Positions 1-64,000 of a stretch of DNA of 64,000 nucleotides are shown here, piece after piece. The DNA comes from Pectinatus brassicae (GTDB taxonomy: Bacteria > Bacillota > Negativicutes > Selenomonadales > Selenomonadaceae): assembly GCF_014201835.1 (NCBI RefSeq), contig NZ_JACHFH010000006.1, positions 1 through 64,000 on the forward strand. Reading direction: 5' to 3'. Each line of letters begins with the position of its first letter. Within the stretch, counting starts at the first letter, position 1. The notes beneath the pieces were generated by a model. That model had not been told where the DNA came from, searched no databases, and saw only the letters and a list, made by a program, of their open reading frames with translations. The position numbers were made by a program, and so were the translations under genes.

Positions 1-77
1 ACATCCGGTTGTTTAACATTAAAACAATGATGTATTGTTCAGTTTTCAAGGTGCCTGCCTCAACAGTCAGCTTTTAT
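1..77 (-). other. probable rRNA operon leader
   Basis: Read on the minus strand this stretch carries CACCTTGAAAACTGAACA (complement of 36-53). Such sequences are familiar from Firmicute rRNA leaders and spacers. It lies just downstream of three consensus promoters that point out of the window, so I infer that a 16S gene begins to the left. No rRNA sequence itself is visible. Confidence 0.5.
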
Positions 78-106
78 ATTATATCTAAACTGTTTGGCTC
101 TGTCAA
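78..106 (-). promoter_or_regulatory. rRNA-type promoter, proximal of three
   Basis: On the minus strand there is a perfect TTGACA (101-106) and a perfect TATAAT (78-83) with a 17-base spacer. It is the copy nearest the left edge and the presumed rRNA leader. Confidence 0.8.
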
Positions 107-172
107 GAACTTTTTTTCTTTCGATCTCTCGATGATTTCAAGTCCCCTGCCGCTCTCTCAAGCGCAGAAATC

Positions 173-201
173 ATTATATCTTATCTTCTGCTTTGTGTCA
201 A
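173..201 (-). promoter_or_regulatory. rRNA-type promoter, middle of three
   Basis: Minus strand TTGACA at 196-201 and TATAAT at 173-178, spacer 17. It is preceded by AAAAAGTTC and followed by TGATTTCTGCGCTT, both nearly repeated in the neighbouring promoter copies. Confidence 0.8.
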
Positions 202-264
202 GAACTTTTTAACTTGATAGTTAATCAGTTTTTTGTGCTTGCCACTTCCTTAAGCGCAGAAATT

Positions 265-293
265 ATTATATCTAAAATAGAGTTTAATGTCAA
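265..293 (-). promoter_or_regulatory. rRNA-type promoter, distal of three
   Basis: Minus strand TTGACA at 288-293 and TATAAT at 265-270, spacer 17. The sequence after the -10 box (AATTTCTGCGCTTAAG) repeats that of the middle promoter, which suggests unit duplication with a period near 92-95 bases. Confidence 0.8.
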
Positions 294-369
294 TACTTTT
301 TTTGTATTTCTAGTGGTTTTCTTCTCCATGTATCACCTAAATCTGTATTACTACTTAATTATATAAATA

Positions 370-415
370 AAAATCAGTTGTAATTAGCTTTTAAAAGCTA
401 ATTACAACTGATTTT
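370..415 (-). terminator. terminator after folE2
   Basis: Perfect inverted repeat with 23-base arms (370-392 and 393-415) and no designed loop, flanked by A/T runs. It lies 22 bases past the folE2 stop and separates the queC-folE2 genes from the rRNA promoters; it could work in both directions. Confidence 0.8.
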
Positions 416-436
416 TATTTTCAGGCAGATATTAAT

Positions 437-1249
437 TTAATTCCTATATTCTTGATGCGCAGCATAAGCATTATGATTATGAATTGACTCAAAGTTTTCG
501 CATTCGATAGAAAAATAATCTATTTTTTCTAAACTACGCAAAGCCAATACTAGATCGCGCAATATATCTTCAACAAATTTAGGATTTTCATAAGCTGTTT
601 CTGTAACATATTTTTCATCTTCTCGTTTTAAAATAGGATATACCGAAGAAGATGCCTGTCCTTCTATTATTGTTGTAAGTTTTTCTATTGTTAATTCATT
701 TTCCTGGCTGAATTTGACTGCTGCCTTAACTGTACTCCTTTGATTATGTGCTCCGTATTTAGATATTTCTTTACTGCATGGACATAATGAAGTCACTGGC
801 ACAGATATTTCCATTGTAAATTCCAATGGCATATTCTCTCTTTTATCGCCAATAAAAGTGCAATCAATATCCAATAATGATTCTTTAGCCGATACAGGTG
901 CTTCTTTAGCCACAAAATATTTAAAACTTATAGCAATATGAGCTGATTTTGCCGCTAACTTATCAAGCGCCTCAGTTAATAATTCATCCACTGCTGAAAA
1001 ATTCAGTGGTTTATTAGCATATTCATGCAAAATCTCTATAAATCTGCTCATATGTGTGCCTTTATATTCCATTGGTAAATCAACTGTAAAGCGTTCAATC
1101 AAAGCCGTTACATTTTGCGAGTCTCTTTTTTCTGCCGCTACTAAAAAAGGAAGCCAAGCTTTACTTATGCCAACTCTTTGAATAGCTATTCCCCGTGTAT
1201 CTCCCATATTTTGAACATCTTTCACCAGACTATCACTCCATATATTCAA
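437..1249 (-). CDS. folE2: GTP cyclohydrolase FolE2
   Basis: Type IB GTP cyclohydrolase, which opens GTP to 7,8-dihydroneopterin triphosphate, the first step shared by folate and queuosine synthesis. The 270-residue length is normal. The family signature is clear: SLCPCSKEIS at about 154-163 with Cys156 as the expected metal/catalytic cysteine, then GAHNQRS, and a C-terminal histidine-rich stretch (ESIHNHNAYA). The start overlaps the end of queC by 17 bases, so the two are co-transcribed. Pairing with queC suggests that at least part of the product feeds 7-deazaguanine synthesis. FolE2 enzymes can use metals other than zinc and often back up FolE under zinc limitation; no Zur site is evident here. 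Confidence 0.95.
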   Translation of the reverse strand: MNIWSDSLVKDVQNMGDTRGIAIQRVGISKAWLPFLVAAEKRDSQNVTALIERFTVDLPMEYKGTHMSRFIEILHEYANKPLNFSAVDELLTEALDKLAAKSAHIAISFKYFVAKEAPVSAKESLLDIDCTFIGDKRENMPLEFTMEISVPVTSLCPCSKEISKYGAHNQRSTVKAAVKFSQENELTIEKLTTIIEGQASSSVYPILKREDEKYVTETAYENPKFVEDILRDLVLALRSLEKIDYFSIECENFESIHNHNAYAAHQEYRN

Positions 1250-1904
1250 TTGGGTCTTTTACTCCTGCTTCAGCAAACCCTCTTAATCTAAGTTTACAGC
1301 TATCACAATGTCCACATGCCTTTTCCCCGCCATTATAGCAGCTGCGTGTTAAATTAAGCGGTGCATTAAGCTTATGTCCTAATAAAACTATATCTTTTTT
1401 TGATAAGTCCTGCAAAGGTGTTTCAATTGTTATTTTTTTATGCTCGGCAGCTGTAGCACGAGTAGCATAATCAGCCAGCGTCTGAAATTTTTCTATAAAC
1501 TCGGGGCGACAGTCTGGATAACCTGAATAATCCACTGCATTGACACCGATGTATATATATGGTGCTTCTAAAACCTCAGCATACCCCAGTGCATAACTCA
1601 AAAAGGTCAAATTTCTCGCTGGTACATAGGTAATAGGCACATCTTGGGCATCCGGGTCTCTGTCCGGTACATCAATTGTTTTATCCGTAAGCGCTGAGCC
1701 GCCAATTTGATCCATATTAGTATCTATTATTAAATGACGTTTAGCGCCAAAAAATTCGGCAACTTTTTTGGCACTTTCAAGTTCTATATTATGTCTTTGA
1801 TGATAGTCAAAGCTTATTGGATAAAGCTCATATCCTTTGCTTTTAGCTACTGCCATACAAACTGTTGAGTCTAATCCGCCTGATAATAAAATAACTGCTT
1901 TCAA
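1233..1904 (-). CDS. queC: 7-cyano-7-deazaguanine synthase QueC
   Basis: ATP-dependent conversion of 7-carboxy-7-deazaguanine to preQ0 in queuosine tRNA modification. The PP-loop SGGLDSTV is at residues 8-15 and the C-terminal zinc site is visible as Cys189, Cys197, Cys200 and Cys203. At 223 residues it is full length. It has a good ribosome site (AGGAGGAC) ahead of the ATG and overlaps folE2 downstream. queD and queE are not in the window. It lies 28 bases after the kinase gene, so read-through from that operon is possible. Confidence 0.95.
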   Translation of the reverse strand: MKAVILLSGGLDSTVCMAVAKSKGYELYPISFDYHQRHNIELESAKKVAEFFGAKRHLIIDTNMDQIGGSALTDKTIDVPDRDPDAQDVPITYVPARNLTFLSYALGYAEVLEAPYIYIGVNAVDYSGYPDCRPEFIEKFQTLADYATRATAAEHKKITIETPLQDLSKKDIVLLGHKLNAPLNLTRSCYNGGEKACGHCDSCKLRLRGFAEAGVKDPIEYME

Positions 1905-1932
1905 AATTAGTCCTCCTAAATAAAAAACTATA

Positions 1933-3672
1933 CTATTCTTTTATTGCTGAATCGCCTGTTTTACTAGGTGCTTTTGTGGCACTATTTTCTTTTTTACTCG
2001 TACTAGTACTTTCTTTTTTAGTATCTTTGCTTTTAGCCACAACTAAATTTACGGCACTTTTTTCTTTTAACATTTCGCCCGCTTTTGGTGACTGGTCTAA
2101 AACCGTGCCAGCAGCTTTGTCACTTTCCTGTTCTTGAATATTACCAATAACAAATCCTGCTTTTTCTAACATTATTCTGGCAACACTTAAGGTATTTCCT
2201 GTAACATCCGGAACATTTCCTGTCTTTATTTCAGGTCCTTTACTTACTACAAGGTCTATTGCTTTCCCCTTAGTAAGCTTACTGCCTGGCATTGGGTCCT
2301 GCCGCAAAACAGTCCCTGCTTTTTTTTCAGAGTATTCCTCTTTTACAACACCTAGGCTCAACCCAACTTTATTAAGCTGATTTTCGGCATCTTGCTTAGT
2401 AAAGCCTGTAATATCAGGCACGCTTACTTCTTCGCTGCCTTTACTTACATAAATGGTTACTAATCGTTCTGCTTTTACCACTGAATCAGCCTTTGGCGTC
2501 TGAGACACAACATAGCCTTTAACTACATCGTTACTGTCGATTTCTTTTATTTCTACACGCAAATTTTTACCAATTAATGTTTCTTTTGCTTCATCTACTG
2601 TTTTACCTACAACATTAGGAACCTTAATGTCTTCACTGCTCCAAAACTTGCCAAATGATAAAAATGCCCCGGCAAAAAAGCCAGCTATCAGTATAACAAC
2701 TAATATTGCCATAAACTTTTTTGTTTTTAAAATTGATGGTTTTGCTGGTGTTCTTGCCACTGTATTTGGGCTGCTGTTTCTGATATTGTTCAGTGTAGCA
2801 CGTGGTATAACCCTTGTAGCATAAGGATCTTCAACTGCATCTTCATTTGGAAATAATTGTTTTTGGGCATTTTGTATATCAACAATAAGCTGTGTACTGC
2901 TAAATCTTTTTTGTGGATCTTTTTCCATAGCCTTTAAAACAATTGCTTCCAATACCGGCGGAACCTCAGGTCTCAATTCATGTATAGGCTGCGGTTGTTC
3001 CTGTAAATGTTTTAATGCGATACTTACAACATTTTCCCCCTGGAATGGCACCCGTCCTGTCAACATTTCATAGAAAACTACACCTAACGAATAAATGTCT
3101 GATTTTGGTGTTATTGAATTTCCCTGAGCCTGTTCTGGTGAAATATAATGAACTGAACCGACAACATTGCCGCTGTAAGTCATTGTTGTGGAAGAAGCCG
3201 CCCGGGCAATGCCAAAATCAGCTACTTTTACCTGTCCATTTGGTTTTATTAGTATATTATGCGGTTTAATATCACAGTGAATCAAATTATGGGTATGCGC
3301 ATGCTCAAGTGCTCCCACAATCTGTCCACCAATATCAAGTACTGCTTCAATAGAAAGTGTTTTTTCCCTTTGTATTTTGTTTTTCAGGGTTTCACCTTCC
3401 ACATACTCCATAACAATAAAATATTGGTTATCACATTCTCCTACATCATAAATATTCACAATATTAGCATGCGATAATTTTGCCGCTCCCTGTGCTTCTT
3501 TTCTAAATCTAACTATGAAATCCTCATCATTGGCAAATTGCGGATGCAATATTTTCACTGCCACATATCTATCTAACAGCTGATCATGAGCCCGATAAAC
3601 AGAGGCCATTCCTCCGTCACCAATACGTTCTATCAATTCATATCGCTGTGCTAAAATCTGCTTAGACATCAT
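1933..3672 (-). CDS. prkC: PASTA-domain Ser/Thr protein kinase (PrkC/PknB type)
   Basis: Membrane Ser/Thr kinase that senses muropeptides or lipid II through outer PASTA domains and controls cell wall growth. The kinase domain spans about 11-275: glycine loop GDGGMASVY, Lys40, DFG at 152-154. A single membrane segment lies at about 320-342, followed by three PASTA repeats (about 345-548) and a Lys/Ser/Thr-rich tail. The catalytic loop reads HCDIKPHN (132-139), so the usual HRD arginine is Cys133; the codon is TGT. The start overlaps the PBP gene by 11 bases; its substrate FHA proteins and opposing phosphatase are encoded just upstream. The annotated ATG follows a GGGAGGATT site; a second ATG is adjacent. 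Confidence 0.93.
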   Translation of the reverse strand: MMSKQILAQRYELIERIGDGGMASVYRAHDQLLDRYVAVKILHPQFANDEDFIVRFRKEAQGAAKLSHANIVNIYDVGECDNQYFIVMEYVEGETLKNKIQREKTLSIEAVLDIGGQIVGALEHAHTHNLIHCDIKPHNILIKPNGQVKVADFGIARAASSTTMTYSGNVVGSVHYISPEQAQGNSITPKSDIYSLGVVFYEMLTGRVPFQGENVVSIALKHLQEQPQPIHELRPEVPPVLEAIVLKAMEKDPQKRFSSTQLIVDIQNAQKQLFPNEDAVEDPYATRVIPRATLNNIRNSSPNTVARTPAKPSILKTKKFMAILVVILIAGFFAGAFLSFGKFWSSEDIKVPNVVGKTVDEAKETLIGKNLRVEIKEIDSNDVVKGYVVSQTPKADSVVKAERLVTIYVSKGSEEVSVPDITGFTKQDAENQLNKVGLSLGVVKEEYSEKKAGTVLRQDPMPGSKLTKGKAIDLVVSKGPEIKTGNVPDVTGNTLSVARIMLEKAGFVIGNIQEQESDKAAGTVLDQSPKAGEMLKEKSAVNLVVAKSKDTKKESTSTSKKENSATKAPSKTGDSAIKE

Positions 3673-5083
3673 AATCCTCCCTTAGCATGGTTGTTATTAT
3701 CTGTTTTATAATTGGTGCAGCTTCAGCACCGCCGAAACCACTATTTTCTAAAATAACAGCAAAAGCAATATTTCTCCCTTTTACGCACGCTGTTCCCATA
3801 AACCAAGCATGATCAGCTCCTTGGGAATTTTCTGCCGTACCAGTTTTGCCGGCAATTTCAATACCATTTACATGTGCATTTTTTCCTGTGCCTTTTTTTA
3901 CAACATCAGCCATATATGAGTTTATAAGCTCAGCCCGATTAACATCAGTAGCCTCTTTAAATAAAGTTGGTGATGTCGTCCTTATTGTCACACCATCTAA
4001 AGTCTGTACTGAATCAACCAAATATGGCTGCATTATTTTTCCTTGATTAATAAATGCTTCTGCCAGCATCGCCATTCTAAGCGGAGTAACTAATAAATCA
4101 GCCTGCCCGATTCCCACTTGGGCAGTTTCCCCTGTGCTTAATTTGCCAAAATCCGGCATATGCGGGGTTTGTGTATAAAAATCACTTTTTACCTTATCAT
4201 AAAAACCAAATCTTGAAAAAGCCTGCTGCAATTCTTTATTGCCAAGTTTAACTGCTAATCCCGCAAACATTACATTACTGGAATGAATAAGGCCTTCATC
4301 CAAATTAATATTACCATATGTCGCCTTATCCGCCTCATAAATTTTTTGTCCATTGCCTAAATCATAAAACGGCCCACAGTTTATTCTTGTATCCGGACTG
4401 ATTATTTTTTGCTGCAAGGCCGCATCAGCAATCAGTGGTTTTATCGATGACCCCGGTGGATATAAGCCTTGTGCCGCCCTATTTATTAAAGGACTATTTT
4501 TATCATTGCGCAGCTTATCCCAATCTTCATTTATTGTATTGGGATTAAACGCCGGACGACTTGCCATTACCAGCACAGCACCAGTATCAGCATCCATAAC
4601 TACAGCTGCCCCCCGACGCTGGCCAATAGCATTCCAAGCAGTTTTTTGCAGATTTACATCTAATGTAAGCTTTATTGTATTGCCTTTTTTACCTTCAAAC
4701 AGCTGTTCAATCGGTCCCAGCTTATGCATAGTCATATTAAGTCCGGCTAAATCAATATTTTGTGTCTGCTCTATACCAGCACTGCCAATATTTTTGCCAA
4801 AATACCCTATGGGGAATGCACATATCTCACCATAAGGATACATCCGTTTAATTTCGTTATTTTGTTTTTCACTATAGACAAGTTTTTTACCAGTACTGTC
4901 TATAATATCGCCGCGTAATATACTATTTTCTCTATTTATGATACGTGCATTTAATGAATTATTTGTATACCAATCACTTTTAACAATCTGTATATATGAT
5001 AGATTTATCAATAATATAACGAATAGTACTATAAAAACCTGAGCAATTCTAAATATATTTTTATTTATATTGTCATCACGCAC
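3662..5083 (-). CDS. pbpA: class B penicillin-binding protein (PBP2/FtsI-like transpeptidase)
   Basis: Peptidoglycan transpeptidase of the elongation or division machinery. One N-terminal membrane anchor (about 13-34) is followed by a short dimerisation region and the transpeptidase domain. The three active-site motifs are present: SSIK at 212-215, SSN at 268-270 and KTG at 413-415. At 473 residues it is compact, like the PbpA proteins found next to RodA and PknB in Actinobacteria and Firmicutes. It overlaps the FtsW/RodA gene by 8 bases and the kinase gene by 11, so it is translationally coupled to both. It is presumably the partner of the adjacent SEDS glycosyltransferase. Confidence 0.93.
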   Translation of the reverse strand: MRDDNINKNIFRIAQVFIVLFVILLINLSYIQIVKSDWYTNNSLNARIINRENSILRGDIIDSTGKKLVYSEKQNNEIKRMYPYGEICAFPIGYFGKNIGSAGIEQTQNIDLAGLNMTMHKLGPIEQLFEGKKGNTIKLTLDVNLQKTAWNAIGQRRGAAVVMDADTGAVLVMASRPAFNPNTINEDWDKLRNDKNSPLINRAAQGLYPPGSSIKPLIADAALQQKIISPDTRINCGPFYDLGNGQKIYEADKATYGNINLDEGLIHSSNVMFAGLAVKLGNKELQQAFSRFGFYDKVKSDFYTQTPHMPDFGKLSTGETAQVGIGQADLLVTPLRMAMLAEAFINQGKIMQPYLVDSVQTLDGVTIRTTSPTLFKEATDVNRAELINSYMADVVKKGTGKNAHVNGIEIAGKTGTAENSQGADHAWFMGTACVKGRNIAFAVILENSGFGGAEAAPIIKQIITTMLREDYDV

Positions 5084-6332
5084 GATTTTTCTCCTTTGCC
5101 CCTATTGCCAGCAGCAATCCGATTGTTATAAAGCTTGCTGTCATAGAGCTGCCGCCATAGCTTATAAACGGCAGTGTTATACCTGTCAATGGCAATAGCT
5201 TCGTAACTCCAGCCAATATAATAAACGCCTGTAACAGCATTGTTGCGGATAGTCCGAATGATAACAATTTATATTTTTCATCACTGCACGAAAAAGAAAT
5301 TTTCATAGCCCGAAAGAAAATAAGCAAATAAGCTGTTATGACACTTAACACGCCCAGTAGTCCAAATTCTTCACCTATAGCTGAAAAAATAAAATCAGTT
5401 TGTACCGCTGGTATCATATCAGGAAAACCATGCCAATAACCAGCACCAAATAAACCACCATAACCTAAAGCGAATAAAGATTGGACAATCTGATATGCTT
5501 TTCCCATAGGATCAGCCCAAGGATTGAGCCAAATATCAAACCGTACCCTGACATGTCCAAATGCCATATAGCTGGCAAAACCTGACAAAATAAAAAATAC
5601 CGCGGCCAAAAACATGTACGATTTATTACTTGTTGCCACATATGTCATCATTACTGCCATACCAAAGAACAGCAGTGCCGAACCCAAGTCACGCTGATAA
5701 ACAAACATTAACAATGCCATGCTCCATATCATAATAAGCGGTGCTAGAAATCGCAGTGGCGGCAAGTATAAAAATCCCCATTTTCTATTGGGCAAATTCA
5801 ATAAGTTTTTATTTTCCTGTAAATATGCTGTCAAGAAACCTAAAACCAATAATTTGGCATATTCTGATGGCTGCACCTGAAATGGCCCCATTATAATCCA
5901 GTTACGATTACCGCCTATTTCCGTGCCAAATACCACCACCAAAAATATTATAAGAATACTGGCTAATCCCAGCAGGTAAGGATATTCCAATAATTTTAAT
6001 AACTGCGCCGAAAACACTATAGTAAGCAGCATCAATACCAGTCCTAGACCAATCCACTCCATTTGTGGTTTAAATAAAGACACTTTTAAGCGCAACAGCA
6101 TTATGAGGCTCATACTGCATAAAAAAATCACCAATGACAAAATATATTCATCAATATTTTTATTATATTTTTTTATTCCCCAGGGAATAAGAAAAAACAA
6201 AAAAGATGCTGCAACAATAAAGATTATATCACTCGTTACAACAGCTGTTTTCTTTTGTAAATATGCTATTAACGTTCCAATAATCAGCATATAGGATGGC
6301 ATCAATAAAACATTTTTTTTCAAGTGTCCCAT
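5076..6332 (-). CDS. rodA: SEDS glycosyltransferase FtsW/RodA family
   Basis: Polytopic SEDS protein that polymerises lipid II into glycan strands with a cognate class B PBP. The 418 residues are strongly hydrophobic with about ten membrane segments. Family landmarks include the GGNRNWIIMGPFQVQPSEYAK region, the YQRDLGSALLFF segment with its Asp, and the C-terminal LPLTGITLPFISYGGSS motif. It starts immediately after the phosphatase stop and overlaps the PBP gene. RodA is preferred over FtsW only because of the PbpA/PknB/phosphatase neighbourhood; the sequence alone does not settle it. Confidence 0.92.
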   Translation of the reverse strand: MGHLKKNVLLMPSYMLIIGTLIAYLQKKTAVVTSDIIFIVAASFLFFLIPWGIKKYNKNIDEYILSLVIFLCSMSLIMLLRLKVSLFKPQMEWIGLGLVLMLLTIVFSAQLLKLLEYPYLLGLASILIIFLVVVFGTEIGGNRNWIIMGPFQVQPSEYAKLLVLGFLTAYLQENKNLLNLPNRKWGFLYLPPLRFLAPLIMIWSMALLMFVYQRDLGSALLFFGMAVMMTYVATSNKSYMFLAAVFFILSGFASYMAFGHVRVRFDIWLNPWADPMGKAYQIVQSLFALGYGGLFGAGYWHGFPDMIPAVQTDFIFSAIGEEFGLLGVLSVITAYLLIFFRAMKISFSCSDEKYKLLSFGLSATMLLQAFIILAGVTKLLPLTGITLPFISYGGSSMTASFITIGLLLAIGAKEKNRA

Positions 6333-7040
6333 TTAAATTTCCACCACTATTGCCGTTATATTATCAATGCCACCGTTTTTTACAGCTTCACCAATCAGGC
6401 AATCAGCCTTATTTTCTATTCCAGTATCAAGCAATATCTGCTTAATTTTATCATTATTTACCATGTTAGTAAGACCATCAGTTGCCAATAATATAATATC
6501 TTTATTCACACAGCTGAATCTGCCTGTATCAATCTCGATTTCAGTGTTCACACCCACTGCTCGGGTAAGTATATTTTTTTGCGGATGGAACTGTGCCTCT
6601 TCCTGTGTTATAGTACCATTTTCTACCCACATTTCGACCAAAGAATGGTCAGTCGTTATCTGCGTAAGCTTATCATCATGCAGTAAATAAATTCTGCTGT
6701 CGCCAATATGGGCCCAAGTAACATCAGCATCATCAATAAAAATAATGCTTGCTGTAGTTCCCATACCATTTAAAGCAGTATTATCAGCAGCCTTAGCCAA
6801 TATTTCATTATTAGCTTTTTGAATTATTTGTTGTAATATAACTTGATTACAGTCTCTACAGCCTTGTACAGACTTTTTAACTTCATCAATTAGTAATTTA
6901 CTTGCTACTTCCCCCCCGGCATGTCCGCCCATGCCATCAGCAACAGCAAAAACATCTGGTTCAATACATATATAATTATCTTCATTATTTGCCCGTACTA
7001 ATCCAACATTGCTGCCATGTGTTACTTTCATTACTATCAC
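6333..7040 (-). CDS. prpC: PP2C-family Ser/Thr phosphatase (Stp/PrpC)
   Basis: Metal-dependent phosphatase that reverses phosphorylation by the neighbouring PASTA kinase. PP2C motifs occur in order: NNEDNY, AVADGMGGHAGGE (metal Asp and Gly), GDSRIYL, DHSLVE, ATDGLTNMV and a terminal GGIDNITAI. The 235-residue length is normal for bacterial Stp. It overlaps the upstream FHA gene by 4 bases and abuts rodA. The MIV residues before MKVTHGS leave a possible start three codons later (ATG at 7031), where the ribosome site AGGTG is also close. Confidence 0.95.
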   Translation of the reverse strand: MIVMKVTHGSNVGLVRANNEDNYICIEPDVFAVADGMGGHAGGEVASKLLIDEVKKSVQGCRDCNQVILQQIIQKANNEILAKAADNTALNGMGTTASIIFIDDADVTWAHIGDSRIYLLHDDKLTQITTDHSLVEMWVENGTITQEEAQFHPQKNILTRAVGVNTEIEIDTGRFSCVNKDIILLATDGLTNMVNNDKIKQILLDTGIENKADCLIGEAVKNGGIDNITAIVVEI

Positions 7041-7459
7041 CTCTCAAATCTAAATGATGTATTGCCTATTTTCACTATATCGCCATTTTGTAAAAAAATT
7101 TTATTTACTGCTTCATCGTTGACATAAGTACAATTTCTACTATGCAAGTCTTCGAGCTGATACTGATTTTTAAATGCGTTTATTGTGGCATGATGATGTG
7201 ATACATAATTATCTGTTAATACTATATCATTTTCACTTCCTCTGCCAATACTTACGCTGGTCGTAAAATTAATTTTATTACTGATAATATTTTCATCATA
7301 TGAATCAATAATAATAAGAGCGGCCTTTTTTCCTGCTGTATCACTGCTGTAAGCAGCTTGGTGCAAGTCTTTATAAACAGCTTTCATTATTTTATAGATA
7401 AAAAAACATATTATAAATAATAATATATATTGAAGAGCAATCATTACTATATTGAGCAT
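7037..7459 (-). CDS. membrane-anchored FHA domain protein (FhaB-like)
   Basis: One N-terminal membrane segment (about 5-25), a short linker, then an FHA domain at about 65-140 with the phosphothreonine-binding landmarks SIGRGSENDIVL, VSHHHATI and NCTYVND. FHA proteins read threonine phosphorylation made by the PASTA kinase and recruit partners to the cell wall machinery. It overlaps the phosphatase by 4 bases and shares one base with the upstream FHA gene, so the whole set is one operon. The layout matches the fhaA-fhaB-pstP-rodA-pbpA-pknB order of Actinobacteria. Confidence 0.88.
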   Translation of the reverse strand: MLNIVMIALQYILLFIICFFIYKIMKAVYKDLHQAAYSSDTAGKKAALIIIDSYDENIISNKINFTTSVSIGRGSENDIVLTDNYVSHHHATINAFKNQYQLEDLHSRNCTYVNDEAVNKIFLQNGDIVKIGNTSFRFER

Positions 7460-8205
7460 TAAAACACCTCGTATACCAAACGACTGTTGCCTATAGTAAT
7501 CACATCATTATCCTTGAGATATTCCTCGGCAATACGTTTGTCATTAATAAAAGTTCCATTAAGACTGTTGCAGTCGTGCAGCATATGACGATAGTCAGAA
7601 AATGATATATAGGCATGTACTCTTGATGCGTTGCCATCCGTTAATAAAAATTCATTTTCTTCGCGCCGTCCAATATGAACCTGACCTTCACCTATATCAA
7701 GCTGCGCACTTATATCTGCACCATCGATAACCCTGAGTCTGGCATAATAATGTTCATTATGTAAAAGTGCAGTTTCCTTAATACCTGGCTTTTTTATAAT
7801 TATTGTGCTTTCTGATACTTCATTTACACCTATTGTCTGTGCCATCTCATCCATATAATCATATTTAATATCACAATCACCTTTTTTTATGGCATTGTCC
7901 TTATTAAATTTTATACTGAGCTGTCCTTTTATAAACAAATTTTGCCGCATAACAGTACCAACTATATATTCGTAAAGCATTTCCTGTGACTTGCGCGAGC
8001 ATATCCGTTCGTAATCAGAAGCAGCCATGGTAATTTGATAATTATTAGGAATATATAAATTACCAGCAGTTTTCTTGCCATCACGCTTCATAATATGCGC
8101 TATATCTTTTTCAATTTCTGAAAATTGCAAATCACTGACAAACTTACGCCCAAAAAAACCTTCAATATGTTTTTCCAAAAAAGTCTCTAATTTTGAAAAC
8201 AACAT
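7459..8205 (-). CDS. DUF3662/FHA protein (FhaA-like)
   Basis: First gene of the kinase-phosphatase-cell wall operon. The N-terminal 115 residues (FLEKHIEGFFGRKF, then IEKDIAHIMKRDGKK) resemble the DUF3662 domain of FhaA, and the C-terminal FHA domain lies at about 170-245 (HIGRREENEFLL, ASRVHAYIS, NGTFIND). Two FHA proteins of different architecture side by side suggest they bind different phosphosites. The promoter should lie in the 255-base divergent gap shared with the rubrerythrin gene. No membrane segment is present, so it is cytoplasmic. Confidence 0.9.
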   Translation of the reverse strand: MLFSKLETFLEKHIEGFFGRKFVSDLQFSEIEKDIAHIMKRDGKKTAGNLYIPNNYQITMAASDYERICSRKSQEMLYEYIVGTVMRQNLFIKGQLSIKFNKDNAIKKGDCDIKYDYMDEMAQTIGVNEVSESTIIIKKPGIKETALLHNEHYYARLRVIDGADISAQLDIGEGQVHIGRREENEFLLTDGNASRVHAYISFSDYRHMLHDCNSLNGTFINDKRIAEEYLKDNDVITIGNSRLVYEVF

Positions 8206-8460
8206 TTATATCGCCCCATTGTCTTAGACTAATTTAATATTACCATTATATGCAAAATCATATACTAAGTCAAAGCTGTTTTATCTTTATTGGGTAAAAT
8301 ACAATTAGTCATAAATTATTCAAAAAAATAAATGATATTCGCTCCCATTGTAGAATAAATAATATATAATGATGTGCTTTTAATAAAAACCATCATTATA
8401 GTGCTCATTATTCTATACATAAAAATTGAGCAAATTACTTTTATAATAGGAGAGGATACA

Positions 8461-8997
8461 ATGGAATTAAAAGGCTCACAAACTGAAAAAAATTTGTTGG
8501 AAGCATTTTCTGGTGAATCACAGGCTCGCAACAAATACACATTTTATGCTTCCCAAGCTAAAAAAGACGGCTATGTACAAATTTCCCAAATTTTTGAGGA
8601 AACTGCTGGCAATGAAAAAGAACATGCTAAAATCTGGTTTAAATTAGTGCATGGCATTGGTGATACTGCTGAAAATTTAAAAGATGCTGCTGCTGGTGAA
8701 CATTATGAATGGACCAGCATGTATCCGGGATTTGCTAAAACAGCTCATGAAGAAGGCTTCGAAAAAATTGCCAAACTTTTTGAAATGGTTGCCAAAATTG
8801 AAAAAGAACATGACGAGCGCTATCAACTTCTCTTAACCAATATCAAAGAAGATAAAGTGTTTACTAAAAATGATAAGGTTATTTGGATTTGCTCCAATTG
8901 CGGCTATGTCTGTGAAGCATCAGCAGCTCCGGCAATTTGCCCTGTTTGCGACCATCCTAAAGCATTTTTCCAGGTTCGCGCTAATAATTACGAATAA
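8461..8997 (+). CDS. rbr: rubrerythrin
   Basis: Non-haem di-iron peroxidase that reduces hydrogen peroxide in anaerobes. The ferritin-like part (about 1-140) has the expected metal ligands in [22 protein letters not shown] and EKEHDERY. The C-terminal rubredoxin domain has CSNCGY and CPVCDHP. I chose the ATG at 8461 because AGGAGAGG lies seven bases upstream and [11 protein letters not shown] is the normal family start; an earlier in-frame start at 8374 would add a hydrophobic 29-residue tail that is not seen in the family. Single-gene unit, divergent from the FHA operon and ended by the terminator at 9021. Confidence 0.96.
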
Positions 8998-9020
8998 TTA
9001 TTATAAATCCGCCAACTTTT

Positions 9021-9060
9021 TGACCCGCAGAAATTTTCATTAATATCTGCGGGTCACTTT
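9021..9060 (+). terminator. terminator between rubrerythrin and rlmN
   Basis: 11-base stem 9021-9031 / 9046-9056 (TGACCCGCAGA with its complement) followed by a T-rich tract. It sits between two convergent genes and can serve both. Confidence 0.85.
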
Positions 9061-9062
9061 TA

Positions 9063-10106
9063 TTATTCTTTATTATTAATATATTTATTGCGCAACTGAC
9101 CGCAGGCAGCATCAATATCTGTTCCCATTTCCTTGCGGACAGTATAATTGACATGACGCTTGGTCAGTGTTTCTGTAAAGACTTTTAAGCGCTGCTCAGT
9201 AGGACGTTTCCAGCCACGCTCCTCTACAGGATTTATCGGAATGATATTGAGATTTGCCAAACGATTATGCAGTAAATCTGCCAATGCGTGTGCCTGGGCA
9301 ATATTATCATTAATTTCATTTATGAGAATGTATTCATAAGTTATACGACGTTTAGTCGTCTCCGCATAATAATCAGCCGCTGCTACCACATCATCAATAT
9401 TATATTTCTTATTAATCGGCATAAGCATCGTTCTTAGTTCATCTTCCGGTGCATGCAGTGAAATTGATAAAGTTATTGGTAATTCTTCCTGCGCCAATTG
9501 TTTAATCTGCGGTACAATGCCCGAGGTTGATAATGTTATATTGCGATAACCAATATCCATACAATACTTTTCATGAACTAAACGAATAAATTTAATAACA
9601 TTATCATAATTTAATAGTGGCTCCCCACTGCCCATTATTACAATATTATTTATCCGCCCATCTTCTTTTTTTACTATTTCCTGACTTTTCATGGCCTGTG
9701 CCAGCATTTCACCAGCAGTGAGATTACGCTGTAAGCCATTGACTGTTGATGCACAAAATGCACAGCCGATATTGCAGCCAGCCTGTGATGATACACAAAT
9801 ACTATTACCGTATTTTTGCCGCATTAAAACAGTTTCCACTGCTACCTTATCAGTAAATTCCACCAATAATTTACTGGTTTTTTTGTCCTGTGAGGTTTTT
9901 TCAATAACAGTAGTTCCATTATCTATCGTAAATACTTCTTTTAATGATTGACGCATGACTAATGACAAATTAGTCATTTCATCAAAGTCATAAACATTTT
10001 TTTGATACATCCATTCAATTATTTGTTTAGCACGAAATGCCGCCAATCCTATTTCTTTAAATTCTGCTTGTAATTCGGCTAAAGTAAGTCCGAAAATATT
10101 TTTCAC
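9063..10106 (-). CDS. rlmN: dual-specificity 23S rRNA/tRNA methyltransferase RlmN
   Basis: Radical SAM enzyme that makes 2-methyladenosine in 23S rRNA (A2503) and in some tRNAs. The 347 residues include the cluster motif Cys111-x3-Cys115-x2-Cys118 (GCNIGCAFC), the GSGEPLLN SAM region, and near the C-terminus DAACGQLR, which carries the methyl-accepting cysteine. It follows rsmB by 30 bases, the usual Firmicute arrangement of RNA methyltransferases. Confidence 0.96.
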   Translation of the reverse strand: MKNIFGLTLAELQAEFKEIGLAAFRAKQIIEWMYQKNVYDFDEMTNLSLVMRQSLKEVFTIDNGTTVIEKTSQDKKTSKLLVEFTDKVAVETVLMRQKYGNSICVSSQAGCNIGCAFCASTVNGLQRNLTAGEMLAQAMKSQEIVKKEDGRINNIVIMGSGEPLLNYDNVIKFIRLVHEKYCMDIGYRNITLSTSGIVPQIKQLAQEELPITLSISLHAPEDELRTMLMPINKKYNIDDVVAAADYYAETTKRRITYEYILINEINDNIAQAHALADLLHNRLANLNIIPINPVEERGWKRPTEQRLKVFTETLTKRHVNYTVRKEMGTDIDAACGQLRNKYINNKE

Positions 10107-10136
10107 TATTTACCTGCTTTCTCTATATAAAAACAA

Positions 10137-11474
10137 TTATTTAATTTTTTTAATGCGGGCAATAAAAAATCCGTCGGTATTATCACGATGAGGCAGCAGC
10201 TGCAATGTTTTACTGCCTCGTCCCCGCAGTTTTTCTGGCAAAAATGCTTCCACATCATCTAGTATAAACTCTGTATGTTCATCTAAAAATCTATTTACGA
10301 CATCATCGTTTTCCTGTTTTAGTACCGTACAGGTACTATATACAACAATGCCATTTGTCTTTACGGCCTTAGCTGCACTGCATAAGATTTCATACTGTAA
10401 TTGTGGCAGTTCATTTAATTCCTCAGGTGTTTTATTCCAGCGGGAATCGGCCTTGCGTCGTAATACTCCCATGCCGGAGCAAGGAACATCCGCCAACACC
10501 TTATCTGCTTTACCTATATATTTATCAGCCATAAAGCGAGCATCAGCCATATTCGTTTTAATATTAGTAAGACCTAATTTTTGTGCATTTTCCCTGATTA
10601 ATTCAAGCTTATGCTCATAAATATCATTAGCAATAACCTTTCCCGTATTATCCATCAGCATTGCCATATGAGTTGCTTTACCGCCTGGTGCACTGCACAT
10701 GTCAATAATCAGCTCATCCGGCTGCGGATCTACCACACGGGCAACGAGCATTGAACTTTCATCCTGTATAAGCGCACGTCCATCATCTAAAACTTCCAGC
10801 TGTGATAGCGCCGGATGCTTAGTGCAAATAAGCGCTTCCGCACACAACTCCGATTTATGGCATTGAGCATTCTTTGCTATTAAAAATTCTTGCAGCTCAT
10901 CAACAGTATTCTTTAATGTATTACAGCGAAAACAAATCGGTGCATCTGTATTATTGAATTCACACAATAAAGCTGCCTGCTCTACACCAAATTCCTTAAT
11001 AAATAATTCCACCAACCATAATGGATGCCAGTATTTCAAAGCAATATACTGCGCTGTATTTTCTCCTGCTTTGGCAAAATCTGCCTTACTCTTGTCACGC
11101 ACTATATTTCGTAATACAGCATTGACGAATTTCACTGTTCCTGGATGACCGTATTTTTTCGCCAATTTTACCGCTTCATTACAAACAGCTGATTCCGGCA
11201 CTTTATCCATATAAAACAGCTGATATATGCCCAAGCGCAATATATCACGAATAACCGGATGCACTTTTTTTACCGGCATTTTGATATACTGCCGTAAAAT
11301 CCAAAGCAAAGTATCACCTGCTTTAATCGAACCATAGACAAGCTCTGTTATAAACCGCCGGTCTATCTCTTCTATATCATTTTTTTTAAAATATTTATTT
11401 AGAACAATATTAGCATACGCATTTTTATCATAAACTTCCCGCAAAATCTGCAAAGCTGCTCGTCTGGCATTCAT
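10137..11474 (-). CDS. rsmB: 16S rRNA m5C967 methyltransferase RsmB
   Basis: Makes 5-methylcytosine in 16S rRNA. The N-terminal NusB-like RNA-binding domain covers about 1-140; the catalytic part has the SAM loop DMCSAPGGKATHMA, the DVPCSGMG motif and STCTVL, the last two carrying the paired catalytic cysteines. At 445 residues it is full length. It lies five bases after the DUF116 gene and before rlmN, an order shared with many Clostridia and Negativicutes, often preceded by fmt and def, which are absent here. Confidence 0.96.
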   Translation of the reverse strand: MNARRAALQILREVYDKNAYANIVLNKYFKKNDIEEIDRRFITELVYGSIKAGDTLLWILRQYIKMPVKKVHPVIRDILRLGIYQLFYMDKVPESAVCNEAVKLAKKYGHPGTVKFVNAVLRNIVRDKSKADFAKAGENTAQYIALKYWHPLWLVELFIKEFGVEQAALLCEFNNTDAPICFRCNTLKNTVDELQEFLIAKNAQCHKSELCAEALICTKHPALSQLEVLDDGRALIQDESSMLVARVVDPQPDELIIDMCSAPGGKATHMAMLMDNTGKVIANDIYEHKLELIRENAQKLGLTNIKTNMADARFMADKYIGKADKVLADVPCSGMGVLRRKADSRWNKTPEELNELPQLQYEILCSAAKAVKTNGIVVYSTCTVLKQENDDVVNRFLDEHTEFILDDVEAFLPEKLRGRGSKTLQLLPHRDNTDGFFIARIKKIK

Positions 11475-11479
11475 TATTC

Positions 11480-12241
11480 TTATCTATCCTCATTCTTTAT
11501 ATATTTGTTTATTGCTTCTTTAACCTCAGTTAAATCTACAGTTGTATTATAGCATGGTCCATTGGGACGTATATTTAAAACTCCCACTGCCGGTAATGGA
11601 TAAACATCCTGTATCCCACTGGCTAAATCACGTTCACATGCTATTGCCAATATTAGCTTAGGATGTAATTCTTTCACCAGTTTTCTAGCCAAAGTCCCCC
11701 CTGTGACTACATGAAAATGAAAACCTGTCTGCTCGGCCATCTTTAACATTTCCCCAACTGAACAACCGCCGCATTTATGACAATTATTAACATCATAGGT
11801 TATCTTATATTTACACGATGCCAGCTGCAAACAATGTGGCGACAATACCAGCAGCTCATCAGGCTTTACTTTTATATGGCGATATTTTATTAATTTATTA
11901 TTAAGACTTACAAAAGATCTTTCGATACTGCGCCGTGATACATGCAGACATTTACCCCAAAAAACAATAAGTGGAAACAGCATATTTACTATCTTATAAA
12001 TATACTTATGACCAAAGCTGAATCTGGCCAAAGGTGATATAACCAATACTGTATTTAACAGTGACAACGTCATCATAGCAATGACCAGTACACATATTCC
12101 TAAAAAAAATGTTGGCAGGCCTACTGCCATTTCCCTAAGTCCCAGATAACTTACTTTCCAAACAGCACCAACAACTATAAACACTGTTATTATACTTAAA
12201 AACATCAGTAGCGGTAATAATCTATTTGTATTTTCTTTCAT
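11480..12241 (-). CDS. DUF116 family protein
   Basis: Protein of unknown function found beside fmt/rsmB in many anaerobes. Two or three N-terminal membrane segments (about 8-75) precede a cytoplasmic domain. That domain has a cysteine-rich motif CHKCGGCSVGEM and a further Cys in IACERDL, consistent with metal or iron-sulfur binding. I place the start at 12241 (MKENTNRLL) because GGAG lies nine bases before it; the ATG at 12256 five codons earlier has no convincing ribosome site. Immediately upstream of rsmB, probably co-transcribed. No enzymatic role can be assigned. Confidence 0.85.
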   Translation of the reverse strand: MKENTNRLLPLLMFLSIITVFIVVGAVWKVSYLGLREMAVGLPTFFLGICVLVIAMMTLSLLNTVLVISPLARFSFGHKYIYKIVNMLFPLIVFWGKCLHVSRRSIERSFVSLNNKLIKYRHIKVKPDELLVLSPHCLQLASCKYKITYDVNNCHKCGGCSVGEMLKMAEQTGFHFHVVTGGTLARKLVKELHPKLILAIACERDLASGIQDVYPLPAVGVLNIRPNGPCYNTTVDLTEVKEAINKYIKNEDR

Positions 12242-12407
12242 AATTAAATACTCCATTGTAAAATTTGCTGCAAGTAAATTTTACCACATTTAATAAAATA
12301 AAACAGCCTGATAATGTTAGCCGTTTATCAGCATAGAAAATACTCATACCAACAGCCATAGACTTTTATCATCAGTATAAGAATTCCCTTTAATATATTA
12401 ATATTAT

Positions 12408-14138
12408 TTATTTATGAAATTGCATACGATAATAGCGAGCATATAGTCCGTTATTTTCCATAAGCTCAGCATGACTGCCCCGCTCAGTTATTTGATTATG
12501 CCTGATAACAAGAATTTCATCAGCGTTTTGTATTGTACTTAAACGATGCGCTACAACTATTGTTGTGCGGTCTTTTGCCAGCATATCAAGTGATTGCTGA
12601 ATAAACCGTTCGCTTTCATTGTCAAGCGCACTGGTAGCTTCATCAAGTATCAATATCCGGGGGTTTTTCAAAAACACTCTGGCAATTGACAACCGCTGTT
12701 TCTGTCCACCGGAAAGGCGAGTTCCCCGTTCACCAACCAGGCTATCATAGCCATCAGGCAAAGATATAATAAAATCATGGATATTAGCCTGTTTAGCTGC
12801 TGTTATTATATCTTCATCACTGGCATCAGGTCGTCCATAAGCTATATTTGATTTTATTGTGCCATTAAACATATAGACATCCTGCTGTACTATACCAATA
12901 CTATCGCGCAGTGATGCTAAAGTCACATCCTTGATATTTTTATCATCAATATAAATATTACCATCTGTTACATCATAAAAGCGCGGCAAAAGTGAGCAGA
13001 TAGTCGTTTTACCGCCACCCGATGGTCCAACCAAAGCAATAGTTTTACCCGCATCAACATTAAAGCTTATATTTTTAAGAACCTTTTGCTCATCCTCATA
13101 GGCAAAGGAAACATTCTCATACGTTATCTTCCCCTTGACATTGCCGATATCAATAGCATTTTCTTTATCCTTTATCAATATTGGTGTATCCATTATTTCT
13201 ACAAACCGGCAAAAACCAGTATAGCCTTTTTGAAATTGCTCAGTAAAATTAACCAGCATATTTATAGGATTTAAAAATATGCCAATATAAAGGGCAAATA
13301 CCGCTAAATCGGTTGGTTTTAGCAAATTATGCGCAATTAAATAACCGCCAATTGCCAGTACTGACATATAGCTGAGACCAACAAAAATCCCACCGCCAGC
13401 GACAAAGCTGCCCATAGCCATATAGCTGGCTGTCTTTGATTCTAAAAATTCATCATTGCTGACTTTAAATTTAGCATGCTCTATAGCTTCATTGGCAAAA
13501 GACTTTACAACTCTTATGCCAGCCAAACTATCCTGCAGTGATGAATTAACACCAGCAATCTTTTTACGATTATCAAGAAAGATATTTTTCATTTTCCTGT
13601 TCTGCATAATACCAAAAGACAGCATCAACAGCATAATAATAAACAATACTGCTGACAATTGCACATTTATCATGCCCATAAGGATAAATGCTCCGACTAT
13701 TTCTAAAATTGCCAGAAAAACATTTTCCGGCCCATGATGGGCCAGCTCTGATATATCGAATAGATCAGAAACCAATTTGCTCATCATTACACCAGTATTA
13801 TTTTTATCATAATAGGAAAATGACAAGGCCTGATATTTTTTAAACAGCAAGCGCCGCATTTCCGATTCCATGCGCGCCCCCATTATATGCCCCCAAGTAG
13901 TAATATAATGCTGACAGGCATATCTCACAGCATAAAGAACTACCATAATTATTGCTATATAGATACAGCCGGTTATTATTGTGTCATTGCCGCCAACAAA
14001 TAAAGTATGTGTAGCATAATATAACAGCTGTGGAAATGATAAGTCAACAACTGCCACCATTGTCGCACAAATCAGATCGAAAAAAAATAACCGCTTATGC
14101 GGTTTGTAGAACTCAATAAAACGATAAAAAATCCCCAT
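12408..14138 (-). CDS. ABC exporter, fused permease-ATPase (MsbA/LmrA type)
   Basis: Half-transporter of 576 residues expected to act as a homodimer. Six membrane segments occupy about 15-310 and the nucleotide-binding domain about 335-576, with Walker A GPSGGGKTT, signature LSGGQKQR and Walker B ILILDEATSALD, then the switch His in VVAHRLST. Substrate cannot be predicted; lipid, peptide or drug export are all possible. It stands nine bases downstream of the exonuclease gene, so the two may share a transcript. Confidence 0.92.
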   Translation of the reverse strand: MGIFYRFIEFYKPHKRLFFFDLICATMVAVVDLSFPQLLYYATHTLFVGGNDTIITGCIYIAIIMVVLYAVRYACQHYITTWGHIMGARMESEMRRLLFKKYQALSFSYYDKNNTGVMMSKLVSDLFDISELAHHGPENVFLAILEIVGAFILMGMINVQLSAVLFIIMLLMLSFGIMQNRKMKNIFLDNRKKIAGVNSSLQDSLAGIRVVKSFANEAIEHAKFKVSNDEFLESKTASYMAMGSFVAGGGIFVGLSYMSVLAIGGYLIAHNLLKPTDLAVFALYIGIFLNPINMLVNFTEQFQKGYTGFCRFVEIMDTPILIKDKENAIDIGNVKGKITYENVSFAYEDEQKVLKNISFNVDAGKTIALVGPSGGGKTTICSLLPRFYDVTDGNIYIDDKNIKDVTLASLRDSIGIVQQDVYMFNGTIKSNIAYGRPDASDEDIITAAKQANIHDFIISLPDGYDSLVGERGTRLSGGQKQRLSIARVFLKNPRILILDEATSALDNESERFIQQSLDMLAKDRTTIVVAHRLSTIQNADEILVIRHNQITERGSHAELMENNGLYARYYRMQFHK

Positions 14139-14147
14139 CTTTTGCTC

Positions 14148-14822
14148 CTATTCTATTTTTAAATCTTTCAGCTTATCAGCAAACATATCCCCCAAAGAAT
14201 AGGTCATAGGTGCACTCGGCTGCAAAACTTCCAAGACTGGCCGCATAACTTTCTTAAAATTATCCTTATTACGTGATAATATAAAAATTCGAGCCGTGTT
14301 TTCCGCATCCCATAACGCATCATGCATTCTGCCAACAAAATCTTCGCCCATAGCGCCTACTGCTGCTTTTAATGTTATCATTCGCTCTAAGCCCAGCATG
14401 GAGCAATACTCTTTTTGTAAGTCATACCAAGGACATATCAATAAAGAATATTCGTCTTTATCCAATTGCTTCAGTACACTTTCCTGGTCCAATTGGCGAC
14501 GATCATTTTCACTCCAGGCATATACTACTATCTCTTCTTCACTACAATATTTTTTCTGCCATTGACAGAACAATTGCATTGCCTCAGCAAAATCCGGTGC
14601 ATTAGACACAAGTTCATTAGTAACACCTGTCAACTCCTCATAGCGTTTAGCTATTTCATTGTACTGCGGTTTAACATACTGGCAATACTGCGCAATTTTA
14701 TTGTAATTTTCATCAATTAAAACCGCACCGATTTCTACAACTTCATTTTTACAAATGCGTCGTTCTTTTTTAAATTTATTTATTATGGGGTTCATTTCTA
14801 AATCAAGCACAATATACTTCAT
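14148..14822 (-). CDS. DEDDh 3'-5' exonuclease
   Basis: Exonuclease of the DnaQ/RNase T superfamily. Exo I is DLEMNP near residue 7, Exo II is the AWSENDRRQLDQE region near 103, and Exo III is HDALWDAENT near 167, which gives the DEDDh set of acidic residues plus histidine. At 224 residues it is a stand-alone domain, similar to the KapD-like group, and not a polymerase III epsilon subunit. The substrate is unknown. A 32-base perfect palindrome with an internal TATAAT lies about 100 bases upstream and may hold its promoter. Confidence 0.85.
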   Translation of the reverse strand: MKYIVLDLEMNPIINKFKKERRICKNEVVEIGAVLIDENYNKIAQYCQYVKPQYNEIAKRYEELTGVTNELVSNAPDFAEAMQLFCQWQKKYCSEEEIVVYAWSENDRRQLDQESVLKQLDKDEYSLLICPWYDLQKEYCSMLGLERMITLKAAVGAMGEDFVGRMHDALWDAENTARIFILSRNKDNFKKVMRPVLEVLQPSAPMTYSLGDMFADKLKDLKIE

Positions 14823-14923
14823 AAAGTAATCCTTCCGACATCCCTGTCCGTTTATAATAAATGTTTCTTTTTATTTTCCCATTAATACAGCGCATTTTAA
14901 GTATTTATTTTATATAATACATC

Positions 14924-14955
14924 ATATTATAATATATGTACATATATTATAATAT
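14924..14955. repeat. 32-base perfect AT palindrome
   Basis: Two 16-base arms meet at GTAC with no loop (14924-14939 and 14940-14955). It contains TATAAT on both strands. It may be a promoter/operator for the exonuclease gene or simply a cruciform-prone spacer. Confidence 0.6.
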
Positions 14956-14956
14956 A

Positions 14957-15005
14957 TAAAAGAGGCTGTTTACACTTTTTATCATATGTAAACAGCCCCT
15001 TTTAT
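14957..15005 (-). terminator. terminator of the sodium-pump cluster
   Basis: Stem GGCTGTTTACA with its complement around a loop at about 14975-14986, followed on the minus strand by CTTTTATATATT. It lies directly after the stop of the 79-residue gene. Confidence 0.8.
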
Positions 15006-15245
15006 TTAATGTTTTCTGCGTTTGTCTTTTTTTATATCAACACGCTGCGCCATTTCTGTGCGCAAATATGACCAACGTTTCATTTTATCCAAACGAAAAA
15101 ATGGTGGACATTCCTGATACTGCACAGCAAGATTAAACAGTGTATTATCAACAACTACATTAAATTGTCTTTCCTTTATAGGTTTGCCATCTGCTACCTG
15201 CAAATCAAATGATTCCGTTCCAATAATAACATGATAATTCCGCAT
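15006..15245 (-). CDS. 79-residue protein of unknown function
   Basis: Small protein with an N-terminal beta-rich part (YHVIIGTESFDLQV, then QFNVVVDNTLFNLAVQY) and a basic C-terminal tail ending in KKDKRRKH. No known family is recognised. It has a ribosome site (AAAGGGG) and sits 31 bases after the pump beta subunit and before the operon terminator, so it is probably expressed with it. The repeated beta pattern faintly recalls the N-terminal extension of biotin-carrier subunits, but there is no biotin motif (MKM) and I do not assign it. Confidence 0.6.
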   Translation of the reverse strand: MRNYHVIIGTESFDLQVADGKPIKERQFNVVVDNTLFNLAVQYQECPPFFRLDKMKRWSYLRTEMAQRVDIKKDKRRKH

Positions 15246-15276
15246 AATAATAACCCCTTTATCCCGTTAGTATCTA

Positions 15277-16407
15277 TCAGCCGCCAAACATAGCCAGCAT
15301 TGTACCGGCTGCAACTGCTGTTCCTATAACCCCAGCCACATTTGGTCCCATTGCATGCATCAGTAAATAATTGCCTGGCTTTGCTTTTTGTCCTTCAATC
15401 TGGGATACACGAGCTGCCATCGGCACTGCTGATACGCCAGCAGAACCAATAAGCGGATTTATTTTTCCACCGGATAAATAACACATTACTTTACCTAACA
15501 GTACGCCTGCTGCCGTACCTACAATAAATGCTACCAAACCTAACACGATTATTTTTATTGTGGCAAGTTTTAAGAAAGCATCTCCCGACATCGTAAGTCC
15601 CGTTCCTAATGCCAGGAAAATAGTTACCGTATTGATAAGGGCATTTTGCGCCGTATCAGAAAGTCTGTCCGTAACGCATGATTCCCTAAATAGATTCCCC
15701 AGCATCAGCATGCCGATAAGAGAAGAAATTGCCGGCAATAATAAACTTATAGCTATGGTAGTAACAATTGGAAATACAATTTTTTCGAATTTACTTACAT
15801 GACGCATCTGACCCATCTGTATTTCACGTTCTTTTTTTGTTGTAAGCAAGCGCATAACCGGCGGCTGAATAAGTGGTACCAATGACATATAGGAATATGC
15901 CGCTACAGCTATGGCACCGAGAATTTCCGGAGCCAGCTTGGTTGCAAGATATATAGCGGTAGGACCATCGGCACCACCGATAATACCAATAGCCGCAGCC
16001 TGGGAACTAGTAAAGCCCATAGCCATTGCTCCATATAAAGCAACAAATACACCAAATTGTGCCGCTGCTCCTAATAACAATGTATTGGGATTAGCAATAA
16101 GCGGTCCAAAGTCGGTCATTGCCCCAACCCCCATAAAAATCAACGGCGGGAAAATTTCCATATGAATCCCCATGCTTATGGCATTCATTACGCCTTCATC
16201 AAAGCCATTATTAGGAATATTAGCTAATATACAACCAAAAGCAATTGGGGTCAATAACAATGGTTCAAACCCCTTACCAATTGCTAAGTATAATAATACT
16301 GCACCAACTATCATCATTATAATATTATTCATATTCATGACAAAATAGCCGCTATCCGACCATACTGCATGAATAGCAACAGCAAATGCGCCGAAAAATC
16401 CATCCAT
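15277..16407 (-). CDS. mmdB: sodium-pumping decarboxylase beta subunit (OadB/MmdB/GcdB family)
   Basis: Integral membrane subunit that couples decarboxylation of a carboxybiotin carrier to sodium export. Family landmarks: [24 protein letters not shown]-type N-terminus, the [10 protein letters not shown] loop with the functional Asp, and a C-terminal repeat with [17 protein letters not shown] and [12 protein letters not shown]. Start choice: ATG at 16407 (MDGFFGAF) has GGAAGGA about eight bases upstream; the ATG at 16416 overlaps that site and a TTG at 16431 is less likely. Which acid is used (oxaloacetate, methylmalonyl-CoA or glutaconyl-CoA) cannot be told from this subunit. The alpha carboxyltransferase and biotin carrier genes are not in the cluster. 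Confidence 0.92.
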
Positions 16408-16453
16408 ACTACTCATTCCTTCCACACTCAATTTATATTATTTCTACTTTTAT

Positions 16454-16774
16454 TTACGCCTTTTTAGTAATAGAACGTATTTTTACATCCTTATAGCCAT
16501 AAGCCATAATTGCCGTTGTTATAACTGCTACCAAGGTCTTATTTTCCATATCAAGCGGTGCTGCTGCCGGTACTGCAACGGGCACGGGGCTTGCCGGTGC
16601 CTGAGCTGGTTTTACTACTGTTGCCGTTCCTTCTGCCGCCGTTTTTTTCGATTCATAAACAATATCGTTGATATATTTTATAACCCGTATTACCAGGCTT
16701 AATCCAAATAAAACAGCAAAAACAATTGCCATATTTATTATCATTATTAATAACGGATCTTGTGTTCCATGCAT
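16454..16774 (-). CDS. OadG/MmdD-like small subunit of the sodium-pumping decarboxylase
   Basis: One membrane segment near the N-terminus (IMIINMAIVFAVLFGLSLVI), a charged stretch, an Ala/Pro-rich linker, and a C-terminal segment (TLVAVITTAIMAYGYKDVKIRSI) typical of gamma/delta subunits that anchor the peripheral decarboxylase to the beta subunit. I place the start at ATG 16774 because GGGAG lies eight bases upstream; a GTG three codons earlier (16783) is possible. It sits between the SHMT-like gene and the beta subunit and is probably in the same operon. Confidence 0.85.
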   Translation of the reverse strand: MHGTQDPLLIMIINMAIVFAVLFGLSLVIRVIKYINDIVYESKKTAAEGTATVVKPAQAPASPVPVAVPAAAPLDMENKTLVAVITTAIMAYGYKDVKIRSITKKA

Positions 16775-16789
16775 AAGTGACACTCCCTT

Positions 16790-18130
16790 TTATTTTCTCA
16801 TAAAGCCCAGTATTTTCTTTAATACGGCTTTTTTACGTTCAGCCGCTAGTTCATGTGATACAGTTAAATTACCACCGCTATATACAGGACTTAATACATC
16901 TTTAGTCGTAACCCATTCATCAGAAAATAACGGATACTGCATTGCTATATCTGTAACATCCTGCTTTATTTCCTCTAGTTTTTCCGGATTATTCTTATTT
17001 TTAAGTACCATTGCTATTATATGACCTAGTGTATAAAATTCATCTTCCTTAAGGCCACGTGTTGTCAAAAGTAGACTGGACAATCGCAAAATATCAAAGG
17101 ATGTGCTTTCATCAGCCGTTGTCAAGACTGTTGGCTTAGTTATAACTCCAGCCAAACGTAAAGCTGCTCCCGCCTCATTGCAGGTCATTTTTAACTTGGT
17201 CAGGTTAAGTAATACCAAATTTGTATCAGTACCACCGCATAATATATCCATGCCTTCTTCTTCAAGTCCCTTTTGCAATGCTCTGGCATTCAATACAACC
17301 TGATGACAGTATTCGTTGTATTTAGGGGTATTAGCTTCCTTAAAGGCAATAGCCAATGCGCCTAAAATATTTCTTTTCAGGGCAAAATGACCTGTTGTAA
17401 TAACTGTTTCATCAACTTGCGCTGCCAATTTTTTTGTGCAAAGAATTACGCAGCCTTGCGGTCCTTGTAAGGCATCATGAGTTGAAAAAGTAACTACATC
17501 TGCATAAGGAACTGGTGAAGGAATTTCTTTAGCGGCAACAAGTCCAACATTTTGGCAGATATCAAACCACATATAAGCACCAACTGATTTAGCAATCTCA
17601 CCAAGACGTTTATAATCAATGATCCTAGGATAATTGACCGGTGAAAAAATTATAAGACGTGGTTTATGCTCTTTAGCTAATTTTTCAACCTCATCAAGAT
17701 TTATTTTCTGTTCCTTAGGATTGATACTAAAATTAACAAAGTTAAACTGCAGGCTTTCACTGTTGCAATGGTCTTTTTTACGGCAATCCAAGGATAAAAC
17801 CGTATCACCTTTTTTTAATAAGCTGTAGAATACAACACGTGAAGCTGCTGCTATATTACTGGTGCGAATACTGGCATGCTCGCTGCCAAATAATTTATTT
17901 ACACGCTCAACAGTCATTGCTTCCAATCCTGTCGGTGTTTTTTCATCATGATGTGTCATTAAAGCATTGCTTAAAATACTGCCCTCCATATAGGCACTGA
18001 CCGGTGAAGTATAATTTTCCTCAGGCATAAAAGACAGGGCATATTTTTGTTTTTGCAGCTCATCCTGAAAATAATTATATAATTCTGGATCAAAAGCCGC
18101 TATCGAACTGATAATTTTTTCTGTATCCAT
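16790..18130 (-). CDS. serine hydroxymethyltransferase-like protein lacking the PLP lysine
   Basis: Clear full-length homologue of GlyA (446 residues): PEENYTSP near 36-43, LFGSEH, the EHKPRLIIF/YPRIIDYKRLGEIA segment, the PLP-ring aspartate region (Asp190), PSPVPYADVV, and CGGTDTNLVLLNL. The lysine that forms the PLP Schiff base in THK(T/A)LRGP is replaced: the sequence reads STHDALQGPQG with Asp219, confirmed as GAT. The DMAH histidine region is also changed (DICQNVG) and the glycine-rich YPGxRYYGG motif is lost. It therefore cannot form the usual internal aldimine. It lies seven bases ahead of the delta-like pump subunit, so a role linked to that complex is suggested but unproven. Confidence 0.85.
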   Translation of the reverse strand: MDTEKIISSIAAFDPELYNYFQDELQKQKYALSFMPEENYTSPVSAYMEGSILSNALMTHHDEKTPTGLEAMTVERVNKLFGSEHASIRTSNIAAASRVVFYSLLKKGDTVLSLDCRKKDHCNSESLQFNFVNFSINPKEQKINLDEVEKLAKEHKPRLIIFSPVNYPRIIDYKRLGEIAKSVGAYMWFDICQNVGLVAAKEIPSPVPYADVVTFSTHDALQGPQGCVILCTKKLAAQVDETVITTGHFALKRNILGALAIAFKEANTPKYNEYCHQVVLNARALQKGLEEEGMDILCGGTDTNLVLLNLTKLKMTCNEAGAALRLAGVITKPTVLTTADESTSFDILRLSSLLLTTRGLKEDEFYTLGHIIAMVLKNKNNPEKLEEIKQDVTDIAMQYPLFSDEWVTTKDVLSPVYSGGNLTVSHELAAERKKAVLKKILGFMRK

Positions 18131-18176
18131 TTATAATCTCCCTTTCAAAAAAGATGTTTTATTGTTTGTTTACAAC

Positions 18177-19437
18177 TCAAGGTGTAAACGGCCAGAAGAA
18201 AGGAATTACAACTGAACATACAATCAATGATATAATTACCAGTGGTATACCAACCTTCACATAGTCCATAAATTTAAAGCGCCCCGGCCCCAAAATCAAG
18301 GTATTTGGTGGTGTTGCTACCGGTGTTGTAAAAGCACATGAAGCTGCTATACCAACTGCCATAAGTACTGGGAATGGCGATACATGCACGGTTTGGGCAA
18401 TGGAAATACCAATAGGTGCCAAAAGCGCCGCTGAGGCAGTATTGGACATAAACTGTGTAAGTCCACATGATAAAATAAACATGGCAACAACTATTATTAC
18501 TGGTGAAGGACTACTTCCCATAAGACTTACAACACCATCAGCTATCATTTTACCAGCACCGGTTTTATCCATAGCACCAGCTAGTGACAGCATACCGGCA
18601 AACAAGAAGATTGTAACCCAGTCAATACCCAAATATGCTTGTTTTTCAGTTAAGCAGCCGGTAAGTACACAAGCCAACGCTCCAATAATAGCTATACTTT
18701 GCATTGGTATACCAACGGTTTTATGAAAACCCATACCTAAAACTACAATTATTAAAATTCCTGCACAGATCATCATTTTCTTAGGATCTTTTGGTTTATC
18801 AGAAACTTCTGTCGGATCAATAGCTTCAGCCATATTAGACGGACATAACTTACTGCCAATCGTAAGCATGTATATTATTGCTACAATGGCTAGCGGAATA
18901 CCATGCATATTCAAAAAAACCAAAGGGCCGAAATCCTGCTGCCTGTAATGCCCCACTCATCAAAATATTAGGCGGAGTCCCAATCATTGTGATAGTACCA
19001 CCGACATTGGCAGCTACTGCTAATGCCATCAATTGCTTGGATACAGATACACGAGCTGCTGCACAAATTTGAATAACAACCGGCATCAAGCAAGCTACTG
19101 TCGCTGTATTAGATGATATTGCCGATAATAAAACCGTAATTATCATCAAATACGCCATTAAACGTTTTTCACTGGAGCCAGCGCTTCGTACTACTGTCAT
19201 CCCAATTTTTTGGGCTAACCCAGTTTGAAACATTGCCGCACCGATAACAAACATACCAGCGAATAATACAACTGTTGAATTGGAAAGACCGGAAAAAACC
19301 TGCTTTGGTGTAAGCACTCCTAAAAGACCTAATGCCACCGATGACCCCATAGCTGTTACTGCTAATGGAATCAATTCTGTAGCAAAAAAGAATGCTGCCA
19401 CCCCTAGAACACATAATGTTAAAATTGCGGGATCCAT
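18177..19437 (-). pseudogene. DASS/SLC13-type anion symporter, frameshifted
   Basis: Two overlapping frames together make one complete carrier of about 420 residues. The first (19437 to 18850) carries the N-terminal half with SSNTATVACLMPV and TMIGTPPNI; the second (to 18177) carries the rest with MSNTASAALLAPIG and TTPVATPPNTLIL. These paired SNT motifs define the divalent anion:sodium symporter family (dicarboxylate, citrate or sulfate). The frame changes between about 18896 and 18920, next to a run of seven T (complement of 18913-18919). Either one extra T or a short deletion a few codons later explains it. It may be a true inactivation or a sequencing error. Confidence 0.85.
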
Positions 19438-19717
19438 AAAGCCTTACCTCCTAAGTTTACATATATATTTTTTTTTTCACTTAGAACACTTTCCTCATAA
19501 ATTCATTATAACAACAATGGCAAGTTTATCTAGAAAATTTTTATTTGTCTAATTAAAGAAAATTTTCACTTAATACTATAAAGCCTTATATCGCAAGCGT
19601 TTGTCGCATCTATTCTTTAATGTAATACATTCTATGCGTTTTTAACATCTAATATTTTTATCATAATTTATGTTTTTGTTTAAATTATACGACATTTTAA
19701 AATATTATAATAGTGAT
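19438..19717. other. long intergenic region upstream of the carrier
   Basis: About 280 AT-rich bases without a credible gene. On the minus strand a TATAAT at 19505-19510 with a weak -35 (TAGATA at 19527-19532) could start the carrier/pump operon. No riboswitch or repeat was recognised. Confidence 0.4.
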
Positions 19718-19755
19718 AAAAAAATACCAGAAAATAAAATTTCTGGTATTTTTTC
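19718..19755 (-). terminator. terminator after the FSA-like aldolase gene
   Basis: Stem AATACCAGAAA / TTTCTGGTATT (about 19719-19733 with 19740-19754) with T runs on the outgoing minus strand, just past the aldolase stop. Confidence 0.85.
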
Positions 19756-19760
19756 ATCAA

Positions 19761-20438
19761 TTAAAGCTTATTAAGCGTTTTATTGCCATAAATTGCCTGC
19801 CAGTCAGCCGCAAAATCATCTACTGCTTTTTGTATTGATGGCACTGCAAATGCGGCTAATAAAATATCAGGAGCAATTGTTGCCGTCTGTGCTCCGGCGC
19901 CAAATGCTGTATTAACCTGAGCAATATTTTTAAAGCTGGCTGCCAAAATCTGTGTTCCATATCCATATACAGCTATCATTTCAGCAAAGGATGCTATAGT
20001 AGCTGCCGCATCAATATCAAGATTTTCCATACGATTAAAATATGGTGCTATATAATCCGCACCAGCTTCCATGGCCATAAATCCCTGGGTCTTAGTATAA
20101 ATAGCGGTAGCTGTAATATTAACATTTTCTTTTTTCAGTGCCATTATTGCCTTAAGTCCATTGGGTGTAACGGGTATTTTTATAAATACATCTTTATCGA
20201 TTTTTTGCAAAATCGTATGTGCTTCATCCATAATACCTGCATAATCTTGTGCCAATATCTGTACATGCAGACTCTTATCAGCACCAATAATACTGCGGAT
20301 TTTTTTTAAGTGGTTAAAAAAATCAATTTTTCCCTCTTTTTTTATAATACTGGGATTGCTTGTAATACCAGCAAGCGGCAATAAATCATTGCATTTTTCA
20401 ATCATTTTCAAATTAGCAGTATCAATTAAATATCTCAT
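19761..20438 (-). CDS. fsa: transaldolase-like fructose-6-phosphate aldolase (FSA family)
   Basis: Class I aldolase of 225 residues, the size of FsaA/MipB and the short TalC group. The Schiff-base lysine is in [11 protein letters not shown] near residue 87, and [31 protein letters not shown] matches the family core. FSA enzymes split or form ketose 6-phosphates and ketose analogues using dihydroxyacetone or hydroxyacetone as donor. It is downstream of a glycyl radical enzyme and its activase, as fsaA is near ybiW in E. coli. This suggests that it cleaves the sugar-derived product of the radical enzyme rather than acting in the pentose phosphate pathway. That link is inferred from context. Confidence 0.9.
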   Translation of the reverse strand: [225 protein letters not shown]

Positions 20439-20522
20439 TATATTTCTCCCTTAAGTTTATTTTTCTATTAAGCTATTATAACAAAATCCCACACTATATT
20501 ACCGCTTAAAAAACTTCCATAA

Positions 20523-21428
20523 TCAGCGGAAATTTTTAATGCCAGCTTCTTTTATGATGCTGTAAAAAGAATTCATTTCCGCTTGTGTATATAACGGCTT
20601 ATCTTCAACAAAGCAATAATCGTAAGCAACATGCTGATATTTGGCCCGCGCCAGCGGATTATAATTTAATAATTCATAATTTACATTTTTATTCCATTTA
20701 GCAAGCGTCTCGGCAATAAGTGACAAATTTTCTTTTGTCGCTGTATATTTGGGAATAAGCGGCGTTCTTATAATAACCTTATTACTATACTTTGACTGCA
20801 ATACTTTTTTTATATTGTTTTTTATTAGAATATTATCCATGTTTGTATATTTTTTATGCTTACCATTATCATATATCTTAAAATCTACAAACAATGTATC
20901 GATAAATGGCAAAGCCTGCTCTATTTTTTCCCAGACCGCAAAAAATGATGTTTCCACAGCTGTATAAATACCCGCCAACTGTAATTTTTCCAAAAATTTT
21001 ATTATAAAATCAGCCTGAAAAAAAGGTTCTCCCCCCGATAATGTTACACCACCACCATATTTAAAAAATGGCATATCCTTTTTCACTATTGTCATTAATT
21101 CATCACTGCTATAATATTTGCTGTCCATACGCAAAGCTCCACTGGGACAAATATATTCATATTCAGCCGCATCTATCACTTTGCTGGTATCAATAATAAT
21201 TTTATTATTTTCCATTGTGACAGCATTATCTTTAAGCTTAATGCAATAATTACATAAAATACATTTTGCTGGAAAATGCACAAGCCTGGCATTCTTCTCA
21301 ATTCCTTCGGGATTTTGACACCATATACAGTGCAATGGACATCCCTTAAAAAAAATCGTTGTTCTTATACCAGCTCCATCATGCATAGAAAAACGCCTGA
21401 TATCAAAGATCAGTGCCCTGTTCTTCAT
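20523..21428 (-). CDS. pflC: glycyl radical enzyme activating protein
   Basis: Radical SAM activase that installs the glycyl radical on the enzyme encoded just upstream. The SAM cluster motif is GCPLHCIWC near residues 30-38 and GGGVTLSGGEPFFQ follows. A ferredoxin-like insert is present between them (CILCNYC and later YICPSG) as in the larger PflC/YbiY class, but it has fewer cysteines than the usual two-cluster pattern, so one auxiliary cluster may be lost. Its start overlaps the radical enzyme stop by four bases, which indicates translational coupling. Confidence 0.92.
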   Translation of the reverse strand: MKNRALIFDIRRFSMHDGAGIRTTIFFKGCPLHCIWCQNPEGIEKNARLVHFPAKCILCNYCIKLKDNAVTMENNKIIIDTSKVIDAAEYEYICPSGALRMDSKYYSSDELMTIVKKDMPFFKYGGGVTLSGGEPFFQADFIIKFLEKLQLAGIYTAVETSFFAVWEKIEQALPFIDTLFVDFKIYDNGKHKKYTNMDNILIKNNIKKVLQSKYSNKVIIRTPLIPKYTATKENLSLIAETLAKWNKNVNYELLNYNPLARAKYQHVAYDYCFVEDKPLYTQAEMNSFYSIIKEAGIKNFR

Positions 21429-23782
21429 ACGGCATCATACTGGGTTCTGGCGATTATTTCATCCTGCAATTTACCATCTAATTCAGTAAAATAAGCCGTA
21501 TAGCCAGCAACTCTTACAGTAAGACTGCGATATTTTTCTGGATTTTTTTTAGCTTCCTGAAGATCTTCCTTATGAAGAACATTAAACTGAATATGAGGAA
21601 TCTTTAAATCGACAAAAGTGCGTAAAAACATCGCAAATTTTTTAATTCCCTGCTCAGTTGCAAAAAATTCCGGCAGAAATTTCATATTTAATAAGCCGCC
21701 GTTTGACGTCAAATTATTATCGAGCCGCCCTACCGACTGTAAAACAGCTGTCGGCCCAGCTGCATCACGCCCATATACAGGTGACATTCCCCCATCAGCT
21801 AATGGTTGCTCTGCTAATCGTCCATCCGGCGTTGCCCCAACATTTTCCCCCATTGGTACATGTGCAGAAACTGTATACATACCCGTATGATAAAGTCCGC
21901 CGCGATGATTTTTATAATGAGTAAGTTTTTCTCTAAAATATTGTGCCCATTTAACCGCGATATTATCAACCCATTTAACATCATTACCATATTTAGCTAC
22001 TTTATTTTCAACCATAGCTTTTATTACTGGATATCCTTGGAAATTTTTTTGCAATGCTGTTAACATTTCTGTACCAGTGATACGTTTTTCTTTATAAATT
22101 AATTGATAAAGTACTGCCATACTATCAGCAATATTAGCTGCCTGAATTATTTGTATACCCGATAAATTATAATGGGCTCCGCCAGCTGTAACATCAAGTC
22201 CTTTTTCCATACAATCATCGATCACCGCTGACAAAAACGGCGATGGCAGTAAATCCATATGTCCCTGCTCAACCTCGGCACAGGCTTTTATCATTTTTCC
22301 CATAAAATAATCGATCTGCCCGGCAAAAGCATTTTCTAATTCTTCAAATGAATCATATGTGTCAAGCCCCCCTATATCCAGCCCCATCTGTCTACCGGTA
22401 AGCAGACACTTACCATGATTCATTGCCAATTCCAATGCTTTATTTAAATTAAACATGGCAGCATCACTCCACCCAAGATTATTTCCCTGCGTAGTAAGCT
22501 CTACACAGCCCACAATGGCATAATCCAAAGCATCTTTAGGCGCAATCTGCAAAGACTCTATCATTGTATCAACTACAGCTTCATCATTAAAAAACTGCGG
22601 CATACCACTGCCTTTAGCTACAACAGCTATTGATTTTTCCAATAAGTTTTGTGATGTATTTTTATTTAAGCGTACCGATAAATTCGGCTGCGGCAACCCC
22701 AAGTCTTCCTGTGCCTGCAAAAACATATATGATAAATCATTTTCGGCAGCATTGCCATTTTCATCGAGTCCGCCAATCGCTATATTAAACCCAATGGGAA
22801 ATCCAGCAAAATATTTAGCGCTATTGGTATTGCGCATATAGACAATTTGGTTGAACTTAAGCCATAAGCATTCTATTATTGTTAAAGCCTTTTCTTTATC
22901 TAAGCTCCCCTTGTCAATATCCCGCTTATAAAATAGATATAAATATCTATCCATACGCCCCGGTGAAAAAGATGAGGCATTAGATTCCATCTGCAATATG
23001 ACAAATAAAAACCACAGTGACTGAACCGCCTGATGAAAACTTTCAGGCGCATTATTGGCAATAAATCCACAAATATCAGCCATCTCCAGTAAATTTTTCT
23101 TATACTGCGTATTTTCAGCAGCCATTTGCTTTAATAATTCACTATATCTATGCATAAATATTTGCGCACCATCCATAGTTATAATGATTGCTTTATAAAA
23201 ATTTTGCTGCTTATTGGTAAGATTTTCACTTTGCAATTTCTGCTGTGCCTGCTGCTTTATTTGTTCTGGTCCCATTTGCAGCCATAAATCACAATCCGGG
23301 CAAATATGCCCCTGTGAATGGTCAGTTTGGTTTATTTTGGCTACCTTACTTATAGCCGAAAACTCTTCGCCAAATTTATCTTTTAAGATATCTTCGAGTG
23401 ATTTTCCCTGCCAATATGGTTTTATCACTTCCCGATATGTTTTTATATCTGCTCCTTTAACATTAAACTTATCCTGTGAACGAGTTGGCAGCGTTTCCAG
23501 TTCTTTATCTATCCACAAGCCACCGCTTTCCGGTGACACAACACCATAACGTACACCTTTAGTACGATTGCCGACAATGAGTTCTTCCGGCTCAATGGCT
23601 ATTTCCATTTCCTGCAAAGCAGCCTTCAACGCCAGTGCTCTTTTTATTATTACAGGTTTTTCCTCATTTTCCTGATAAATACGTGTCGTTATAAGTGCCT
23701 GCTCTATCGACATATACCGCTTTTGCCGCAGCATTCTTTCTTTTAATAAATTTATTCTTTTCTGCCTTGATAAGCTTTCCAT
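21425..23782 (-). CDS. pflD: glycyl radical enzyme (PflD/YbiW class)
   Basis: 785-residue member of the pyruvate formate-lyase superfamily. The thiyl cysteine lies in VGCVELT (Cys426), with Glu428 as in the dehydratase/lyase branch rather than the CC pair of true pyruvate formate-lyase. The glycyl radical motif is RVAGYTAYF with Gly760. A CPDCDLW pair near 161-164 is present in the N-terminal region. It is not CutC, HpdB or a benzylsuccinate synthase by its neighbours. With an adjacent FSA aldolase it fits the PflD/YbiW group, for which cleavage of 1,5-anhydroglucitol 6-phosphate has been reported as I recall. The substrate here is inferred, not shown. Confidence 0.88.
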   Translation of the reverse strand: MESLSRQKRINLLKERMLRQKRYMSIEQALITTRIYQENEEKPVIIKRALALKAALQEMEIAIEPEELIVGNRTKGVRYGVVSPESGGLWIDKELETLPTRSQDKFNVKGADIKTYREVIKPYWQGKSLEDILKDKFGEEFSAISKVAKINQTDHSQGHICPDCDLWLQMGPEQIKQQAQQKLQSENLTNKQQNFYKAIIITMDGAQIFMHRYSELLKQMAAENTQYKKNLLEMADICGFIANNAPESFHQAVQSLWFLFVILQMESNASSFSPGRMDRYLYLFYKRDIDKGSLDKEKALTIIECLWLKFNQIVYMRNTNSAKYFAGFPIGFNIAIGGLDENGNAAENDLSYMFLQAQEDLGLPQPNLSVRLNKNTSQNLLEKSIAVVAKGSGMPQFFNDEAVVDTMIESLQIAPKDALDYAIVGCVELTTQGNNLGWSDAAMFNLNKALELAMNHGKCLLTGRQMGLDIGGLDTYDSFEELENAFAGQIDYFMGKMIKACAEVEQGHMDLLPSPFLSAVIDDCMEKGLDVTAGGAHYNLSGIQIIQAANIADSMAVLYQLIYKEKRITGTEMLTALQKNFQGYPVIKAMVENKVAKYGNDVKWVDNIAVKWAQYFREKLTHYKNHRGGLYHTGMYTVSAHVPMGENVGATPDGRLAEQPLADGGMSPVYGRDAAGPTAVLQSVGRLDNNLTSNGGLLNMKFLPEFFATEQGIKKFAMFLRTFVDLKIPHIQFNVLHKEDLQEAKKNPEKYRSLTVRVAGYTAYFTELDGKLQDEIIARTQYDAV

Positions 23783-23800
23783 GTAATCCCCTCCCTTTTA

Positions 23801-23839
23801 TTATTGTTTAATATTATTGTTTAATATTATTGTATATTG
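23801..23839. repeat. 13-base tandem repeat in the radical enzyme promoter
   Basis: TTATTGTTTAATA at 23801-23813 and again at 23814-23826, then a diverged TTATTGTATATTG at 23827-23839 and a partial fourth copy. It lies just upstream of the glycyl radical enzyme start and may be the operator of the DeoR regulator encoded behind it. Confidence 0.55.
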
Positions 23840-23875
23840 TTTTTTATTGTTTTTCAATGAATCAGGAAAAAAATT

Positions 23876-23909
23876 AAAGACCTTTTAATATCACTACTAA
23901 AAAGTCTTT
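23876..23909 (-). terminator. terminator after the DeoR gene
   Basis: Imperfect stem AAAGACCTTTTA / TAAAAAGTCTTT with an outgoing T-rich tract (complement of 23864-23873). It ends the regulator transcript before the radical enzyme promoter. Confidence 0.65.
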
Positions 23910-23913
23910 TTTC

Positions 23914-24675
23914 TTATATTACTTCAATTTGATATTCTTGTAATTTTTTATATAACTGCTCTGATAATTCTTTTTCTGTAATAATAGCATTAAATTCAGT
24001 AATATCAGCATAACGAAAATTACCACTATGAGAAAACTTGGCTGTTTCTGCCATCATATATACCTTACTGGCTGCCTGCAGCGCTGTTTTTTTCGTATAA
24101 CCATCTTCGGCTTTATAAGTATAAACTGCATTCGCCGCAATATCTATTCCCACAGTCCCAATAAACGCACTGTCAAAATGAAACTTTTTAAGTAAGTTAT
24201 TAGTAATAGTACCAACAAAACCGTCACTGCCGGAATTAAGCACACCGCCAATAAATATAAGTTCAATATTGGGGACTGATGCTGCTATATTCATTATTGC
24301 AATCATATTGGTTATAACAGTAATCTTCATACCAGCATCAGCCAATATTTTTATAAGCTCAATATTAGCCGTAGATATATCAAGAAATATAACATCACCT
24401 GTCTGAACAAATTTTTTAGCCTTTTGTGCTATGATTTTTTTTTCAGCAATATTTATATTTTTACGCTGCTGCACATTTAATAAATGAGTGTTTTTTCTTA
24501 CCAAAACTGCCCCGCCATATACACGTTTAAGCAAATTTTTTTTCTCTAAAACCGCCAAATCCTTACGGATACAATCATCAGTTACCGAGAATTTTTCGCT
24601 TAGCTCTTTTACCAAAACTTTGGCATTTTCCTGCAGTACTTGTATTATTTTTTCCTGCCGCTCCTGTACAAACAT
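23914..24675 (-). CDS. DeoR-family transcriptional regulator
   Basis: Sugar-phosphate-responsive repressor of 253 residues. The N-terminal helix-turn-helix is at about 5-58 (VKELSEKFSVTDDCIRKDLAVLEKKNLLKRVYGGAV with the typical RVYGGA end) and the C-terminal DeoR sensor domain has the GDVIFLDIS and TNMIAIMNIA patterns. It stands directly upstream of the glycyl radical enzyme, on the same strand but separated by a terminator, so it probably controls that operon in response to a phosphorylated sugar. The 13-base tandem repeats at 23801 are the likely operator. Confidence 0.9.
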   Translation of the reverse strand: MFVQERQEKIIQVLQENAKVLVKELSEKFSVTDDCIRKDLAVLEKKNLLKRVYGGAVLVRKNTHLLNVQQRKNINIAEKKIIAQKAKKFVQTGDVIFLDISTANIELIKILADAGMKITVITNMIAIMNIAASVPNIELIFIGGVLNSGSDGFVGTITNNLLKKFHFDSAFIGTVGIDIAANAVYTYKAEDGYTKKTALQAASKVYMMAETAKFSHSGNFRYADITEFNAIITEKELSEQLYKKLQEYQIEVI

Positions 24676-24750
24676 AATATTTCTCCTAAAACTATTTTGC
24701 CAAATTTTCTATTTTTAATTACTTCATTATACCATATAAAAAGAAGTCAT

Positions 24751-24802
24751 AAAAAAACCGACCTCCCATTTGTTAGATTTTTGTCTAACTTTTGGGGGTC
24801 GG
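24751..24802 (-). terminator. terminator after the MsrA-like gene
   Basis: Outer stem CCGACC... / ...GGTCGG (24758-24802) enclosing a second small hairpin GTTAG/CTAAC (about 24772-24789), then seven T on the minus strand (24751-24757). Confidence 0.8.
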
Positions 24803-24828
24803 AACAAAAACAATAACTTCTGTTTATG

Positions 24829-25398
24829 CTAATTGTCAATTATTGACAATTCTTTAAGCCGTGCAAAATCGATAAACGTCTTTTTAGTAGGATTTTTATG
24901 CAAATAATTTTGATGAATTTCTTCTGCTGCATAGAAATTTTCTAATTTTTTAGTTTCAACATAGCATTTTCTATAAGTTTTTCCACTTGAAGGATCATTC
25001 ACTGTAATATTAGCTGTCGTAATAACTGGTGCTTTTCCCTTGGAGATTATAAAATTCATATACAATTGTATTATTGGCAAATCTTCATTCTCACAATAAT
25101 ATATACCTGTTCGATACATTCTCCCAGAACACTTGCCCTGCTTATCTTCACTATAGGGATCAATTACCGTAAATAAGACATCCAGCAATGTCGATAAATC
25201 TATTTTTTTCGGATTATATTCAATTTTTATCCCCATCACAGCATCAATATTACCATTCAGAATCTGCATATACATTGGTGCTGTCATCCCAGCATTAATA
25301 TAGCCTGCTGTTACATTTACCACACCTTTTATCCGTGAAAAAACTTTCTGCAGTTCATAAAAACTGCCGCCAGAAAAATATATTGTTTTAATAAACAT
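24829..25398 (-). CDS. MsrA-like protein with Ser at the catalytic position
   Basis: Homologue of peptide methionine-S-sulfoxide reductase over its full length: GGSFYELQKVFSRIKGVVNV, AGYINAG, IEYNPKKIDLSTLL, DPYSEDKQG, MYRTGIYY and the end FYAAEEIHQNYLHKNP. The nucleophile of MsrA sits in GCFW; here the motif is GSFY with Ser12 (codon AGT, so neither cysteine nor selenocysteine). The GHAEAV motif is also changed to GNIDAV, which swaps the catalytic Glu for Asp. A working sulfoxide reductase is therefore unlikely by the known mechanism. Five other cysteines remain. It follows meaB by about 30 bases and ends that transcript. Confidence 0.85.
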   Translation of the reverse strand: MFIKTIYFSGGSFYELQKVFSRIKGVVNVTAGYINAGMTAPMYMQILNGNIDAVMGIKIEYNPKKIDLSTLLDVLFTVIDPYSEDKQGKCSGRMYRTGIYYCENEDLPIIQLYMNFIISKGKAPVITTANITVNDPSSGKTYRKCYVETKKLENFYAAEEIHQNYLHKNPTKKTFIDFARLKELSIIDN

Positions 25399-25431
25399 TT
25401 CTTTCCTTCCAATTTATGTGACAATTGATAA

Positions 25432-26613
25432 TTACTGAGATGTATTAAATAAATCAACGCGTTTCTTAGCAGCACGCTCAATATCAAAAACTTGTATAAG
25501 TTCAGCCACTGCCTGCGTGGGCGAAATTTTCCCCATCAATACTGCTTCACGAACTTCCGGCATTCGACCATTTATTACCGGATCATCAAAAAACAAATTA
25601 TGCAGATGTTCATCAATCATACTATGCACCCATGCCAATAATTGATTATCCCGCCGTTTTTGAAATGATCCCTTGGCTTTGGTTGCCGAAACAAAAGCAT
25701 TTATTACCTGCCACAATTCCAGTAATCCTGTCTTTTTTAAGGCAGAACAAAGGTACGCATGGGTCTTCCACCCCTCTGTTGCCGGTCTGATATATTCAAT
25801 CATTCTTTCATATTCACCACGTGATACCTTAGCTTTCAACAAATTATCACCATCAGCTTTATTGATAACAATGGCATCAGCCAGTTCCATTATTCCTTTT
25901 TTTATGCCCTGCAGCTCATCGCCAGCTCCGGTTAATACCACCAGCATAAAAAAGTCAACCATGGAACGGACAGTTACTTCTGACTGCCCGACACCAACGG
26001 TTTCTATAATGATAATATCATAACCGGCTGCCTCACACATCAGCATTGTTTCACGGCTTTTTCTGGCTACACCGCCCAAAGTTCCTCCAGCTGGTGATGG
26101 TCTTATAAAGGCATTTTGGTTGCGTGACAAAGTTCCCATACGCGTTTTATCACCAAGAATTGATCCCTTAGTAACTGAACTTGTAGGATCTATTGTCAAA
26201 ACAGCTACCTTATGTCCATTTTCACACAACATATTACCAAAAGCTTCAATTATCGTACTTTTCCCGGCCCCTGGCACACCAGTTATTCCTATTCGCAGTG
26301 CTTTTCCCGTACGCACCAGCAAACGCTGCAGCACTTGCTGGGCTTTGGAAAAATGGGCCGGGTTATTACTTTCAATTAGGGTAATTGCCCGCGACAACAC
26401 CATCCGTTCGCCACGGGTTACCCCATCAACATAATCATCAACAGTCAGTATTTTTCTGCGTATTTTTTTACGCTGTCCTTGTATTATTTTAGGATTTATA
26501 TTGCCAACTGTAGTATCTTTTATATTATCAATTCCATCCATGACGCTGCAGGCAAATGCTTTATCATTGTCATTAGGCGCCCATTCAGGTTTAAAACTTT
26601 TATATTCAGCCAT
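25432..26613 (-). CDS. meaB: methylmalonyl-CoA mutase-associated GTPase MeaB
   Basis: G3E-family GTPase that loads and protects adenosylcobalamin in methylmalonyl-CoA mutase. Walker A is GVPGAGKST, switch regions include TVGVGQSEV, and the base-recognition motif is NKADG. A longer than usual N-terminus of about 75 residues precedes the GTPase domain, and the C-terminal dimerisation helix bundle is present (393 residues in all). It is three bases from mutB, which makes co-translation likely, and this placement confirms the function of both. Confidence 0.95.
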   Translation of the reverse strand: MAEYKSFKPEWAPNDNDKAFACSVMDGIDNIKDTTVGNINPKIIQGQRKKIRRKILTVDDYVDGVTRGERMVLSRAITLIESNNPAHFSKAQQVLQRLLVRTGKALRIGITGVPGAGKSTIIEAFGNMLCENGHKVAVLTIDPTSSVTKGSILGDKTRMGTLSRNQNAFIRPSPAGGTLGGVARKSRETMLMCEAAGYDIIIIETVGVGQSEVTVRSMVDFFMLVVLTGAGDELQGIKKGIMELADAIVINKADGDNLLKAKVSRGEYERMIEYIRPATEGWKTHAYLCSALKKTGLLELWQVINAFVSATKAKGSFQKRRDNQLLAWVHSMIDEHLHNLFFDDPVINGRMPEVREAVLMGKISPTQAVAELIQVFDIERAAKKRVDLFNTSQ

Positions 26614-26616
26614 CTG

Positions 26617-28818
26617 TTACACCTCGGCTAACTCATCCTTGGCATCATTTATTAATAGTGTCAATAATTTTATTCCTGCTTCAGGAATATTTGTTCCTGG
26701 TGCAAATATCGCAGCTGCACCATGTTCATACAGGTAATCATAATCCTGCACCGGAATTACACCGCCAATTGCAACCAATATATCTTCACGCCCTAATTTT
26801 TTCAGTTCTTCAACCAACTGCGGCAAAAGTGTATTGTGTCCTGCTGCCAATGAACTGAAACCTACCATATGAACATCATTATCTACAGCATCCTGTGCTG
26901 TTTCTTCTGGTGTCTGGAATAACGGCCCGACATCGACATCCCAGCCCATATCGGCAAAGGATGAAGCGATAACTTTTTGTCCACGGTCATGCCCATCCTG
27001 CCCCATTTTGGCAACAAAAATACGCGGACGACGACCGGTAAGTTTTTCGAATTCATCAGCCATATTGCGGGCCTTATTAAGCTCGGTTTTATCGGTAAAT
27101 TCCGATGAATAAACCCCTGAAATAGTATGAATAACCGCATTGAAGCGACCCGATACTTTTTCTACAGCATCAGATATCTCACCCAGTGAAGCATGAGCAC
27201 GTGCGGCGTTTACTGCAAGTTCCAAAAGATTACCGTTGTCACGTGATTCAGCTGCATGTGTTAAAGCTTCCAGACAACTTTGTACTTCAGCTTCATTTCT
27301 TTCTGCCCGCAATTTCTTTAAGCGCTCAATCTGTGAATTTCTAACAGCTGTATTATCAATTGCCAATATCTGCAATGGATCTTCTTTTTCCAAACGATAT
27401 TTATTAATCCCAACAATTGTTTCATTTCCTGAATCAATCTGGGCCTGTCTGCGTGCGGCTGCTTCTTCAATACGCATTTTAGGAAGTCCTGTTGATATAG
27501 CCTTAGACATCCCCCCCAGTGCTTCAACTTCCTGAATATGAGCCCAGGCCCGACGGATTATTTCATTGGTTAAAGCTTCTACATAATAAGAGCCGCCCCA
27601 TGGATCAATAATCTTGCATACCTTGGTTTCATCCTGAATATAAAGCTGGGTATTACGGGCAATGCGCGCCGAAAAATCAGTTGGCAGTGCTATTGCTTCA
27701 TCCAGCGCATTTGTATGCAGTGACTGGGTATGACCAAGTGCTGCTCCCATTGCTTCCATACATGTACGGGCTATATTATTAAATGGATCCTGTGCGGTCA
27801 ATGACCAGCCTGAGGTCTGACAATGCGTACGCAGTGCCATTGATTTATTTTCTTTGGCTCCAAATGATTTTACAATCTTGGCCCATAAAACACGGGCAGC
27901 CCGCATTTTGGCTACTTCCATAAAATAGTTTTTGCCTATTGCCCAGAAAAATGATAAACGTTTGGCAAAAGCATCTATTGGCAATCCAGCATTCACACCT
28001 GTTCTGATATATTCCAACCCATCAGCCAATGTATAGCCAAGTTCAATATCAGCAGTCGCTCCGGCTTCCTGCATATGATAGCCGGAAATTGATATACTGT
28101 TGAATTTCGGCATATATTTTGTTGTATATTCAAAAATATCACCAATTATACGCATGGACATTTCTGGCGGATAAATATAGGTATTACGAACCATAAATTC
28201 TTTTAAGATATCATTTTGAATTGTTCCGGCCATAACGCTTTTATCAACGCCCTGTTCTTCACCCGACAATATATAAAACGCCATTATTGGCAGTACCGCC
28301 CCATTCATTGTCATGGAAACCGACATTTGGTCAAGTGGTATGCCACTGAATAAAATACGCATATCCAAAATAGAATCGATAGCAACACCCGCCTTACCAA
28401 CATCACCCAAAACACGTGGGTTATCTGAATCATAACCACGATGTGTTGGCAAATCAAATGCTATAGAAAGACCTTTTTGACCGGCTGCCAAATTACGACG
28501 GTAAAACGCATTAGATTCTTCAGCTGTAGAAAAACCAGCATATTGACGCACAGTCCAGGGACGAAATACATACATTGTAGAGTATGGTCCGCGCAAACAT
28601 GGCGGAATACCGCTGGCAAAATCGAGATGATTCATATGATTATACTCATCAAAATTATATATTGGCTTTATTGGAATATGTTCCATGGTTTTGCCCACAA
28701 GCGCATCATAACTCATACCCGTTTCTTTTTCCAAGCGTTTTATCCATTCTTCCTGCGAATGCTCAGCGGCTTTACCGCCAAGACTTATTTTACTAAAATC
28801 AGGATTTTGAAAAGTCAT
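26617..28818 (-). CDS. mutB: methylmalonyl-CoA mutase large (catalytic) subunit
   Basis: Adenosylcobalamin-dependent isomerisation of succinyl-CoA and (R)-methylmalonyl-CoA, central to propionate formation from succinate. The TIM-barrel domain has the substrate region [28 protein letters not shown], and the C-terminal B12 domain has the DxHxxG motif in GQDGHDRG near residue 605 with the later SSLAAGH and GGVIP segments. At 733 residues it is full length. It overlaps mutA by one base. The acceptor/donor enzymes (epimerase, decarboxylase alpha subunit) are elsewhere. Confidence 0.97.
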
Positions 28819-31022
28819 TATTCAACCATACCTTTCTTCTTCTGCAGGAACTGCAAAATCTTATAACAGTTAGCTTTGACAGAAATAAAATCATCAACAC
28901 CAGCTTCACGATACGTAGTTTCTAAATCTTTTGGCGCCGCCCCAGCCAGATAAACAGTAGTCTGTGGCAATATTTGTTTTAATTTAGGTGCTAATTCAGG
29001 CACGATTTCCGGATAAGTTTTGTCAGTGGAACATATAACTACAACATCCGGATTTGATTTCACAGCAGCAGCAACAGCTTCATTAATTGTCTTAAAGCCA
29101 TCATTAGGTGCAACATCAAATGCACCTACCTGCAAAAAGCTTGTCGAAAATTCCGCTCTGGCCTTATGCTGAGGAATTGGCCCCATATTAGCCAAGAATA
29201 TTTTAACATTGTCTTTATGTTTTTCTTTATAACTTTCTGTTACCTGACGTAAAGCCTCATATCTTTCACTCCAGCGATGCGGCATTATTATCGTAATTTT
29301 TTCATTTTTTCCCGTATAATGTTTGTTTAACGCTGCACGTATTTCGCCAATAGTTGCACCAGCCTGAATAGACTGAACAGCCTGTGCTAATAGTTCATCT
29401 TTTAGCTCTGCCAATTTGGCAATATTTTCTTGTTTATAGACATCATCCATATCATTTAAATATTCACCAATAGCATTCATTCTTTGCCTTTTTATTTCAT
29501 CATGATCTTCGCTGCGCTTATCGAGTAATTCCTCCGTCATATTGGGATACATATTATTGCCGACAATACGATCTTTACAATATTCAGCATTTTTAAATCT
29601 TTCTTCCAGTATTTTTGTAATTTGTGATTGCGGGTATTCTTCCTGCAGTGCTTTTACTATACCGCCCTTACCTTCAATCAGCTGAAACTCTGCCCAAATT
29701 TTTTCTTTTATTTCTTTAGTTAATGTTTCCACCGCCCATGATCCACCAGCTGGATCAATAGGTTTAAGCAGACCAAATTCTTCCTGCAGCATAATTTGTA
29801 CATTACGTGCTATGCGGCGGGAAAACTCATCACCTTTTCTGATAGGTTCATCAAACGGTGAATTTTCATAAGAATCAAGACCGCCAACTACCCCGGAAAA
29901 TATTTCAGTTGTGTTTCTAAGCATATTTACATAAGGATCATATATTGTTTTAAAGAATAATGCCGGTTTACCATGAACATACATCCGCTGGTCTTCTTCA
30001 TCGCCGCCAAATTCAGCTACAATTTTTGCCCAGATTGGCCGCACTGCCCGCAATTTTGCAATTTGCATAAAGAAATTAGCACCCATGGAAAAACCAAAAT
30101 ATATTTGCCCCGCTGCCTGTTTTATAGTCAGCCCACGCTCCATTAAAGCTCTGATATATGCTGCAGCAACAGAAATAGTATAGGCTGTTTCCTGAACATC
30201 ACTAGCTCCGCCACGACTAAAAGCATCACTGTTAGCCATAATTGTTTTAAGTTTAGGCATGTTTGCCTGAGTCCATTTGGCCGACTGATACATTTCATCA
30301 TATAAATTATTCAGTGCCGCATAATTTGTTCCCTTAGCGGCAAGTTCACCAATTGGATTAGCACCAATGAATCCATGGACATTTTGCAATGAATAGCCTG
30401 ATGCTTTTAAAGCCGCTGCTGTCATTGCTAATATTGGCAATGATGATGCTCCTGCATATATGTATAAGCCGTGTTTTTCCAAATCAAGCCCATTGAGCAG
30501 ACGATGCATATCATCCAAAGTAGATATACTGCAGCCTTCATCACCGACACAGCTGGCATATTGTGCATCTTTATTAGCTAATGTTGCTGTGTCAAGACGG
30601 ATATTATAAATCGTTGAACCAGCGTCAATTTCATGTTTCAATAATTCGTTATTTTCTTTTGGTAATGTTTCATCACAAGATTGTGCCACACCCCATGGTT
30701 CCTGCACATAGCCATTAATCTTGCTGCCGCGTAAAAAATCATCCATGCCTGGATAAGAATTTTTTGGCAAAATAGCTTCAGACATTGCTTTTGTATACAT
30801 AGGCTCGAATGTTATTCCTTCATAAGTTTTTGTATACATTTTTTTCTCAAAAGGTGCACCTTTTAATAAAGCTACGCAAGCTTCTTTCCATTCATCATAA
30901 GCAGGCGGCGTAAATTCATCTAACGGTACATCAGGAAAGTCTGTCTGTGCATCAGCTTTTTTTAAAAGTGCCTTTAAATCAACACTGTCAATATCTTCCT
31001 GTGGTTTTGTCGTATCGTTCAT
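28818..31022 (-). CDS. mutA: methylmalonyl-CoA mutase small subunit
   Basis: Structural partner of MutB in the heterodimeric enzyme. It keeps the barrel fold ([38 protein letters not shown]), but the B12 domain lacks the DxHxxG motif: the equivalent region reads [14 protein letters not shown], as expected for the non-catalytic subunit. The ATG at 31022 has a strong GAAGGAGGG site. It is the first enzyme gene of mutA-mutB-meaB-msrA and lies behind a cobalamin riboswitch and two terminators. Confidence 0.95.
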
Positions 31023-31176
31023 TATGACCCTCCTTCATATTTATAAAAAATAAAAATCCGCCTGCAAGTACAGACGGATTATAAATACAAAGCATCATAA
31101 TAAATTTCAGCAAATAAAAATCCGGCCTTAAAAATAAAGCCGGAGAATATAGACCAATGCCTGAATTTACATGCAT
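30988..31176 (-). CDS. candidate leader peptide ahead of mutA
   Basis: A 62-codon frame starts at ATG 31176, ten bases after a strong GGGGAGGAG ribosome site, immediately downstream of the cobalamin aptamer. It runs through both terminator hairpins and ends 35 bases inside mutA in another frame. The peptide (start MHVNSGIGLYSPALF) is hydrophobic and matches nothing I know. Translating ribosomes would cover or open the terminators, so it may be a regulatory leader. It could also be chance, since part of the sequence is constrained by the hairpins. Confidence 0.35.
   Translation of the reverse strand: MHVNSGIGLYSPALFLRPDFYLLKFIMMLCIYNPSVLAGGFLFFINMKEGHNERYDKTTGRY
31045..31080 (-). terminator. 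second terminator of the mutA leader
   Basis: Stem 31055-31064 / 31071-31080 (AATCCGTCTG with its near complement) followed by a T-rich run on the minus strand at about 31045-31056, ending about 20 bases before mutA. Confidence 0.75.
31112..31144 (-). terminator. first terminator of the mutA leader
   Basis: Stem 31121-31130 / 31135-31144 (TCCGGCTTTA with TAAGGCCGGA) followed on the minus strand by TTTTTATTT. It lies between the cobalamin aptamer and the second terminator. Confidence 0.75.
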
Positions 31177-31235
31177 AGTATAAAATCTCCTCCCCATCGC
31201 TCGCAGGTACAAGCATCATATGATGCTATCGGTGA

Positions 31236-31395
31236 CGTCAAAACAGGCAGTTCTCCTGGCTCAGAATCATCATTTTTTCAAGCCTTCCCAGAAAAATATC
31301 CAGTGGCATAGTTTGAAAAAACTCGTCCTTACAGTGGCGGGACCGCTTCGGCTTATACCGAATTCCCTATTAAGTCATTTCTGACACCTGTCTCC
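31236..31395 (-). ncRNA. cobalamin riboswitch of the mut operon
   Basis: Minus-strand sequence shows the conserved aptamer blocks in order: an initial GACAGGTGTCAG stem part, AGGGAA, the core GCCACTGTAAGGACG, GCCACTGG, GGGAAGGC, and the B12 box GAGCCAGGAG followed by CTGCC. It lies directly upstream of mutA with two terminators in between. The gene set it controls uses adenosylcobalamin as cofactor rather than making or importing it. Confidence 0.9.
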
Positions 31396-31471
31396 AACAA
31401 TATTTTATTTTCATGTTAATATTAACTGTATTTATCATTTTTGTCAACTATCAAAAAAAATATTACAAAAT

Positions 31472-31503
31472 AAAAAAAAAACCCGTATCATAACGATACG
31501 GGT
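31472..31503 (-). terminator. terminator after rplL
   Basis: Stem ACCCGTATC (31481-31489) / GATACGGGT (31495-31503) with nine T on the minus strand (31472-31480). It closes the ribosomal protein operon; rpoB does not follow. Confidence 0.9.
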
Positions 31504-31528
31504 CCAATTACTATACGCAGGAATTAAA

Positions 31529-31897
31529 TTACTTTAATTCGATAGTTGCGCCAGCTTCTTCTAATTTAGTTTTGATTGTTTCAGCTTCGTCTTTAGCAAC
31601 TTTTTCTTTTACAGGAGCAGGAGCACCATCAACTAATGCTTTAGCTTCTTTAAGACCAAGACCAGTTACTTCACGAACTGCTTTGATAACGTTGATTTTG
31701 CTTGCACCAGCGGAAGCAAGAACTACGTCAAATTCAGTTTTTTCTTCAGCAGCAGCGCCGCCAGCAACACCAGCAGCAGCTACAGCTACAGGAGCAGCTG
31801 CACTAACACCAAATTTTTCTTCCATAGCTTTTACGAGTTCGGATAATTCAAGAACAGTCATTTCTTCAATGGCTTGCATAATTTCTTCTTTAGTCAT
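31529..31897 (-). CDS. rplL: 50S ribosomal protein L7/L12
   Basis: Stalk protein that recruits translation factors. The 122 residues show the N-terminal dimerisation helix, the Ala/Val/Gly hinge ([21 protein letters not shown]) and the conserved C-terminal domain ([27 protein letters not shown]). It lies 58 bases after rplJ and ends at a strong terminator. Confidence 0.98.
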
Positions 31898-31955
31898 TTA
31901 AATATTCCTCCAAAAATAAAATTTTAATTTTTTTAATTATATATGTTATATAGCC

Positions 31956-32495
31956 TTATGCTGATTCTTTTTGTTTGCGAATAGCTTCAAGCACATAAAC
32001 AGCATTGCGTATTGTACCCTGAAGTACATTGACCATACCGGAAATAGGAGCCTGCATACTGCCAAGCATTTTGGCGATGAGGACTTCGCGGGATGGAAGA
32101 GATGCCAATTCTTTAACACCAGCTGCATCGATAACTTTACCGTCAACGACACCAGCTTTAAGAGTTAATACTTCTGCTTTATCTAAATTGTTTTCTTTGA
32201 TAAAATCAGCAAGCACTTTTGCTGGAGCAACTGGATCTTCTGCTGAATAAGCAACAGCTGTAGTTCCTTCTAAGTAAGGAATCAGATCTTCATAACCAAG
32301 ATCAGTAGCTGCAAAACGAAGCATGGTATTCTTAACTACACGATAAGTAACGCCTGCTTCACGCATTTTAGCACGAAGTTTTGTGTCCTGAGCAACAGTA
32401 AGGCCTTTATAGCCTGTAAGTACTATCCCTTGTGCACCTGAAAATTGTTCTTTTAATTCTGCAACGATAGCTTGTTTTTCTGGACGTACTGCCAT
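31956..32495 (-). CDS. rplJ: 50S ribosomal protein L10
   Basis: Base of the ribosomal stalk, binding L7/L12 dimers through its C-terminal helix. I start it at ATG 32495 (MAVRPEKQ), nine bases after GAGGAGGTG; an upstream in-frame codon at 32513 precedes that site and is unlikely. Preceded by an L10 leader RNA through which L10 controls its own synthesis. Confidence 0.97.
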   Translation of the reverse strand: MAVRPEKQAIVAELKEQFSGAQGIVLTGYKGLTVAQDTKLRAKMREAGVTYRVVKNTMLRFAATDLGYEDLIPYLEGTTAVAYSAEDPVAPAKVLADFIKENNLDKAEVLTLKAGVVDGKVIDAAGVKELASLPSREVLIAKMLGSMQAPISGMVNVLQGTIRNAVYVLEAIRKQKESA

Positions 32496-32534
32496 GAAAA
32501 CACCTCCTCTCAAATTAAAATATTGTAAATTAAA

Positions 32535-32565
32535 ACAGCCTGCGACATTTCTGCCGTAGGCTGTA
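32535..32565 (-). terminator. attenuator hairpin of the rplJ leader
   Basis: Stem ACAGCCTACGGCAGA... paired with ...GTCGCAGGCTGT, followed by TTTTAATTT on the minus strand. It is the terminator part of the L10 leader. Confidence 0.75.
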
Positions 32566-32665
32566 TTTATGATCTTAGCAAATAAATGCTATATATATCA
32601 AAAATCCATCAACCTCGGCAGGCTTGTCTATTATGCCGTAAAACGACACCTGCTGTCTTAAGTTA
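32566..32665 (-). ncRNA. L10 leader RNA
   Basis: Minus-strand sequence between rplA and rplJ contains the pairing blocks GACAGCAGGTG and CCTGCCGAGG typical of the L10(L12)4-binding leader, followed by the attenuator hairpin at 32535. Boundaries are approximate. Confidence 0.75.
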
Positions 32666-32678
32666 TATAAGAATTATA

Positions 32679-33380
32679 TTATTCAGCTTTAGTGGTTTTT
32701 ATAACCGGATTAACCTGAATACCAGGACCCATTGTTGCAGCAACATTAACAGATTTCATATACTGTCCTTTAGCTGCAGCTGGTCTTACTTTTATAAGTG
32801 TGTCAACTAAAACACTAAGGTTTTCTAAAAGTTTTGCACTATCAAAAGAAGCTTTACCGATAGGAACATGGATATTACCAGCTTTATCAGTACGGTATTC
32901 AATCTTACCAGCTTTAATTTCATTGATTGCTTTGGTTAAATCCATTGTTACAGTACCTAATTTAGGATTTGGCATCAAGCCACGAGGGCCAAGTACTTTA
33001 CCTAAACGGCCTACAGTTCCCATCATATCAGGGGTTGCAACTGTAACATCAAAATCAAACCAGCCACCTTGAATTTTAGAAACAAATTCATCAGAACCAA
33101 CATAGTCAGCTCCAGCAGCTTCTGCTTCAGTAACTTTATCACCTTTTGCGAAAACTAAAACACGTTTAGTTTTACCAGTACCATGTGGTAACACTAATGC
33201 ACCACGTACCTGCTGATCTGCATATTTAGGATCTACACCTAAATGAATAGCAACTTCAATGGTTTCGTCAAATTTTGCTGTAGCAGTTTTTTTAACTAAT
33301 TCAATAGCTTCAGCTGCATCATAAAGCTTATCTTCGATAAGTTTAGCAGCATCTTGATACTTCTTGCCAAATTTGGCCAT
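32679..33380 (-). CDS. rplA: 50S ribosomal protein L1
   Basis: Full-length L1 (233 residues) with the AVELVKK-type start region, the [14 protein letters not shown] motif and the [21 protein letters not shown] segment. L1 binds 23S rRNA at the exit-site stalk and commonly represses rplK-rplA translation. It follows rplK by 56 bases. Confidence 0.98.
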
Positions 33381-33436
33381 AATAATGTTCTCCTTTCGTG
33401 GTTAAACGGCTATTGCCTCCCACTTAAATAACGAAA

Positions 33437-33862
33437 TCAGTCTACGATTTCAATACCCATACTGCGAGCTGTTCCTTCGATCATACGAGTAGCAGCTTCA
33501 ACATCAGCAGCATTTAAATCAGCCATTTTGCTTTCAGCAATTTTTGCAGCTTCAGCACGTGCTAATTTAGCAACTTTTGTTTTGTTTGGTTCACCAGAAC
33601 CTTTTTCAATACCGGCAGCTTTTTTAAGCAATATAGCAGCTGGCGGAGTCTTAGTAATAAAGGTAAAAGAACGATCTTCAAATACACTGATTTCTACTGG
33701 AATAATAAGGCCAGCTTGTTTTGCAGTGCGTTCATTAAATTCTTTTACAAATGCCATAATATTAACCCCAGCTTGACCTAATGCAGGACCAACCGGAGGA
33801 GCAGGAGTAGCTTTACCTGCGGCAACTTGTAATTTTACCATTTTTACGACTTTCTTCGGCAT
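33437..33862 (-). CDS. rplK: 50S ribosomal protein L11
   Basis: 141 residues with the [27 protein letters not shown] motif region, the target site of thiopeptides and partner of RelA signalling. It lies 23 bases after nusG with a strong AAGGAGGTG ribosome site. Confidence 0.98.
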
Positions 33863-33885
33863 TCATAACACCTCCTTAAACTAAA

Positions 33886-34434
33886 TTAAATCTTTTCAAT
33901 TTGGTCAAAGCCGACTTCAACAGTCGTTTCCCTGCCAAACATATCAACAACAAGTTTTACCTTGGACTTGCTATAGTCGATATCAGTCACAGTAGCAGCA
34001 AAGTTTTCAAAAGCACCAGAATTAATCTGAACACTTTCGCCTACTTCAACGTCAATATTAGCTGTTCCAGCAACACTGTCATCACTTATTGAGCCCAAAA
34101 TCTTTTTGACTTCGCTTTCAGTAAGTGGAATTGGCTTAGTTCCCGAACCAACAAATCCTGTGACACCAGGTGTATTTCTGACAACATACCAAGAACGATC
34201 ACTTACGATCATCTCTACCAGTACATACCCTGGAAAAATTTTATGACTTACTACTTTTTCTTTGCCATTTTTGTTTTCAATTTCATTTTCTAAAGGAACA
34301 ACGATTTTAAAAATCTCACTTTCCATTCCCATAGAATGAACTTTGCGTTCAAGATTAGCTTTTACTTTGTTTTCATAACCGGAATAAGTATGAATGACAT
34401 ACCATCTTTTTTCATTTTCCGTATCAATGGACAT
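33886..34434 (-). CDS. nusG: transcription termination/antitermination factor NusG
   Basis: 182 residues: N-terminal NGN domain (RWYVIHTYSGYENKVKANLERK, HKIFPGYVLVEM) and a C-terminal KOW domain (INSGAFENFAATVTDID). It links RNA polymerase with the ribosome or Rho. It is 19 bases downstream of secE, the universal order. Confidence 0.97.
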   Translation of the reverse strand: MSIDTENEKRWYVIHTYSGYENKVKANLERKVHSMGMESEIFKIVVPLENEIENKNGKEKVVSHKIFPGYVLVEMIVSDRSWYVVRNTPGVTGFVGSGTKPIPLTESEVKKILGSISDDSVAGTANIDVEVGESVQINSGAFENFAATVTDIDYSKSKVKLVVDMFGRETTVEVGFDQIEKI

Positions 34435-34453
34435 TCATTACACCTCCCCGGTA

Positions 34454-34663
34454 CTATCGTAAAATCATTTCCAAAATTCTGGCAAACACAGTATCACAAA
34501 TCCAGATAAGTGCACAAACAAATATAACTGCAATAAAGACGACAGCTGTATAAGAAGACAATTCCTTGCGGGTCGGCCAAATTACTTTTTTTAGCTCAGC
34601 CTTAACACCAGTAAAAAAATGTTTCATGTTAAAACCACTATTTTTTTCGTTATCAGTTGTCAT
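34454..34663 (-). CDS. secE: preprotein translocase subunit SecE
   Basis: Single-membrane-segment subunit of the SecYEG channel. The conserved amphipathic stretch FFTGVKAELKKVIWPTRKEL is followed by one hydrophobic helix. I prefer ATG 34663 (MTTDNEKN, weak GGGAAA site); a GTG at 34687 with AGGA very close upstream would add eight residues and remains possible. Confidence 0.92.
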   Translation of the reverse strand: MTTDNEKNSGFNMKHFFTGVKAELKKVIWPTRKELSSYTAVVFIAVIFVCALIWICDTVFARILEMILR

Positions 34664-34775
34664 TTTCCCATCAGCCAAACTTTTCACATCCTATAATACA
34701 GTATATATGACTTATGCTTTATTAAATATCATATTTGACAAAACCCGTTCCATTATAAATGAAACGACATACATT

Positions 34776-34925
34776 TTATTTTGTTTCTCTATGTAATGTA
34801 TGTTTTTGACAGAACTTACAATATTTATTCATTTCCAATCTGTCTGGATCGTTCTTTTTGTTTTTATTGGTCTGATAATTGCGTTGCTTACAAACTGTGC
34901 AGGCCAAAGTAACGGCATTACGCAT
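34776..34925 (-). CDS. rpmG: 50S ribosomal protein L33
   Basis: Short 49-residue gene. The product begins [19 protein letters not shown] and ends [16 protein letters not shown], with two CxxC pairs for zinc. The first gene of the rpmG-secE-nusG-rplK-rplA group. GGAG lies about ten bases before the start. Confidence 0.95.
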
Positions 34926-35084
34926 TCCTCATGCACTCCTTATCGATAATAAATTAACTTATATAGTTAAAATTACATGCTGTAATTTCAAAGCTAAAAT
35001 AACAGCCGTATTCCCGAATAAACTTTACCATAACCTGATGGCACTGTCAATCAAAAACAAGCTTTTTTTATTTTCTGCTTACAT

Positions 35085-35109
35085 AAATAAAACCCCATTT
35101 AAAGGGGTT
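35085..35109 (-). terminator. terminator after the tRNA cluster
   Basis: Stem AACCCC / GGGGTT (35091-35096 with 35104-35109) and outgoing T-rich tract on the minus strand, about 15 bases beyond the tRNA-Met 3' end. Confidence 0.7.
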
Positions 35110-35124
35110 AAACTTCTTTGTTGT

Positions 35125-35201
35125 TGGTGGCGGCGCACGGATTTGAACCGCGGACACTGCGGGTATGAACCGCATGCTCTAGCCAACTGAGCTACGCCGC
35201 C
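35125..35201 (-). tRNA. tRNA-Met(CAT), elongator
   Basis: Cloverleaf with acceptor GGCGGCG / CGCCGCC, anticodon loop TTCATAC, T arm GGTTCAAATCC and an encoded CCA end. It begins with a paired G, unlike the initiator at 35290, so it is the elongator (a tRNA-Ile2 read as CAT cannot be fully excluded). Confidence 0.9.
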
Positions 35202-35209
35202 ATATCATA

Positions 35210-35285
35210 TGGAGCTAATGACCAGGATTGAACTGGTGACCTTATCCTTACCAAGGATACGCTCTACCGACTGAGCTACATCAGC
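35210..35285 (-). tRNA. tRNA-Thr(GGT)
   Basis: Acceptor GCTGATG / CATTAGC, anticodon loop TTGGTAA, T arm AGTTCAATCCT, encoded CCA. 76 bases. Confidence 0.93.
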
Positions 35286-35289
35286 ATAT

Positions 35290-35365
<76 letters not shown>

Positions 35366-35368
35366 ATA

Positions 35369-35444
35369 TGGAGCTGACAATAGGACTTGAACCTACAACC
35401 TGCTGATTACAAATCAGCTGCTCTACCAATTGAGCTATGTCAGC
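35369..35444 (-). tRNA. tRNA-Thr(TGT)
   Basis: Acceptor GCTGACA / TGTCAGC, anticodon loop TTTGTAA, T arm GGTTCAAGTCC, encoded CCA. First gene after the promoter at 35493. Confidence 0.93.
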
Positions 35445-35492
35445 ATATTATGTGTTTTGTTTATTCGCTGTTATCTCAGCCGTCGTTTATAT

Positions 35493-35521
35493 ATATTACC
35501 ATCTTCCGAACCGGCTGTCAA
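35493..35521 (-). promoter_or_regulatory. promoter of the four-tRNA cluster
   Basis: Minus strand TTGACA (35516-35521), 17-base spacer, TAATAT (35493-35498). It lies about 50 bases ahead of tRNA-Thr(TGT) and downstream of tRNA-Pro, and shares the GTTNTTGACA-like context of the promoters at the left end. Confidence 0.75.
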
Positions 35522-35561
35522 GAAGTTTTTTACTTTTTTTCAAAAGTTAAATTCTTGTGCT

Positions 35562-35638
35562 GGTCGGGATGACAGGATTCGAACCTGCGACCTCATCGTC
35601 CCGAACGATGCGCGCTACCAAACTGTGCTACATCCCGT
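35562..35638 (-). tRNA. tRNA-Pro(CGG)
   Basis: Acceptor CGGGATG / CATCCCG, anticodon stem CATCG / CGATG with loop TTCGGGA, T arm GGTTCGAATCC, encoded CCA. It has its own promoter at 35653. Confidence 0.93.
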
Positions 35639-35652
35639 TGCGAACAAGATAT

Positions 35653-35681
35653 ATTATATATGTATTTATAAAATAATGCAA
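35653..35681 (-). promoter_or_regulatory. promoter of tRNA-Pro
   Basis: Minus strand TTGCAT (35676-35681), 17-base spacer, TATAAT (35653-35658), about 15 bases from the tRNA 5' end. Confidence 0.6.
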
Positions 35682-36112
35682 GTCTTTTTTTAATTTTTTT
35701 TAAAATTTTCTTTCAGCACTAGCACTTATAGGCTTTTATAAGGTATTTAGCAATCATGTAATTGGGTTTATTTCTAATTAATAGATATTTATATCTACTA
35801 ATTATCTTCCAAAATAAATATAATCTTTATCTATACATTATCCATTTGAAGTAATACTTAATTTATAATATAATACATAGAGTAGTTAATATCTACTAAT
35901 AATTAATGATGGGTATTTTATAATTCCGCATACCTAAATTACTATTACTATAAATTTTAGAAATATAGGAACTCTCCATTTATAAAGACAATCCATTATA
36001 TAATAATACCCTGCTTATTATCTGCCTTCATAATTAAAATATATTTAGTTACGATAAGCTTTACATGATATAATTTTATTATCATATTTATTATCTATTA
36101 TAGGAGAAAGCA
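35682..36112. other. AT-rich gap before smsC
   Basis: About 430 bases with very low GC and no credible gene. Short repeated motifs of the type TATCTACTAAT occur around 35785-35805 and 35885-35905. The smsC promoter must lie near the right end; no riboswitch or regulator site was recognised. Confidence 0.5.
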
Positions 36113-36844
36113 ATGCTTACATTAAAAAACTTATCTTTTGCCATTGATGATGAAAACGGTCATAAAGATATCCTAAAAAACATTAATCTTACAATAAATG
36201 AGAAAAAAACAGTCGTCATTACCGGCCCTAATGGCGGCGGCAAATCTACTTTAGCTAAAATTATTATGGGAATTGAAAAACCTACCGCGGGACAAATCTT
36301 GTTTAATGGTGAAGATATAACCGATTGGGATATAACCCAGCGTGCCCAAGCCGGTATTAGTTTTGCCTTTCAACAGCCTGTACGCTTTAAAGGCATTGAC
36401 GTAAAAAAACTTTTATCCTTGGCCGCTGGCAGTGAGCTAAACTGCCATAAGCAGGTTTGCGAATATTTATCTGAAGTTGGTTTATGTGCCGCCGATTATA
36501 TTGGCCGCGATGTTGACACATCATTATCCGGCGGTGAAATCAAGCGTATAGAAATCGCAACTATCCTAGCTAAGAAAAATACCAAACTGGCTATTTTCGA
36601 CGAACCAGAAGCAGGTATTGATTTATGGAGTTTTCAAAAACTCATCCAGGTCTTTGAAAAAATGCATAAAACGCATAACACTATTTTAATTATCTCGCAT
36701 CAAGAACGCATACTAAATATTGCTGATGAAATAATTCTTATAGCCGATGGACATGTTGAACAAATCGGCACCAAGGAAGAAATCATCCCCCGACTTGTAT
36801 CTGTTGCTGGCAGCTGTGACATTTATAAAGGAGTGAACAACTAA
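36113..36844 (+). CDS. sufC: Fe-S assembly ATPase SmsC (SufC-like)
   Basis: ABC-type ATPase of 243 residues that drives the SufB-like scaffold. Walker A is GPNGGGKST, signature SLSGGEIKR, Walker B LAIFDEPEAGID, and the H-loop lies in IISHQER. The ribosome site AGGAGAAAGC precedes the ATG. It overlaps the scaffold gene by one base. No sufD, sufS, sufU or second scaffold is adjacent, so this is the two-gene minimal layout found in many anaerobes and archaea. Confidence 0.92.
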   Translation: MLTLKNLSFAIDDENGHKDILKNINLTINEKKTVVITGPNGGGKSTLAKIIMGIEKPTAGQILFNGEDITDWDITQRAQAGISFAFQQPVRFKGIDVKKLLSLAAGSELNCHKQVCEYLSEVGLCAADYIGRDVDTSLSGGEIKRIEIATILAKKNTKLAIFDEPEAGIDLWSFQKLIQVFEKMHKTHNTILIISHQERILNIADEIILIADGHVEQIGTKEEIIPRLVSVAGSCDIYKGVNN

Positions 36845-37776
36845 TGCCAAATCAATTAAATGACAGCGAATTACAACTATTAGAAGCTATTTCCGGCCTT
36901 ACCGGCACCCCTGATGGTGCCTATAACATTCGTTTAAATGGACAGGCGCAGTCACGTGCCTCTACCCAAAATATAACTATTGAAAAAAAGACTGATGGCA
37001 AAGATGGCATTGATATTCGCATTGAGCCCAACACTATTAATGAAAAAGTATATATTCCCGTAATCATGGATGAATCTGGTCATTCCGAAATGGTTTACAA
37101 TGATTTTTATATTGGCGAAAATGCCGATGTAACTATTATCGCTGGCTGCGGTATAAACAACTGTGGCTCCCATGATTCACAACACGATGGCATCCATACC
37201 TTCTATATTGGCAAAAACGCTAAAGTAAAATATGTCGAAAAACATTTTGGTGAAGGTGGTGGAACCGGCAGCCGCATAATGAATCCAACCACTGTTGTCA
37301 ATATCGCAGAAAACGGCCTTATGGAAATGGAAAGTACCCAAATACGTGGTATTAATTCCACTAAGCGTATAACCAATGCCCGTATTGATAAAAACGGAAC
37401 ATTTATTGTAAAAGAAAAATTACTCACCCACGAAAGTCAATATGCTGAAAGCGACTTTGAAGTTAATCTGGATGGAGAAAATTCCAGTGCTAATGTAGTT
37501 TCCCGTGCTGTTGCCCAGGATAGATCACAGCAATTATTCACTGCTAAAATTTACGGCAATAATAAATGTCATGGTCACTCTGAATGTGATGCTATTATAA
37601 TGGATGATGCTCACATTGCTGCTGTCCCTGAAATAAGAGCCAATAATCCCGAAGCAAATTTAATCCATGAAGCCGCCATCGGTAAAATAGCCGGCGAGCA
37701 GCTTATAAAACTAATGTCACTCGGCCTTACCGAAAAAGAAGCCGAACAACATATTATAGATGGCTTTTTAAAATAA
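36844..37776 (+). CDS. sufB: Fe-S assembly scaffold SmsB (SufB/SufD-like)
   Basis: Short SufB/SufD homologue (310 residues against about 470 for SufB). It has the beta-helix core and the conserved C-terminus: HGHSECDAIIMDDAHIAAVPEIRANNPEANLIHEAAIGKI and GLTEKEAEQHIIDGFL. The Cys in HSECDAI and the Glu/His residues of the scaffold interface are retained, while the SufB N-terminal domain is missing. With SmsC it forms the minimal SUF-like system. A cysteine desulfurase must come from elsewhere. Confidence 0.9.
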   Translation: MPNQLNDSELQLLEAISGLTGTPDGAYNIRLNGQAQSRASTQNITIEKKTDGKDGIDIRIEPNTINEKVYIPVIMDESGHSEMVYNDFYIGENADVTIIAGCGINNCGSHDSQHDGIHTFYIGKNAKVKYVEKHFGEGGGTGSRIMNPTTVVNIAENGLMEMESTQIRGINSTKRITNARIDKNGTFIVKEKLLTHESQYAESDFEVNLDGENSSANVVSRAVAQDRSQQLFTAKIYGNNKCHGHSECDAIIMDDAHIAAVPEIRANNPEANLIHEAAIGKIAGEQLIKLMSLGLTEKEAEQHIIDGFLK

Positions 37777-37780
37777 AGAA

Positions 37781-37822
37781 AATGTCACGCGATTAACTTT
37801 TTAATCCGCGTGACATTTTTTA
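37781..37822 (+). terminator. terminator between smsB and the exported protein
   Basis: Long stem AATGTCACGCG... / ...CGCGTGACATT (37781-37795 with 37802-37816) followed by a T run; convergent and probably bidirectional. Confidence 0.88.
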
Positions 37823-38494
37823 TTTACTATCTTCAGCCGCCATTATTTTTTTTACTTTTGCCTTCATTGAAGGCCCTTTTCTCTTATCATTTCTTTTCGC
37901 ATCTGATAATTTACCAAAAAAATCTTTTGCACTTGTACGCAGCAGATCGTAATTATCCTTATAATCCGAGCTTTTATCATAACTTACGGAAAAAACCTTA
38001 TTACCATAGCTATCATAGGCTTCATAATCAACGCCTAATGAATGTGTTGTATAACTGCTTTCAGGTACCCATTCCTGATAATCCCGCGGCCGACTTATTG
38101 TTCTGCCTGGCGTCCAGTTGCCATTTCTATCATAATGCCCCGGTTCATATACATCCTCATAGCGTGTCTTGGTTTCATAATGACCTGGAACGACAGTTGT
38201 TTTGGCATCCCACCATTTTATTGTTGTTTTTATTTTTAAGTCCGTTTCCATTGACGCTGCTGTTAAAAATATATTTTGCAGTTTACTTGTTCCTTCTTGG
38301 ATAACAGACTGCGCCCTGAGCTCATTTATATCAGCTTTTACCCCTTCATGAATAACTACTTTTTCTAGATTGATTTTAGCTATATCACCCAGATATGCAT
38401 CATCTGCCTGCCAAACCAATCCTTCAGCTGATACATTTGCTAAATTAAAAACTAGTACACAAAGAAAAACTGCTGCTGATAAATATTTTTTCAT
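37820..38494 (-). CDS. exported protein of unknown function
   Basis: 224 residues with a clear Sec signal peptide (MKKYLSAAVFLCVLVFNLANVSA, cleavage about residue 23). The mature part contains a tyrosine-rich region with a repeated pattern, VVPGHYETKTRYEDVYEPGHYDRNG, and a lysine-rich tail. The protein is not recognised. It is a single-gene unit, so its role cannot be inferred from neighbours; a periplasmic or outer-membrane-associated location is likely given the diderm envelope. Confidence 0.75.
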   Translation of the reverse strand: MKKYLSAAVFLCVLVFNLANVSAEGLVWQADDAYLGDIAKINLEKVVIHEGVKADINELRAQSVIQEGTSKLQNIFLTAASMETDLKIKTTIKWWDAKTTVVPGHYETKTRYEDVYEPGHYDRNGNWTPGRTISRPRDYQEWVPESSYTTHSLGVDYEAYDSYGNKVFSVSYDKSSDYKDNYDLLRTSAKDFFGKLSDAKRNDKRKGPSMKAKVKKIMAAEDSK

Positions 38495-38619
38495 ATAAAG
38501 CCTCCTAGATTATATCTTATCTTTAACTAAATTATATAATATAACAATAAAATATGAAAGTTTTTATAATATATTTCTGTTGCAAAAATATATTATATCA
38601 TTTTTTTATTATTGTAATA

Positions 38620-38648
38620 TTGCAAAGGATGTATTTTTTCGTTATAAT
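38620..38648 (+). promoter_or_regulatory. promoter of the threonine ammonia-lyase gene
   Basis: TTGCAA (38620-38625), spacer 17, TATAAT (38643-38648), about 57 bases before the start codon. Confidence 0.6.
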
Positions 38649-38704
38649 TGTCTTTACCGAACTTTACTCGGATATTTAATACAGTATACACAGGAGCGTT
38701 TATA

Positions 38705-39964
38705 ATGGAAAAAACTGCTGTAAAACAATCTGCTGCTTTAACCCCAGAGCAAATTGTAGAAAAAACCACGATAGCTGATGTCTATCGTGCCGCCAAACAA
38801 TTAGACGGTGTCGTCCGTCATACCAATTTAGTTTATAGTGAACATTTCTCTCAAATATCCGGTAACGAAGTCTATATTAAACCTGAAAATTTACAAAAGA
38901 CTGGGTCGTTTAAATTACGCGGTGCCTACAACTGCATCAGCCAGCTATCAGAAGAAGAAAAAAAACGCGGTGTTATCGCGGCCTCTGCTGGCAACCATGC
39001 TCAAGGTGTTGCTTATGCCGCGCAAAAGCTTGGAATAAAAGCTGTTATTGTTATGCCTGCCACAACACCAATATTAAAAGTTGAAGCCACCCGTGCTTAT
39101 GGTGCTGAGGTAGTACTACACGGTGATACTTTCGACGATGCTTCAGCAAAAGCCTCTGAATTACAAAAAAAACATGGTTATGTTTTTATTCATCCTTTTA
39201 ATAATTTAGAAGTACTTCTCGGTCAGGGCACTACTGCACTGGAAATAATCGACAGTCTCAAAGATGTTGATGTGATATTAGTTCCCATCGGTGGTGGTGG
39301 CTTTGCCAGCGGCGTAGCTCTTGCCGCCAAGCTCGTAAACCCCGCTATCAAAGTCATTGGTGTTGAACCAGCTGGAGCTGCCTGTATGAGCAGTTCACTA
39401 AAAGCAAATAAAATAACTACCTTAGCTTCCGTCGATACTGTAGCTGAAGGTACGGCCGTAAAAACCCCTGGTGAACTAACTTTTGCCTTCATAAAAAAAT
39501 ACGTCGATGAAGTAATAACTGTTTCTGAGCTCGATATCATGTCAGCACTTTTATCGTTGATTGAAAAACATAAACTGATTGCTGAAGGTGCGGGTGTTTT
39601 ATCCTTAGCTGCCCTGCAAAAATTATCCTGTAAAAATAAGAAAATTGCTGCGATTGTCAGCGGCGGCAATATCGATATCTCAACAATTTCGGCACTGATT
39701 GATAAAGCCTTAATTGCCCGTGGCCGTGTATTTTGCTTTAGTGTAAAATTACCTGATAAACCCGGCCAGCTATTGGCAATTTCCCAAATTCTATCTGACA
39801 TGCAGGCTAATGTCATTCACTTGGATCATAATCAAGCCAAAGTTACTGACAGCTTCGAAAAAGTTGTTCTGGAGGTAACCGTTGAAACTCATAACAGCGA
39901 ACATATCAGCCAAATAACCAAAGAACTTGAAAAACACGGATTTCAAATTACTAAAGTATATTAA
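38705..39964 (+). CDS. ilvA: threonine ammonia-lyase
   Basis: PLP enzyme that deaminates threonine to 2-oxobutyrate. The PLP lysine is in TGSFKLRGAYN, the phosphate loop in GGGGFASGVA, and a single C-terminal ACT-like domain covers about the last 75 residues (FSVKLPDKPGQLLAISQIL). The start at 38705 (MEKTAVKQ) is supported by CAGGAG nine bases upstream; an earlier start at 38648 would overlap the promoter. One ACT domain and about 419 residues fit the catabolic/short class. It can supply propionate precursors or isoleucine synthesis; context does not decide. Confidence 0.92.
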   Translation: MEKTAVKQSAALTPEQIVEKTTIADVYRAAKQLDGVVRHTNLVYSEHFSQISGNEVYIKPENLQKTGSFKLRGAYNCISQLSEEEKKRGVIAASAGNHAQGVAYAAQKLGIKAVIVMPATTPILKVEATRAYGAEVVLHGDTFDDASAKASELQKKHGYVFIHPFNNLEVLLGQGTTALEIIDSLKDVDVILVPIGGGGFASGVALAAKLVNPAIKVIGVEPAGAACMSSSLKANKITTLASVDTVAEGTAVKTPGELTFAFIKKYVDEVITVSELDIMSALLSLIEKHKLIAEGAGVLSLAALQKLSCKNKKIAAIVSGGNIDISTISALIDKALIARGRVFCFSVKLPDKPGQLLAISQILSDMQANVIHLDHNQAKVTDSFEKVVLEVTVETHNSEHISQITKELEKHGFQITKVY

Positions 39965-40002
39965 AAAATGCCTGCTGATTAAAAATCAGCAGGCATTTTT
40001 TT
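39964..40002 (+). terminator. terminator between ilvA and the Dcu carrier
   Basis: Stem AAAAATGCCTGCTGATT / AATCAGCAGGCATTTTT with four-base loop and T run; convergent and bidirectional. Confidence 0.9.
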
Positions 40003-40009
40003 ATTTATA

Positions 40010-41353
40010 TCAATATAAAAGATGGGCAATAACATAACCAACGCAACAACCAGTTGCTATACCGATAAAACCTGGGATAATAAAACTATGATTTATAACA
40101 AACTTACCAATACGAGTTGTTCCTGAACGGTCAAAACCGATACAAGCCAAATCAGAAGGATAGGTAGGAAGCACAAAGTATCCATAGCAGGCTGAAATAA
40201 AGGATAATATTATTATCGGATCAACACCAATGTTAAGAGCCATTGGTACAACTATAGCAAGAGCTGCTGCCTGTGAATTTACAAGCTTTGATATTAAAAA
40301 TAAAACAATAGCATAAGTCCAAGGATAATCTAAAACCACCTGGCTCAATGTCTTTTTAAAACCTGGTAAATATGCACCAAAATAAGTTTCTGCCATCCAG
40401 GCAACACCATATACAGAAACAACTGCAACCATACCAGATTTAAATACAGAACCATTGACTACATCACTTGATTTTACTTTACAAACCAATAAGATAATGG
40501 CAGCAATAACAAGCATTGACAACTGAATAGTCGGAGTCATCGATAATGGTGCCCAAATACCTTTACTATTTGGTACTAATGGTAATAATTCTTTAGGGAA
40601 ACTACCAAACAAAGCAATAACTACTATACCTGCTAAGAAAATAAAAGTCGCCTTATAAGCAGATTTTGGTAATTCTCTATGGGAAGAATCTTCACCTTGT
40701 TCTTCGTAAATATAAGCACGTTGTTCCGGATCTGCTATTTTAGCCTGAAATTCCGGATCATTAGCCAAATCCTTACCGCGTTTTAAGCTCCATAACGCCG
40801 CTACTATTACACCGCATAAAGTTGCCGGCATAGAAACAGAAAGAACCTGTACAACACTGAATGGATGAGAAGTGGCAGCCAGCATTGACACGACGGAAAC
40901 TACCGCAACTGATGCTGGAGATGCCCCAATTCCCATTTGAGCTGCAACTGATGATACCGCCATAGGTCGTTCTGGACGAATATTCTGCTTGATAGCTACA
41001 TCATAGATAATCGGAAACATTGTATATACAACATGGCCAGTACCGCATAAAACCGTCAAAAACCATGTTGTTATTGGCGCTAAAATTGTAACCTTTTCTG
41101 GATTTCTACGTAATATTTTTTCAGCATACTTAAGCATTACATCAAGGCCTTTTGATGCCTGTAAAAAACCTGAACATGTTACAACCGCCATGATTGTCAG
41201 CATAACAGCAATCGGTGGTTTACCTGGTACAAGACCAATTCCAAAAACAAAAAAAACAAGACCAATACCTGATATCGCAGCAAGACCAAGTCCGCCGTAA
41301 CGAACCCCTACTACCAAGCAGGCAATCAATACTATAAATCCTAAAAGTTCCAT
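40010..41353 (-). CDS. dcuA: anaerobic C4-dicarboxylate carrier (DcuA/DcuB family)
   Basis: Membrane antiporter of 447 residues exchanging fumarate, malate, aspartate and succinate. Family landmarks are the N-terminal GLGLAAISGIGLVFFVFG...GKPPIAVML, the ASKGLDVMLKYAEKILRRNPEKVTILAP stretch, and GTGHVVYTMFPIIYDVA. About ten membrane segments with a soluble loop near 215-245. The ribosome site AGGAGGACTT precedes the ATG. It fits fumarate respiration ending in succinate or propionate. Dcu subtype is not resolved. Confidence 0.9.
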   Translation of the reverse strand: MELLGFIVLIACLVVGVRYGGLGLAAISGIGLVFFVFGIGLVPGKPPIAVMLTIMAVVTCSGFLQASKGLDVMLKYAEKILRRNPEKVTILAPITTWFLTVLCGTGHVVYTMFPIIYDVAIKQNIRPERPMAVSSVAAQMGIGASPASVAVVSVVSMLAATSHPFSVVQVLSVSMPATLCGVIVAALWSLKRGKDLANDPEFQAKIADPEQRAYIYEEQGEDSSHRELPKSAYKATFIFLAGIVVIALFGSFPKELLPLVPNSKGIWAPLSMTPTIQLSMLVIAAIILLVCKVKSSDVVNGSVFKSGMVAVVSVYGVAWMAETYFGAYLPGFKKTLSQVVLDYPWTYAIVLFLISKLVNSQAAALAIVVPMALNIGVDPIIILSFISACYGYFVLPTYPSDLACIGFDRSGTTRIGKFVINHSFIIPGFIGIATGCCVGYVIAHLLY

Positions 41354-41569
41354 AAGTCCTCCTAAACAATAAACAAAAAATTTCAGCTGATGCTTTTCCT
41401 CTATAAAGCCTTTTATTAATAAAACTATAAATATTATCTATGGCTTTACGGTACTATTATAAATTAATTCTGGTTATTAGTCAACATTTATATATTGATA
41501 AATTCTATAAATAAAATAAATAAACCGCCATAAATAAAATCATATATGACGGCCTTTAACTATATTTTT

Positions 41570-42562
41570 TTAATAAATTCCTATTTTTTCCAAATCATTC
41601 CACAGTTCATCACTAATATCCCACTGCGCCCATTCATAATTTTTTTTGACCTGTGCTGCAGAGCTAACACCACAAGCAACAGAAACAACCTGCTTCTGCC
41701 TAAGTGGAAATTGCAAAGCAGCCGCCCCAATAGGCACATTATACTTATCACATATCTTGCCTATTTGCTGCACTTTAGTAAATACTTCCGGCGTTATTTT
41801 ACCATATTCGTAATGGCCTTCATTTATGTTCTTTTTCACCAACGCACCTGATGCAAAAACAGCAGCTGCTGCTACCGTTATAGTATATTTTTTACATTTA
41901 GCAAAAAATTCTTCTTTATGCGGTTCGAGTAAATTATAGCGCTGCGCTAATAACACTATGTCCATATCAGCATAGTCCATTGCTTCCAGCATAATTTCTG
42001 TTTCATTGGCGCCTATTCCATATGCTTTTATCTGCCCATTCTTTTTCAATTCTTCCAGTGCCTTAAATCCAGAATCGCACAAATCCTTAAAGTATTTTCT
42101 TTCTTTATCTGTAGTACCATGTGCATATTTACCAATATCGTGCACATATAATATATCAATTCGCCGTGTACCTAAACGCTTAATCGAATCCTCATACGAG
42201 CGCATAATACCATCATAGGAATAATCATAAATACGGTTAAAAGGATTTTCATCGTAAAATTCTTCACCATTTTCCAAGCCAGCTTCTCGACGCGGCTCTA
42301 AAAGGCGACCTACTTTTGTAGATAGCACAAATTCATCCCGTGACAAATCACGTAATGCTAAACCTAATCTTATTTCTGCCAGACTACTGCCATAATGCGG
42401 TGCCACATCAAATGAACGCCATCCCATTTTTATGGCCGTTTCAGCTATTTCGATAGCTTCTTTATTCGATAATTTATGGTATAGATTCCCCATCCCCGAA
42501 CACCCTAATGTCAAACTCGGTATTTTTAAGCCTGTATCATTTATTGCATTTAACTTAATCAT
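41570..42562 (-). CDS. aldo/keto reductase, likely sugar dehydrogenase of the fucose locus
   Basis: TIM-barrel oxidoreductase with GLKIPSLTLGCSGMGNLY, SFDVAPHYGSS (Tyr of the tetrad), LSTKVGR, ILYVHDIG and the C-terminal ACGVSSAAQVKKN. It matches the D-threo-aldose/L-fucose 1-dehydrogenase branch, which converts fucose to fuconolactone. I prefer ATG 42562 (MIKLNAIND), which follows GGAGGAG by 12 bases; the ATG at 42583 lacks a site and would overlap the upstream remnant by no more than a base or two. It follows the truncated amidohydrolase directly. Confidence 0.85.
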   Translation of the reverse strand: MIKLNAINDTGLKIPSLTLGCSGMGNLYHKLSNKEAIEIAETAIKMGWRSFDVAPHYGSSLAEIRLGLALRDLSRDEFVLSTKVGRLLEPRREAGLENGEEFYDENPFNRIYDYSYDGIMRSYEDSIKRLGTRRIDILYVHDIGKYAHGTTDKERKYFKDLCDSGFKALEELKKNGQIKAYGIGANETEIMLEAMDYADMDIVLLAQRYNLLEPHKEEFFAKCKKYTITVAAAAVFASGALVKKNINEGHYEYGKITPEVFTKVQQIGKICDKYNVPIGAAALQFPLRQKQVVSVACGVSSAAQVKKNYEWAQWDISDELWNDLEKIGIY

Positions 42563-42584
42563 TAATTTTCGTTGCTCCTCCATA

Positions 42585-42845
42585 TTAAATTTCTAGTTGA
42601 TACAACTTAACTGCATTAGCATAAAAAATTTTATCGCTCTCAACTTCTGGATGCATTACTAGCCATCTCTTAATTATTTCCACAACTTGCAAATATTCTG
42701 CTGCTGTCAGTGACACCGGCCAATCCGAACCAAATATAATATTATCATCACCGAAAATTTCATATACAGCATCTAAATATGGCAAAAAATCATTCTCCTG
42801 CCAATTCTCCCAGTCGGCCTCTGTTACCATACCTGATACTATAAT
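42585..42845 (-). pseudogene. amidohydrolase (fuconolactonase-type), 3' fragment
   Basis: Only the C-terminal 80-odd residues of an amidohydrolase remain: SGMVTEADWENW, FLPYLDAVYEIFG, IIFGSDWPVSLTAAEYLQVV. The GSDWPV motif is characteristic of L-fucono/L-rhamnono-lactonases (amidohydrolase_2). A normal protein has about 280 residues, so the first 200 are gone. Upstream of this fragment lies the 5' part of a sugar kinase, joined out of frame near 42840. An internal ATG (42830) has no clear ribosome site. Confidence 0.85.
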
Positions 42846-43255
42846 TGAAATACTGTATTTATTTCCATAAACTGATTTCCTGTTACTTCATAAAAAAGCT
42901 TTTTATCTATAATCTTCAAACTTTCCTGTAACATTCCATCAGTTCTTTTATCACGATAGTGCACTGGATTTTCCATTATTCGTCCATCTTTATCTAAAAG
43001 TGCAAAATCGACACCCCACGTGTCAATTCCAATACTATCAATGTTACATTCTTGTTTTGCCAAAATCAGGCCCTGTTTAATTTCATAAAACAGCCGTAAA
43101 ACATCCCAGTACATTGACTCATTTACCATAACCGGGTCATTAGAAAAACGATGTACTTCCTTTAACACTATTTTTTTTCCATCACAGCCTGCTAAAACAG
43201 CGCGTCCACCCGAAGCACCAAAATCAAATGCTAATACATTTGTTTGTTTGGCCAT
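42839..43255 (-). pseudogene. rhamnulokinase/fuculokinase family, 5' fragment
   Basis: The first 138 residues of a FGGY sugar kinase: NVLAFDFGASGGRAVLA (phosphate 1 motif), SIGIDTWGVDFALLD, ENPVHYRDKRTDGM, FMEINTVFQL. Full-length enzymes have about 470 residues, so the ATPase half is missing and the protein cannot be active. The frame stops immediately after the joint with the amidohydrolase fragment. It lies downstream of fucI with its own ribosome site. In gut Firmicutes this kinase often phosphorylates L-fuculose. Confidence 0.88.
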
Positions 43256-43324
43256 AATCTTTTCCTACCTTTTGTTTTTATTACGCCTGTCAATAAACCT
43301 ATTATCAACAGGCGTACTTACCTA

Positions 43325-45118
43325 TTATTTATACATTGGACCATATGCCCTGCAAGCTCTGTAATCCTGTCCTTCTTTATCTTCACCAAAAGCATTCCAC
43401 ACCGCTGGACGGAATATTTGATCCTCAGCAACATTGTGCATACAAACTGGAATTCGTAAAATTGAGCACAATGTTATTAAATCAGCACCAATATGTCCAT
43501 AACTAATTGCACCATGATTAGCTCCCCAATTATTCATGACATCATATGCTGATTTAAACGCACCCTTGCCTGTAAGTCTTGGCGTAAACCAAGTACATGG
43601 CCATGTATAATTGGTACGTTTCCAAAGTTTATCAGATACTTCCTCTGGTAAATCCACCGTATAACCTTCTACCAATTGCAAAACTGGACCTAACCCCTTC
43701 ACCAGATTCACTCTCACCATTGTTGCCGGCATTTCACCTTTAGTTAAAAAGCGTGAAGAAAAACCACCGCCCCTAAAATAACCATTATCTGCTGAACACC
43801 ATTTTGTCGCCGCTAAACATGCTTCCTGATCCATTTGTGTCATATTCCAAAACGGCTTAATAATTGAATTACCTTTATTATCCTTAACGGCACCACAAGC
43901 ATCTAAACATGCTGCACCAGAATTTATAAGATGAATAAACCCTTTTCCATCCTTAGCTACTCCCTCAAGATCATAGCCAGTAGCATCTTTTATTGCTTCT
44001 GGACTCCAATAAGTACGGACATCGGCAAATATCTGCGCAGTATTAGTCAATAATTTATTGAACAACATCGCTACACCATTTAAGGTATCATTTTCTGTTG
44101 CCAAGATATACGGTTCACGCGCACCTTCCCAATCAAATGATGAATTTAATAGCGCCTCTGGAAAATCAGCATTAGGATAAAAATCTGTCCATTGACGCTG
44201 TCCCTGAAAACCACCTGCAAGCGCATTATGTACCAGTCTTTCTTCCTCACAGCCTTTAGGCAATTTTTCATTGCCATTATAAAGGTCTTTTATTATACAC
44301 ATCATTTTTACAACAAATTCCCATGTTTTTTCTTTTTCCTCAGCTGATTTTTTTACAAAATCAGGATTTTTGTCATAGCCTTCTTTACAATACTTTTTAG
44401 TCCATAACAAAGCCTTTTCATATTCTTCTTTATCATATATATTTTCTGTCATACGACGAATTATTTCGACTTCATCAACAGATTCTATTCTCATACCAAG
44501 ATATTCTTCAAAAAATTCCGGGTTTACAATCGAACCGGCAATTCCCATCGTAATTGATCCTATCTGCAAATAAGATTTCCCTCGCATTGTAGCGGCTGCT
44601 ATAGCAGCTCTGCCAAAACGCAGCAGCTTATTTTTTACATCTTCAGGAATTTCCTTGGCATCTGCCGCCTGCACATCTTTCCCATATATACCAAATGCCG
44701 GTAATCCTTTTTGGGCGTGACTTGCCAATACTGAAGCTAAATACACAGCGCCAGGACGTTCCGTCCCATTAAAGCCCCATACCCCTTTTATTGTTGACGG
44801 ATCCATATCCATTGTTTCCGAACCATAACACCAGCAAGGTGTTACTGTTAATGTAATGTCTACTCCTGCTTTTCTAAACTTATCTGCACATGCTGCCGCT
44901 TCTGGGACACGGCCAATTGTACTATCAGCTATAATAACTCGCACTGGCTCACCGTTTGAATATTGCAAATTTTCCGTAAATATTTTAGCTGCTGAGTGAG
45001 CCATATCCATTGTTTGTTTTTCCAAAGAACCACGCACATCCAAAACACCACGTCTTCCATCAATAGTTGGTCTTATTCCAATAACCGGATAATCACCAAT
45101 TAGTCTACTTTTTGTCAT
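43325..45118 (-). CDS. fucI: L-fucose isomerase
   Basis: Converts L-fucose to L-fuculose (and D-arabinose to D-ribulose). The 597 residues are full length and match FucI throughout, from [28 protein letters not shown] to the end, including the [15 protein letters not shown] and [25 protein letters not shown] regions. The ribosome site TGGAGGGATT precedes the ATG. It is divergent from an AraC regulator and is followed by a truncated kinase, so the phosphorylating branch of the pathway is broken here. Confidence 0.95.
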
Positions 45119-45251
45119 GTGAATCCCTCCATTTTTTAATTGAATAGTTTTATTACTATGTAGGAAATAAGTAAAAATTTAAACACTTTTTATAAATTCT
45201 ATAACAGCAGCTTTTAAAGGACTTTCTCCTGTTTATGGATACATTATAGCA

Positions 45252-45281
45252 TTGTAAAATTTTAATATCTTGTGTTATAAT
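45252..45281 (+). promoter_or_regulatory. possible promoter of the AraC gene
   Basis: TTGTAA (45252-45257), spacer 18, TATAAT (45276-45281), about 85 bases before the start, within the divergent region shared with fucI. Confidence 0.45.
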
Positions 45282-45367
45282 CACTATAAATATAACAATA
45301 TTATTTTTTATATGAATTATTGCAATTTTATAATGATTTGTATAATTACATATTAGGAGGACCTTTT

Positions 45368-46276
45368 ATGAAAGACGACAGTTTTAACGAAGTCCGACAA
45401 CGCGGCCGTTTTGATTTTCCCATAGAATTTCATTACGTTGATTACAATCATCCCCGTTTTAATATGCCTTATCACTGGCACATCGAATATGAAATTATGT
45501 ATTTAATCGATGGCGAATTTTCTATTTCTCTTAATGAAACGGAAATTAAAATGACTCCTGGCAGTTTTCTTTTTATTCCTGATGGTGTCGTCCATGGCGG
45601 TGTACCGGTTTCGAAAAATTGTGTTTATGAATGTATTGTAATTGACATTAATAAACTGCTTAAAGATAATATTGTTCAGCACTCTCAAATTGAAGCCATA
45701 TTAAATCATGAGCTCTATATAATTAATTATTTTGATGATAGTCATCCGGCAATTCAAAAAATACTTAAAAATTTATTTATAGCTATGCATTCACAAAAGA
45801 CAGGCTACGAATTTATCGTAACAGGCATGTTGTATTCTTTTATTGGAGAAATACTGAAAAATCAGTTATATCATAAAAATACTACTTATTCGTTGGCAAT
45901 AAACCGTCATCATATCTGCCAGATAAAACAAGCCTTTAATCTCATCAACACTCAATACGCCCTGCCTCTTACCCTTAATGATTTATCAACTGCTGCCGGG
46001 CTGTCACCTAATTATTTTTGCAAATTTTTCCAAAAAATGACCCATAGAACACCTATTGATTATTTAAATTACTATCGTATAGAAATTGCCTGTCAAAAAC
46101 TGTCTAGTAGTGACCTTTCCATTACCGATATTGCCTATTCTACTGGTTTTAATGATTTAAGTTATTTCATTAAAATTTTTAAACGCTATAAAGGTATTTC
46201 GCCACGCAAATATCAAAAACAACTCACTACCATAACCTACGAGAACACCTTTGATAAACATTATGTTATTTCATAA
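45368..46276 (+). CDS. AraC-family regulator of the fucose locus
   Basis: 302 residues: an N-terminal cupin sensor (HYVDYNHPRFNMPYHWHIEYEIMYLIDGEFSI) and a C-terminal AraC DNA-binding pair of helix-turn-helix motifs (LTLNDLSTAAGLSPNYFCKFFQK and SITDIAYSTGFNDLSYFIKIFKRYKGISPRKY). The ATG at 45368 follows TTAGGAGGACC; an in-frame codon at 45320 lies ahead of that site and is not used. Divergent from fucI, it is the probable activator of fucose genes, with fucose or a pathway intermediate as ligand. Confidence 0.9.
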   Translation: MKDDSFNEVRQRGRFDFPIEFHYVDYNHPRFNMPYHWHIEYEIMYLIDGEFSISLNETEIKMTPGSFLFIPDGVVHGGVPVSKNCVYECIVIDINKLLKDNIVQHSQIEAILNHELYIINYFDDSHPAIQKILKNLFIAMHSQKTGYEFIVTGMLYSFIGEILKNQLYHKNTTYSLAINRHHICQIKQAFNLINTQYALPLTLNDLSTAAGLSPNYFCKFFQKMTHRTPIDYLNYYRIEIACQKLSSSDLSITDIAYSTGFNDLSYFIKIFKRYKGISPRKYQKQLTTITYENTFDKHYVIS

Positions 46277-46302
46277 TTTTTTATTATTTCTGTATTAATA
46301 AA

Positions 46303-46344
46303 AAAATAAAGACTTCTATTCCAAAGAATAGAAGTCTTTATTTT
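46303..46344 (+). terminator. terminator between the AraC gene and yqeY
   Basis: Perfect 18-base stem 46303-46320 / 46327-46344 (AAAATAAAGACTTCTATT and complement) with a six-base loop; convergent and bidirectional. Confidence 0.9.
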
Positions 46345-46369
46345 AATATAGAAATATGCTCTGTCCTAT

Positions 46370-46813
46370 TTAGCCAAGCAATTCTTTAACAACACTATTT
46401 ACTAATTTGCCGTCAGCTTTACCTTTAGTCTTAGGCATCAGTTCTTTCATAACTTTACCCATATCCTTAGCATCAGCTGCGCCAACCTTTTCTATAGTAT
46501 CCTTTACCAGTTCGCGTACATCTGCTTCTGACATCTGCTCTGGCAAATAAGGCATAATCGTCGCAATTTCTTGTTCTGTCTTTTGTACCAAATCATCTCT
46601 GTCAGCCTTTTTGAATTCTGCTAAAGAATCCTGACGCATTTTAAGTTCTTTACTTATAATGCTGATTACGCCAGCGTCATCAAGATCTACTTTTTTATCA
46701 ATTTCGATTTGACGTATAGCTGAACGAATTGAACGGATAACAGTAAGACGATCTGCTTGTTTTGCTTTCATGGCTGTTTTCATATCAGCCATCAATGTGT
46801 CTTTAATAGACAT
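46370..46813 (-). CDS. yqeY: GatB/YqeY domain protein
   Basis: 147-residue stand-alone YqeY domain, related to the C-terminal tRNA-binding part of GatB. Typical lines are DLDDAGVISIISKELKMRQDSLAEFKKADRDDLVQKTEQEI and MGKVMKELMPKTKGKADGKLV. Its role is not firmly known. It follows rpsU by about 20 bases as in most Firmicutes. Confidence 0.93.
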   Translation of the reverse strand: MSIKDTLMADMKTAMKAKQADRLTVIRSIRSAIRQIEIDKKVDLDDAGVISIISKELKMRQDSLAEFKKADRDDLVQKTEQEIATIMPYLPEQMSEADVRELVKDTIEKVGAADAKDMGKVMKELMPKTKGKADGKLVNSVVKELLG

Positions 46814-46832
46814 TTACCTGCGCCTCCAAGAA

Positions 46833-47012
46833 TTATGCTCTAAATCTGCGTTTACGAGCAGCTTCAGATTTTTTCTTACGTTTTACGCTAGGTTTTTCAT
46901 AATGCTCACGTTTTCTGACTTCAGCGAGGGTACCAGCTTTTTGACAGGTGCGTTTAAAACGGCGAAGAGCACTATCAATAGTTTCGTTTTTTCCAACTTT
47001 AACTTCTGACAT
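46833..47012 (-). CDS. rpsU: 30S ribosomal protein S21
   Basis: 59-residue gene: [19 protein letters not shown], then [19 protein letters not shown] and an arginine-rich end. GGGGAGGG lies upstream of the ATG. Standard neighbour of yqeY. It supports initiation on mRNAs by the 30S platform. Confidence 0.97.
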
Positions 47013-47106
47013 CTATATTTTCCCTCCCCTCCACACGCAATGGGAGTGTATTTATTCGCTACACCAAGATATTATACCTGACAAGCACCATACTTGTCAA
47101 TAATAA

Positions 47107-47454
47107 TTAACCTGGCGGCCATTGCATCGACCTGCCGCCAATGAGATGAAAATGGAGATGATCCACTGTCTGTCCACCTTCGACCCCAGTATTTATTACA
47201 ATTCTATAGCCACTATCAGCAATATCACACTGCTGTGCCAACTTTGGAATAACATCTATTGTTATATGAGATAATAAATCTTTATCCGCTGCTGTGGTAT
47301 CATTTAAACTTCTTATATGCTTTTTAGGAACAATTAACACATGAACTGGTGCTTGCGGCTCCAAATCTTTAAATGCAACTACAACATCATCTTCATACAC
47401 CATATTAGACGGTATCTCTTTAGAAACTATTTTACAAAAAATACAATCTGGCAT
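47107..47454 (-). CDS. hinT: HIT family nucleotide hydrolase (HinT-like)
   Basis: 115 residues with the CIFCKI zinc/structural start, APVHVLIVPKKHI, and the histidine triad HLHFHLIGG. HinT enzymes hydrolyse adenosine phosphoramidates. Placed between mtaB and rpsU in the same orientation. Confidence 0.93.
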   Translation of the reverse strand: MPDCIFCKIVSKEIPSNMVYEDDVVVAFKDLEPQAPVHVLIVPKKHIRSLNDTTAADKDLLSHITIDVIPKLAQQCDIADSGYRIVINTGVEGGQTVDHLHFHLIGGRSMQWPPG

Positions 47455-47527
47455 AACAACACCCCCGTTCGAGGAAAAATCCTAAATATTATAATTCGGC
47501 TTTATTTTAACAATACCTTCTTATTTA

Positions 47528-48823
47528 TTAAAATAATTTAGTTCCCCACAGGCCATCTTTATATAATTTGGTCATTTTCAAATTATATATTTCACCCTTT
47601 TCCATTTTTTCATCGGTATAAACCTTTATGTAATTACCCGTATGTCCATCGGCTACGCCGTCATTTATCTGTTCTATTAATACTTGTAATGTTTTATTAA
47701 TAAACTTCGCTTCAAATGCTGCTAATTTTTCCTGACTGATTTTCTGCAATTCATGTACACGCTGTTTTTTTATCTGCTCATCGACTTGATTTTCCATAAT
47801 TGCCGCTGGTGTCCCCTTGCGCTTGGAATAAGGGAAGGCATGAATACGGCTGATTGGTAATGAACGTATAAAATCCAAGCTTTGCGCAAACTGTTCATCT
47901 GTTTCCCCTGGAAAGCCGGCAATAATATCAGTCGTTATTGCTATATCTGGAACTTTAGCAGTTATTTTAGCCAGCAAATCAGCAAATTCCTGCGTCGTAT
48001 AATGCCTGTTCATTGCTGTAAGCACATCATCATGTCCTGCCTGCAACGGCAAGTGCAAATGATGGGCAAACTTATCATCTGCTGCTAATAATTCCAATAA
48101 TTCATCAGCTACTTCAATTGATTCCATCGATCCCAAGCGAAGCCGCTTTAACCCATTCAACGATAATACTGTTTTAACTGCATCAGCTAATGTTATATTT
48201 TCCGGGCTTTCCTTTCCATAAGCACCTAAATGTATACCTGAAAATACTATTTCATGAAAACCATTAGCAATTAATTTCTGTGTTTCATTTTTTATGCTGT
48301 CCAAATTACGTGAACGCAAAGGACCACGCGCATATGGAATTATACAGTATGAGCAAAAATTATTACAGCCATCCTGAATTTTAAGAAAAGCTCGTGTGCG
48401 TGACTGCATGCCAAACATCGGTATATCTTCAAATTCATGTTCCTGCATAATATCCTTTATGTCCAGCACAACCTCTTGCTTTTGGGCTGCTTTTTCCACA
48501 ATATCAACAATATTTTTACGTTCATTAGTGCCAATTACAGCATTTACTCCTTCAATTTTCTCTATTTCTTCGGGAGCAACCTGTGCATAACAGCCGGTAA
48601 CAGCAATAACTGCCTGTTCATTTAAATGCCCTGCCCGACGAATAAGCTGACGTGATTTACGCTCACCTAAATGTGTAACTGAACAGGTATTTATTATATA
48701 TACATCAGCTTTTTCAGCAAAATCAACAATTTCATAGCCTCTTTGCCGGAAAAGGCCTGCCATTGTTTCCGTTTCAAACTGATTTACTTTACATCCTAAT
48801 GTAGTAAGTGCAACTTTAGCCAT
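47528..48823 (-). CDS. mtaB: tRNA t6A37 methylthiotransferase MtaB
   Basis: Radical SAM enzyme that turns t6A into ms2t6A at tRNA position 37. The N-terminal MTTase domain has LGCKVNQFETE and NTCSVTHLGERKSR; the SAM cluster is CNNFCSYCIIPYARG; the C-terminal TRAM domain is at about 375-431. At 431 residues it is full length and part of the prmA-rsmE-mtaB series. Confidence 0.95.
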   Translation of the reverse strand: MAKVALTTLGCKVNQFETETMAGLFRQRGYEIVDFAEKADVYIINTCSVTHLGERKSRQLIRRAGHLNEQAVIAVTGCYAQVAPEEIEKIEGVNAVIGTNERKNIVDIVEKAAQKQEVVLDIKDIMQEHEFEDIPMFGMQSRTRAFLKIQDGCNNFCSYCIIPYARGPLRSRNLDSIKNETQKLIANGFHEIVFSGIHLGAYGKESPENITLADAVKTVLSLNGLKRLRLGSMESIEVADELLELLAADDKFAHHLHLPLQAGHDDVLTAMNRHYTTQEFADLLAKITAKVPDIAITTDIIAGFPGETDEQFAQSLDFIRSLPISRIHAFPYSKRKGTPAAIMENQVDEQIKKQRVHELQKISQEKLAAFEAKFINKTLQVLIEQINDGVADGHTGNYIKVYTDEKMEKGEIYNLKMTKLYKDGLWGTKLF

Positions 48824-48861
48824 ATAAGTCCCTTCTATTTATCCATAAAACATCTATCTTT

Positions 48862-49599
48862 TTAAATTCCTAAATCGCCTTTTTCATATTGTATCAGGCT
48901 GATGGCAGCCAACGATGCCGTTTCCGTGCGCAGTATCCGCCGCCCCAAAGAGGCACAAACAGCCCCGCCATTGATACATTTTTCAACCTCAGCAGTTGTA
49001 AACCCGCCTTCCGGCCCAATTAATACAGCATATTTATTTCCTGTTGCAGCCTGCAAATAATTTTTAAAAGATTGCTGTAATTCATTTTCATAGCAAATAA
49101 TTACATTATCAACATCCTTAAAGCTGTTGATACACTGGTCAATGCTAATGATTTCCTCCACCTCAGGAATAAAAGTACGGCCGCATTGTTTAGCCGCTTC
49201 CTGCGCTATCTTCTGCCATTTTTGCCGGCGCTTTTCTTTCTTGCCAGCATCGTATTTGACCACGCAGTTATGGCTGCTTACGGGCACAATCTTATTTATT
49301 CCAAGCTCCACCGCTTTTTGTACAATATAATCCATTTTATCGCCCTTGGGCAGACACTGCATTAATATTATTTCCACAAATGATTCGTTTTGTTTTTCGT
49401 CTAATATTTTTATCAGCTTAAGCGTAACCTTTTTGTCAGCACATTCACTTATCACTGTTTGAGCAACCTGCCCATCCTTATCGGCAACAATTATTTTCTG
49501 TCCCGGCTTAGCCCGCATTGCGTAAAGCAAATGTACAGCATCTTCACCTGTTATATTTATAATTTCACTTAGTTTATCTTCAATAAATAAACGCCGCAT
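48862..49599 (-). CDS. rsmE: 16S rRNA m3U1498 methyltransferase RsmE
   Basis: SPOUT-class enzyme, 245 residues. N-terminal PUA-like domain, then AVELGINKIVPV, GPEGGFTTAEVE and LGRRILRTETA, the knotted SAM-binding end. It shares one base with prmA, so the pair is translationally coupled. Confidence 0.96.
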   Translation of the reverse strand: MRRLFIEDKLSEIINITGEDAVHLLYAMRAKPGQKIIVADKDGQVAQTVISECADKKVTLKLIKILDEKQNESFVEIILMQCLPKGDKMDYIVQKAVELGINKIVPVSSHNCVVKYDAGKKEKRRQKWQKIAQEAAKQCGRTFIPEVEEIISIDQCINSFKDVDNVIICYENELQQSFKNYLQAATGNKYAVLIGPEGGFTTAEVEKCINGGAVCASLGRRILRTETASLAAISLIQYEKGDLGI

Positions 49600-50537
49600 T
49601 ATTTATGATCCTTAAATTTTATTATAAGTGCCACCCAGCCGCCTTTTTTATGCATTTCAGCAATGTACATAGAATGCTGCTGCGCCGCCTGTTCAATATC
49701 TGCCAGACGGTCCTCAATTATGCCGCTGGCTAATAAAATTCCATCATGTTCCAATTTATCTGGCAGTTCATCAAATAAACGGATAATTATATCAGCAATT
49801 ATATTAGCTGATATGAAATTTGCCTTGCCCTTAAAGTTTTTTAGCAAATCACTTTGAAAACACTCTATTTTATCTTCCACTTTATTTTGTTTGATATTTT
49901 GATTAGCTACTTTTACAGCCACATCATCATAATCAGCTGCCTGTATATCCTTAAGCCCCAGCTTAGCAGCACAAATAGCCAGTATTCCTGACCCTGTTCC
50001 TACATCAAATAATTTTGTATCTTCATGCAGATATTGTTCCATAAAACCAACACACATTGATGTTGTAGGATGCGTACCTGTACCAAAAGCACAGCCTGGG
50101 TCAAGTTCCACAATGACTTCGTCTGCCTGCGTCTGATATTCTTCCCAGGAAGGTTTAACAACAATTCTATCGGCAATCTTGGTCGGATGGAAATATTGTT
50201 TCCAATTATTAGCCCAGTCTTCTTCTTTAATCGTAGATACAATAAGCTCACAAGGTGCTGTATAAATTTCTTTCGATAATTTTTCCAAGCGGGTATTAAG
50301 CTGCATCATTTTAGCATCTATCTTCTCATCTTTAGCCAGCCAAGCAGTTACTGTTACTACTGTTGTATTTTCCTGCAAGGGAATATCTGTATAATCCCAT
50401 AAATTGGAATTAATATAATCATTAACAATTGCCGGATCATCCATTGATACACCATTAGCTCCCAGATCAGAAAAAATTTCTGCTATAATGTCCATAGCCT
50501 CATGTGATGTTCGAACTGAAACCTGCATCCATTCCAT
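49599..50537 (-). CDS. prmA: ribosomal protein L11 methyltransferase PrmA
   Basis: 312 residues with the typical N-terminal substrate domain (WMQVSVRTSHEAMDIIAEIF) and the SAM-binding part: DPGCAFGTGTHPTTSMC, FDVGTGSGILAICAAKLG, ANIIADIII. It trimethylates L11. First gene of the prmA-rsmE-mtaB-hinT-rpsU-yqeY series. The repeat element at 50591 lies just upstream. Confidence 0.96.
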   Translation of the reverse strand: MEWMQVSVRTSHEAMDIIAEIFSDLGANGVSMDDPAIVNDYINSNLWDYTDIPLQENTTVVTVTAWLAKDEKIDAKMMQLNTRLEKLSKEIYTAPCELIVSTIKEEDWANNWKQYFHPTKIADRIVVKPSWEEYQTQADEVIVELDPGCAFGTGTHPTTSMCVGFMEQYLHEDTKLFDVGTGSGILAICAAKLGLKDIQAADYDDVAVKVANQNIKQNKVEDKIECFQSDLLKNFKGKANFISANIIADIIIRLFDELPDKLEHDGILLASGIIEDRLADIEQAAQQHSMYIAEMHKKGGWVALIIKFKDHK

Positions 50538-50590
50538 ATAAACGCTCCTTATTATTTAAAATCCTATTTGTGCTAATTAAATTTTATATT

Positions 50591-50798
50591 CTTTAAAGGC
50601 TCCCCTGTATACTATAGTTATTTGCGCTTTAGCGCTTATGCTACAGTTCTTTGCACTTTAGTGCTTAGAAATGTAGTAAGCAGAGCAGAAATATAGTACA
50701 CACAGTGTGCGGAGCTGGCAGCAAAGCTGCCTGAGGGGTTAACCCTTCCGGCTTGACTTCGTCAAGTCACCTTCCCTAAAGGGACGACTTTAAAGGCT
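50591..50798. repeat. hairpin-rich repeat element with 11-base flanking repeats
   Basis: The stretch is bounded by CTTTAAAGGCT at 50591-50601 and again at 50788-50798. Inside are many short hairpins: GCGCTTTAGCGC, GCACTTTAGTGC, CACACAGTGTG, GGCAGCAAAGCTGCC, CTTGACTTCGTCAAG and TCCCTAAAGGGA. The frame CTTTAAAGGCTCCCCTGT...GGAGCTGGCAGC...GAGGGGTTAACCC...CTTCCCTAAAGGGA looks like a dispersed repeat common in gut Firmicutes; here about 85 extra bases interrupt it. No protein is encoded. Confidence 0.65.
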
Positions 50799-50914
50799 AC
50801 ACTCTTCTATTAACTAACACAACATAATTTAAAATATATTTTTTTATCATGTTGTTAAAGCACACGTAAATTTTATTATAACGGATTTTATTATTATTGT
50901 CATATGATTAAAAC

Positions 50915-50950
50915 AAAAAAGATTCGAAGCTGCTGCCTCGAATCTTTTTT
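50915..50950 (-). terminator. terminator after tyrA
   Basis: Stem AAAAAAGATTCGA (50915-50927) / TCGAATCTTTTTT (50938-50950). Confidence 0.85.
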
Positions 50951-50951
50951 G

Positions 50952-51848
50952 TCATTCTATTTCATAGATATCTTTTGTTTCATTAATTACCTGGTCACGC
51001 GTTTTTTTTGCTAAGGAAAAATAATCATATAGTTTATCACGATCTTTACTGTCTATCGCTGTTATTACATTATTTATTATTTCCTGCATAGTCTTTAAAT
51101 TATTAATTATTGCTGCCGGATTTGATATGCAGATATCCGCCCACATATCGGCATTGGATGATGCAATACGGGTTGTATCCTTAAAACCCCCGCCGGCAAG
51201 TTTTATACAGTCATCAATATCAGCGTAATTATGCTTTAAAAGCGTTACCAAAGCCGCAGCTGCTATATGCGGCACATGGCTTATCATTGATGCACAGCGA
51301 TCATGTTTAGCCAAATCAAGTTCCACTATATTGGCCTCAGTTAAAGCAATGAGTTCATAAATCTTTTTACCAATATGTTCCGGCACCTGCATTTTATCAT
51401 CTTTAATTATAACATAGCATTTATTTTTAAATAAATCCTTGGTAGCTGCTGTAACACCACTTTTTTCCCGTCCAGCCATCGGATGGGCCGACACATAATA
51501 TATATCAGCTGGCAGCATAGCATGCAATTTGTCTGCGACATATTGTTTAGTGCTTCCCGCATCGGTTATTACAGCGCCACTCTTTATATATGGTAATATT
51601 TCCTGTACTACCGGCACCATCTGTAATACAGGTGTACTTAAATAAATTATATCAGCATCTTGTACGGCCATTTTGGAATCTACATAGCCTTTATCGATAG
51701 CACCCATTTTTTCAGCTGTTTTATAGGAATTTTCCGTACGAGTCGTCCCTGTAATAAAAATATCATCACCTAATTTATCTTTTAAAGCCAAACCAAATGA
51801 TCCGCCAATGAGGCCTACGCCCAAGATAGCTAATTTTAATTTAGTCAT
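50952..51848 (-). CDS. tyrA: prephenate dehydrogenase
   Basis: NAD(P)-dependent conversion of prephenate to 4-hydroxyphenylpyruvate in tyrosine synthesis. The N-terminal Rossmann motif is GVGLIGGSFGLALK, and the catalytic region includes SAHPMAGREKSGV and the helical dimerisation half (HDRCASMISHVPHIAAAALV). 298 residues, without a C-terminal ACT domain. One base from aroF and behind its T-box. Confidence 0.94.
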   Translation of the reverse strand: MTKLKLAILGVGLIGGSFGLALKDKLGDDIFITGTTRTENSYKTAEKMGAIDKGYVDSKMAVQDADIIYLSTPVLQMVPVVQEILPYIKSGAVITDAGSTKQYVADKLHAMLPADIYYVSAHPMAGREKSGVTAATKDLFKNKCYVIIKDDKMQVPEHIGKKIYELIALTEANIVELDLAKHDRCASMISHVPHIAAAALVTLLKHNYADIDDCIKLAGGGFKDTTRIASSNADMWADICISNPAAIINNLKTMQEIINNVITAIDSKDRDKLYDYFSLAKKTRDQVINETKDIYEIE

Positions 51849-51849
51849 T

Positions 51850-52860
51850 TCATGCTTTTCCCATCATCGCCGCAATTTTCTTAACCTCAGCCATAGTTGC
51901 TTCGAAGTTTTCTGGTGTTAAAGACTGATCACCATCGCTTAACGCACTTTCTGGATGCGGATGAACTTCAATTATAAGACCATTGGCTCCTGCAGCGATA
52001 GCAGCTCTAGCCATTGGCTGTACCATCTGCCATCTGCCAGTGCCATGGCTTGGGTCAACAATTACAGGTAAATGTGATAATTCCTTTACAGCCGCAACTG
52101 CGCTTAAATCTAAGGTATTTCTTGTAAATGTTTCATATGTTCTAATACCACGTTCACATAAAATTATATTATAATTACCCTCGCTGGCAATATATTCAGC
52201 AGCATTAAGCCATTCACTTATAGTTGCCGATAAGCCTCTTTTTAATAAAACAGGTTTATTTGTCCTGCCTACTTCTTTTAATAGCTGGAAGTTTTGCATA
52301 TTACGGGCACCAACCTGCAAAACATCAGCATATTTACTTACTAAATCTATATCATTTTGATTAACTATTTCAGTAACTACTCTTAAATCGAACTTGTCAC
52401 CGGCTTCTCTAAGCATTTTCAATCCTTCTTCAGCCAATCCCTGAAAATCATAGGGAGAAGTACGTGGTTTAAATGCACCGCCGCGTAAAAATCCTGCTCC
52501 GCCGCGTTTAACACACTCAGCTGCTTCCAATAATTGTTCACGGCTTTCTACTGCACAAGGGCCGGCCATAACTGCTAAATGTGCTCCACCGATTTTTACA
52601 CCGTTAACATCAACTACTGTATCTTCGCGACGAAATTCTCTGCTTACCAATTTATATTTTTCCGTAATACGCACTGCTTTTTCTACTCCCTTGAACGCGT
52701 TCATCTGCAAACCTGAAATAACTTTTTTATCTCCGATAACACCAACAATGGTACGACTTGCACCCTTTGATAAATGATAAGATAAACCTTCTGCTTCAAT
52801 TTTTTTCTCTACTTTTACTAAATCTTCCTGTGTAGCATCTGGTCCCATTACAATAATCAT
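51850..52860 (-). CDS. aroF: 3-deoxy-7-phosphoheptulonate synthase (type I beta)
   Basis: First enzyme of the shikimate pathway. The N-terminal ferredoxin-like regulatory domain covers about 1-70 (MIIVMGPDATQEDLVKVEKK) and the KDO8PS-like barrel follows with AGPCAVESREQL, KPRTSPYDFQGL, LLKRGLSATISEWLNAAEYI and DPSHGTGRW. Feedback control through the N-terminal domain is usual in this class. RNA-level control is provided by the upstream T-box. Confidence 0.95.
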   Translation of the reverse strand: MIIVMGPDATQEDLVKVEKKIEAEGLSYHLSKGASRTIVGVIGDKKVISGLQMNAFKGVEKAVRITEKYKLVSREFRREDTVVDVNGVKIGGAHLAVMAGPCAVESREQLLEAAECVKRGGAGFLRGGAFKPRTSPYDFQGLAEEGLKMLREAGDKFDLRVVTEIVNQNDIDLVSKYADVLQVGARNMQNFQLLKEVGRTNKPVLLKRGLSATISEWLNAAEYIASEGNYNIILCERGIRTYETFTRNTLDLSAVAAVKELSHLPVIVDPSHGTGRWQMVQPMARAAIAAGANGLIIEVHPHPESALSDGDQSLTPENFEATMAEVKKIAAMMGKA

Positions 52861-52903
52861 TTATATTTCCTCCTAAAATTAAGATAATTTTTTAGATGAA
52901 TGC

Positions 52904-53190
52904 ACAAAAAAACCCGCCCCTAAAAAGGGACGAGCATAAATTACCCGTGGTACCACCCTACTTGCTTTTTGCAAGCCACTTTTTCGGATACTAACATATC
53001 CTAGCCCAAGATAACGGAGGCAATCCGGCACAGCCTACTATAATTTCAGCCTGCTGCTCACAAGTGTATTTCTATTAACGCATTTATCATGTTCCACCGC
53101 CCCATGACTCTCTGGAAAATACTGCTTAATATACTTCTCTTGTTCACTGCATTTCATCTTGTATAGAAATATACCAGCATCTTTTATCTT
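52904..53190 (-). ncRNA. T-box leader, probably tyrosine-specific
   Basis: The minus strand has the T-box sequence AGGGTGGTACCACGGG (52944-52959), a terminator after it (CGTCCCTTTTTAGGGGCGGG then seven T, 52905-52932), and an upstream stem I. The specifier region reads GAAATACACTTGTGAGC, so TAC (Tyr) followed by a purine is the likely specifier codon. This fits the aroF-tyrA operon it precedes. Confidence 0.9.
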
Positions 53191-53243
53191 TGTCAAGAAA
53201 AAAAATTGTAAATATGTCAATTTTATAATTATATTTAACAAAA

Positions 53244-53285
53244 AATTAAGCCGGTGCCTATTATCAGCAACCGGCTAAATTTTTA
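53244..53285 (-). terminator. terminator after hpf
   Basis: Stem AGCCGGT / ACCGGCT (53249-53255 with 53270-53276) with A/T flanks on both sides. Confidence 0.7.
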
Positions 53286-53299
53286 TTTATTTATTATAA

Positions 53300-53848
53300 T
53301 CAACGACTAGGTTCAATTAAACCATAATTGCCATCTTTACGACGATAAACAACACTGACATCCTCAGATTTAGCATCACGGAATACAAAGAACTCATGAT
53401 TGATTAAATTCATCTGCATAATGGCTTCCTGCACATCCATCGGTTTAACCGCAAAACGTTTAGTTTTAACTACAGGATATTCATCATCGTCACTGCTGTC
53501 AATTTCTTCAGCAGCAGCTGCTGGAGCTGATACATCTGGACGAAAATTACCATTACGGAAGCGTCTTGCCAATTTTGTTTTATGTTTGCGAATTTGTCGT
53601 TCCAATTTATCTATAACCAAATCTATAGAAGTATACATATCCATAGTAGATTCTTCACCACGGAGCAACACGCCCTCAACAGGTACCGTAACTTCTACAA
53701 TATGACGCCCTTTAGTAACAGTTAATAATACAGTTATCTCTCCTACGGTGTCAAAATATTTTGTGACCTTGCCGACCCTTTTTTCCACATAATCATGCAA
53801 AGCTGGAGTAATTTCGATATTTTTTCCTCGGATAATAAATGTTGCCAT
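53300..53848 (-). CDS. hpf: ribosome hibernation promoting factor, long form
   Basis: 182 residues. The N-terminal HPF/YfiA domain (about 1-100: MATFIIRGKNIEITPALHDYVEKRVGKV) blocks the decoding site; an acidic linker (EEIDSSDDDEYP) leads to the C-terminal domain (VQEAIMQMNLINHEFFVFRDAKSEDVSVVYRRKDGNYGLIEP) that dimerises ribosomes to 100S. Single-gene unit. Confidence 0.95.
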   Translation of the reverse strand: MATFIIRGKNIEITPALHDYVEKRVGKVTKYFDTVGEITVLLTVTKGRHIVEVTVPVEGVLLRGEESTMDMYTSIDLVIDKLERQIRKHKTKLARRFRNGNFRPDVSAPAAAAEEIDSSDDDEYPVVKTKRFAVKPMDVQEAIMQMNLINHEFFVFRDAKSEDVSVVYRRKDGNYGLIEPSR

Positions 53849-54096
53849 ATGTCTTCAACACCTTTCTTTGATTCTTGGAGCTTATATTATATATTCTCCA
53901 ATAGAATTAAAAATCCTTTTAAAAGTATTATTTTTTGTTTATTTGTTTTATACCACTCCTCAATTATCGTTCAATATTGCAAAATAATCTAAATATTGAC
54001 ACTTTTTATGAAAAAACATATAATTTTATTAACAAAATCACTGATAACTTATTATATTCTTTGCTATATTATTGCATTATAAAAGGATGGTGTCAA

Positions 54097-54618
54097 ATGC
54101 ATTTTAATAAAAATTTTTTCAATATTCCTTTTCTGCAATATATCAAAACAAGAAAAATGCACATTGTTTTTATTCTTTTACTGTTGCTTATATTTTCTCT
54201 GCTCATTGGCAAAATCCATGCTGATAATATGCCAAAAACATTACCCATACCACCAGTTGCTACTGCGACAGTTGACCATACATATCATTTTGCAGCCCTG
54301 CCTGCACATTTGCATGATCCTTTCCATCTAGCGCAAAATAACCTTATTACTAAAAAAACAGATGATAAAATCGCATCTACTGTCACTTCCCTCCCCGAAA
54401 AAACTATTTCTCCTATTAATACTGATATTCATCTTATTGGCATCATAACAAATAAAAATAAATCAATTGCTATTTTTGCCCAAAACAAGAAGGTCTTCTC
54501 TGTAAAAGTTGGTGAGCAGGTTTCCAATCTAACTGTAATTGAAATAAGAAATGATTCCGTCATAACCAAAAACATTATAAATCATTTAGAAACGTGGCAT
54601 ATAAATGATTTCCAATAA
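54097..54618 (+). CDS. PilP/GspC-like secretin partner
   Basis: 173 residues: one membrane segment (about 25-41), a proline/threonine-rich periplasmic linker, and a C-terminal beta domain (IHLIGIITNKNKSIAIFAQNKKVFSVKVGEQVSNLTVIEI) with the pattern of PilP and GspC homology regions, which bind secretin N-domains. I start it at ATG 54097 with AAGGATGG upstream. The secretin gene follows 17 bases later, which supports the call. The sequence itself is weakly conserved. Confidence 0.7.
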   Translation: MHFNKNFFNIPFLQYIKTRKMHIVFILLLLLIFSLLIGKIHADNMPKTLPIPPVATATVDHTYHFAALPAHLHDPFHLAQNNLITKKTDDKIASTVTSLPEKTISPINTDIHLIGIITNKNKSIAIFAQNKKVFSVKVGEQVSNLTVIEIRNDSVITKNIINHLETWHINDFQ

Positions 54619-54635
54619 ATTTTAAGGGGAAAATT

Positions 54636-55994
54636 ATGCGCTATAAAACTTTCATTATAAGCTTGATTACTGCTCTTTTTATCGTACCTGCTGTGCTTGT
54701 TGATGCCGCTTCAATTCATGCCTCTAATATTGATGTCCGCAATTTGTTAACTTCTTTAGCTGCCAGTGATAATATCAATATTCTGATAAATGATGATGTC
54801 ACTGGCAATATATCAATTAATTTAAATGATATTTCTCCACATGATGCAATTAAAACAATTGCCCAAATGAAAAATCTTATCTGCACTGAAGAAAACGGCA
54901 TAATTTTTATTTGCAGCAAACAAAGCAATAATCAAAATTTTAATTCTCTTCATATTTTTAAAATCAAATATGCCGATTTAAAAATTTTAGCTGCTACCAT
55001 AAAAATGTATATGCAGCAAAACGCTAATCCCCCAGCAGCAATAAAGGATAAAAACAATAATACTTCAGCTTCTACCAACATCACTATTGATGCTGACAAT
55101 AATTCGCTGCTCTTTTACGGTACTGCCCAACAAGCAGCTGCTTTAAAAGTTTTTATTAATAAAATAGATATACCTTGCAAGCAGGTAATGCTTGAAGCAA
55201 AAGTCATCGCCATACAAAAAGATGCTACAAAAAACCTTGGTATTGAATGGAATTGGTCGGAATTGCCGCAATATCCGCAAATCAGTGAATCCTATCAAAC
55301 TATTGAGCACTCTGTTGTAAACAGTGCCGGCAATTATCAGACTATCAGTGAAAATATCCCTCACAATACAGTAACACGCACTTTTAATGGTTCGAGCAAT
55401 ATTCCTGGCATAATCCAATTCGGCAAAGGCCCTGAGGGTGTCCCTTTCGAATTTTATTACGGTGCTAAAATAAATGCTCTAGTAACTGATGGTAAAGCCT
55501 CTGTTCTCGCCAAACCCAACATAATTGCCCAAAACAATCACGAAGCTGTTATAAATATCGGCGGCAGCGTGCCTATCCCTAAATTAAGCACTACCGATTC
55601 TACTACCACCACCTCATATGAATATCATGAAACCGGTATTATACTACGCTATACCCCACGCATAAATAATGATAAATATATAACTGCTTCTATTCATACT
55701 GAAGTCAGCAGTCCTATTTACGTTGCTGATTTAAAAGCCTATCGTTTCCAAACCCGTTCAGCTGATACTGTAGTCCGTCTTAAAGATGGTGAAACAATGG
55801 TTATTGGAGGTCTTATAGACACTGAAGAGGCAAAAAGCATGAGTAAAATTCCTTTTTTGGGTGACCTGCCAATTATAGGTAATTTTTTCCGCAATATCAA
55901 AAATTCTAAAACTCAAAGTGAAATAGTTATTTTTCTTACAGCCCATATTAAAAAACCACCTTCTGCCACAAATCAGGTAGTATCTGAGGACTAA
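54636..55994 (+). CDS. type II/IV secretion secretin (GspD/PilQ-like)
   Basis: Outer-membrane channel protein of 452 residues. A signal peptide (about 1-24) precedes an STN/N0-like domain (NIDVRNLLTSLAASDNINILINDDVTGNIS), one N1-like domain and the secretin core: VMLEAKVIAIQKDATKNLGIEW, TDGKASVLAKPNIIAQNN, ETGIILRYTPRIN and GETMVIGGLIDTEEAKSMSKIPFLGDLPIIGNFF. It is short, with few N domains, as in type IV pilus or competence systems of Negativicutes. No ATPase, platform protein or pilin is in the window. Confidence 0.9.
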   Translation: MRYKTFIISLITALFIVPAVLVDAASIHASNIDVRNLLTSLAASDNINILINDDVTGNISINLNDISPHDAIKTIAQMKNLICTEENGIIFICSKQSNNQNFNSLHIFKIKYADLKILAATIKMYMQQNANPPAAIKDKNNNTSASTNITIDADNNSLLFYGTAQQAAALKVFINKIDIPCKQVMLEAKVIAIQKDATKNLGIEWNWSELPQYPQISESYQTIEHSVVNSAGNYQTISENIPHNTVTRTFNGSSNIPGIIQFGKGPEGVPFEFYYGAKINALVTDGKASVLAKPNIIAQNNHEAVINIGGSVPIPKLSTTDSTTTTSYEYHETGIILRYTPRINNDKYITASIHTEVSSPIYVADLKAYRFQTRSADTVVRLKDGETMVIGGLIDTEEAKSMSKIPFLGDLPIIGNFFRNIKNSKTQSEIVIFLTAHIKKPPSATNQVVSED

Positions 55995-56123
55995 AATTTT
56001 TCCAATTTATTTTATGAATCTAAGTCAGTTTTCACTTTATCTTAAAGTAAATTTAGTGTAAGATAGTAATATATCAAAATAAGTTGTTCTATTATTTCCT
56101 TGTATAAACTAGGAGTGATAATA

Positions 56124-56756
56124 ATGAATCTAATTGTTGATATGCCAGCCCTGCAATTAATTTTACTGGCTATCATTTTCTTATCAATAATGATTGAAAT
56201 AAAAACTGGTGGATTAGGTATTGGTGCTCTATTAGGTTTAGTGGCAGCTGCTGTATTTTGGGGCAGTAGCTATGTAAACGGTTTAGTAAGTATTTACCAA
56301 ATTGCCTTATTTTTAGGTGGCATACTACTAATAGTTATTGAGTTAATCACACCAGCCACCGGTATACTGGCAGCTATCGGCATTTTTCTAATGCTGTACA
56401 GTATGGTTTTAGCTCTTGGTGGTAACATTAGTGCTATTTACATGCTTTTAGGTGCCTTAATTATCGCTGTGATTATCTTTATTATTATCGTAAAACATTT
56501 ACCTTCGAGCAGATTATGGAAAAAAGTTGTTTTACAGAATTCTTCTACCTCTGAACAAGGTTATATAAGCAGTACCAATCAATCATCTTTACTACAGCGT
56601 GAAGGTATTGTTCTAACAGAGCTTCATCCTGCTGGTACAATATTGGTTGACGGACAGCCTATTGATGTTGTTTCTGAAGGCGTCTATATAAATAAAGGCG
56701 CATCTGTTCGTATAATAAAGATTGATGGCAGTCGAATCATCGTAAGAAAAATATAA
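56124..56756 (+). CDS. nfeD: NfeD-family membrane protein
   Basis: 210 residues with four membrane segments (about 10-125) and a C-terminal OB-fold domain ([46 protein letters not shown]). NfeD proteins work with flotillins. The ATG at 56124 has TAGGAGTG upstream; an in-frame TTG at 56100 is weaker. It is 17 bases from floA. Confidence 0.93.
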
Positions 56757-56773
56757 ATTTTGGAGGTTACATT

Positions 56774-57766
56774 ATGGAATTATTACTAGGCTCAGGTTTC
56801 TTACTTGTCATAATTATTGTTGCGGTTATGATGTTTTTATATTTTGTTCCATTAGGATTATGGATTTCAGCACTAGCTGCCAATGTTTCGGTTGGTATTT
56901 TTAATTTAGTTGGTATGCGCATGCGCCGTGTAGTGCCGCAAAAAATAATTTTGCCACTTATAAAAGCCAACAAAGCCGGCCTTACCGTCAATTCTAACCA
57001 GCTTGAAGCTCATTATCTAGCTGGTGGTAACGTTGACAAAGTGGTTGATGCTTTAATTGCTTCACAACGTGCACAAATCACCTTACCGTTTGAACGAGCA
57101 GCAGCTATTGACCTCGCCGGACGAGATGTTCTTGAAGCAGTTCAAATGAGTGTAAATCCTAAAGTTATTGAAACTCCTGTTGTTTCAGCAGTTGCCCAAA
57201 ATGGTATTGAATTAAAAATCAAAGCCCGTGTAACAGTTCGTGCTAATATTGATAGGTTAGTCGGTGGTGCCGGTGAACCAACAATCATTGCTCGTGTTGG
57301 TGAAGGAATTGTAACAACTGTCGGTTCATCAATCAGCCATTCAGATGTACTGGCTAATCCTGATGATATTTCTAAAACCGTTTTAGGCAAAGGTCTTGAC
57401 GCGGGTACTGCTTTTGAGATATTATCTATTGATATTGCCGATATTGATGTAGGCAGAAACATTGGTGCTCAATTGCAAACCGATCAGGCTGATGCTGACA
57501 AACGCATTGCACAAGCCAAAGCTGAGGAAAGACGAGCCATGGCTGTTGCCAAAGAACAGGAAATGAAAGCATATACCCAGGAAATGCAGGCACGTGTAGT
57601 TGAAGCTGAATCAGAAGTACCACATGCATTGGCTGCTGCTTTGCGCGAAGGTAAATTAGGCGTAATGGATTATTATAACCTAAATAACATCAACGCTGAC
57701 ACCAAAATGCGTGAAACCATTGGTTCAACTGGTGAAAGTAATACTCCACCAAAAACGGTAAAATAA
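56774..57766 (+). CDS. floA: flotillin-like protein FloA
   Basis: 330 residues: an N-terminal membrane hairpin (about 5-30), a PHB/SPFH domain and coiled coil ([31 protein letters not shown]). FloA organises membrane microdomains and lipid-linked signalling. A strong ribosome site TGGAGGTTAC precedes the ATG. Linked with NfeD upstream and a small membrane protein one base downstream. Confidence 0.95.
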
Positions 57767-57767
57767 T

Positions 57768-58259
57768 ATGGATACATTTATAATTATTGCTGCTCTAGCC
57801 TTATTTATTATCAGTTCGCTAGGTAACAGCAAAAAAAATCAGTCCTCAAAAAAACGTCTGCCCCCCATTAAAAATCCTGCACCACAAAGTACTTCCAACC
57901 ACAAAAAGACTTATGATTATATGCTTAATAAAAATTCCGCTCCAAAAACTAAAAAAATTCCTGATATCATTACAGAAGAAAAATCAACAGAATCTTCACG
58001 AGTCTTCACTACCAAAAATACAGATGCAAAAACGCCTATGGCCCTTTCCACATCTGTATCATTTAATTCTTCAACACTCGCTTCACCTGCTGACACTTTA
58101 ACAGAAACTATTTCTACAGCAGCAAAGCAGCAAAATCTTTCTATTGATATCCATCGTCAGGCAGTTTTACAGGCTATTACCTACGCTGAAGTACTAAGTC
58201 CGCCAAAATCATTAAAGTATTTGACGCGATTTGGTATAAAGAGATTTCCTATGAAATAA
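57768..58259 (+). CDS. membrane-anchored protein downstream of floA, unknown
   Basis: 163 residues: one N-terminal membrane segment (about 3-19), a long Ser/Thr/Lys-rich low-complexity linker, and a short conserved-looking end (AVLQAITYAEVLSPPKSLKYL). The C-terminal pattern resembles small proteins seen at the end of nfeD-floA groups in related bacteria, but no family name is known to me. It starts one base after the floA stop, so translation is coupled. It may connect FloA to an intracellular partner. Confidence 0.65.
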   Translation: MDTFIIIAALALFIISSLGNSKKNQSSKKRLPPIKNPAPQSTSNHKKTYDYMLNKNSAPKTKKIPDIITEEKSTESSRVFTTKNTDAKTPMALSTSVSFNSSTLASPADTLTETISTAAKQQNLSIDIHRQAVLQAITYAEVLSPPKSLKYLTRFGIKRFPMK

Positions 58260-58442
58260 TTTATTTTGCGCTGGTTTCACCTTTTTTACTAACAACTACC
58301 AGTCTTATTAACAGTATTTTTATAAATTACTCCTCATAGCTAGCAAATCATTTTCACAAAACCTGCCTATAATCTATAAAATATCTTCTTGTGGGAAAAA
58401 TCAATTTTCCTGCAAACAGTTGACATTAACAAGGGTGTATTT

Positions 58443-59579
58443 ATGATTACAATTTCTACAGACAAGTTAAAACCTGGTATGATAACATGCCAGAGTATTT
58501 ATGACAGCAGCGGTCTTTTCTTGCTGCGCCGCGGTACAAAACTCACATCATTTTATATAAGAAAAATTATTGAAGCAGACATAAAAGAAATCACTGTCTT
58601 ATCAACCAATATTTACAAAAACATTGAATTACCAAACGATGTTGTTTTTGAAACGACTCGTTCTAAAACTATACAAAGTTTATCTACTACCTTTGATATT
58701 CTTGAAGAAAAGGGTGTTCTTATAATAGATAAAATACAAAGCTGTATTATTTCTATTATCAAGGATCTTATGCGCAATAAGTCTAATTTAGTTCAAATTA
58801 ATGATATCAGCACCTATGATAATTACACATTAGTTCATTCGGTCAATGTTGCTGTTTTATCATCACTAATTGGAGTTATATACAATTTATCTCCTAAAGA
58901 TTTAGAGGAACTTACATTAGGTGCCTTGCTGCATGATATTGGAAAAATATTTATTCCGCTTGATATTTTAAACAAACCCTCCACTTTATCCGATGATGAA
59001 TTTGATAATATAAAAAAACATCCTGTCTATTCTATGCAAAAATTACGTGATGCCAGTTCATTCAGCCAAAGTATAATTGAAATTGCCGCCCAGCATCATG
59101 AACGCATTGACGGCAAAGGCTACCCTAATAATTTAGCCAGTAATGATATTAGTTTTTTTGCTAAAATTGTTGCTATTGCTGATGTTTATGATGCTCTTAC
59201 CAGTATTCGTCCTTATAAAAAAGCCTATAAGCCCCATATTGCCTATACTATAATGATGTTCCATTCAGAAGGGCAGTTCGATGTAAACATATTGAAAAAA
59301 TTCTTTGCCTATGTTGCTCTTTACCCTAACGGCACTATTGTTAAAACAAATTTAGGTGCAGCTATCGTCAAAGAATCACTGCAGGGACAGGTAACAAACC
59401 CAATTATATTTATCTTTACGGACAAACATCACCAATTGTTATCAAATCCATTATTAGTTGATTTAGCCAAAAATTCCAGCTGCTACATTGAATCAGTCCT
59501 TGATGACAATGAAATATTATTTTTAATCGAACAACTTCATTTTGACCCCGTGTCATTATTAGATACCGGCATTCACTAA
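58443..59579 (+). CDS. HD-GYP c-di-GMP phosphodiesterase
   Basis: 378 residues. The N-terminal part (about 1-110) is a DUF3391-like segment (KLKPGMITCQSIYDSSGLFLLRRGTKLT) and the HD-GYP domain follows with HSVNVAVLSS, LLHDIGKIFIP (HD), HHERIDGKGYPN (HHE and GYP) and DVYDALTSIRPYK. It should hydrolyse cyclic di-GMP, which can control pili or biofilm. The ATG at 58443 follows AAGGGTG. Alone on its transcript, 180 bases after the floA group. Confidence 0.92.
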   Translation: MITISTDKLKPGMITCQSIYDSSGLFLLRRGTKLTSFYIRKIIEADIKEITVLSTNIYKNIELPNDVVFETTRSKTIQSLSTTFDILEEKGVLIIDKIQSCIISIIKDLMRNKSNLVQINDISTYDNYTLVHSVNVAVLSSLIGVIYNLSPKDLEELTLGALLHDIGKIFIPLDILNKPSTLSDDEFDNIKKHPVYSMQKLRDASSFSQSIIEIAAQHHERIDGKGYPNNLASNDISFFAKIVAIADVYDALTSIRPYKKAYKPHIAYTIMMFHSEGQFDVNILKKFFAYVALYPNGTIVKTNLGAAIVKESLQGQVTNPIIFIFTDKHHQLLSNPLLVDLAKNSSCYIESVLDDNEILFLIEQLHFDPVSLLDTGIH

Positions 59580-59627
59580 AAAATGAGGCTGACGCATGTT
59601 ATGATATGCGCCAGCCTCATTTTTTTA
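59578..59627 (+). terminator. terminator between the HD-GYP gene and the hexapeptide gene
   Basis: Stem AAAATGAGGCTGACGCAT / ATGCGCCAGCCTCATTTT with one mismatch and a T run; convergent and bidirectional. Confidence 0.88.
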
Positions 59628-60176
59628 AACTATTTTCCCACCATGATACTGTTCACCATCAGCATCCGGCATTATTTTATATCCCAGAGTCCATTCAGCT
59701 TTATATTTTATTGCCTGTGAATGAATACTTTCCAATGATTTATCATCCAGTGTTTTCACCACTTTTGCTGGAGACCCCAAAACTAATGAATTAGGTGGAA
59801 TAACTGTATTTTTAGTAACAAGTGCGCCTGCTCCAACAATTGAGCCCTTACCAATAACTGCACCATCAAGCACTGTTGCACTCATGCCAATAAGACAATG
59901 CTCCTCAACAGTACAGGCATGAAGAACTGCACTATGCCCTACAGTAACGTAATCACCTAAGACACATGGTAAATTATCAGCTACATGCAATACTGCATTA
60001 TCCTGTATGTTAGTATATTTGCCAATTTTTACTGGAGCCACATCGCCTCGCACTGTAGCATTAAACCATACACTGCTGTATTCGCCTATTTCCACATCGC
60101 CGACAACACAGGCTTCTTCAAATACATAAGCTTTTTTATCTATGACTGGATTTACTCCACCAAAATCTCTAATCAT
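59625..60176 (-). CDS. gamma-carbonic anhydrase-like hexapeptide protein
   Basis: 183 residues built from left-handed beta-helix hexapeptide repeats (VVGDVEIGEYSSVWFNATVRGDVAPVKIG, VGHSAVLHACTVEEHCLIGMSATVLDGAVIG). The metal-binding histidines of the family are present in the HVA, GHSAVLH region. Carbonic anhydrase activity is not certain for this CaiE/PaaY/YrdA group. Single gene. Confidence 0.9.
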   Translation of the reverse strand: MIRDFGGVNPVIDKKAYVFEEACVVGDVEIGEYSSVWFNATVRGDVAPVKIGKYTNIQDNAVLHVADNLPCVLGDYVTVGHSAVLHACTVEEHCLIGMSATVLDGAVIGKGSIVGAGALVTKNTVIPPNSLVLGSPAKVVKTLDDKSLESIHSQAIKYKAEWTLGYKIMPDADGEQYHGGKIV

Positions 60177-60252
60177 TCTAATACCTACTTTCTTAAAAAT
60201 TATTCTTTATATAATATTACCATATCCAGGAAATTTTATCAGTTCCCTATTT

Positions 60253-61086
60253 TTAATATTTATAATTATTTCGCATAAGTTTTATTTCTTCAAAATATCC
60301 ATCATGTTCGTTTGGCGTTTCTAATATAAACGGCAAATCACGTAATTGCGGATGATTTATCACATTGACCAAAGCTGTAAGCCCAATATTTCCCTGCCCA
60401 ATTTTTTCATGTCTGTCCTTATGTGAGCCAAAAACATTCTTGCTATCATTTAAATGAACTGCTTTTAACCTGTCAATTCCAATTATATTATTAAATTCTT
60501 TAAGCACGTCATCAAGATTATTAATTATATCGTACCCGCCATCGAATATATGGCAAGTATCAAGACATACACCAATTTTATCTTTAAGTTCCACCTTTTG
60601 GATAATTGCCTCTAATTCTTCAAAAGTACGACCAATCTCTGTTCCTTTACCTGCCATTGTTTCCAATAAGACTATTGTATTTTGTTTTACATTCAATGCC
60701 GTATTAAGACAGTCAGCTATAAGCTCTATACCTTTTTCTGCTCCTTGTCCCACATGACTGCCTGGATGAAAGTTATAATAATTTCCTGGCAGATATTCCA
60801 TGCGCTGCAAATCATCTGCCATGGCCTCTTTAGCGAATTGACGTACATTTTCTTTATCTGAGGCTGCATTTAAAGTATATGGTGCATGAGCTACAAGTTT
60901 GCCAATATTATTTTCCTGACATATCTTCTTAAATTTTTCAATATCTTCAATATCGATATCTTTCGCCTTGCCACCGCGGGGATTACGTGTAAAAAAAGCA
61001 AATACATTAGCATTTAGGCTGATAGCTTCCTCTCCCATCGCTGCAAAGCCTCCAGCTGACGATATATGATTACCTATATTTAACAT
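60253..61086 (-). CDS. nfo: endonuclease IV
   Basis: AP endonuclease of base excision repair, 277 residues. The TIM barrel shows [11 protein letters not shown], the zinc ligands in [60 protein letters not shown] and LETPNE. All three metal-binding clusters appear intact. Confidence 0.97.
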
Positions 61087-61263
61087 TTATTCACCTCTTA
61101 TTAAATCTTATTATAGCTAATTTTTTTTCTTACAGCAATTTCTTCCTTATTCATCTTTTTACAAATTTACATTACTGCCAAAAAATGATATCATAAATGA
61201 GACAGTTTGTGTCTCAAATTAATATTTTTATTAATTTGCAATCTATATTAATTGGTGATTTCT

Positions 61264-61746
61264 ATGAATAAACTTTCACATTTTGACGAAAATGGACAAG
61301 CCATTATGGTCGATGTCAGTAATAAACCTCTTACCGCCCGCACTGCTATCGCTGAAGGACGTATCTATGTAAATCAGGAAATATTTGCTGCTATAGAAAA
61401 AGGCACATCTAAAAAAGGTGATATATTGGGAACAGCACGCCTTGCTGGCATCATGGCGGCAAAAAAGACCAGTGAAATAATTCCCTTATGCCATCCTATT
61501 TTTATCAGCAAAATTTCCATTTCCTTCAAGTTAGAATCTAAAACGTGTTCCGTATATACCAGTGCTGAAACTAAAACAACCGGACAAACCGGCATTGAGA
61601 TGGAAGCTTTACATGCCGTGACAGCAGTACTATTAACTATTTATGATATGTGTAAGGCAATAGACCACACTATGAAAATAAGTGATATTCGATTGATTCA
61701 TAAAACAGGCGGCAAGAGCGGCACATACAATATAGGAGATAAATAA
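61264..61746 (+). CDS. moaC: cyclic pyranopterin monophosphate synthase MoaC
   Basis: Second step of molybdopterin synthesis. 160 residues with [39 protein letters not shown] and [24 protein letters not shown]. The ATG at 61264 is chosen over a TTG at 61252. First gene of moaC-MOSC-mog; moaA is not in the window. Confidence 0.95.
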
Positions 61747-62184
61747 ATGGCAGAAATAACAGCAATCTGTATCAGCAAAAAACGTGGTACAGTAAAAAAT
61801 CCCATTCCCCAAGGAACAATAATAACCAATTTTGGCTTGGAAAACGATGCCCATGCTGGTGACTGGCATAGACAGATCAGTCTGCTGCCAATAGAAGCTG
61901 TAGAAAAATTTTCGCAGGAATATAATTTACAGCTTACTCCCGGTGTTTTCGGTGAAAACCTGCTTATTCGCGGTATTGATTTAAAACAACTGCCTATTGG
62001 TACAAAACTACAATGTACAAATGGTATTTTACTGGAAATAACCCAAATCGGCAAAAAATGTCATTCCGGCTGTGAAATCCAGGAATTAACAGGTAAATGT
62101 ATTATGCCCCATGAGGGTGTATTCGCTAAAGTTTTACATGGCGGCATAATAAAAGCAAACGACAATATTAATATTATAAGTTAA
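61747..62184 (+). CDS. MOSC domain protein
   Basis: 145 residues of a stand-alone MOSC domain: LENDAHAGDWHRQISLLPIEAVEKF, GVFGENLLIRGIDL, LEITQIGKKCHSGCEI. The Cys in KKCHSGC is the conserved sulfur-carrying position. Such proteins pass sulfur to molybdenum enzymes. It abuts moaC with no gap. Confidence 0.93.
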   Translation: MAEITAICISKKRGTVKNPIPQGTIITNFGLENDAHAGDWHRQISLLPIEAVEKFSQEYNLQLTPGVFGENLLIRGIDLKQLPIGTKLQCTNGILLEITQIGKKCHSGCEIQELTGKCIMPHEGVFAKVLHGGIIKANDNINIIS

Positions 62185-62204
62185 TTAATAAGGAATTTGA
62201 TATT

Positions 62205-62693
62205 ATGTTTAAAACAGCTATTTTAACTGCCAGTGATAAAGCTTCCCAGGGTCTTAGAGAAGATTTAAGCGGTAAAATGATTAAAGAAATACTGTCCAAT
62301 ACTCAGTACAAAATTAGTAATTATACTATTTTATCTGATGATAAAGATATTTTAATTAATCATCTCAACAAACTATGTTCTACCGATATTGCACTCATTC
62401 TTACAACTGGCGGCACGGGATTTTCTCCGCGTGATAATATGCCCGAAGCTACGTGTCAGGTAATTGATAAAGAAGTCCCTGGCATTCCTGAGGCAATGCG
62501 CGCCTACAGTTTAAAAATAACACCACGTGCTATGCTGAGTCGTGCCGTTGCTGGTATAAAAAACCAGACTCTTATTATCAATCTGCCTGGCAGTCCCAAG
62601 GCTGTGAATGAATGTCTTACCTATATTCTGCCAACCCTTGACCATGGATTGAAGATAATGCTCGGCAACACCGATGAATGTGCCCGTATTTAA
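62205..62693 (+). CDS. mog: molybdopterin adenylyltransferase (MogA/MoaB)
   Basis: 162 residues, the MoCF fold: TASDKASQGLREDLSGKMI, LTTGGTGFSPRDNMPEAT, and LPGSPKAVNECL. It adenylates molybdopterin before metal insertion. Last gene of the moaC operon. Confidence 0.94.
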   Translation: MFKTAILTASDKASQGLREDLSGKMIKEILSNTQYKISNYTILSDDKDILINHLNKLCSTDIALILTTGGTGFSPRDNMPEATCQVIDKEVPGIPEAMRAYSLKITPRAMLSRAVAGIKNQTLIINLPGSPKAVNECLTYILPTLDHGLKIMLGNTDECARI

Positions 62694-62719
62694 ACACTCC
62701 TCCCATATTTATTTATGAA

Positions 62720-62756
62720 AAAGGACCATACTTTTATTATTGAGTATGGTCCTTTC
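62720..62756 (+). terminator. terminator between mog and the xdhC-like gene
   Basis: Stem AAAGGACCATACT / AGTATGGTCCTTT with a ten-base loop; convergent. Confidence 0.88.
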
Positions 62757-62767
62757 ATTGTATTTAT

Positions 62768-63763
62768 TTAATTTACCAGCTCAAATAAGACCTTAACGCG
62801 TCCGCCGCAAATCATTCCCAATTTGCTGGCATCCTGCGGACTTAGATCATATTCTTCTATTACTGCTGTTTTTTCAGCTATAATTTGCACGGCTCTCTTT
62901 TGTGCTGCATACTCGACGGCACCGCCGCCAATTGTTCCAAAAATCTTACCGCTTTGCGTTACCAGCATTTTACTGCCAACACCACGCGGTGATGAACCAT
63001 GTTTTTCAATAATTGTTGCAACAACCGCTTTTTCTTGTATTTTTCCGACCACAATCTCTTCTAATGCGGCAAATACATTATTTTGCGTTCTATCTCCCAC
63101 AAAAGCACTTTTTATTGCAATAATCTCAGCCAAAATACTTACAGCAATTTCTTCCACCGTTATTGCTCCAATCGGCAAGCCAATAGGCGCATGTATATTA
63201 TCTATCTGTGTATTTTCATAGCCTTTATCATGTAATTTCTGCCTGATAATGCCAACTTTTTGCTTACTGCCTATCATTCCCAAATAACGATAATATTTTT
63301 TCTGCAGCACCGCCAGAACTGCCCTAAAATCATCTTTATGTCCTCTGGTCACTATAACATAATAAGCATTATCACCAAAATCCTGTTGTAACGCTCTATC
63401 TACTCTTTCGGCAATCCGTTGTGAATAAGGAAATCTCTCCAAACTCACAAATTCTGCTCTATCATCAATTACTACGGTATTAAATTCCAGAAATTCTGCT
63501 AACTTTGCTATTGCCACTGCTACATGACCACCGCCCACAATAACAACAGTTGGAATATCATTAATACTTTCAATAAAATAACTATTATCTTGATCTTTAA
63601 CTATTTGCGGTAATTTTTCTTTGCTTATATCAATACCAATTTCTTTCAGATCATTTGCTGCAATGATAGTCTTTTCTCCAATATTGCCATTAAGCAGCGT
63701 TTTTGTATAAAATGTCTGCTTTTTATTATACAATTTTAAAATATTTTCATATATTTTTTCCAT
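62768..63763 (-). CDS. XdhC-family molybdenum hydroxylase maturation protein
   Basis: Helps insert sulfurated cofactor into molybdenum hydroxylases. Order of domains: a short N-terminal part, an XdhC Rossmann domain (about 60-205: VVIVGGGHVAVAIAKLAEFLEF, VTRGHKDD, GMIGSKQKV, APIGLPIGAITVEEIAVSILAEI), then an XdhC/CoxI domain at the C-terminus (ATIIEKHGSSPRGVGSKMLV, GTIGGGAVEYAA, MICGGRVKVLFE). The start is uncertain: ATG 63763 (MEKIYENIL) has a GGTG site; ATG 63793, ten codons earlier, has none. The CoxI part after the Rossmann part reverses the usual single-gene order. Confidence 0.88.
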   Translation of the reverse strand: MEKIYENILKLYNKKQTFYTKTLLNGNIGEKTIIAANDLKEIGIDISKEKLPQIVKDQDNSYFIESINDIPTVVIVGGGHVAVAIAKLAEFLEFNTVVIDDRAEFVSLERFPYSQRIAERVDRALQQDFGDNAYYVIVTRGHKDDFRAVLAVLQKKYYRYLGMIGSKQKVGIIRQKLHDKGYENTQIDNIHAPIGLPIGAITVEEIAVSILAEIIAIKSAFVGDRTQNNVFAALEEIVVGKIQEKAVVATIIEKHGSSPRGVGSKMLVTQSGKIFGTIGGGAVEYAAQKRAVQIIAEKTAVIEEYDLSPQDASKLGMICGGRVKVLFELVN

Positions 63764-63802
63764 TACTGCACCACTAATTTTATATTTATCCATCTGAATA
63801 TA

Positions 63803-64000
63803 TTAATCATCTTTTGTGGTCAATCCTAATAATTGCTGATACTCAGCTGGTGTATCAACATCAAAATTAAGTCCATCATCAGCTATTGCCAAATAAAATG
63901 TTTCTGCTGCCAGCCCTTGCAATATGCTCCGTAAACCGCCATCACCACTAAAAGCCAATATATCGGCAAAATATTTATTACTAATAAGTGCCGGATGTTT
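63803..64000 (-). CDS. MobA-like nucleotidyltransferase, C-terminal end (partial)
   Basis: The last 65 residues of a protein that continues beyond the right edge: KHPALISNKYFADILAFSGD, GGLRSILQ, and FDVDTPAEYQQLL. This is the C-terminal pattern of MobA-like NTP transferases of the MocA group, which make the cytidine dinucleotide form of the cofactor. Position ahead of the XdhC gene supports that. Confidence 0.85.
   Translation of the reverse strand, partial: KHPALISNKYFADILAFSGDGGLRSILQGLAAETFYLAIADDGLNFDVDTPAEYQQLLGLTTKDD

Follow-up and report, generated by a model that had tools for sequence, protein, structure and literature searches.

A predicted pseudoenzyme family with the serine hydroxymethyltransferase fold, encoded next to organic-anion transporters in Selenomonadaceae

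Why should a bacterium keep an intact gene for a protein with the fold of serine hydroxymethyltransferase (SHMT, GlyA) from which the Schiff-base lysine has disappeared? The question is raised by a gene of Pectinatus brassicae, whose product is termed SHL here and which lies in a stretch of 64,000 nucleotides (positions 1 to 64,000 of contig NZ_JACHFH010000006.1), hereafter the window. The first-pass annotation of this DNA had described a full-length SHMT-like protein with an aspartate in place of the lysine, and had proposed that it might be a regulator, a folate or PLP binder, or a scaffold for a neighboring sodium pump. The positions of interest in the gene are as follows.

16790-18130, minus strand: SHL gene, 446 residues, a predicted pseudoenzyme with the SHMT fold (open reading frame, Pfam PF00464, AlphaFold2 model, fold and family searches, purifying selection)
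17474-17476, minus strand: codon GAT for Asp219, aligned with K226, the lysine that forms the Schiff base in B. stearothermophilus SHMT (sequence, mapping, column counts)
17561-17563, minus strand: Asp190, which corresponds to D197, the aspartate at the PLP ring, present in 69/69 SHL (mapping, column counts)
17084-17086, minus strand: Arg349, which corresponds to R357, the arginine for the substrate carboxylate, present in 69/69 SHL (mapping, column counts)
17777-17782, minus strand: Arg117-Lys118, an invariant pair specific to SHL and near the ancestral cofactor site in sequence (69/69 column counts)
16793-16912, minus strand: C-terminal tail of 40 residues after the invariant Trp406, a flexible linker plus a basic predicted helix, DASS-type (tail comparison, low-pLDDT stretch, helix 420-444 in the model)

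The frame runs from ATG to stop with zero internal stops. The Pfam family PF00464 matches residues 11-372 with 214 bits (E 3e-63), and the NCBIfam GlyA model NF000586 gives 271.7 bits, which is under its curated cut-off of 335. The AlphaFold2 model, for which 71 relatives served as input, has a mean pLDDT of 87.5, and the last 36 residues alone are poorly defined; SHMT crystal structures head the list of its structural matches (Foldseek E 6e-39), and VIA gives a Z of 48.7 with 4ot8 and an rmsd of 2.1 Å across 387 residues. Pfam and the model comparison agree on a full-length SHMT fold, so this part of the first-pass annotation stands, as does the retention of Asp190. A second SHMT elsewhere in the genome is canonical and is 33% identical to SHL.

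The roles of the named active-site residues of SHMT are well established, and these residues were mapped onto SHL with the B. stearothermophilus enzyme as the numbering reference. The replacement of the lysine was borne out by the codon itself and proved to be general: across the 69 aligned members, the Schiff-base column holds lysine in 0/69, with 57 Asp, 6 Gly, 3 gaps, and one each of Glu, Ala, and Asn. Since Asp occurs in 57 of the 69, Asp219 is not strictly needed; it is the loss of lysine that is universal. Also altered or lost are the tyrosine loop with Y51/E53/Y60/Y61, which is 7 residues shorter in the window protein, the S93-G94-A95 phosphate loop (the PLP phosphate-site residues S93, G94, the G257 region, and Y51 are all gone), and H200, which has become Gln193, while H122 corresponds to His121. 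The folate residues N341 and F351 are replaced by T334 and T343, neither of which is conserved, and this makes the proposed folate binder unlikely. Of the old site, the aspartate and the arginine listed above (D190 and R349) persist in all 69.

There are 51 positions at which a single residue is found in at least 95% of canonical SHMTs and in fewer than one tenth of SHL proteins. The canonical active-site columns, taken as a set, show no excess of conservation in SHL over randomly chosen columns (P 0.61), which argues that the old site has been dismantled and that a different set of residues has been fixed around Asp190 and Arg349. Strictly conserved in SHL and missing in canonical SHMT are Arg117, Lys118, Ser163, Pro164, Ser351, and Trp406; nearly invariant are Trp188, Ser33, Pro36, Arg89, Ser97, Gly247, and His248. 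The first five of the strictly conserved residues, and Trp188, are close to the old catalytic motifs in sequence. The Arg117-Lys118 pair is missing from both canonical and sister SHMTs, and Lys118, being invariant and near the old cofactor site in sequence, is a possible replacement lysine. To judge from the clade-wide loss of essential catalytic residues, SHL is probably a pseudoenzyme; it is a homologue of SHMT but, without the Schiff-base lysine and the main residues for substrate and folate, it does not belong among the SHMT enzymes in an annotation.

SHL is not an oddity of the window genome: its clade numbers at least 94 distinct proteins. A scan of named genomes found its hosts in the Selenomonadaceae (Selenomonas, Centipeda, Mitsuokella, and uncultured rumen lineages) and in the Succinivibrionaceae of the Pseudomonadota. 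In 189 genomes of the Selenomonadaceae, many full-length relatives were found at 40-81% identity, and a genome that has them usually carries one or two in addition to its canonical SHMT. A profile search of 380 genomes of the class gave at least 525 bits for SHL versus at most 377 bits for canonical SHMT, and, among those 380, SHL was confined to the window's own family. The set used below consists of the 94 distinct genes left once duplicates were removed. In a quick maximum-likelihood tree of these 94 with 24 lysine-bearing proteins, SHL is monophyletic with a support of 100. Its sister, with a support of 99, consists of a few proteins of other Negativicutes that have the lysine (L181-L185), a placement less sure than the SHL clade because, as the program warned, long branches meet at that join. 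The sister proteins have in common with SHL the motifs SPL..LEGS and IPSPVP.ADVV and a C-terminal EW; they differ from it in keeping the lysine and most catalytic residues, with F/V at Y60/Y61. Two of them, from one genome, adjoin an SDF-type sodium:dicarboxylate symporter (L181, 4910-6190, at 112 nt, and L182, 4818-6098), and another member of the group sits in a folate gene cluster. The lysine-bearing paralogues L181, L182, and L183 may be aldolases other than SHMT. The surroundings of L182 also hold aspartase and malic enzyme genes.

At four loci in the Succinivibrionaceae (L113, L123, L129, and L135), SHL is followed by genes for a tRNA-dihydrouridine synthase and an aldo/keto reductase, and a DASS transporter gene lies upstream only sometimes; this pattern suggests that SHL was passed horizontally between these bacteria and the Selenomonadaceae. 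Carriage of SHL on plasmids was considered and set aside, the matches listed in a tblastn search against plasmids being at most 34% identical and like canonical SHMT. As to a phage origin, SHL matches an SHMT-like family of PHROG at 226 bits, a score similar to that of canonical SHMT.

Purifying selection maintains SHL. Between the window and the congener G046, dN is 0.114 and dS is about 2, which is near saturation, with a ratio of 0.057, like the 0.042 of the neighboring MmdB gene; in 56 SHL pairs with dS between 0.1 and 1.5, the median dN/dS is 0.0925 and the maximum 0.15. The earlier impression of an intact frame kept by selection is thereby upheld. Lysine was not found at the equivalent locus of any relative, and the rates are not those of a pseudogene, the two points on which that impression depended.

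If the gene is kept, what is it kept for? A clue comes from the gene next door, which is separated from SHL in the window by 46 nt.

18177-19437, minus strand: DASS/CitMHS (SLC13-type) sodium-coupled anion transporter, the partner gene, in two overlapping frames (Pfam/NCBIfam, alignment to a relative, partner statistics)

With partners called by tblastn of the DNA upstream of SHL, the start of SHL lies at most 450 nt behind a same-strand transporter gene in 76 of the 94 loci, the transporter being of the DASS/CitMHS type in 46, GntP-like in 26, and GPH in 4. The other 18 include four that come second in an SHL tandem behind DASS, two with the transporter farther off, about 11 with no such transporter in the DNA read (some of them in Succinivibrionaceae), and one more with too little DNA. 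Around canonical SHMT genes of the same family, such a transporter was found in 0/10 loci within some 7-8 kb on each side (one of these loci starts 3.5 kb from a contig edge). A close DASS orthologue occurs in 34 Selenomonadaceae genomes, 33 of which have SHL; the congeners G043-G045 have neither. In G024 and G033, one SHL gene has lost the adjacency, and an extra DASS copy is found elsewhere in the genome. G039 lacks SHL and has a DASS with 81% identity to the DASS of its congener G038, which means that the transporter can do without SHL.

Placed on the SHL tree, the labels DASS, GntP, and GPH require two changes, the minimum possible, so each new type of partner was taken up no more than once and the adjacency was kept. 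DASS looks like the ancestral partner from this tree, a GntP-like transporter having probably been acquired once and a GPH transporter once inside the GntP-like clade. In the S. ruminantium-type loci L051 (5707-7212), L096, and L105, SHL has the gene for a GPH sugar symporter on one side and that for a dCache methyl-accepting chemotaxis protein on the other, and this chemoreceptor neighbor hints at ligand sensing in that clade.

The C-terminus differs according to the partner. In the DASS type, about 40 residues follow Trp406, with a linker and then a basic amphipathic stretch (in the window, SHELAAERKKAVLKKILGFMRK); in the GntP and GPH types, 22-24 residues follow it and end like DLMMKAMIYG (DSDLMMKAMIYG). 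A conserved end on a variable linker resembles a docking peptide and may be one, although tail type is confounded with ancestry. Oral Selenomonas and Centipeda have tandem SHL pairs behind one DASS gene (L032, L033, L034, and L097). In each of these tandems, the first copy is long-tailed and the second has a tail of 6 residues past Trp406; a heterodimer of the long-tailed and short-tailed copies is possible.

In the window itself, a deletion of 5 bp between 18902 and 18903 divides the DASS gene into two frames, 18850-19437 and 18177-18956, and this frameshift may be why the first-pass annotation overlooked it. The DASS gene of G046 (L052, 8104-9367) has independently lost 2 bp near codon 22, and SHL is intact in both genomes. 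On either side of these lesions, the dN/dS of DASS between the two is 0.05-0.08, so the lesions are either recent or sequencing errors. Were the deletion real, SHL in the window strain might now be without a working partner. Breakage of DASS as a general or phase-variable trait was rejected, since the breaks in G034 are assembly gaps (runs of N) and the true indels, in the window genome (G000) and G046, are in different places. DASS is also split in the MAG locus L085.

On the other side of SHL lie the genes of the sodium pump.

16454-16783, minus strand: OadG/MmdD-like small subunit of a sodium-pump decarboxylase, a lineage-specific neighbor (Pfam/NCBIfam, locus comparison)
15277-16431, minus strand: OadB/MmdB beta subunit of a sodium-translocating decarboxylase, a lineage-specific neighbor (Pfam/NCBIfam, locus comparison)

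The gap of 6 nt between SHL and the OadG-like gene, and the same order in G046, could mean that SHL is a scaffold or regulator of this decarboxylase. The operon is indeed tight in the window, but the conserved neighbor is DASS on the far side. The expectation that homologues would sit beside oadG and mmdB failed: the two genes follow SHL in 2/94 loci, those of the window and G046 only, and the co-occurrence to be expected of a pump subunit is not found. Pump genes were not found in the DASS-SHL locus of G038, and G039 has both the pump and DASS without SHL. A role for SHL in the pump complex is therefore very improbable and, as an explanation of the family, is largely refuted by genome context. 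At the G039 locus (L202, 4382-7433), the order is DASS-OadG-MmdB with SHL missing between, apparently a clean loss of SHL. The MmdB of the window is the sole copy found in its genome, and genes for MeaB and methylmalonyl-CoA mutase lie inside the window near the pump, so the organism probably makes propionate from succinate; the pump would thus be a metabolically sensible neighbor of SHL and not its general partner. On the same strand, at 19761-24675, are genes for a PFL2-family glycyl radical enzyme, the activase of that enzyme, a protein similar to fructose-6-phosphate aldolase, and a regulator of the DeoR type, a set that resembles E. coli pflD/pflC/fsaB. The glycyl radical enzyme scores under every enzyme-specific cut-off.

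The reading that we prefer, with a probability of about 0.45, is that SHL is a soluble, non-catalytic accessory (regulatory) subunit of an organic-anion transporter. Of the roles first proposed, that of a regulator is still the best, with the transporter as its target. SHL would stay folded as an SHMT-like dimer in which the old cofactor site has been rebuilt with the invariant Asp190, Arg349, Arg117, Lys118, Ser163, and Ser351. This pocket would bind a small anion, which may be the carboxylate being transported or some metabolite that reflects it, and the tail on its flexible linker would dock on the transporter. Ligand binding might then alter the docking such that uptake is throttled or enabled, as by SbtB on SbtA. 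In Pectinatus, the circuit would have methylmalonyl-CoA mutase and a sodium-pumping decarboxylase as its neighbors, as would fit a fermenter of succinate to propionate. Several observations count against such a subunit: the DASS of G039 without SHL, the different DASS frameshifts in the window and G046 next to an intact SHL, and the 11 or so SHL genes without a nearby transporter. Moreover, the adjacency is equally expected if SHL metabolizes the imported compound, and tail type and partner type are both confounded with phylogeny. Slightly less probable is the larger proposal that secondary transporters have recruited an entire metabolic enzyme fold, that of SHMT, as a subunit devoted to sensing a ligand, and that this subunit has moved from DASS to GntP-like transporters with a matching change of docking tail; transporters in bacteria of the rumen, gut, and mouth would then be controlled by a mechanism of a new type.

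Pairs of genes for a transporter and a catabolic enzyme are common, and the main rival to a subunit is an enzyme that acts on the imported compound by a chemistry needing no Schiff-base lysine, either independently of PLP or with relocated residues such as Lys118. The invariant or nearly invariant polar residues R89, S97, R117, K118, S163, D190, R349, and S351 exceed what a pure scaffold needs, and the lysine-bearing sister proteins of one organism adjoin a dicarboxylate (SDF) symporter. Nevertheless, most cofactor-site columns drift at an average rate, the PLP phosphate-site residues are gone, and there is no obvious single substrate because the partner families differ; we regard new chemistry as unlikely, if well short of negligible. 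A less probable explanation is that SHL controls the expression of the transporter through nucleic acid or another regulator and not through the transporter itself. SHMT proteins can act non-enzymatically, as human SHMT2 does (PMC7692841), and a LacI regulator or chemoreceptor gene neighbors SHL in the GPH clade. Against this, the SHL model has no added DNA-binding domain, and the gene is downstream of the transporter and not divergent from it.

The active sites of SHMT are shared between the subunits of a dimer, and the genomes with SHL also carry a canonical SHMT gene; SHL could be an inactive regulatory partner of that enzyme, as proposed for the Plasmodium falciparum paralogue PfSHMTm, for which an interaction between isoforms has been suggested (PMC3014972). 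Yet SHL is linked to transporters rather than to glyA, canonical loci are without these transporters, SHL is only 33% identical to its own canonical SHMT, and the Y51/E53/Y60/Y61 loop is shortened, all of which leave this partnership with little probability. Finally, the lost catalytic residues, the broken DASS in the window, and the absence of SHL from G043-G045 are what one would see if SHL were a decaying paralogue without function. This is scarcely credible with the dN/dS values given above and 94 distinct members with intact frames; decay is refuted for the family, and a very recent loss of function in the window strain alone is possible.

Control of carboxylate transport by SHL would constitute a control point for the uptake or release of organic acids in bacteria that form propionate or succinate. 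Annotation pipelines may count SHL genes as second copies of glyA, because they match the SHMT Pfam family, and metabolic models of Selenomonas from rumen and mouth would be distorted as a result. SHL may also be a clean natural case of the conversion of a conserved dimeric-fold enzyme into a partner protein, with the lysine-bearing sister clade still available for comparison. A description of the family was not found in the full-text literature on SHMT in Selenomonas, on SHMT pseudoenzymes, and on inactive bacterial paralogues, a search that covered a minority of subscription papers; SHL is apparently undescribed.

How does SHL compare with known systems? With GlyA (PF00464; 4n0w, 2vi8/1kkj), it shares the fold over the whole length, the ring aspartate, the carboxylate arginine, and about 33% identity; it differs in having no Schiff-base lysine, a shortened tyrosine loop, and rewritten phosphate, folate, and His200 sites. 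A precedent for an SHMT fold without catalysis is PfSHMTm, an inactive paralogue without most active-site residues and, like SHL, an SHMT pseudoenzyme; unlike SHL, it is a eukaryotic organelle protein, is 18% identical to the active isoform (PMC3014972), and has no link to a transporter. For the action of such a fold on a partner, there is the human SHMT2 dimer, which inhibits the BRISC enzyme and senses PLP: in SHMT2-alpha/BRISC (PDB 6r8f), the apo dimer inhibits its partner and this is sensed through the cofactor pocket, although SHMT2-alpha is human, is still an enzyme with PLP bound, and has a deubiquitinase as its partner (PMC7692841). For the link to a transporter, SbtB-SbtA and GlnK-AmtB are cases in which a soluble ligand sensor is encoded with the transporter and docks by a flexible element (PMC8352866). 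The likeness of SHL to these pairs consists of the proposed logic and the adjacency to a transporter (76/94 within 450 nt); SbtB and GlnK have the trimeric PII fold, a nucleotide ligand, and no homology to SHL, whose model is SHMT-like throughout. Pseudoenzymes with the SHMT fold have precedents, as have sensors associated with transporters; it is their combination, across unrelated transporter families, that appears to be new.
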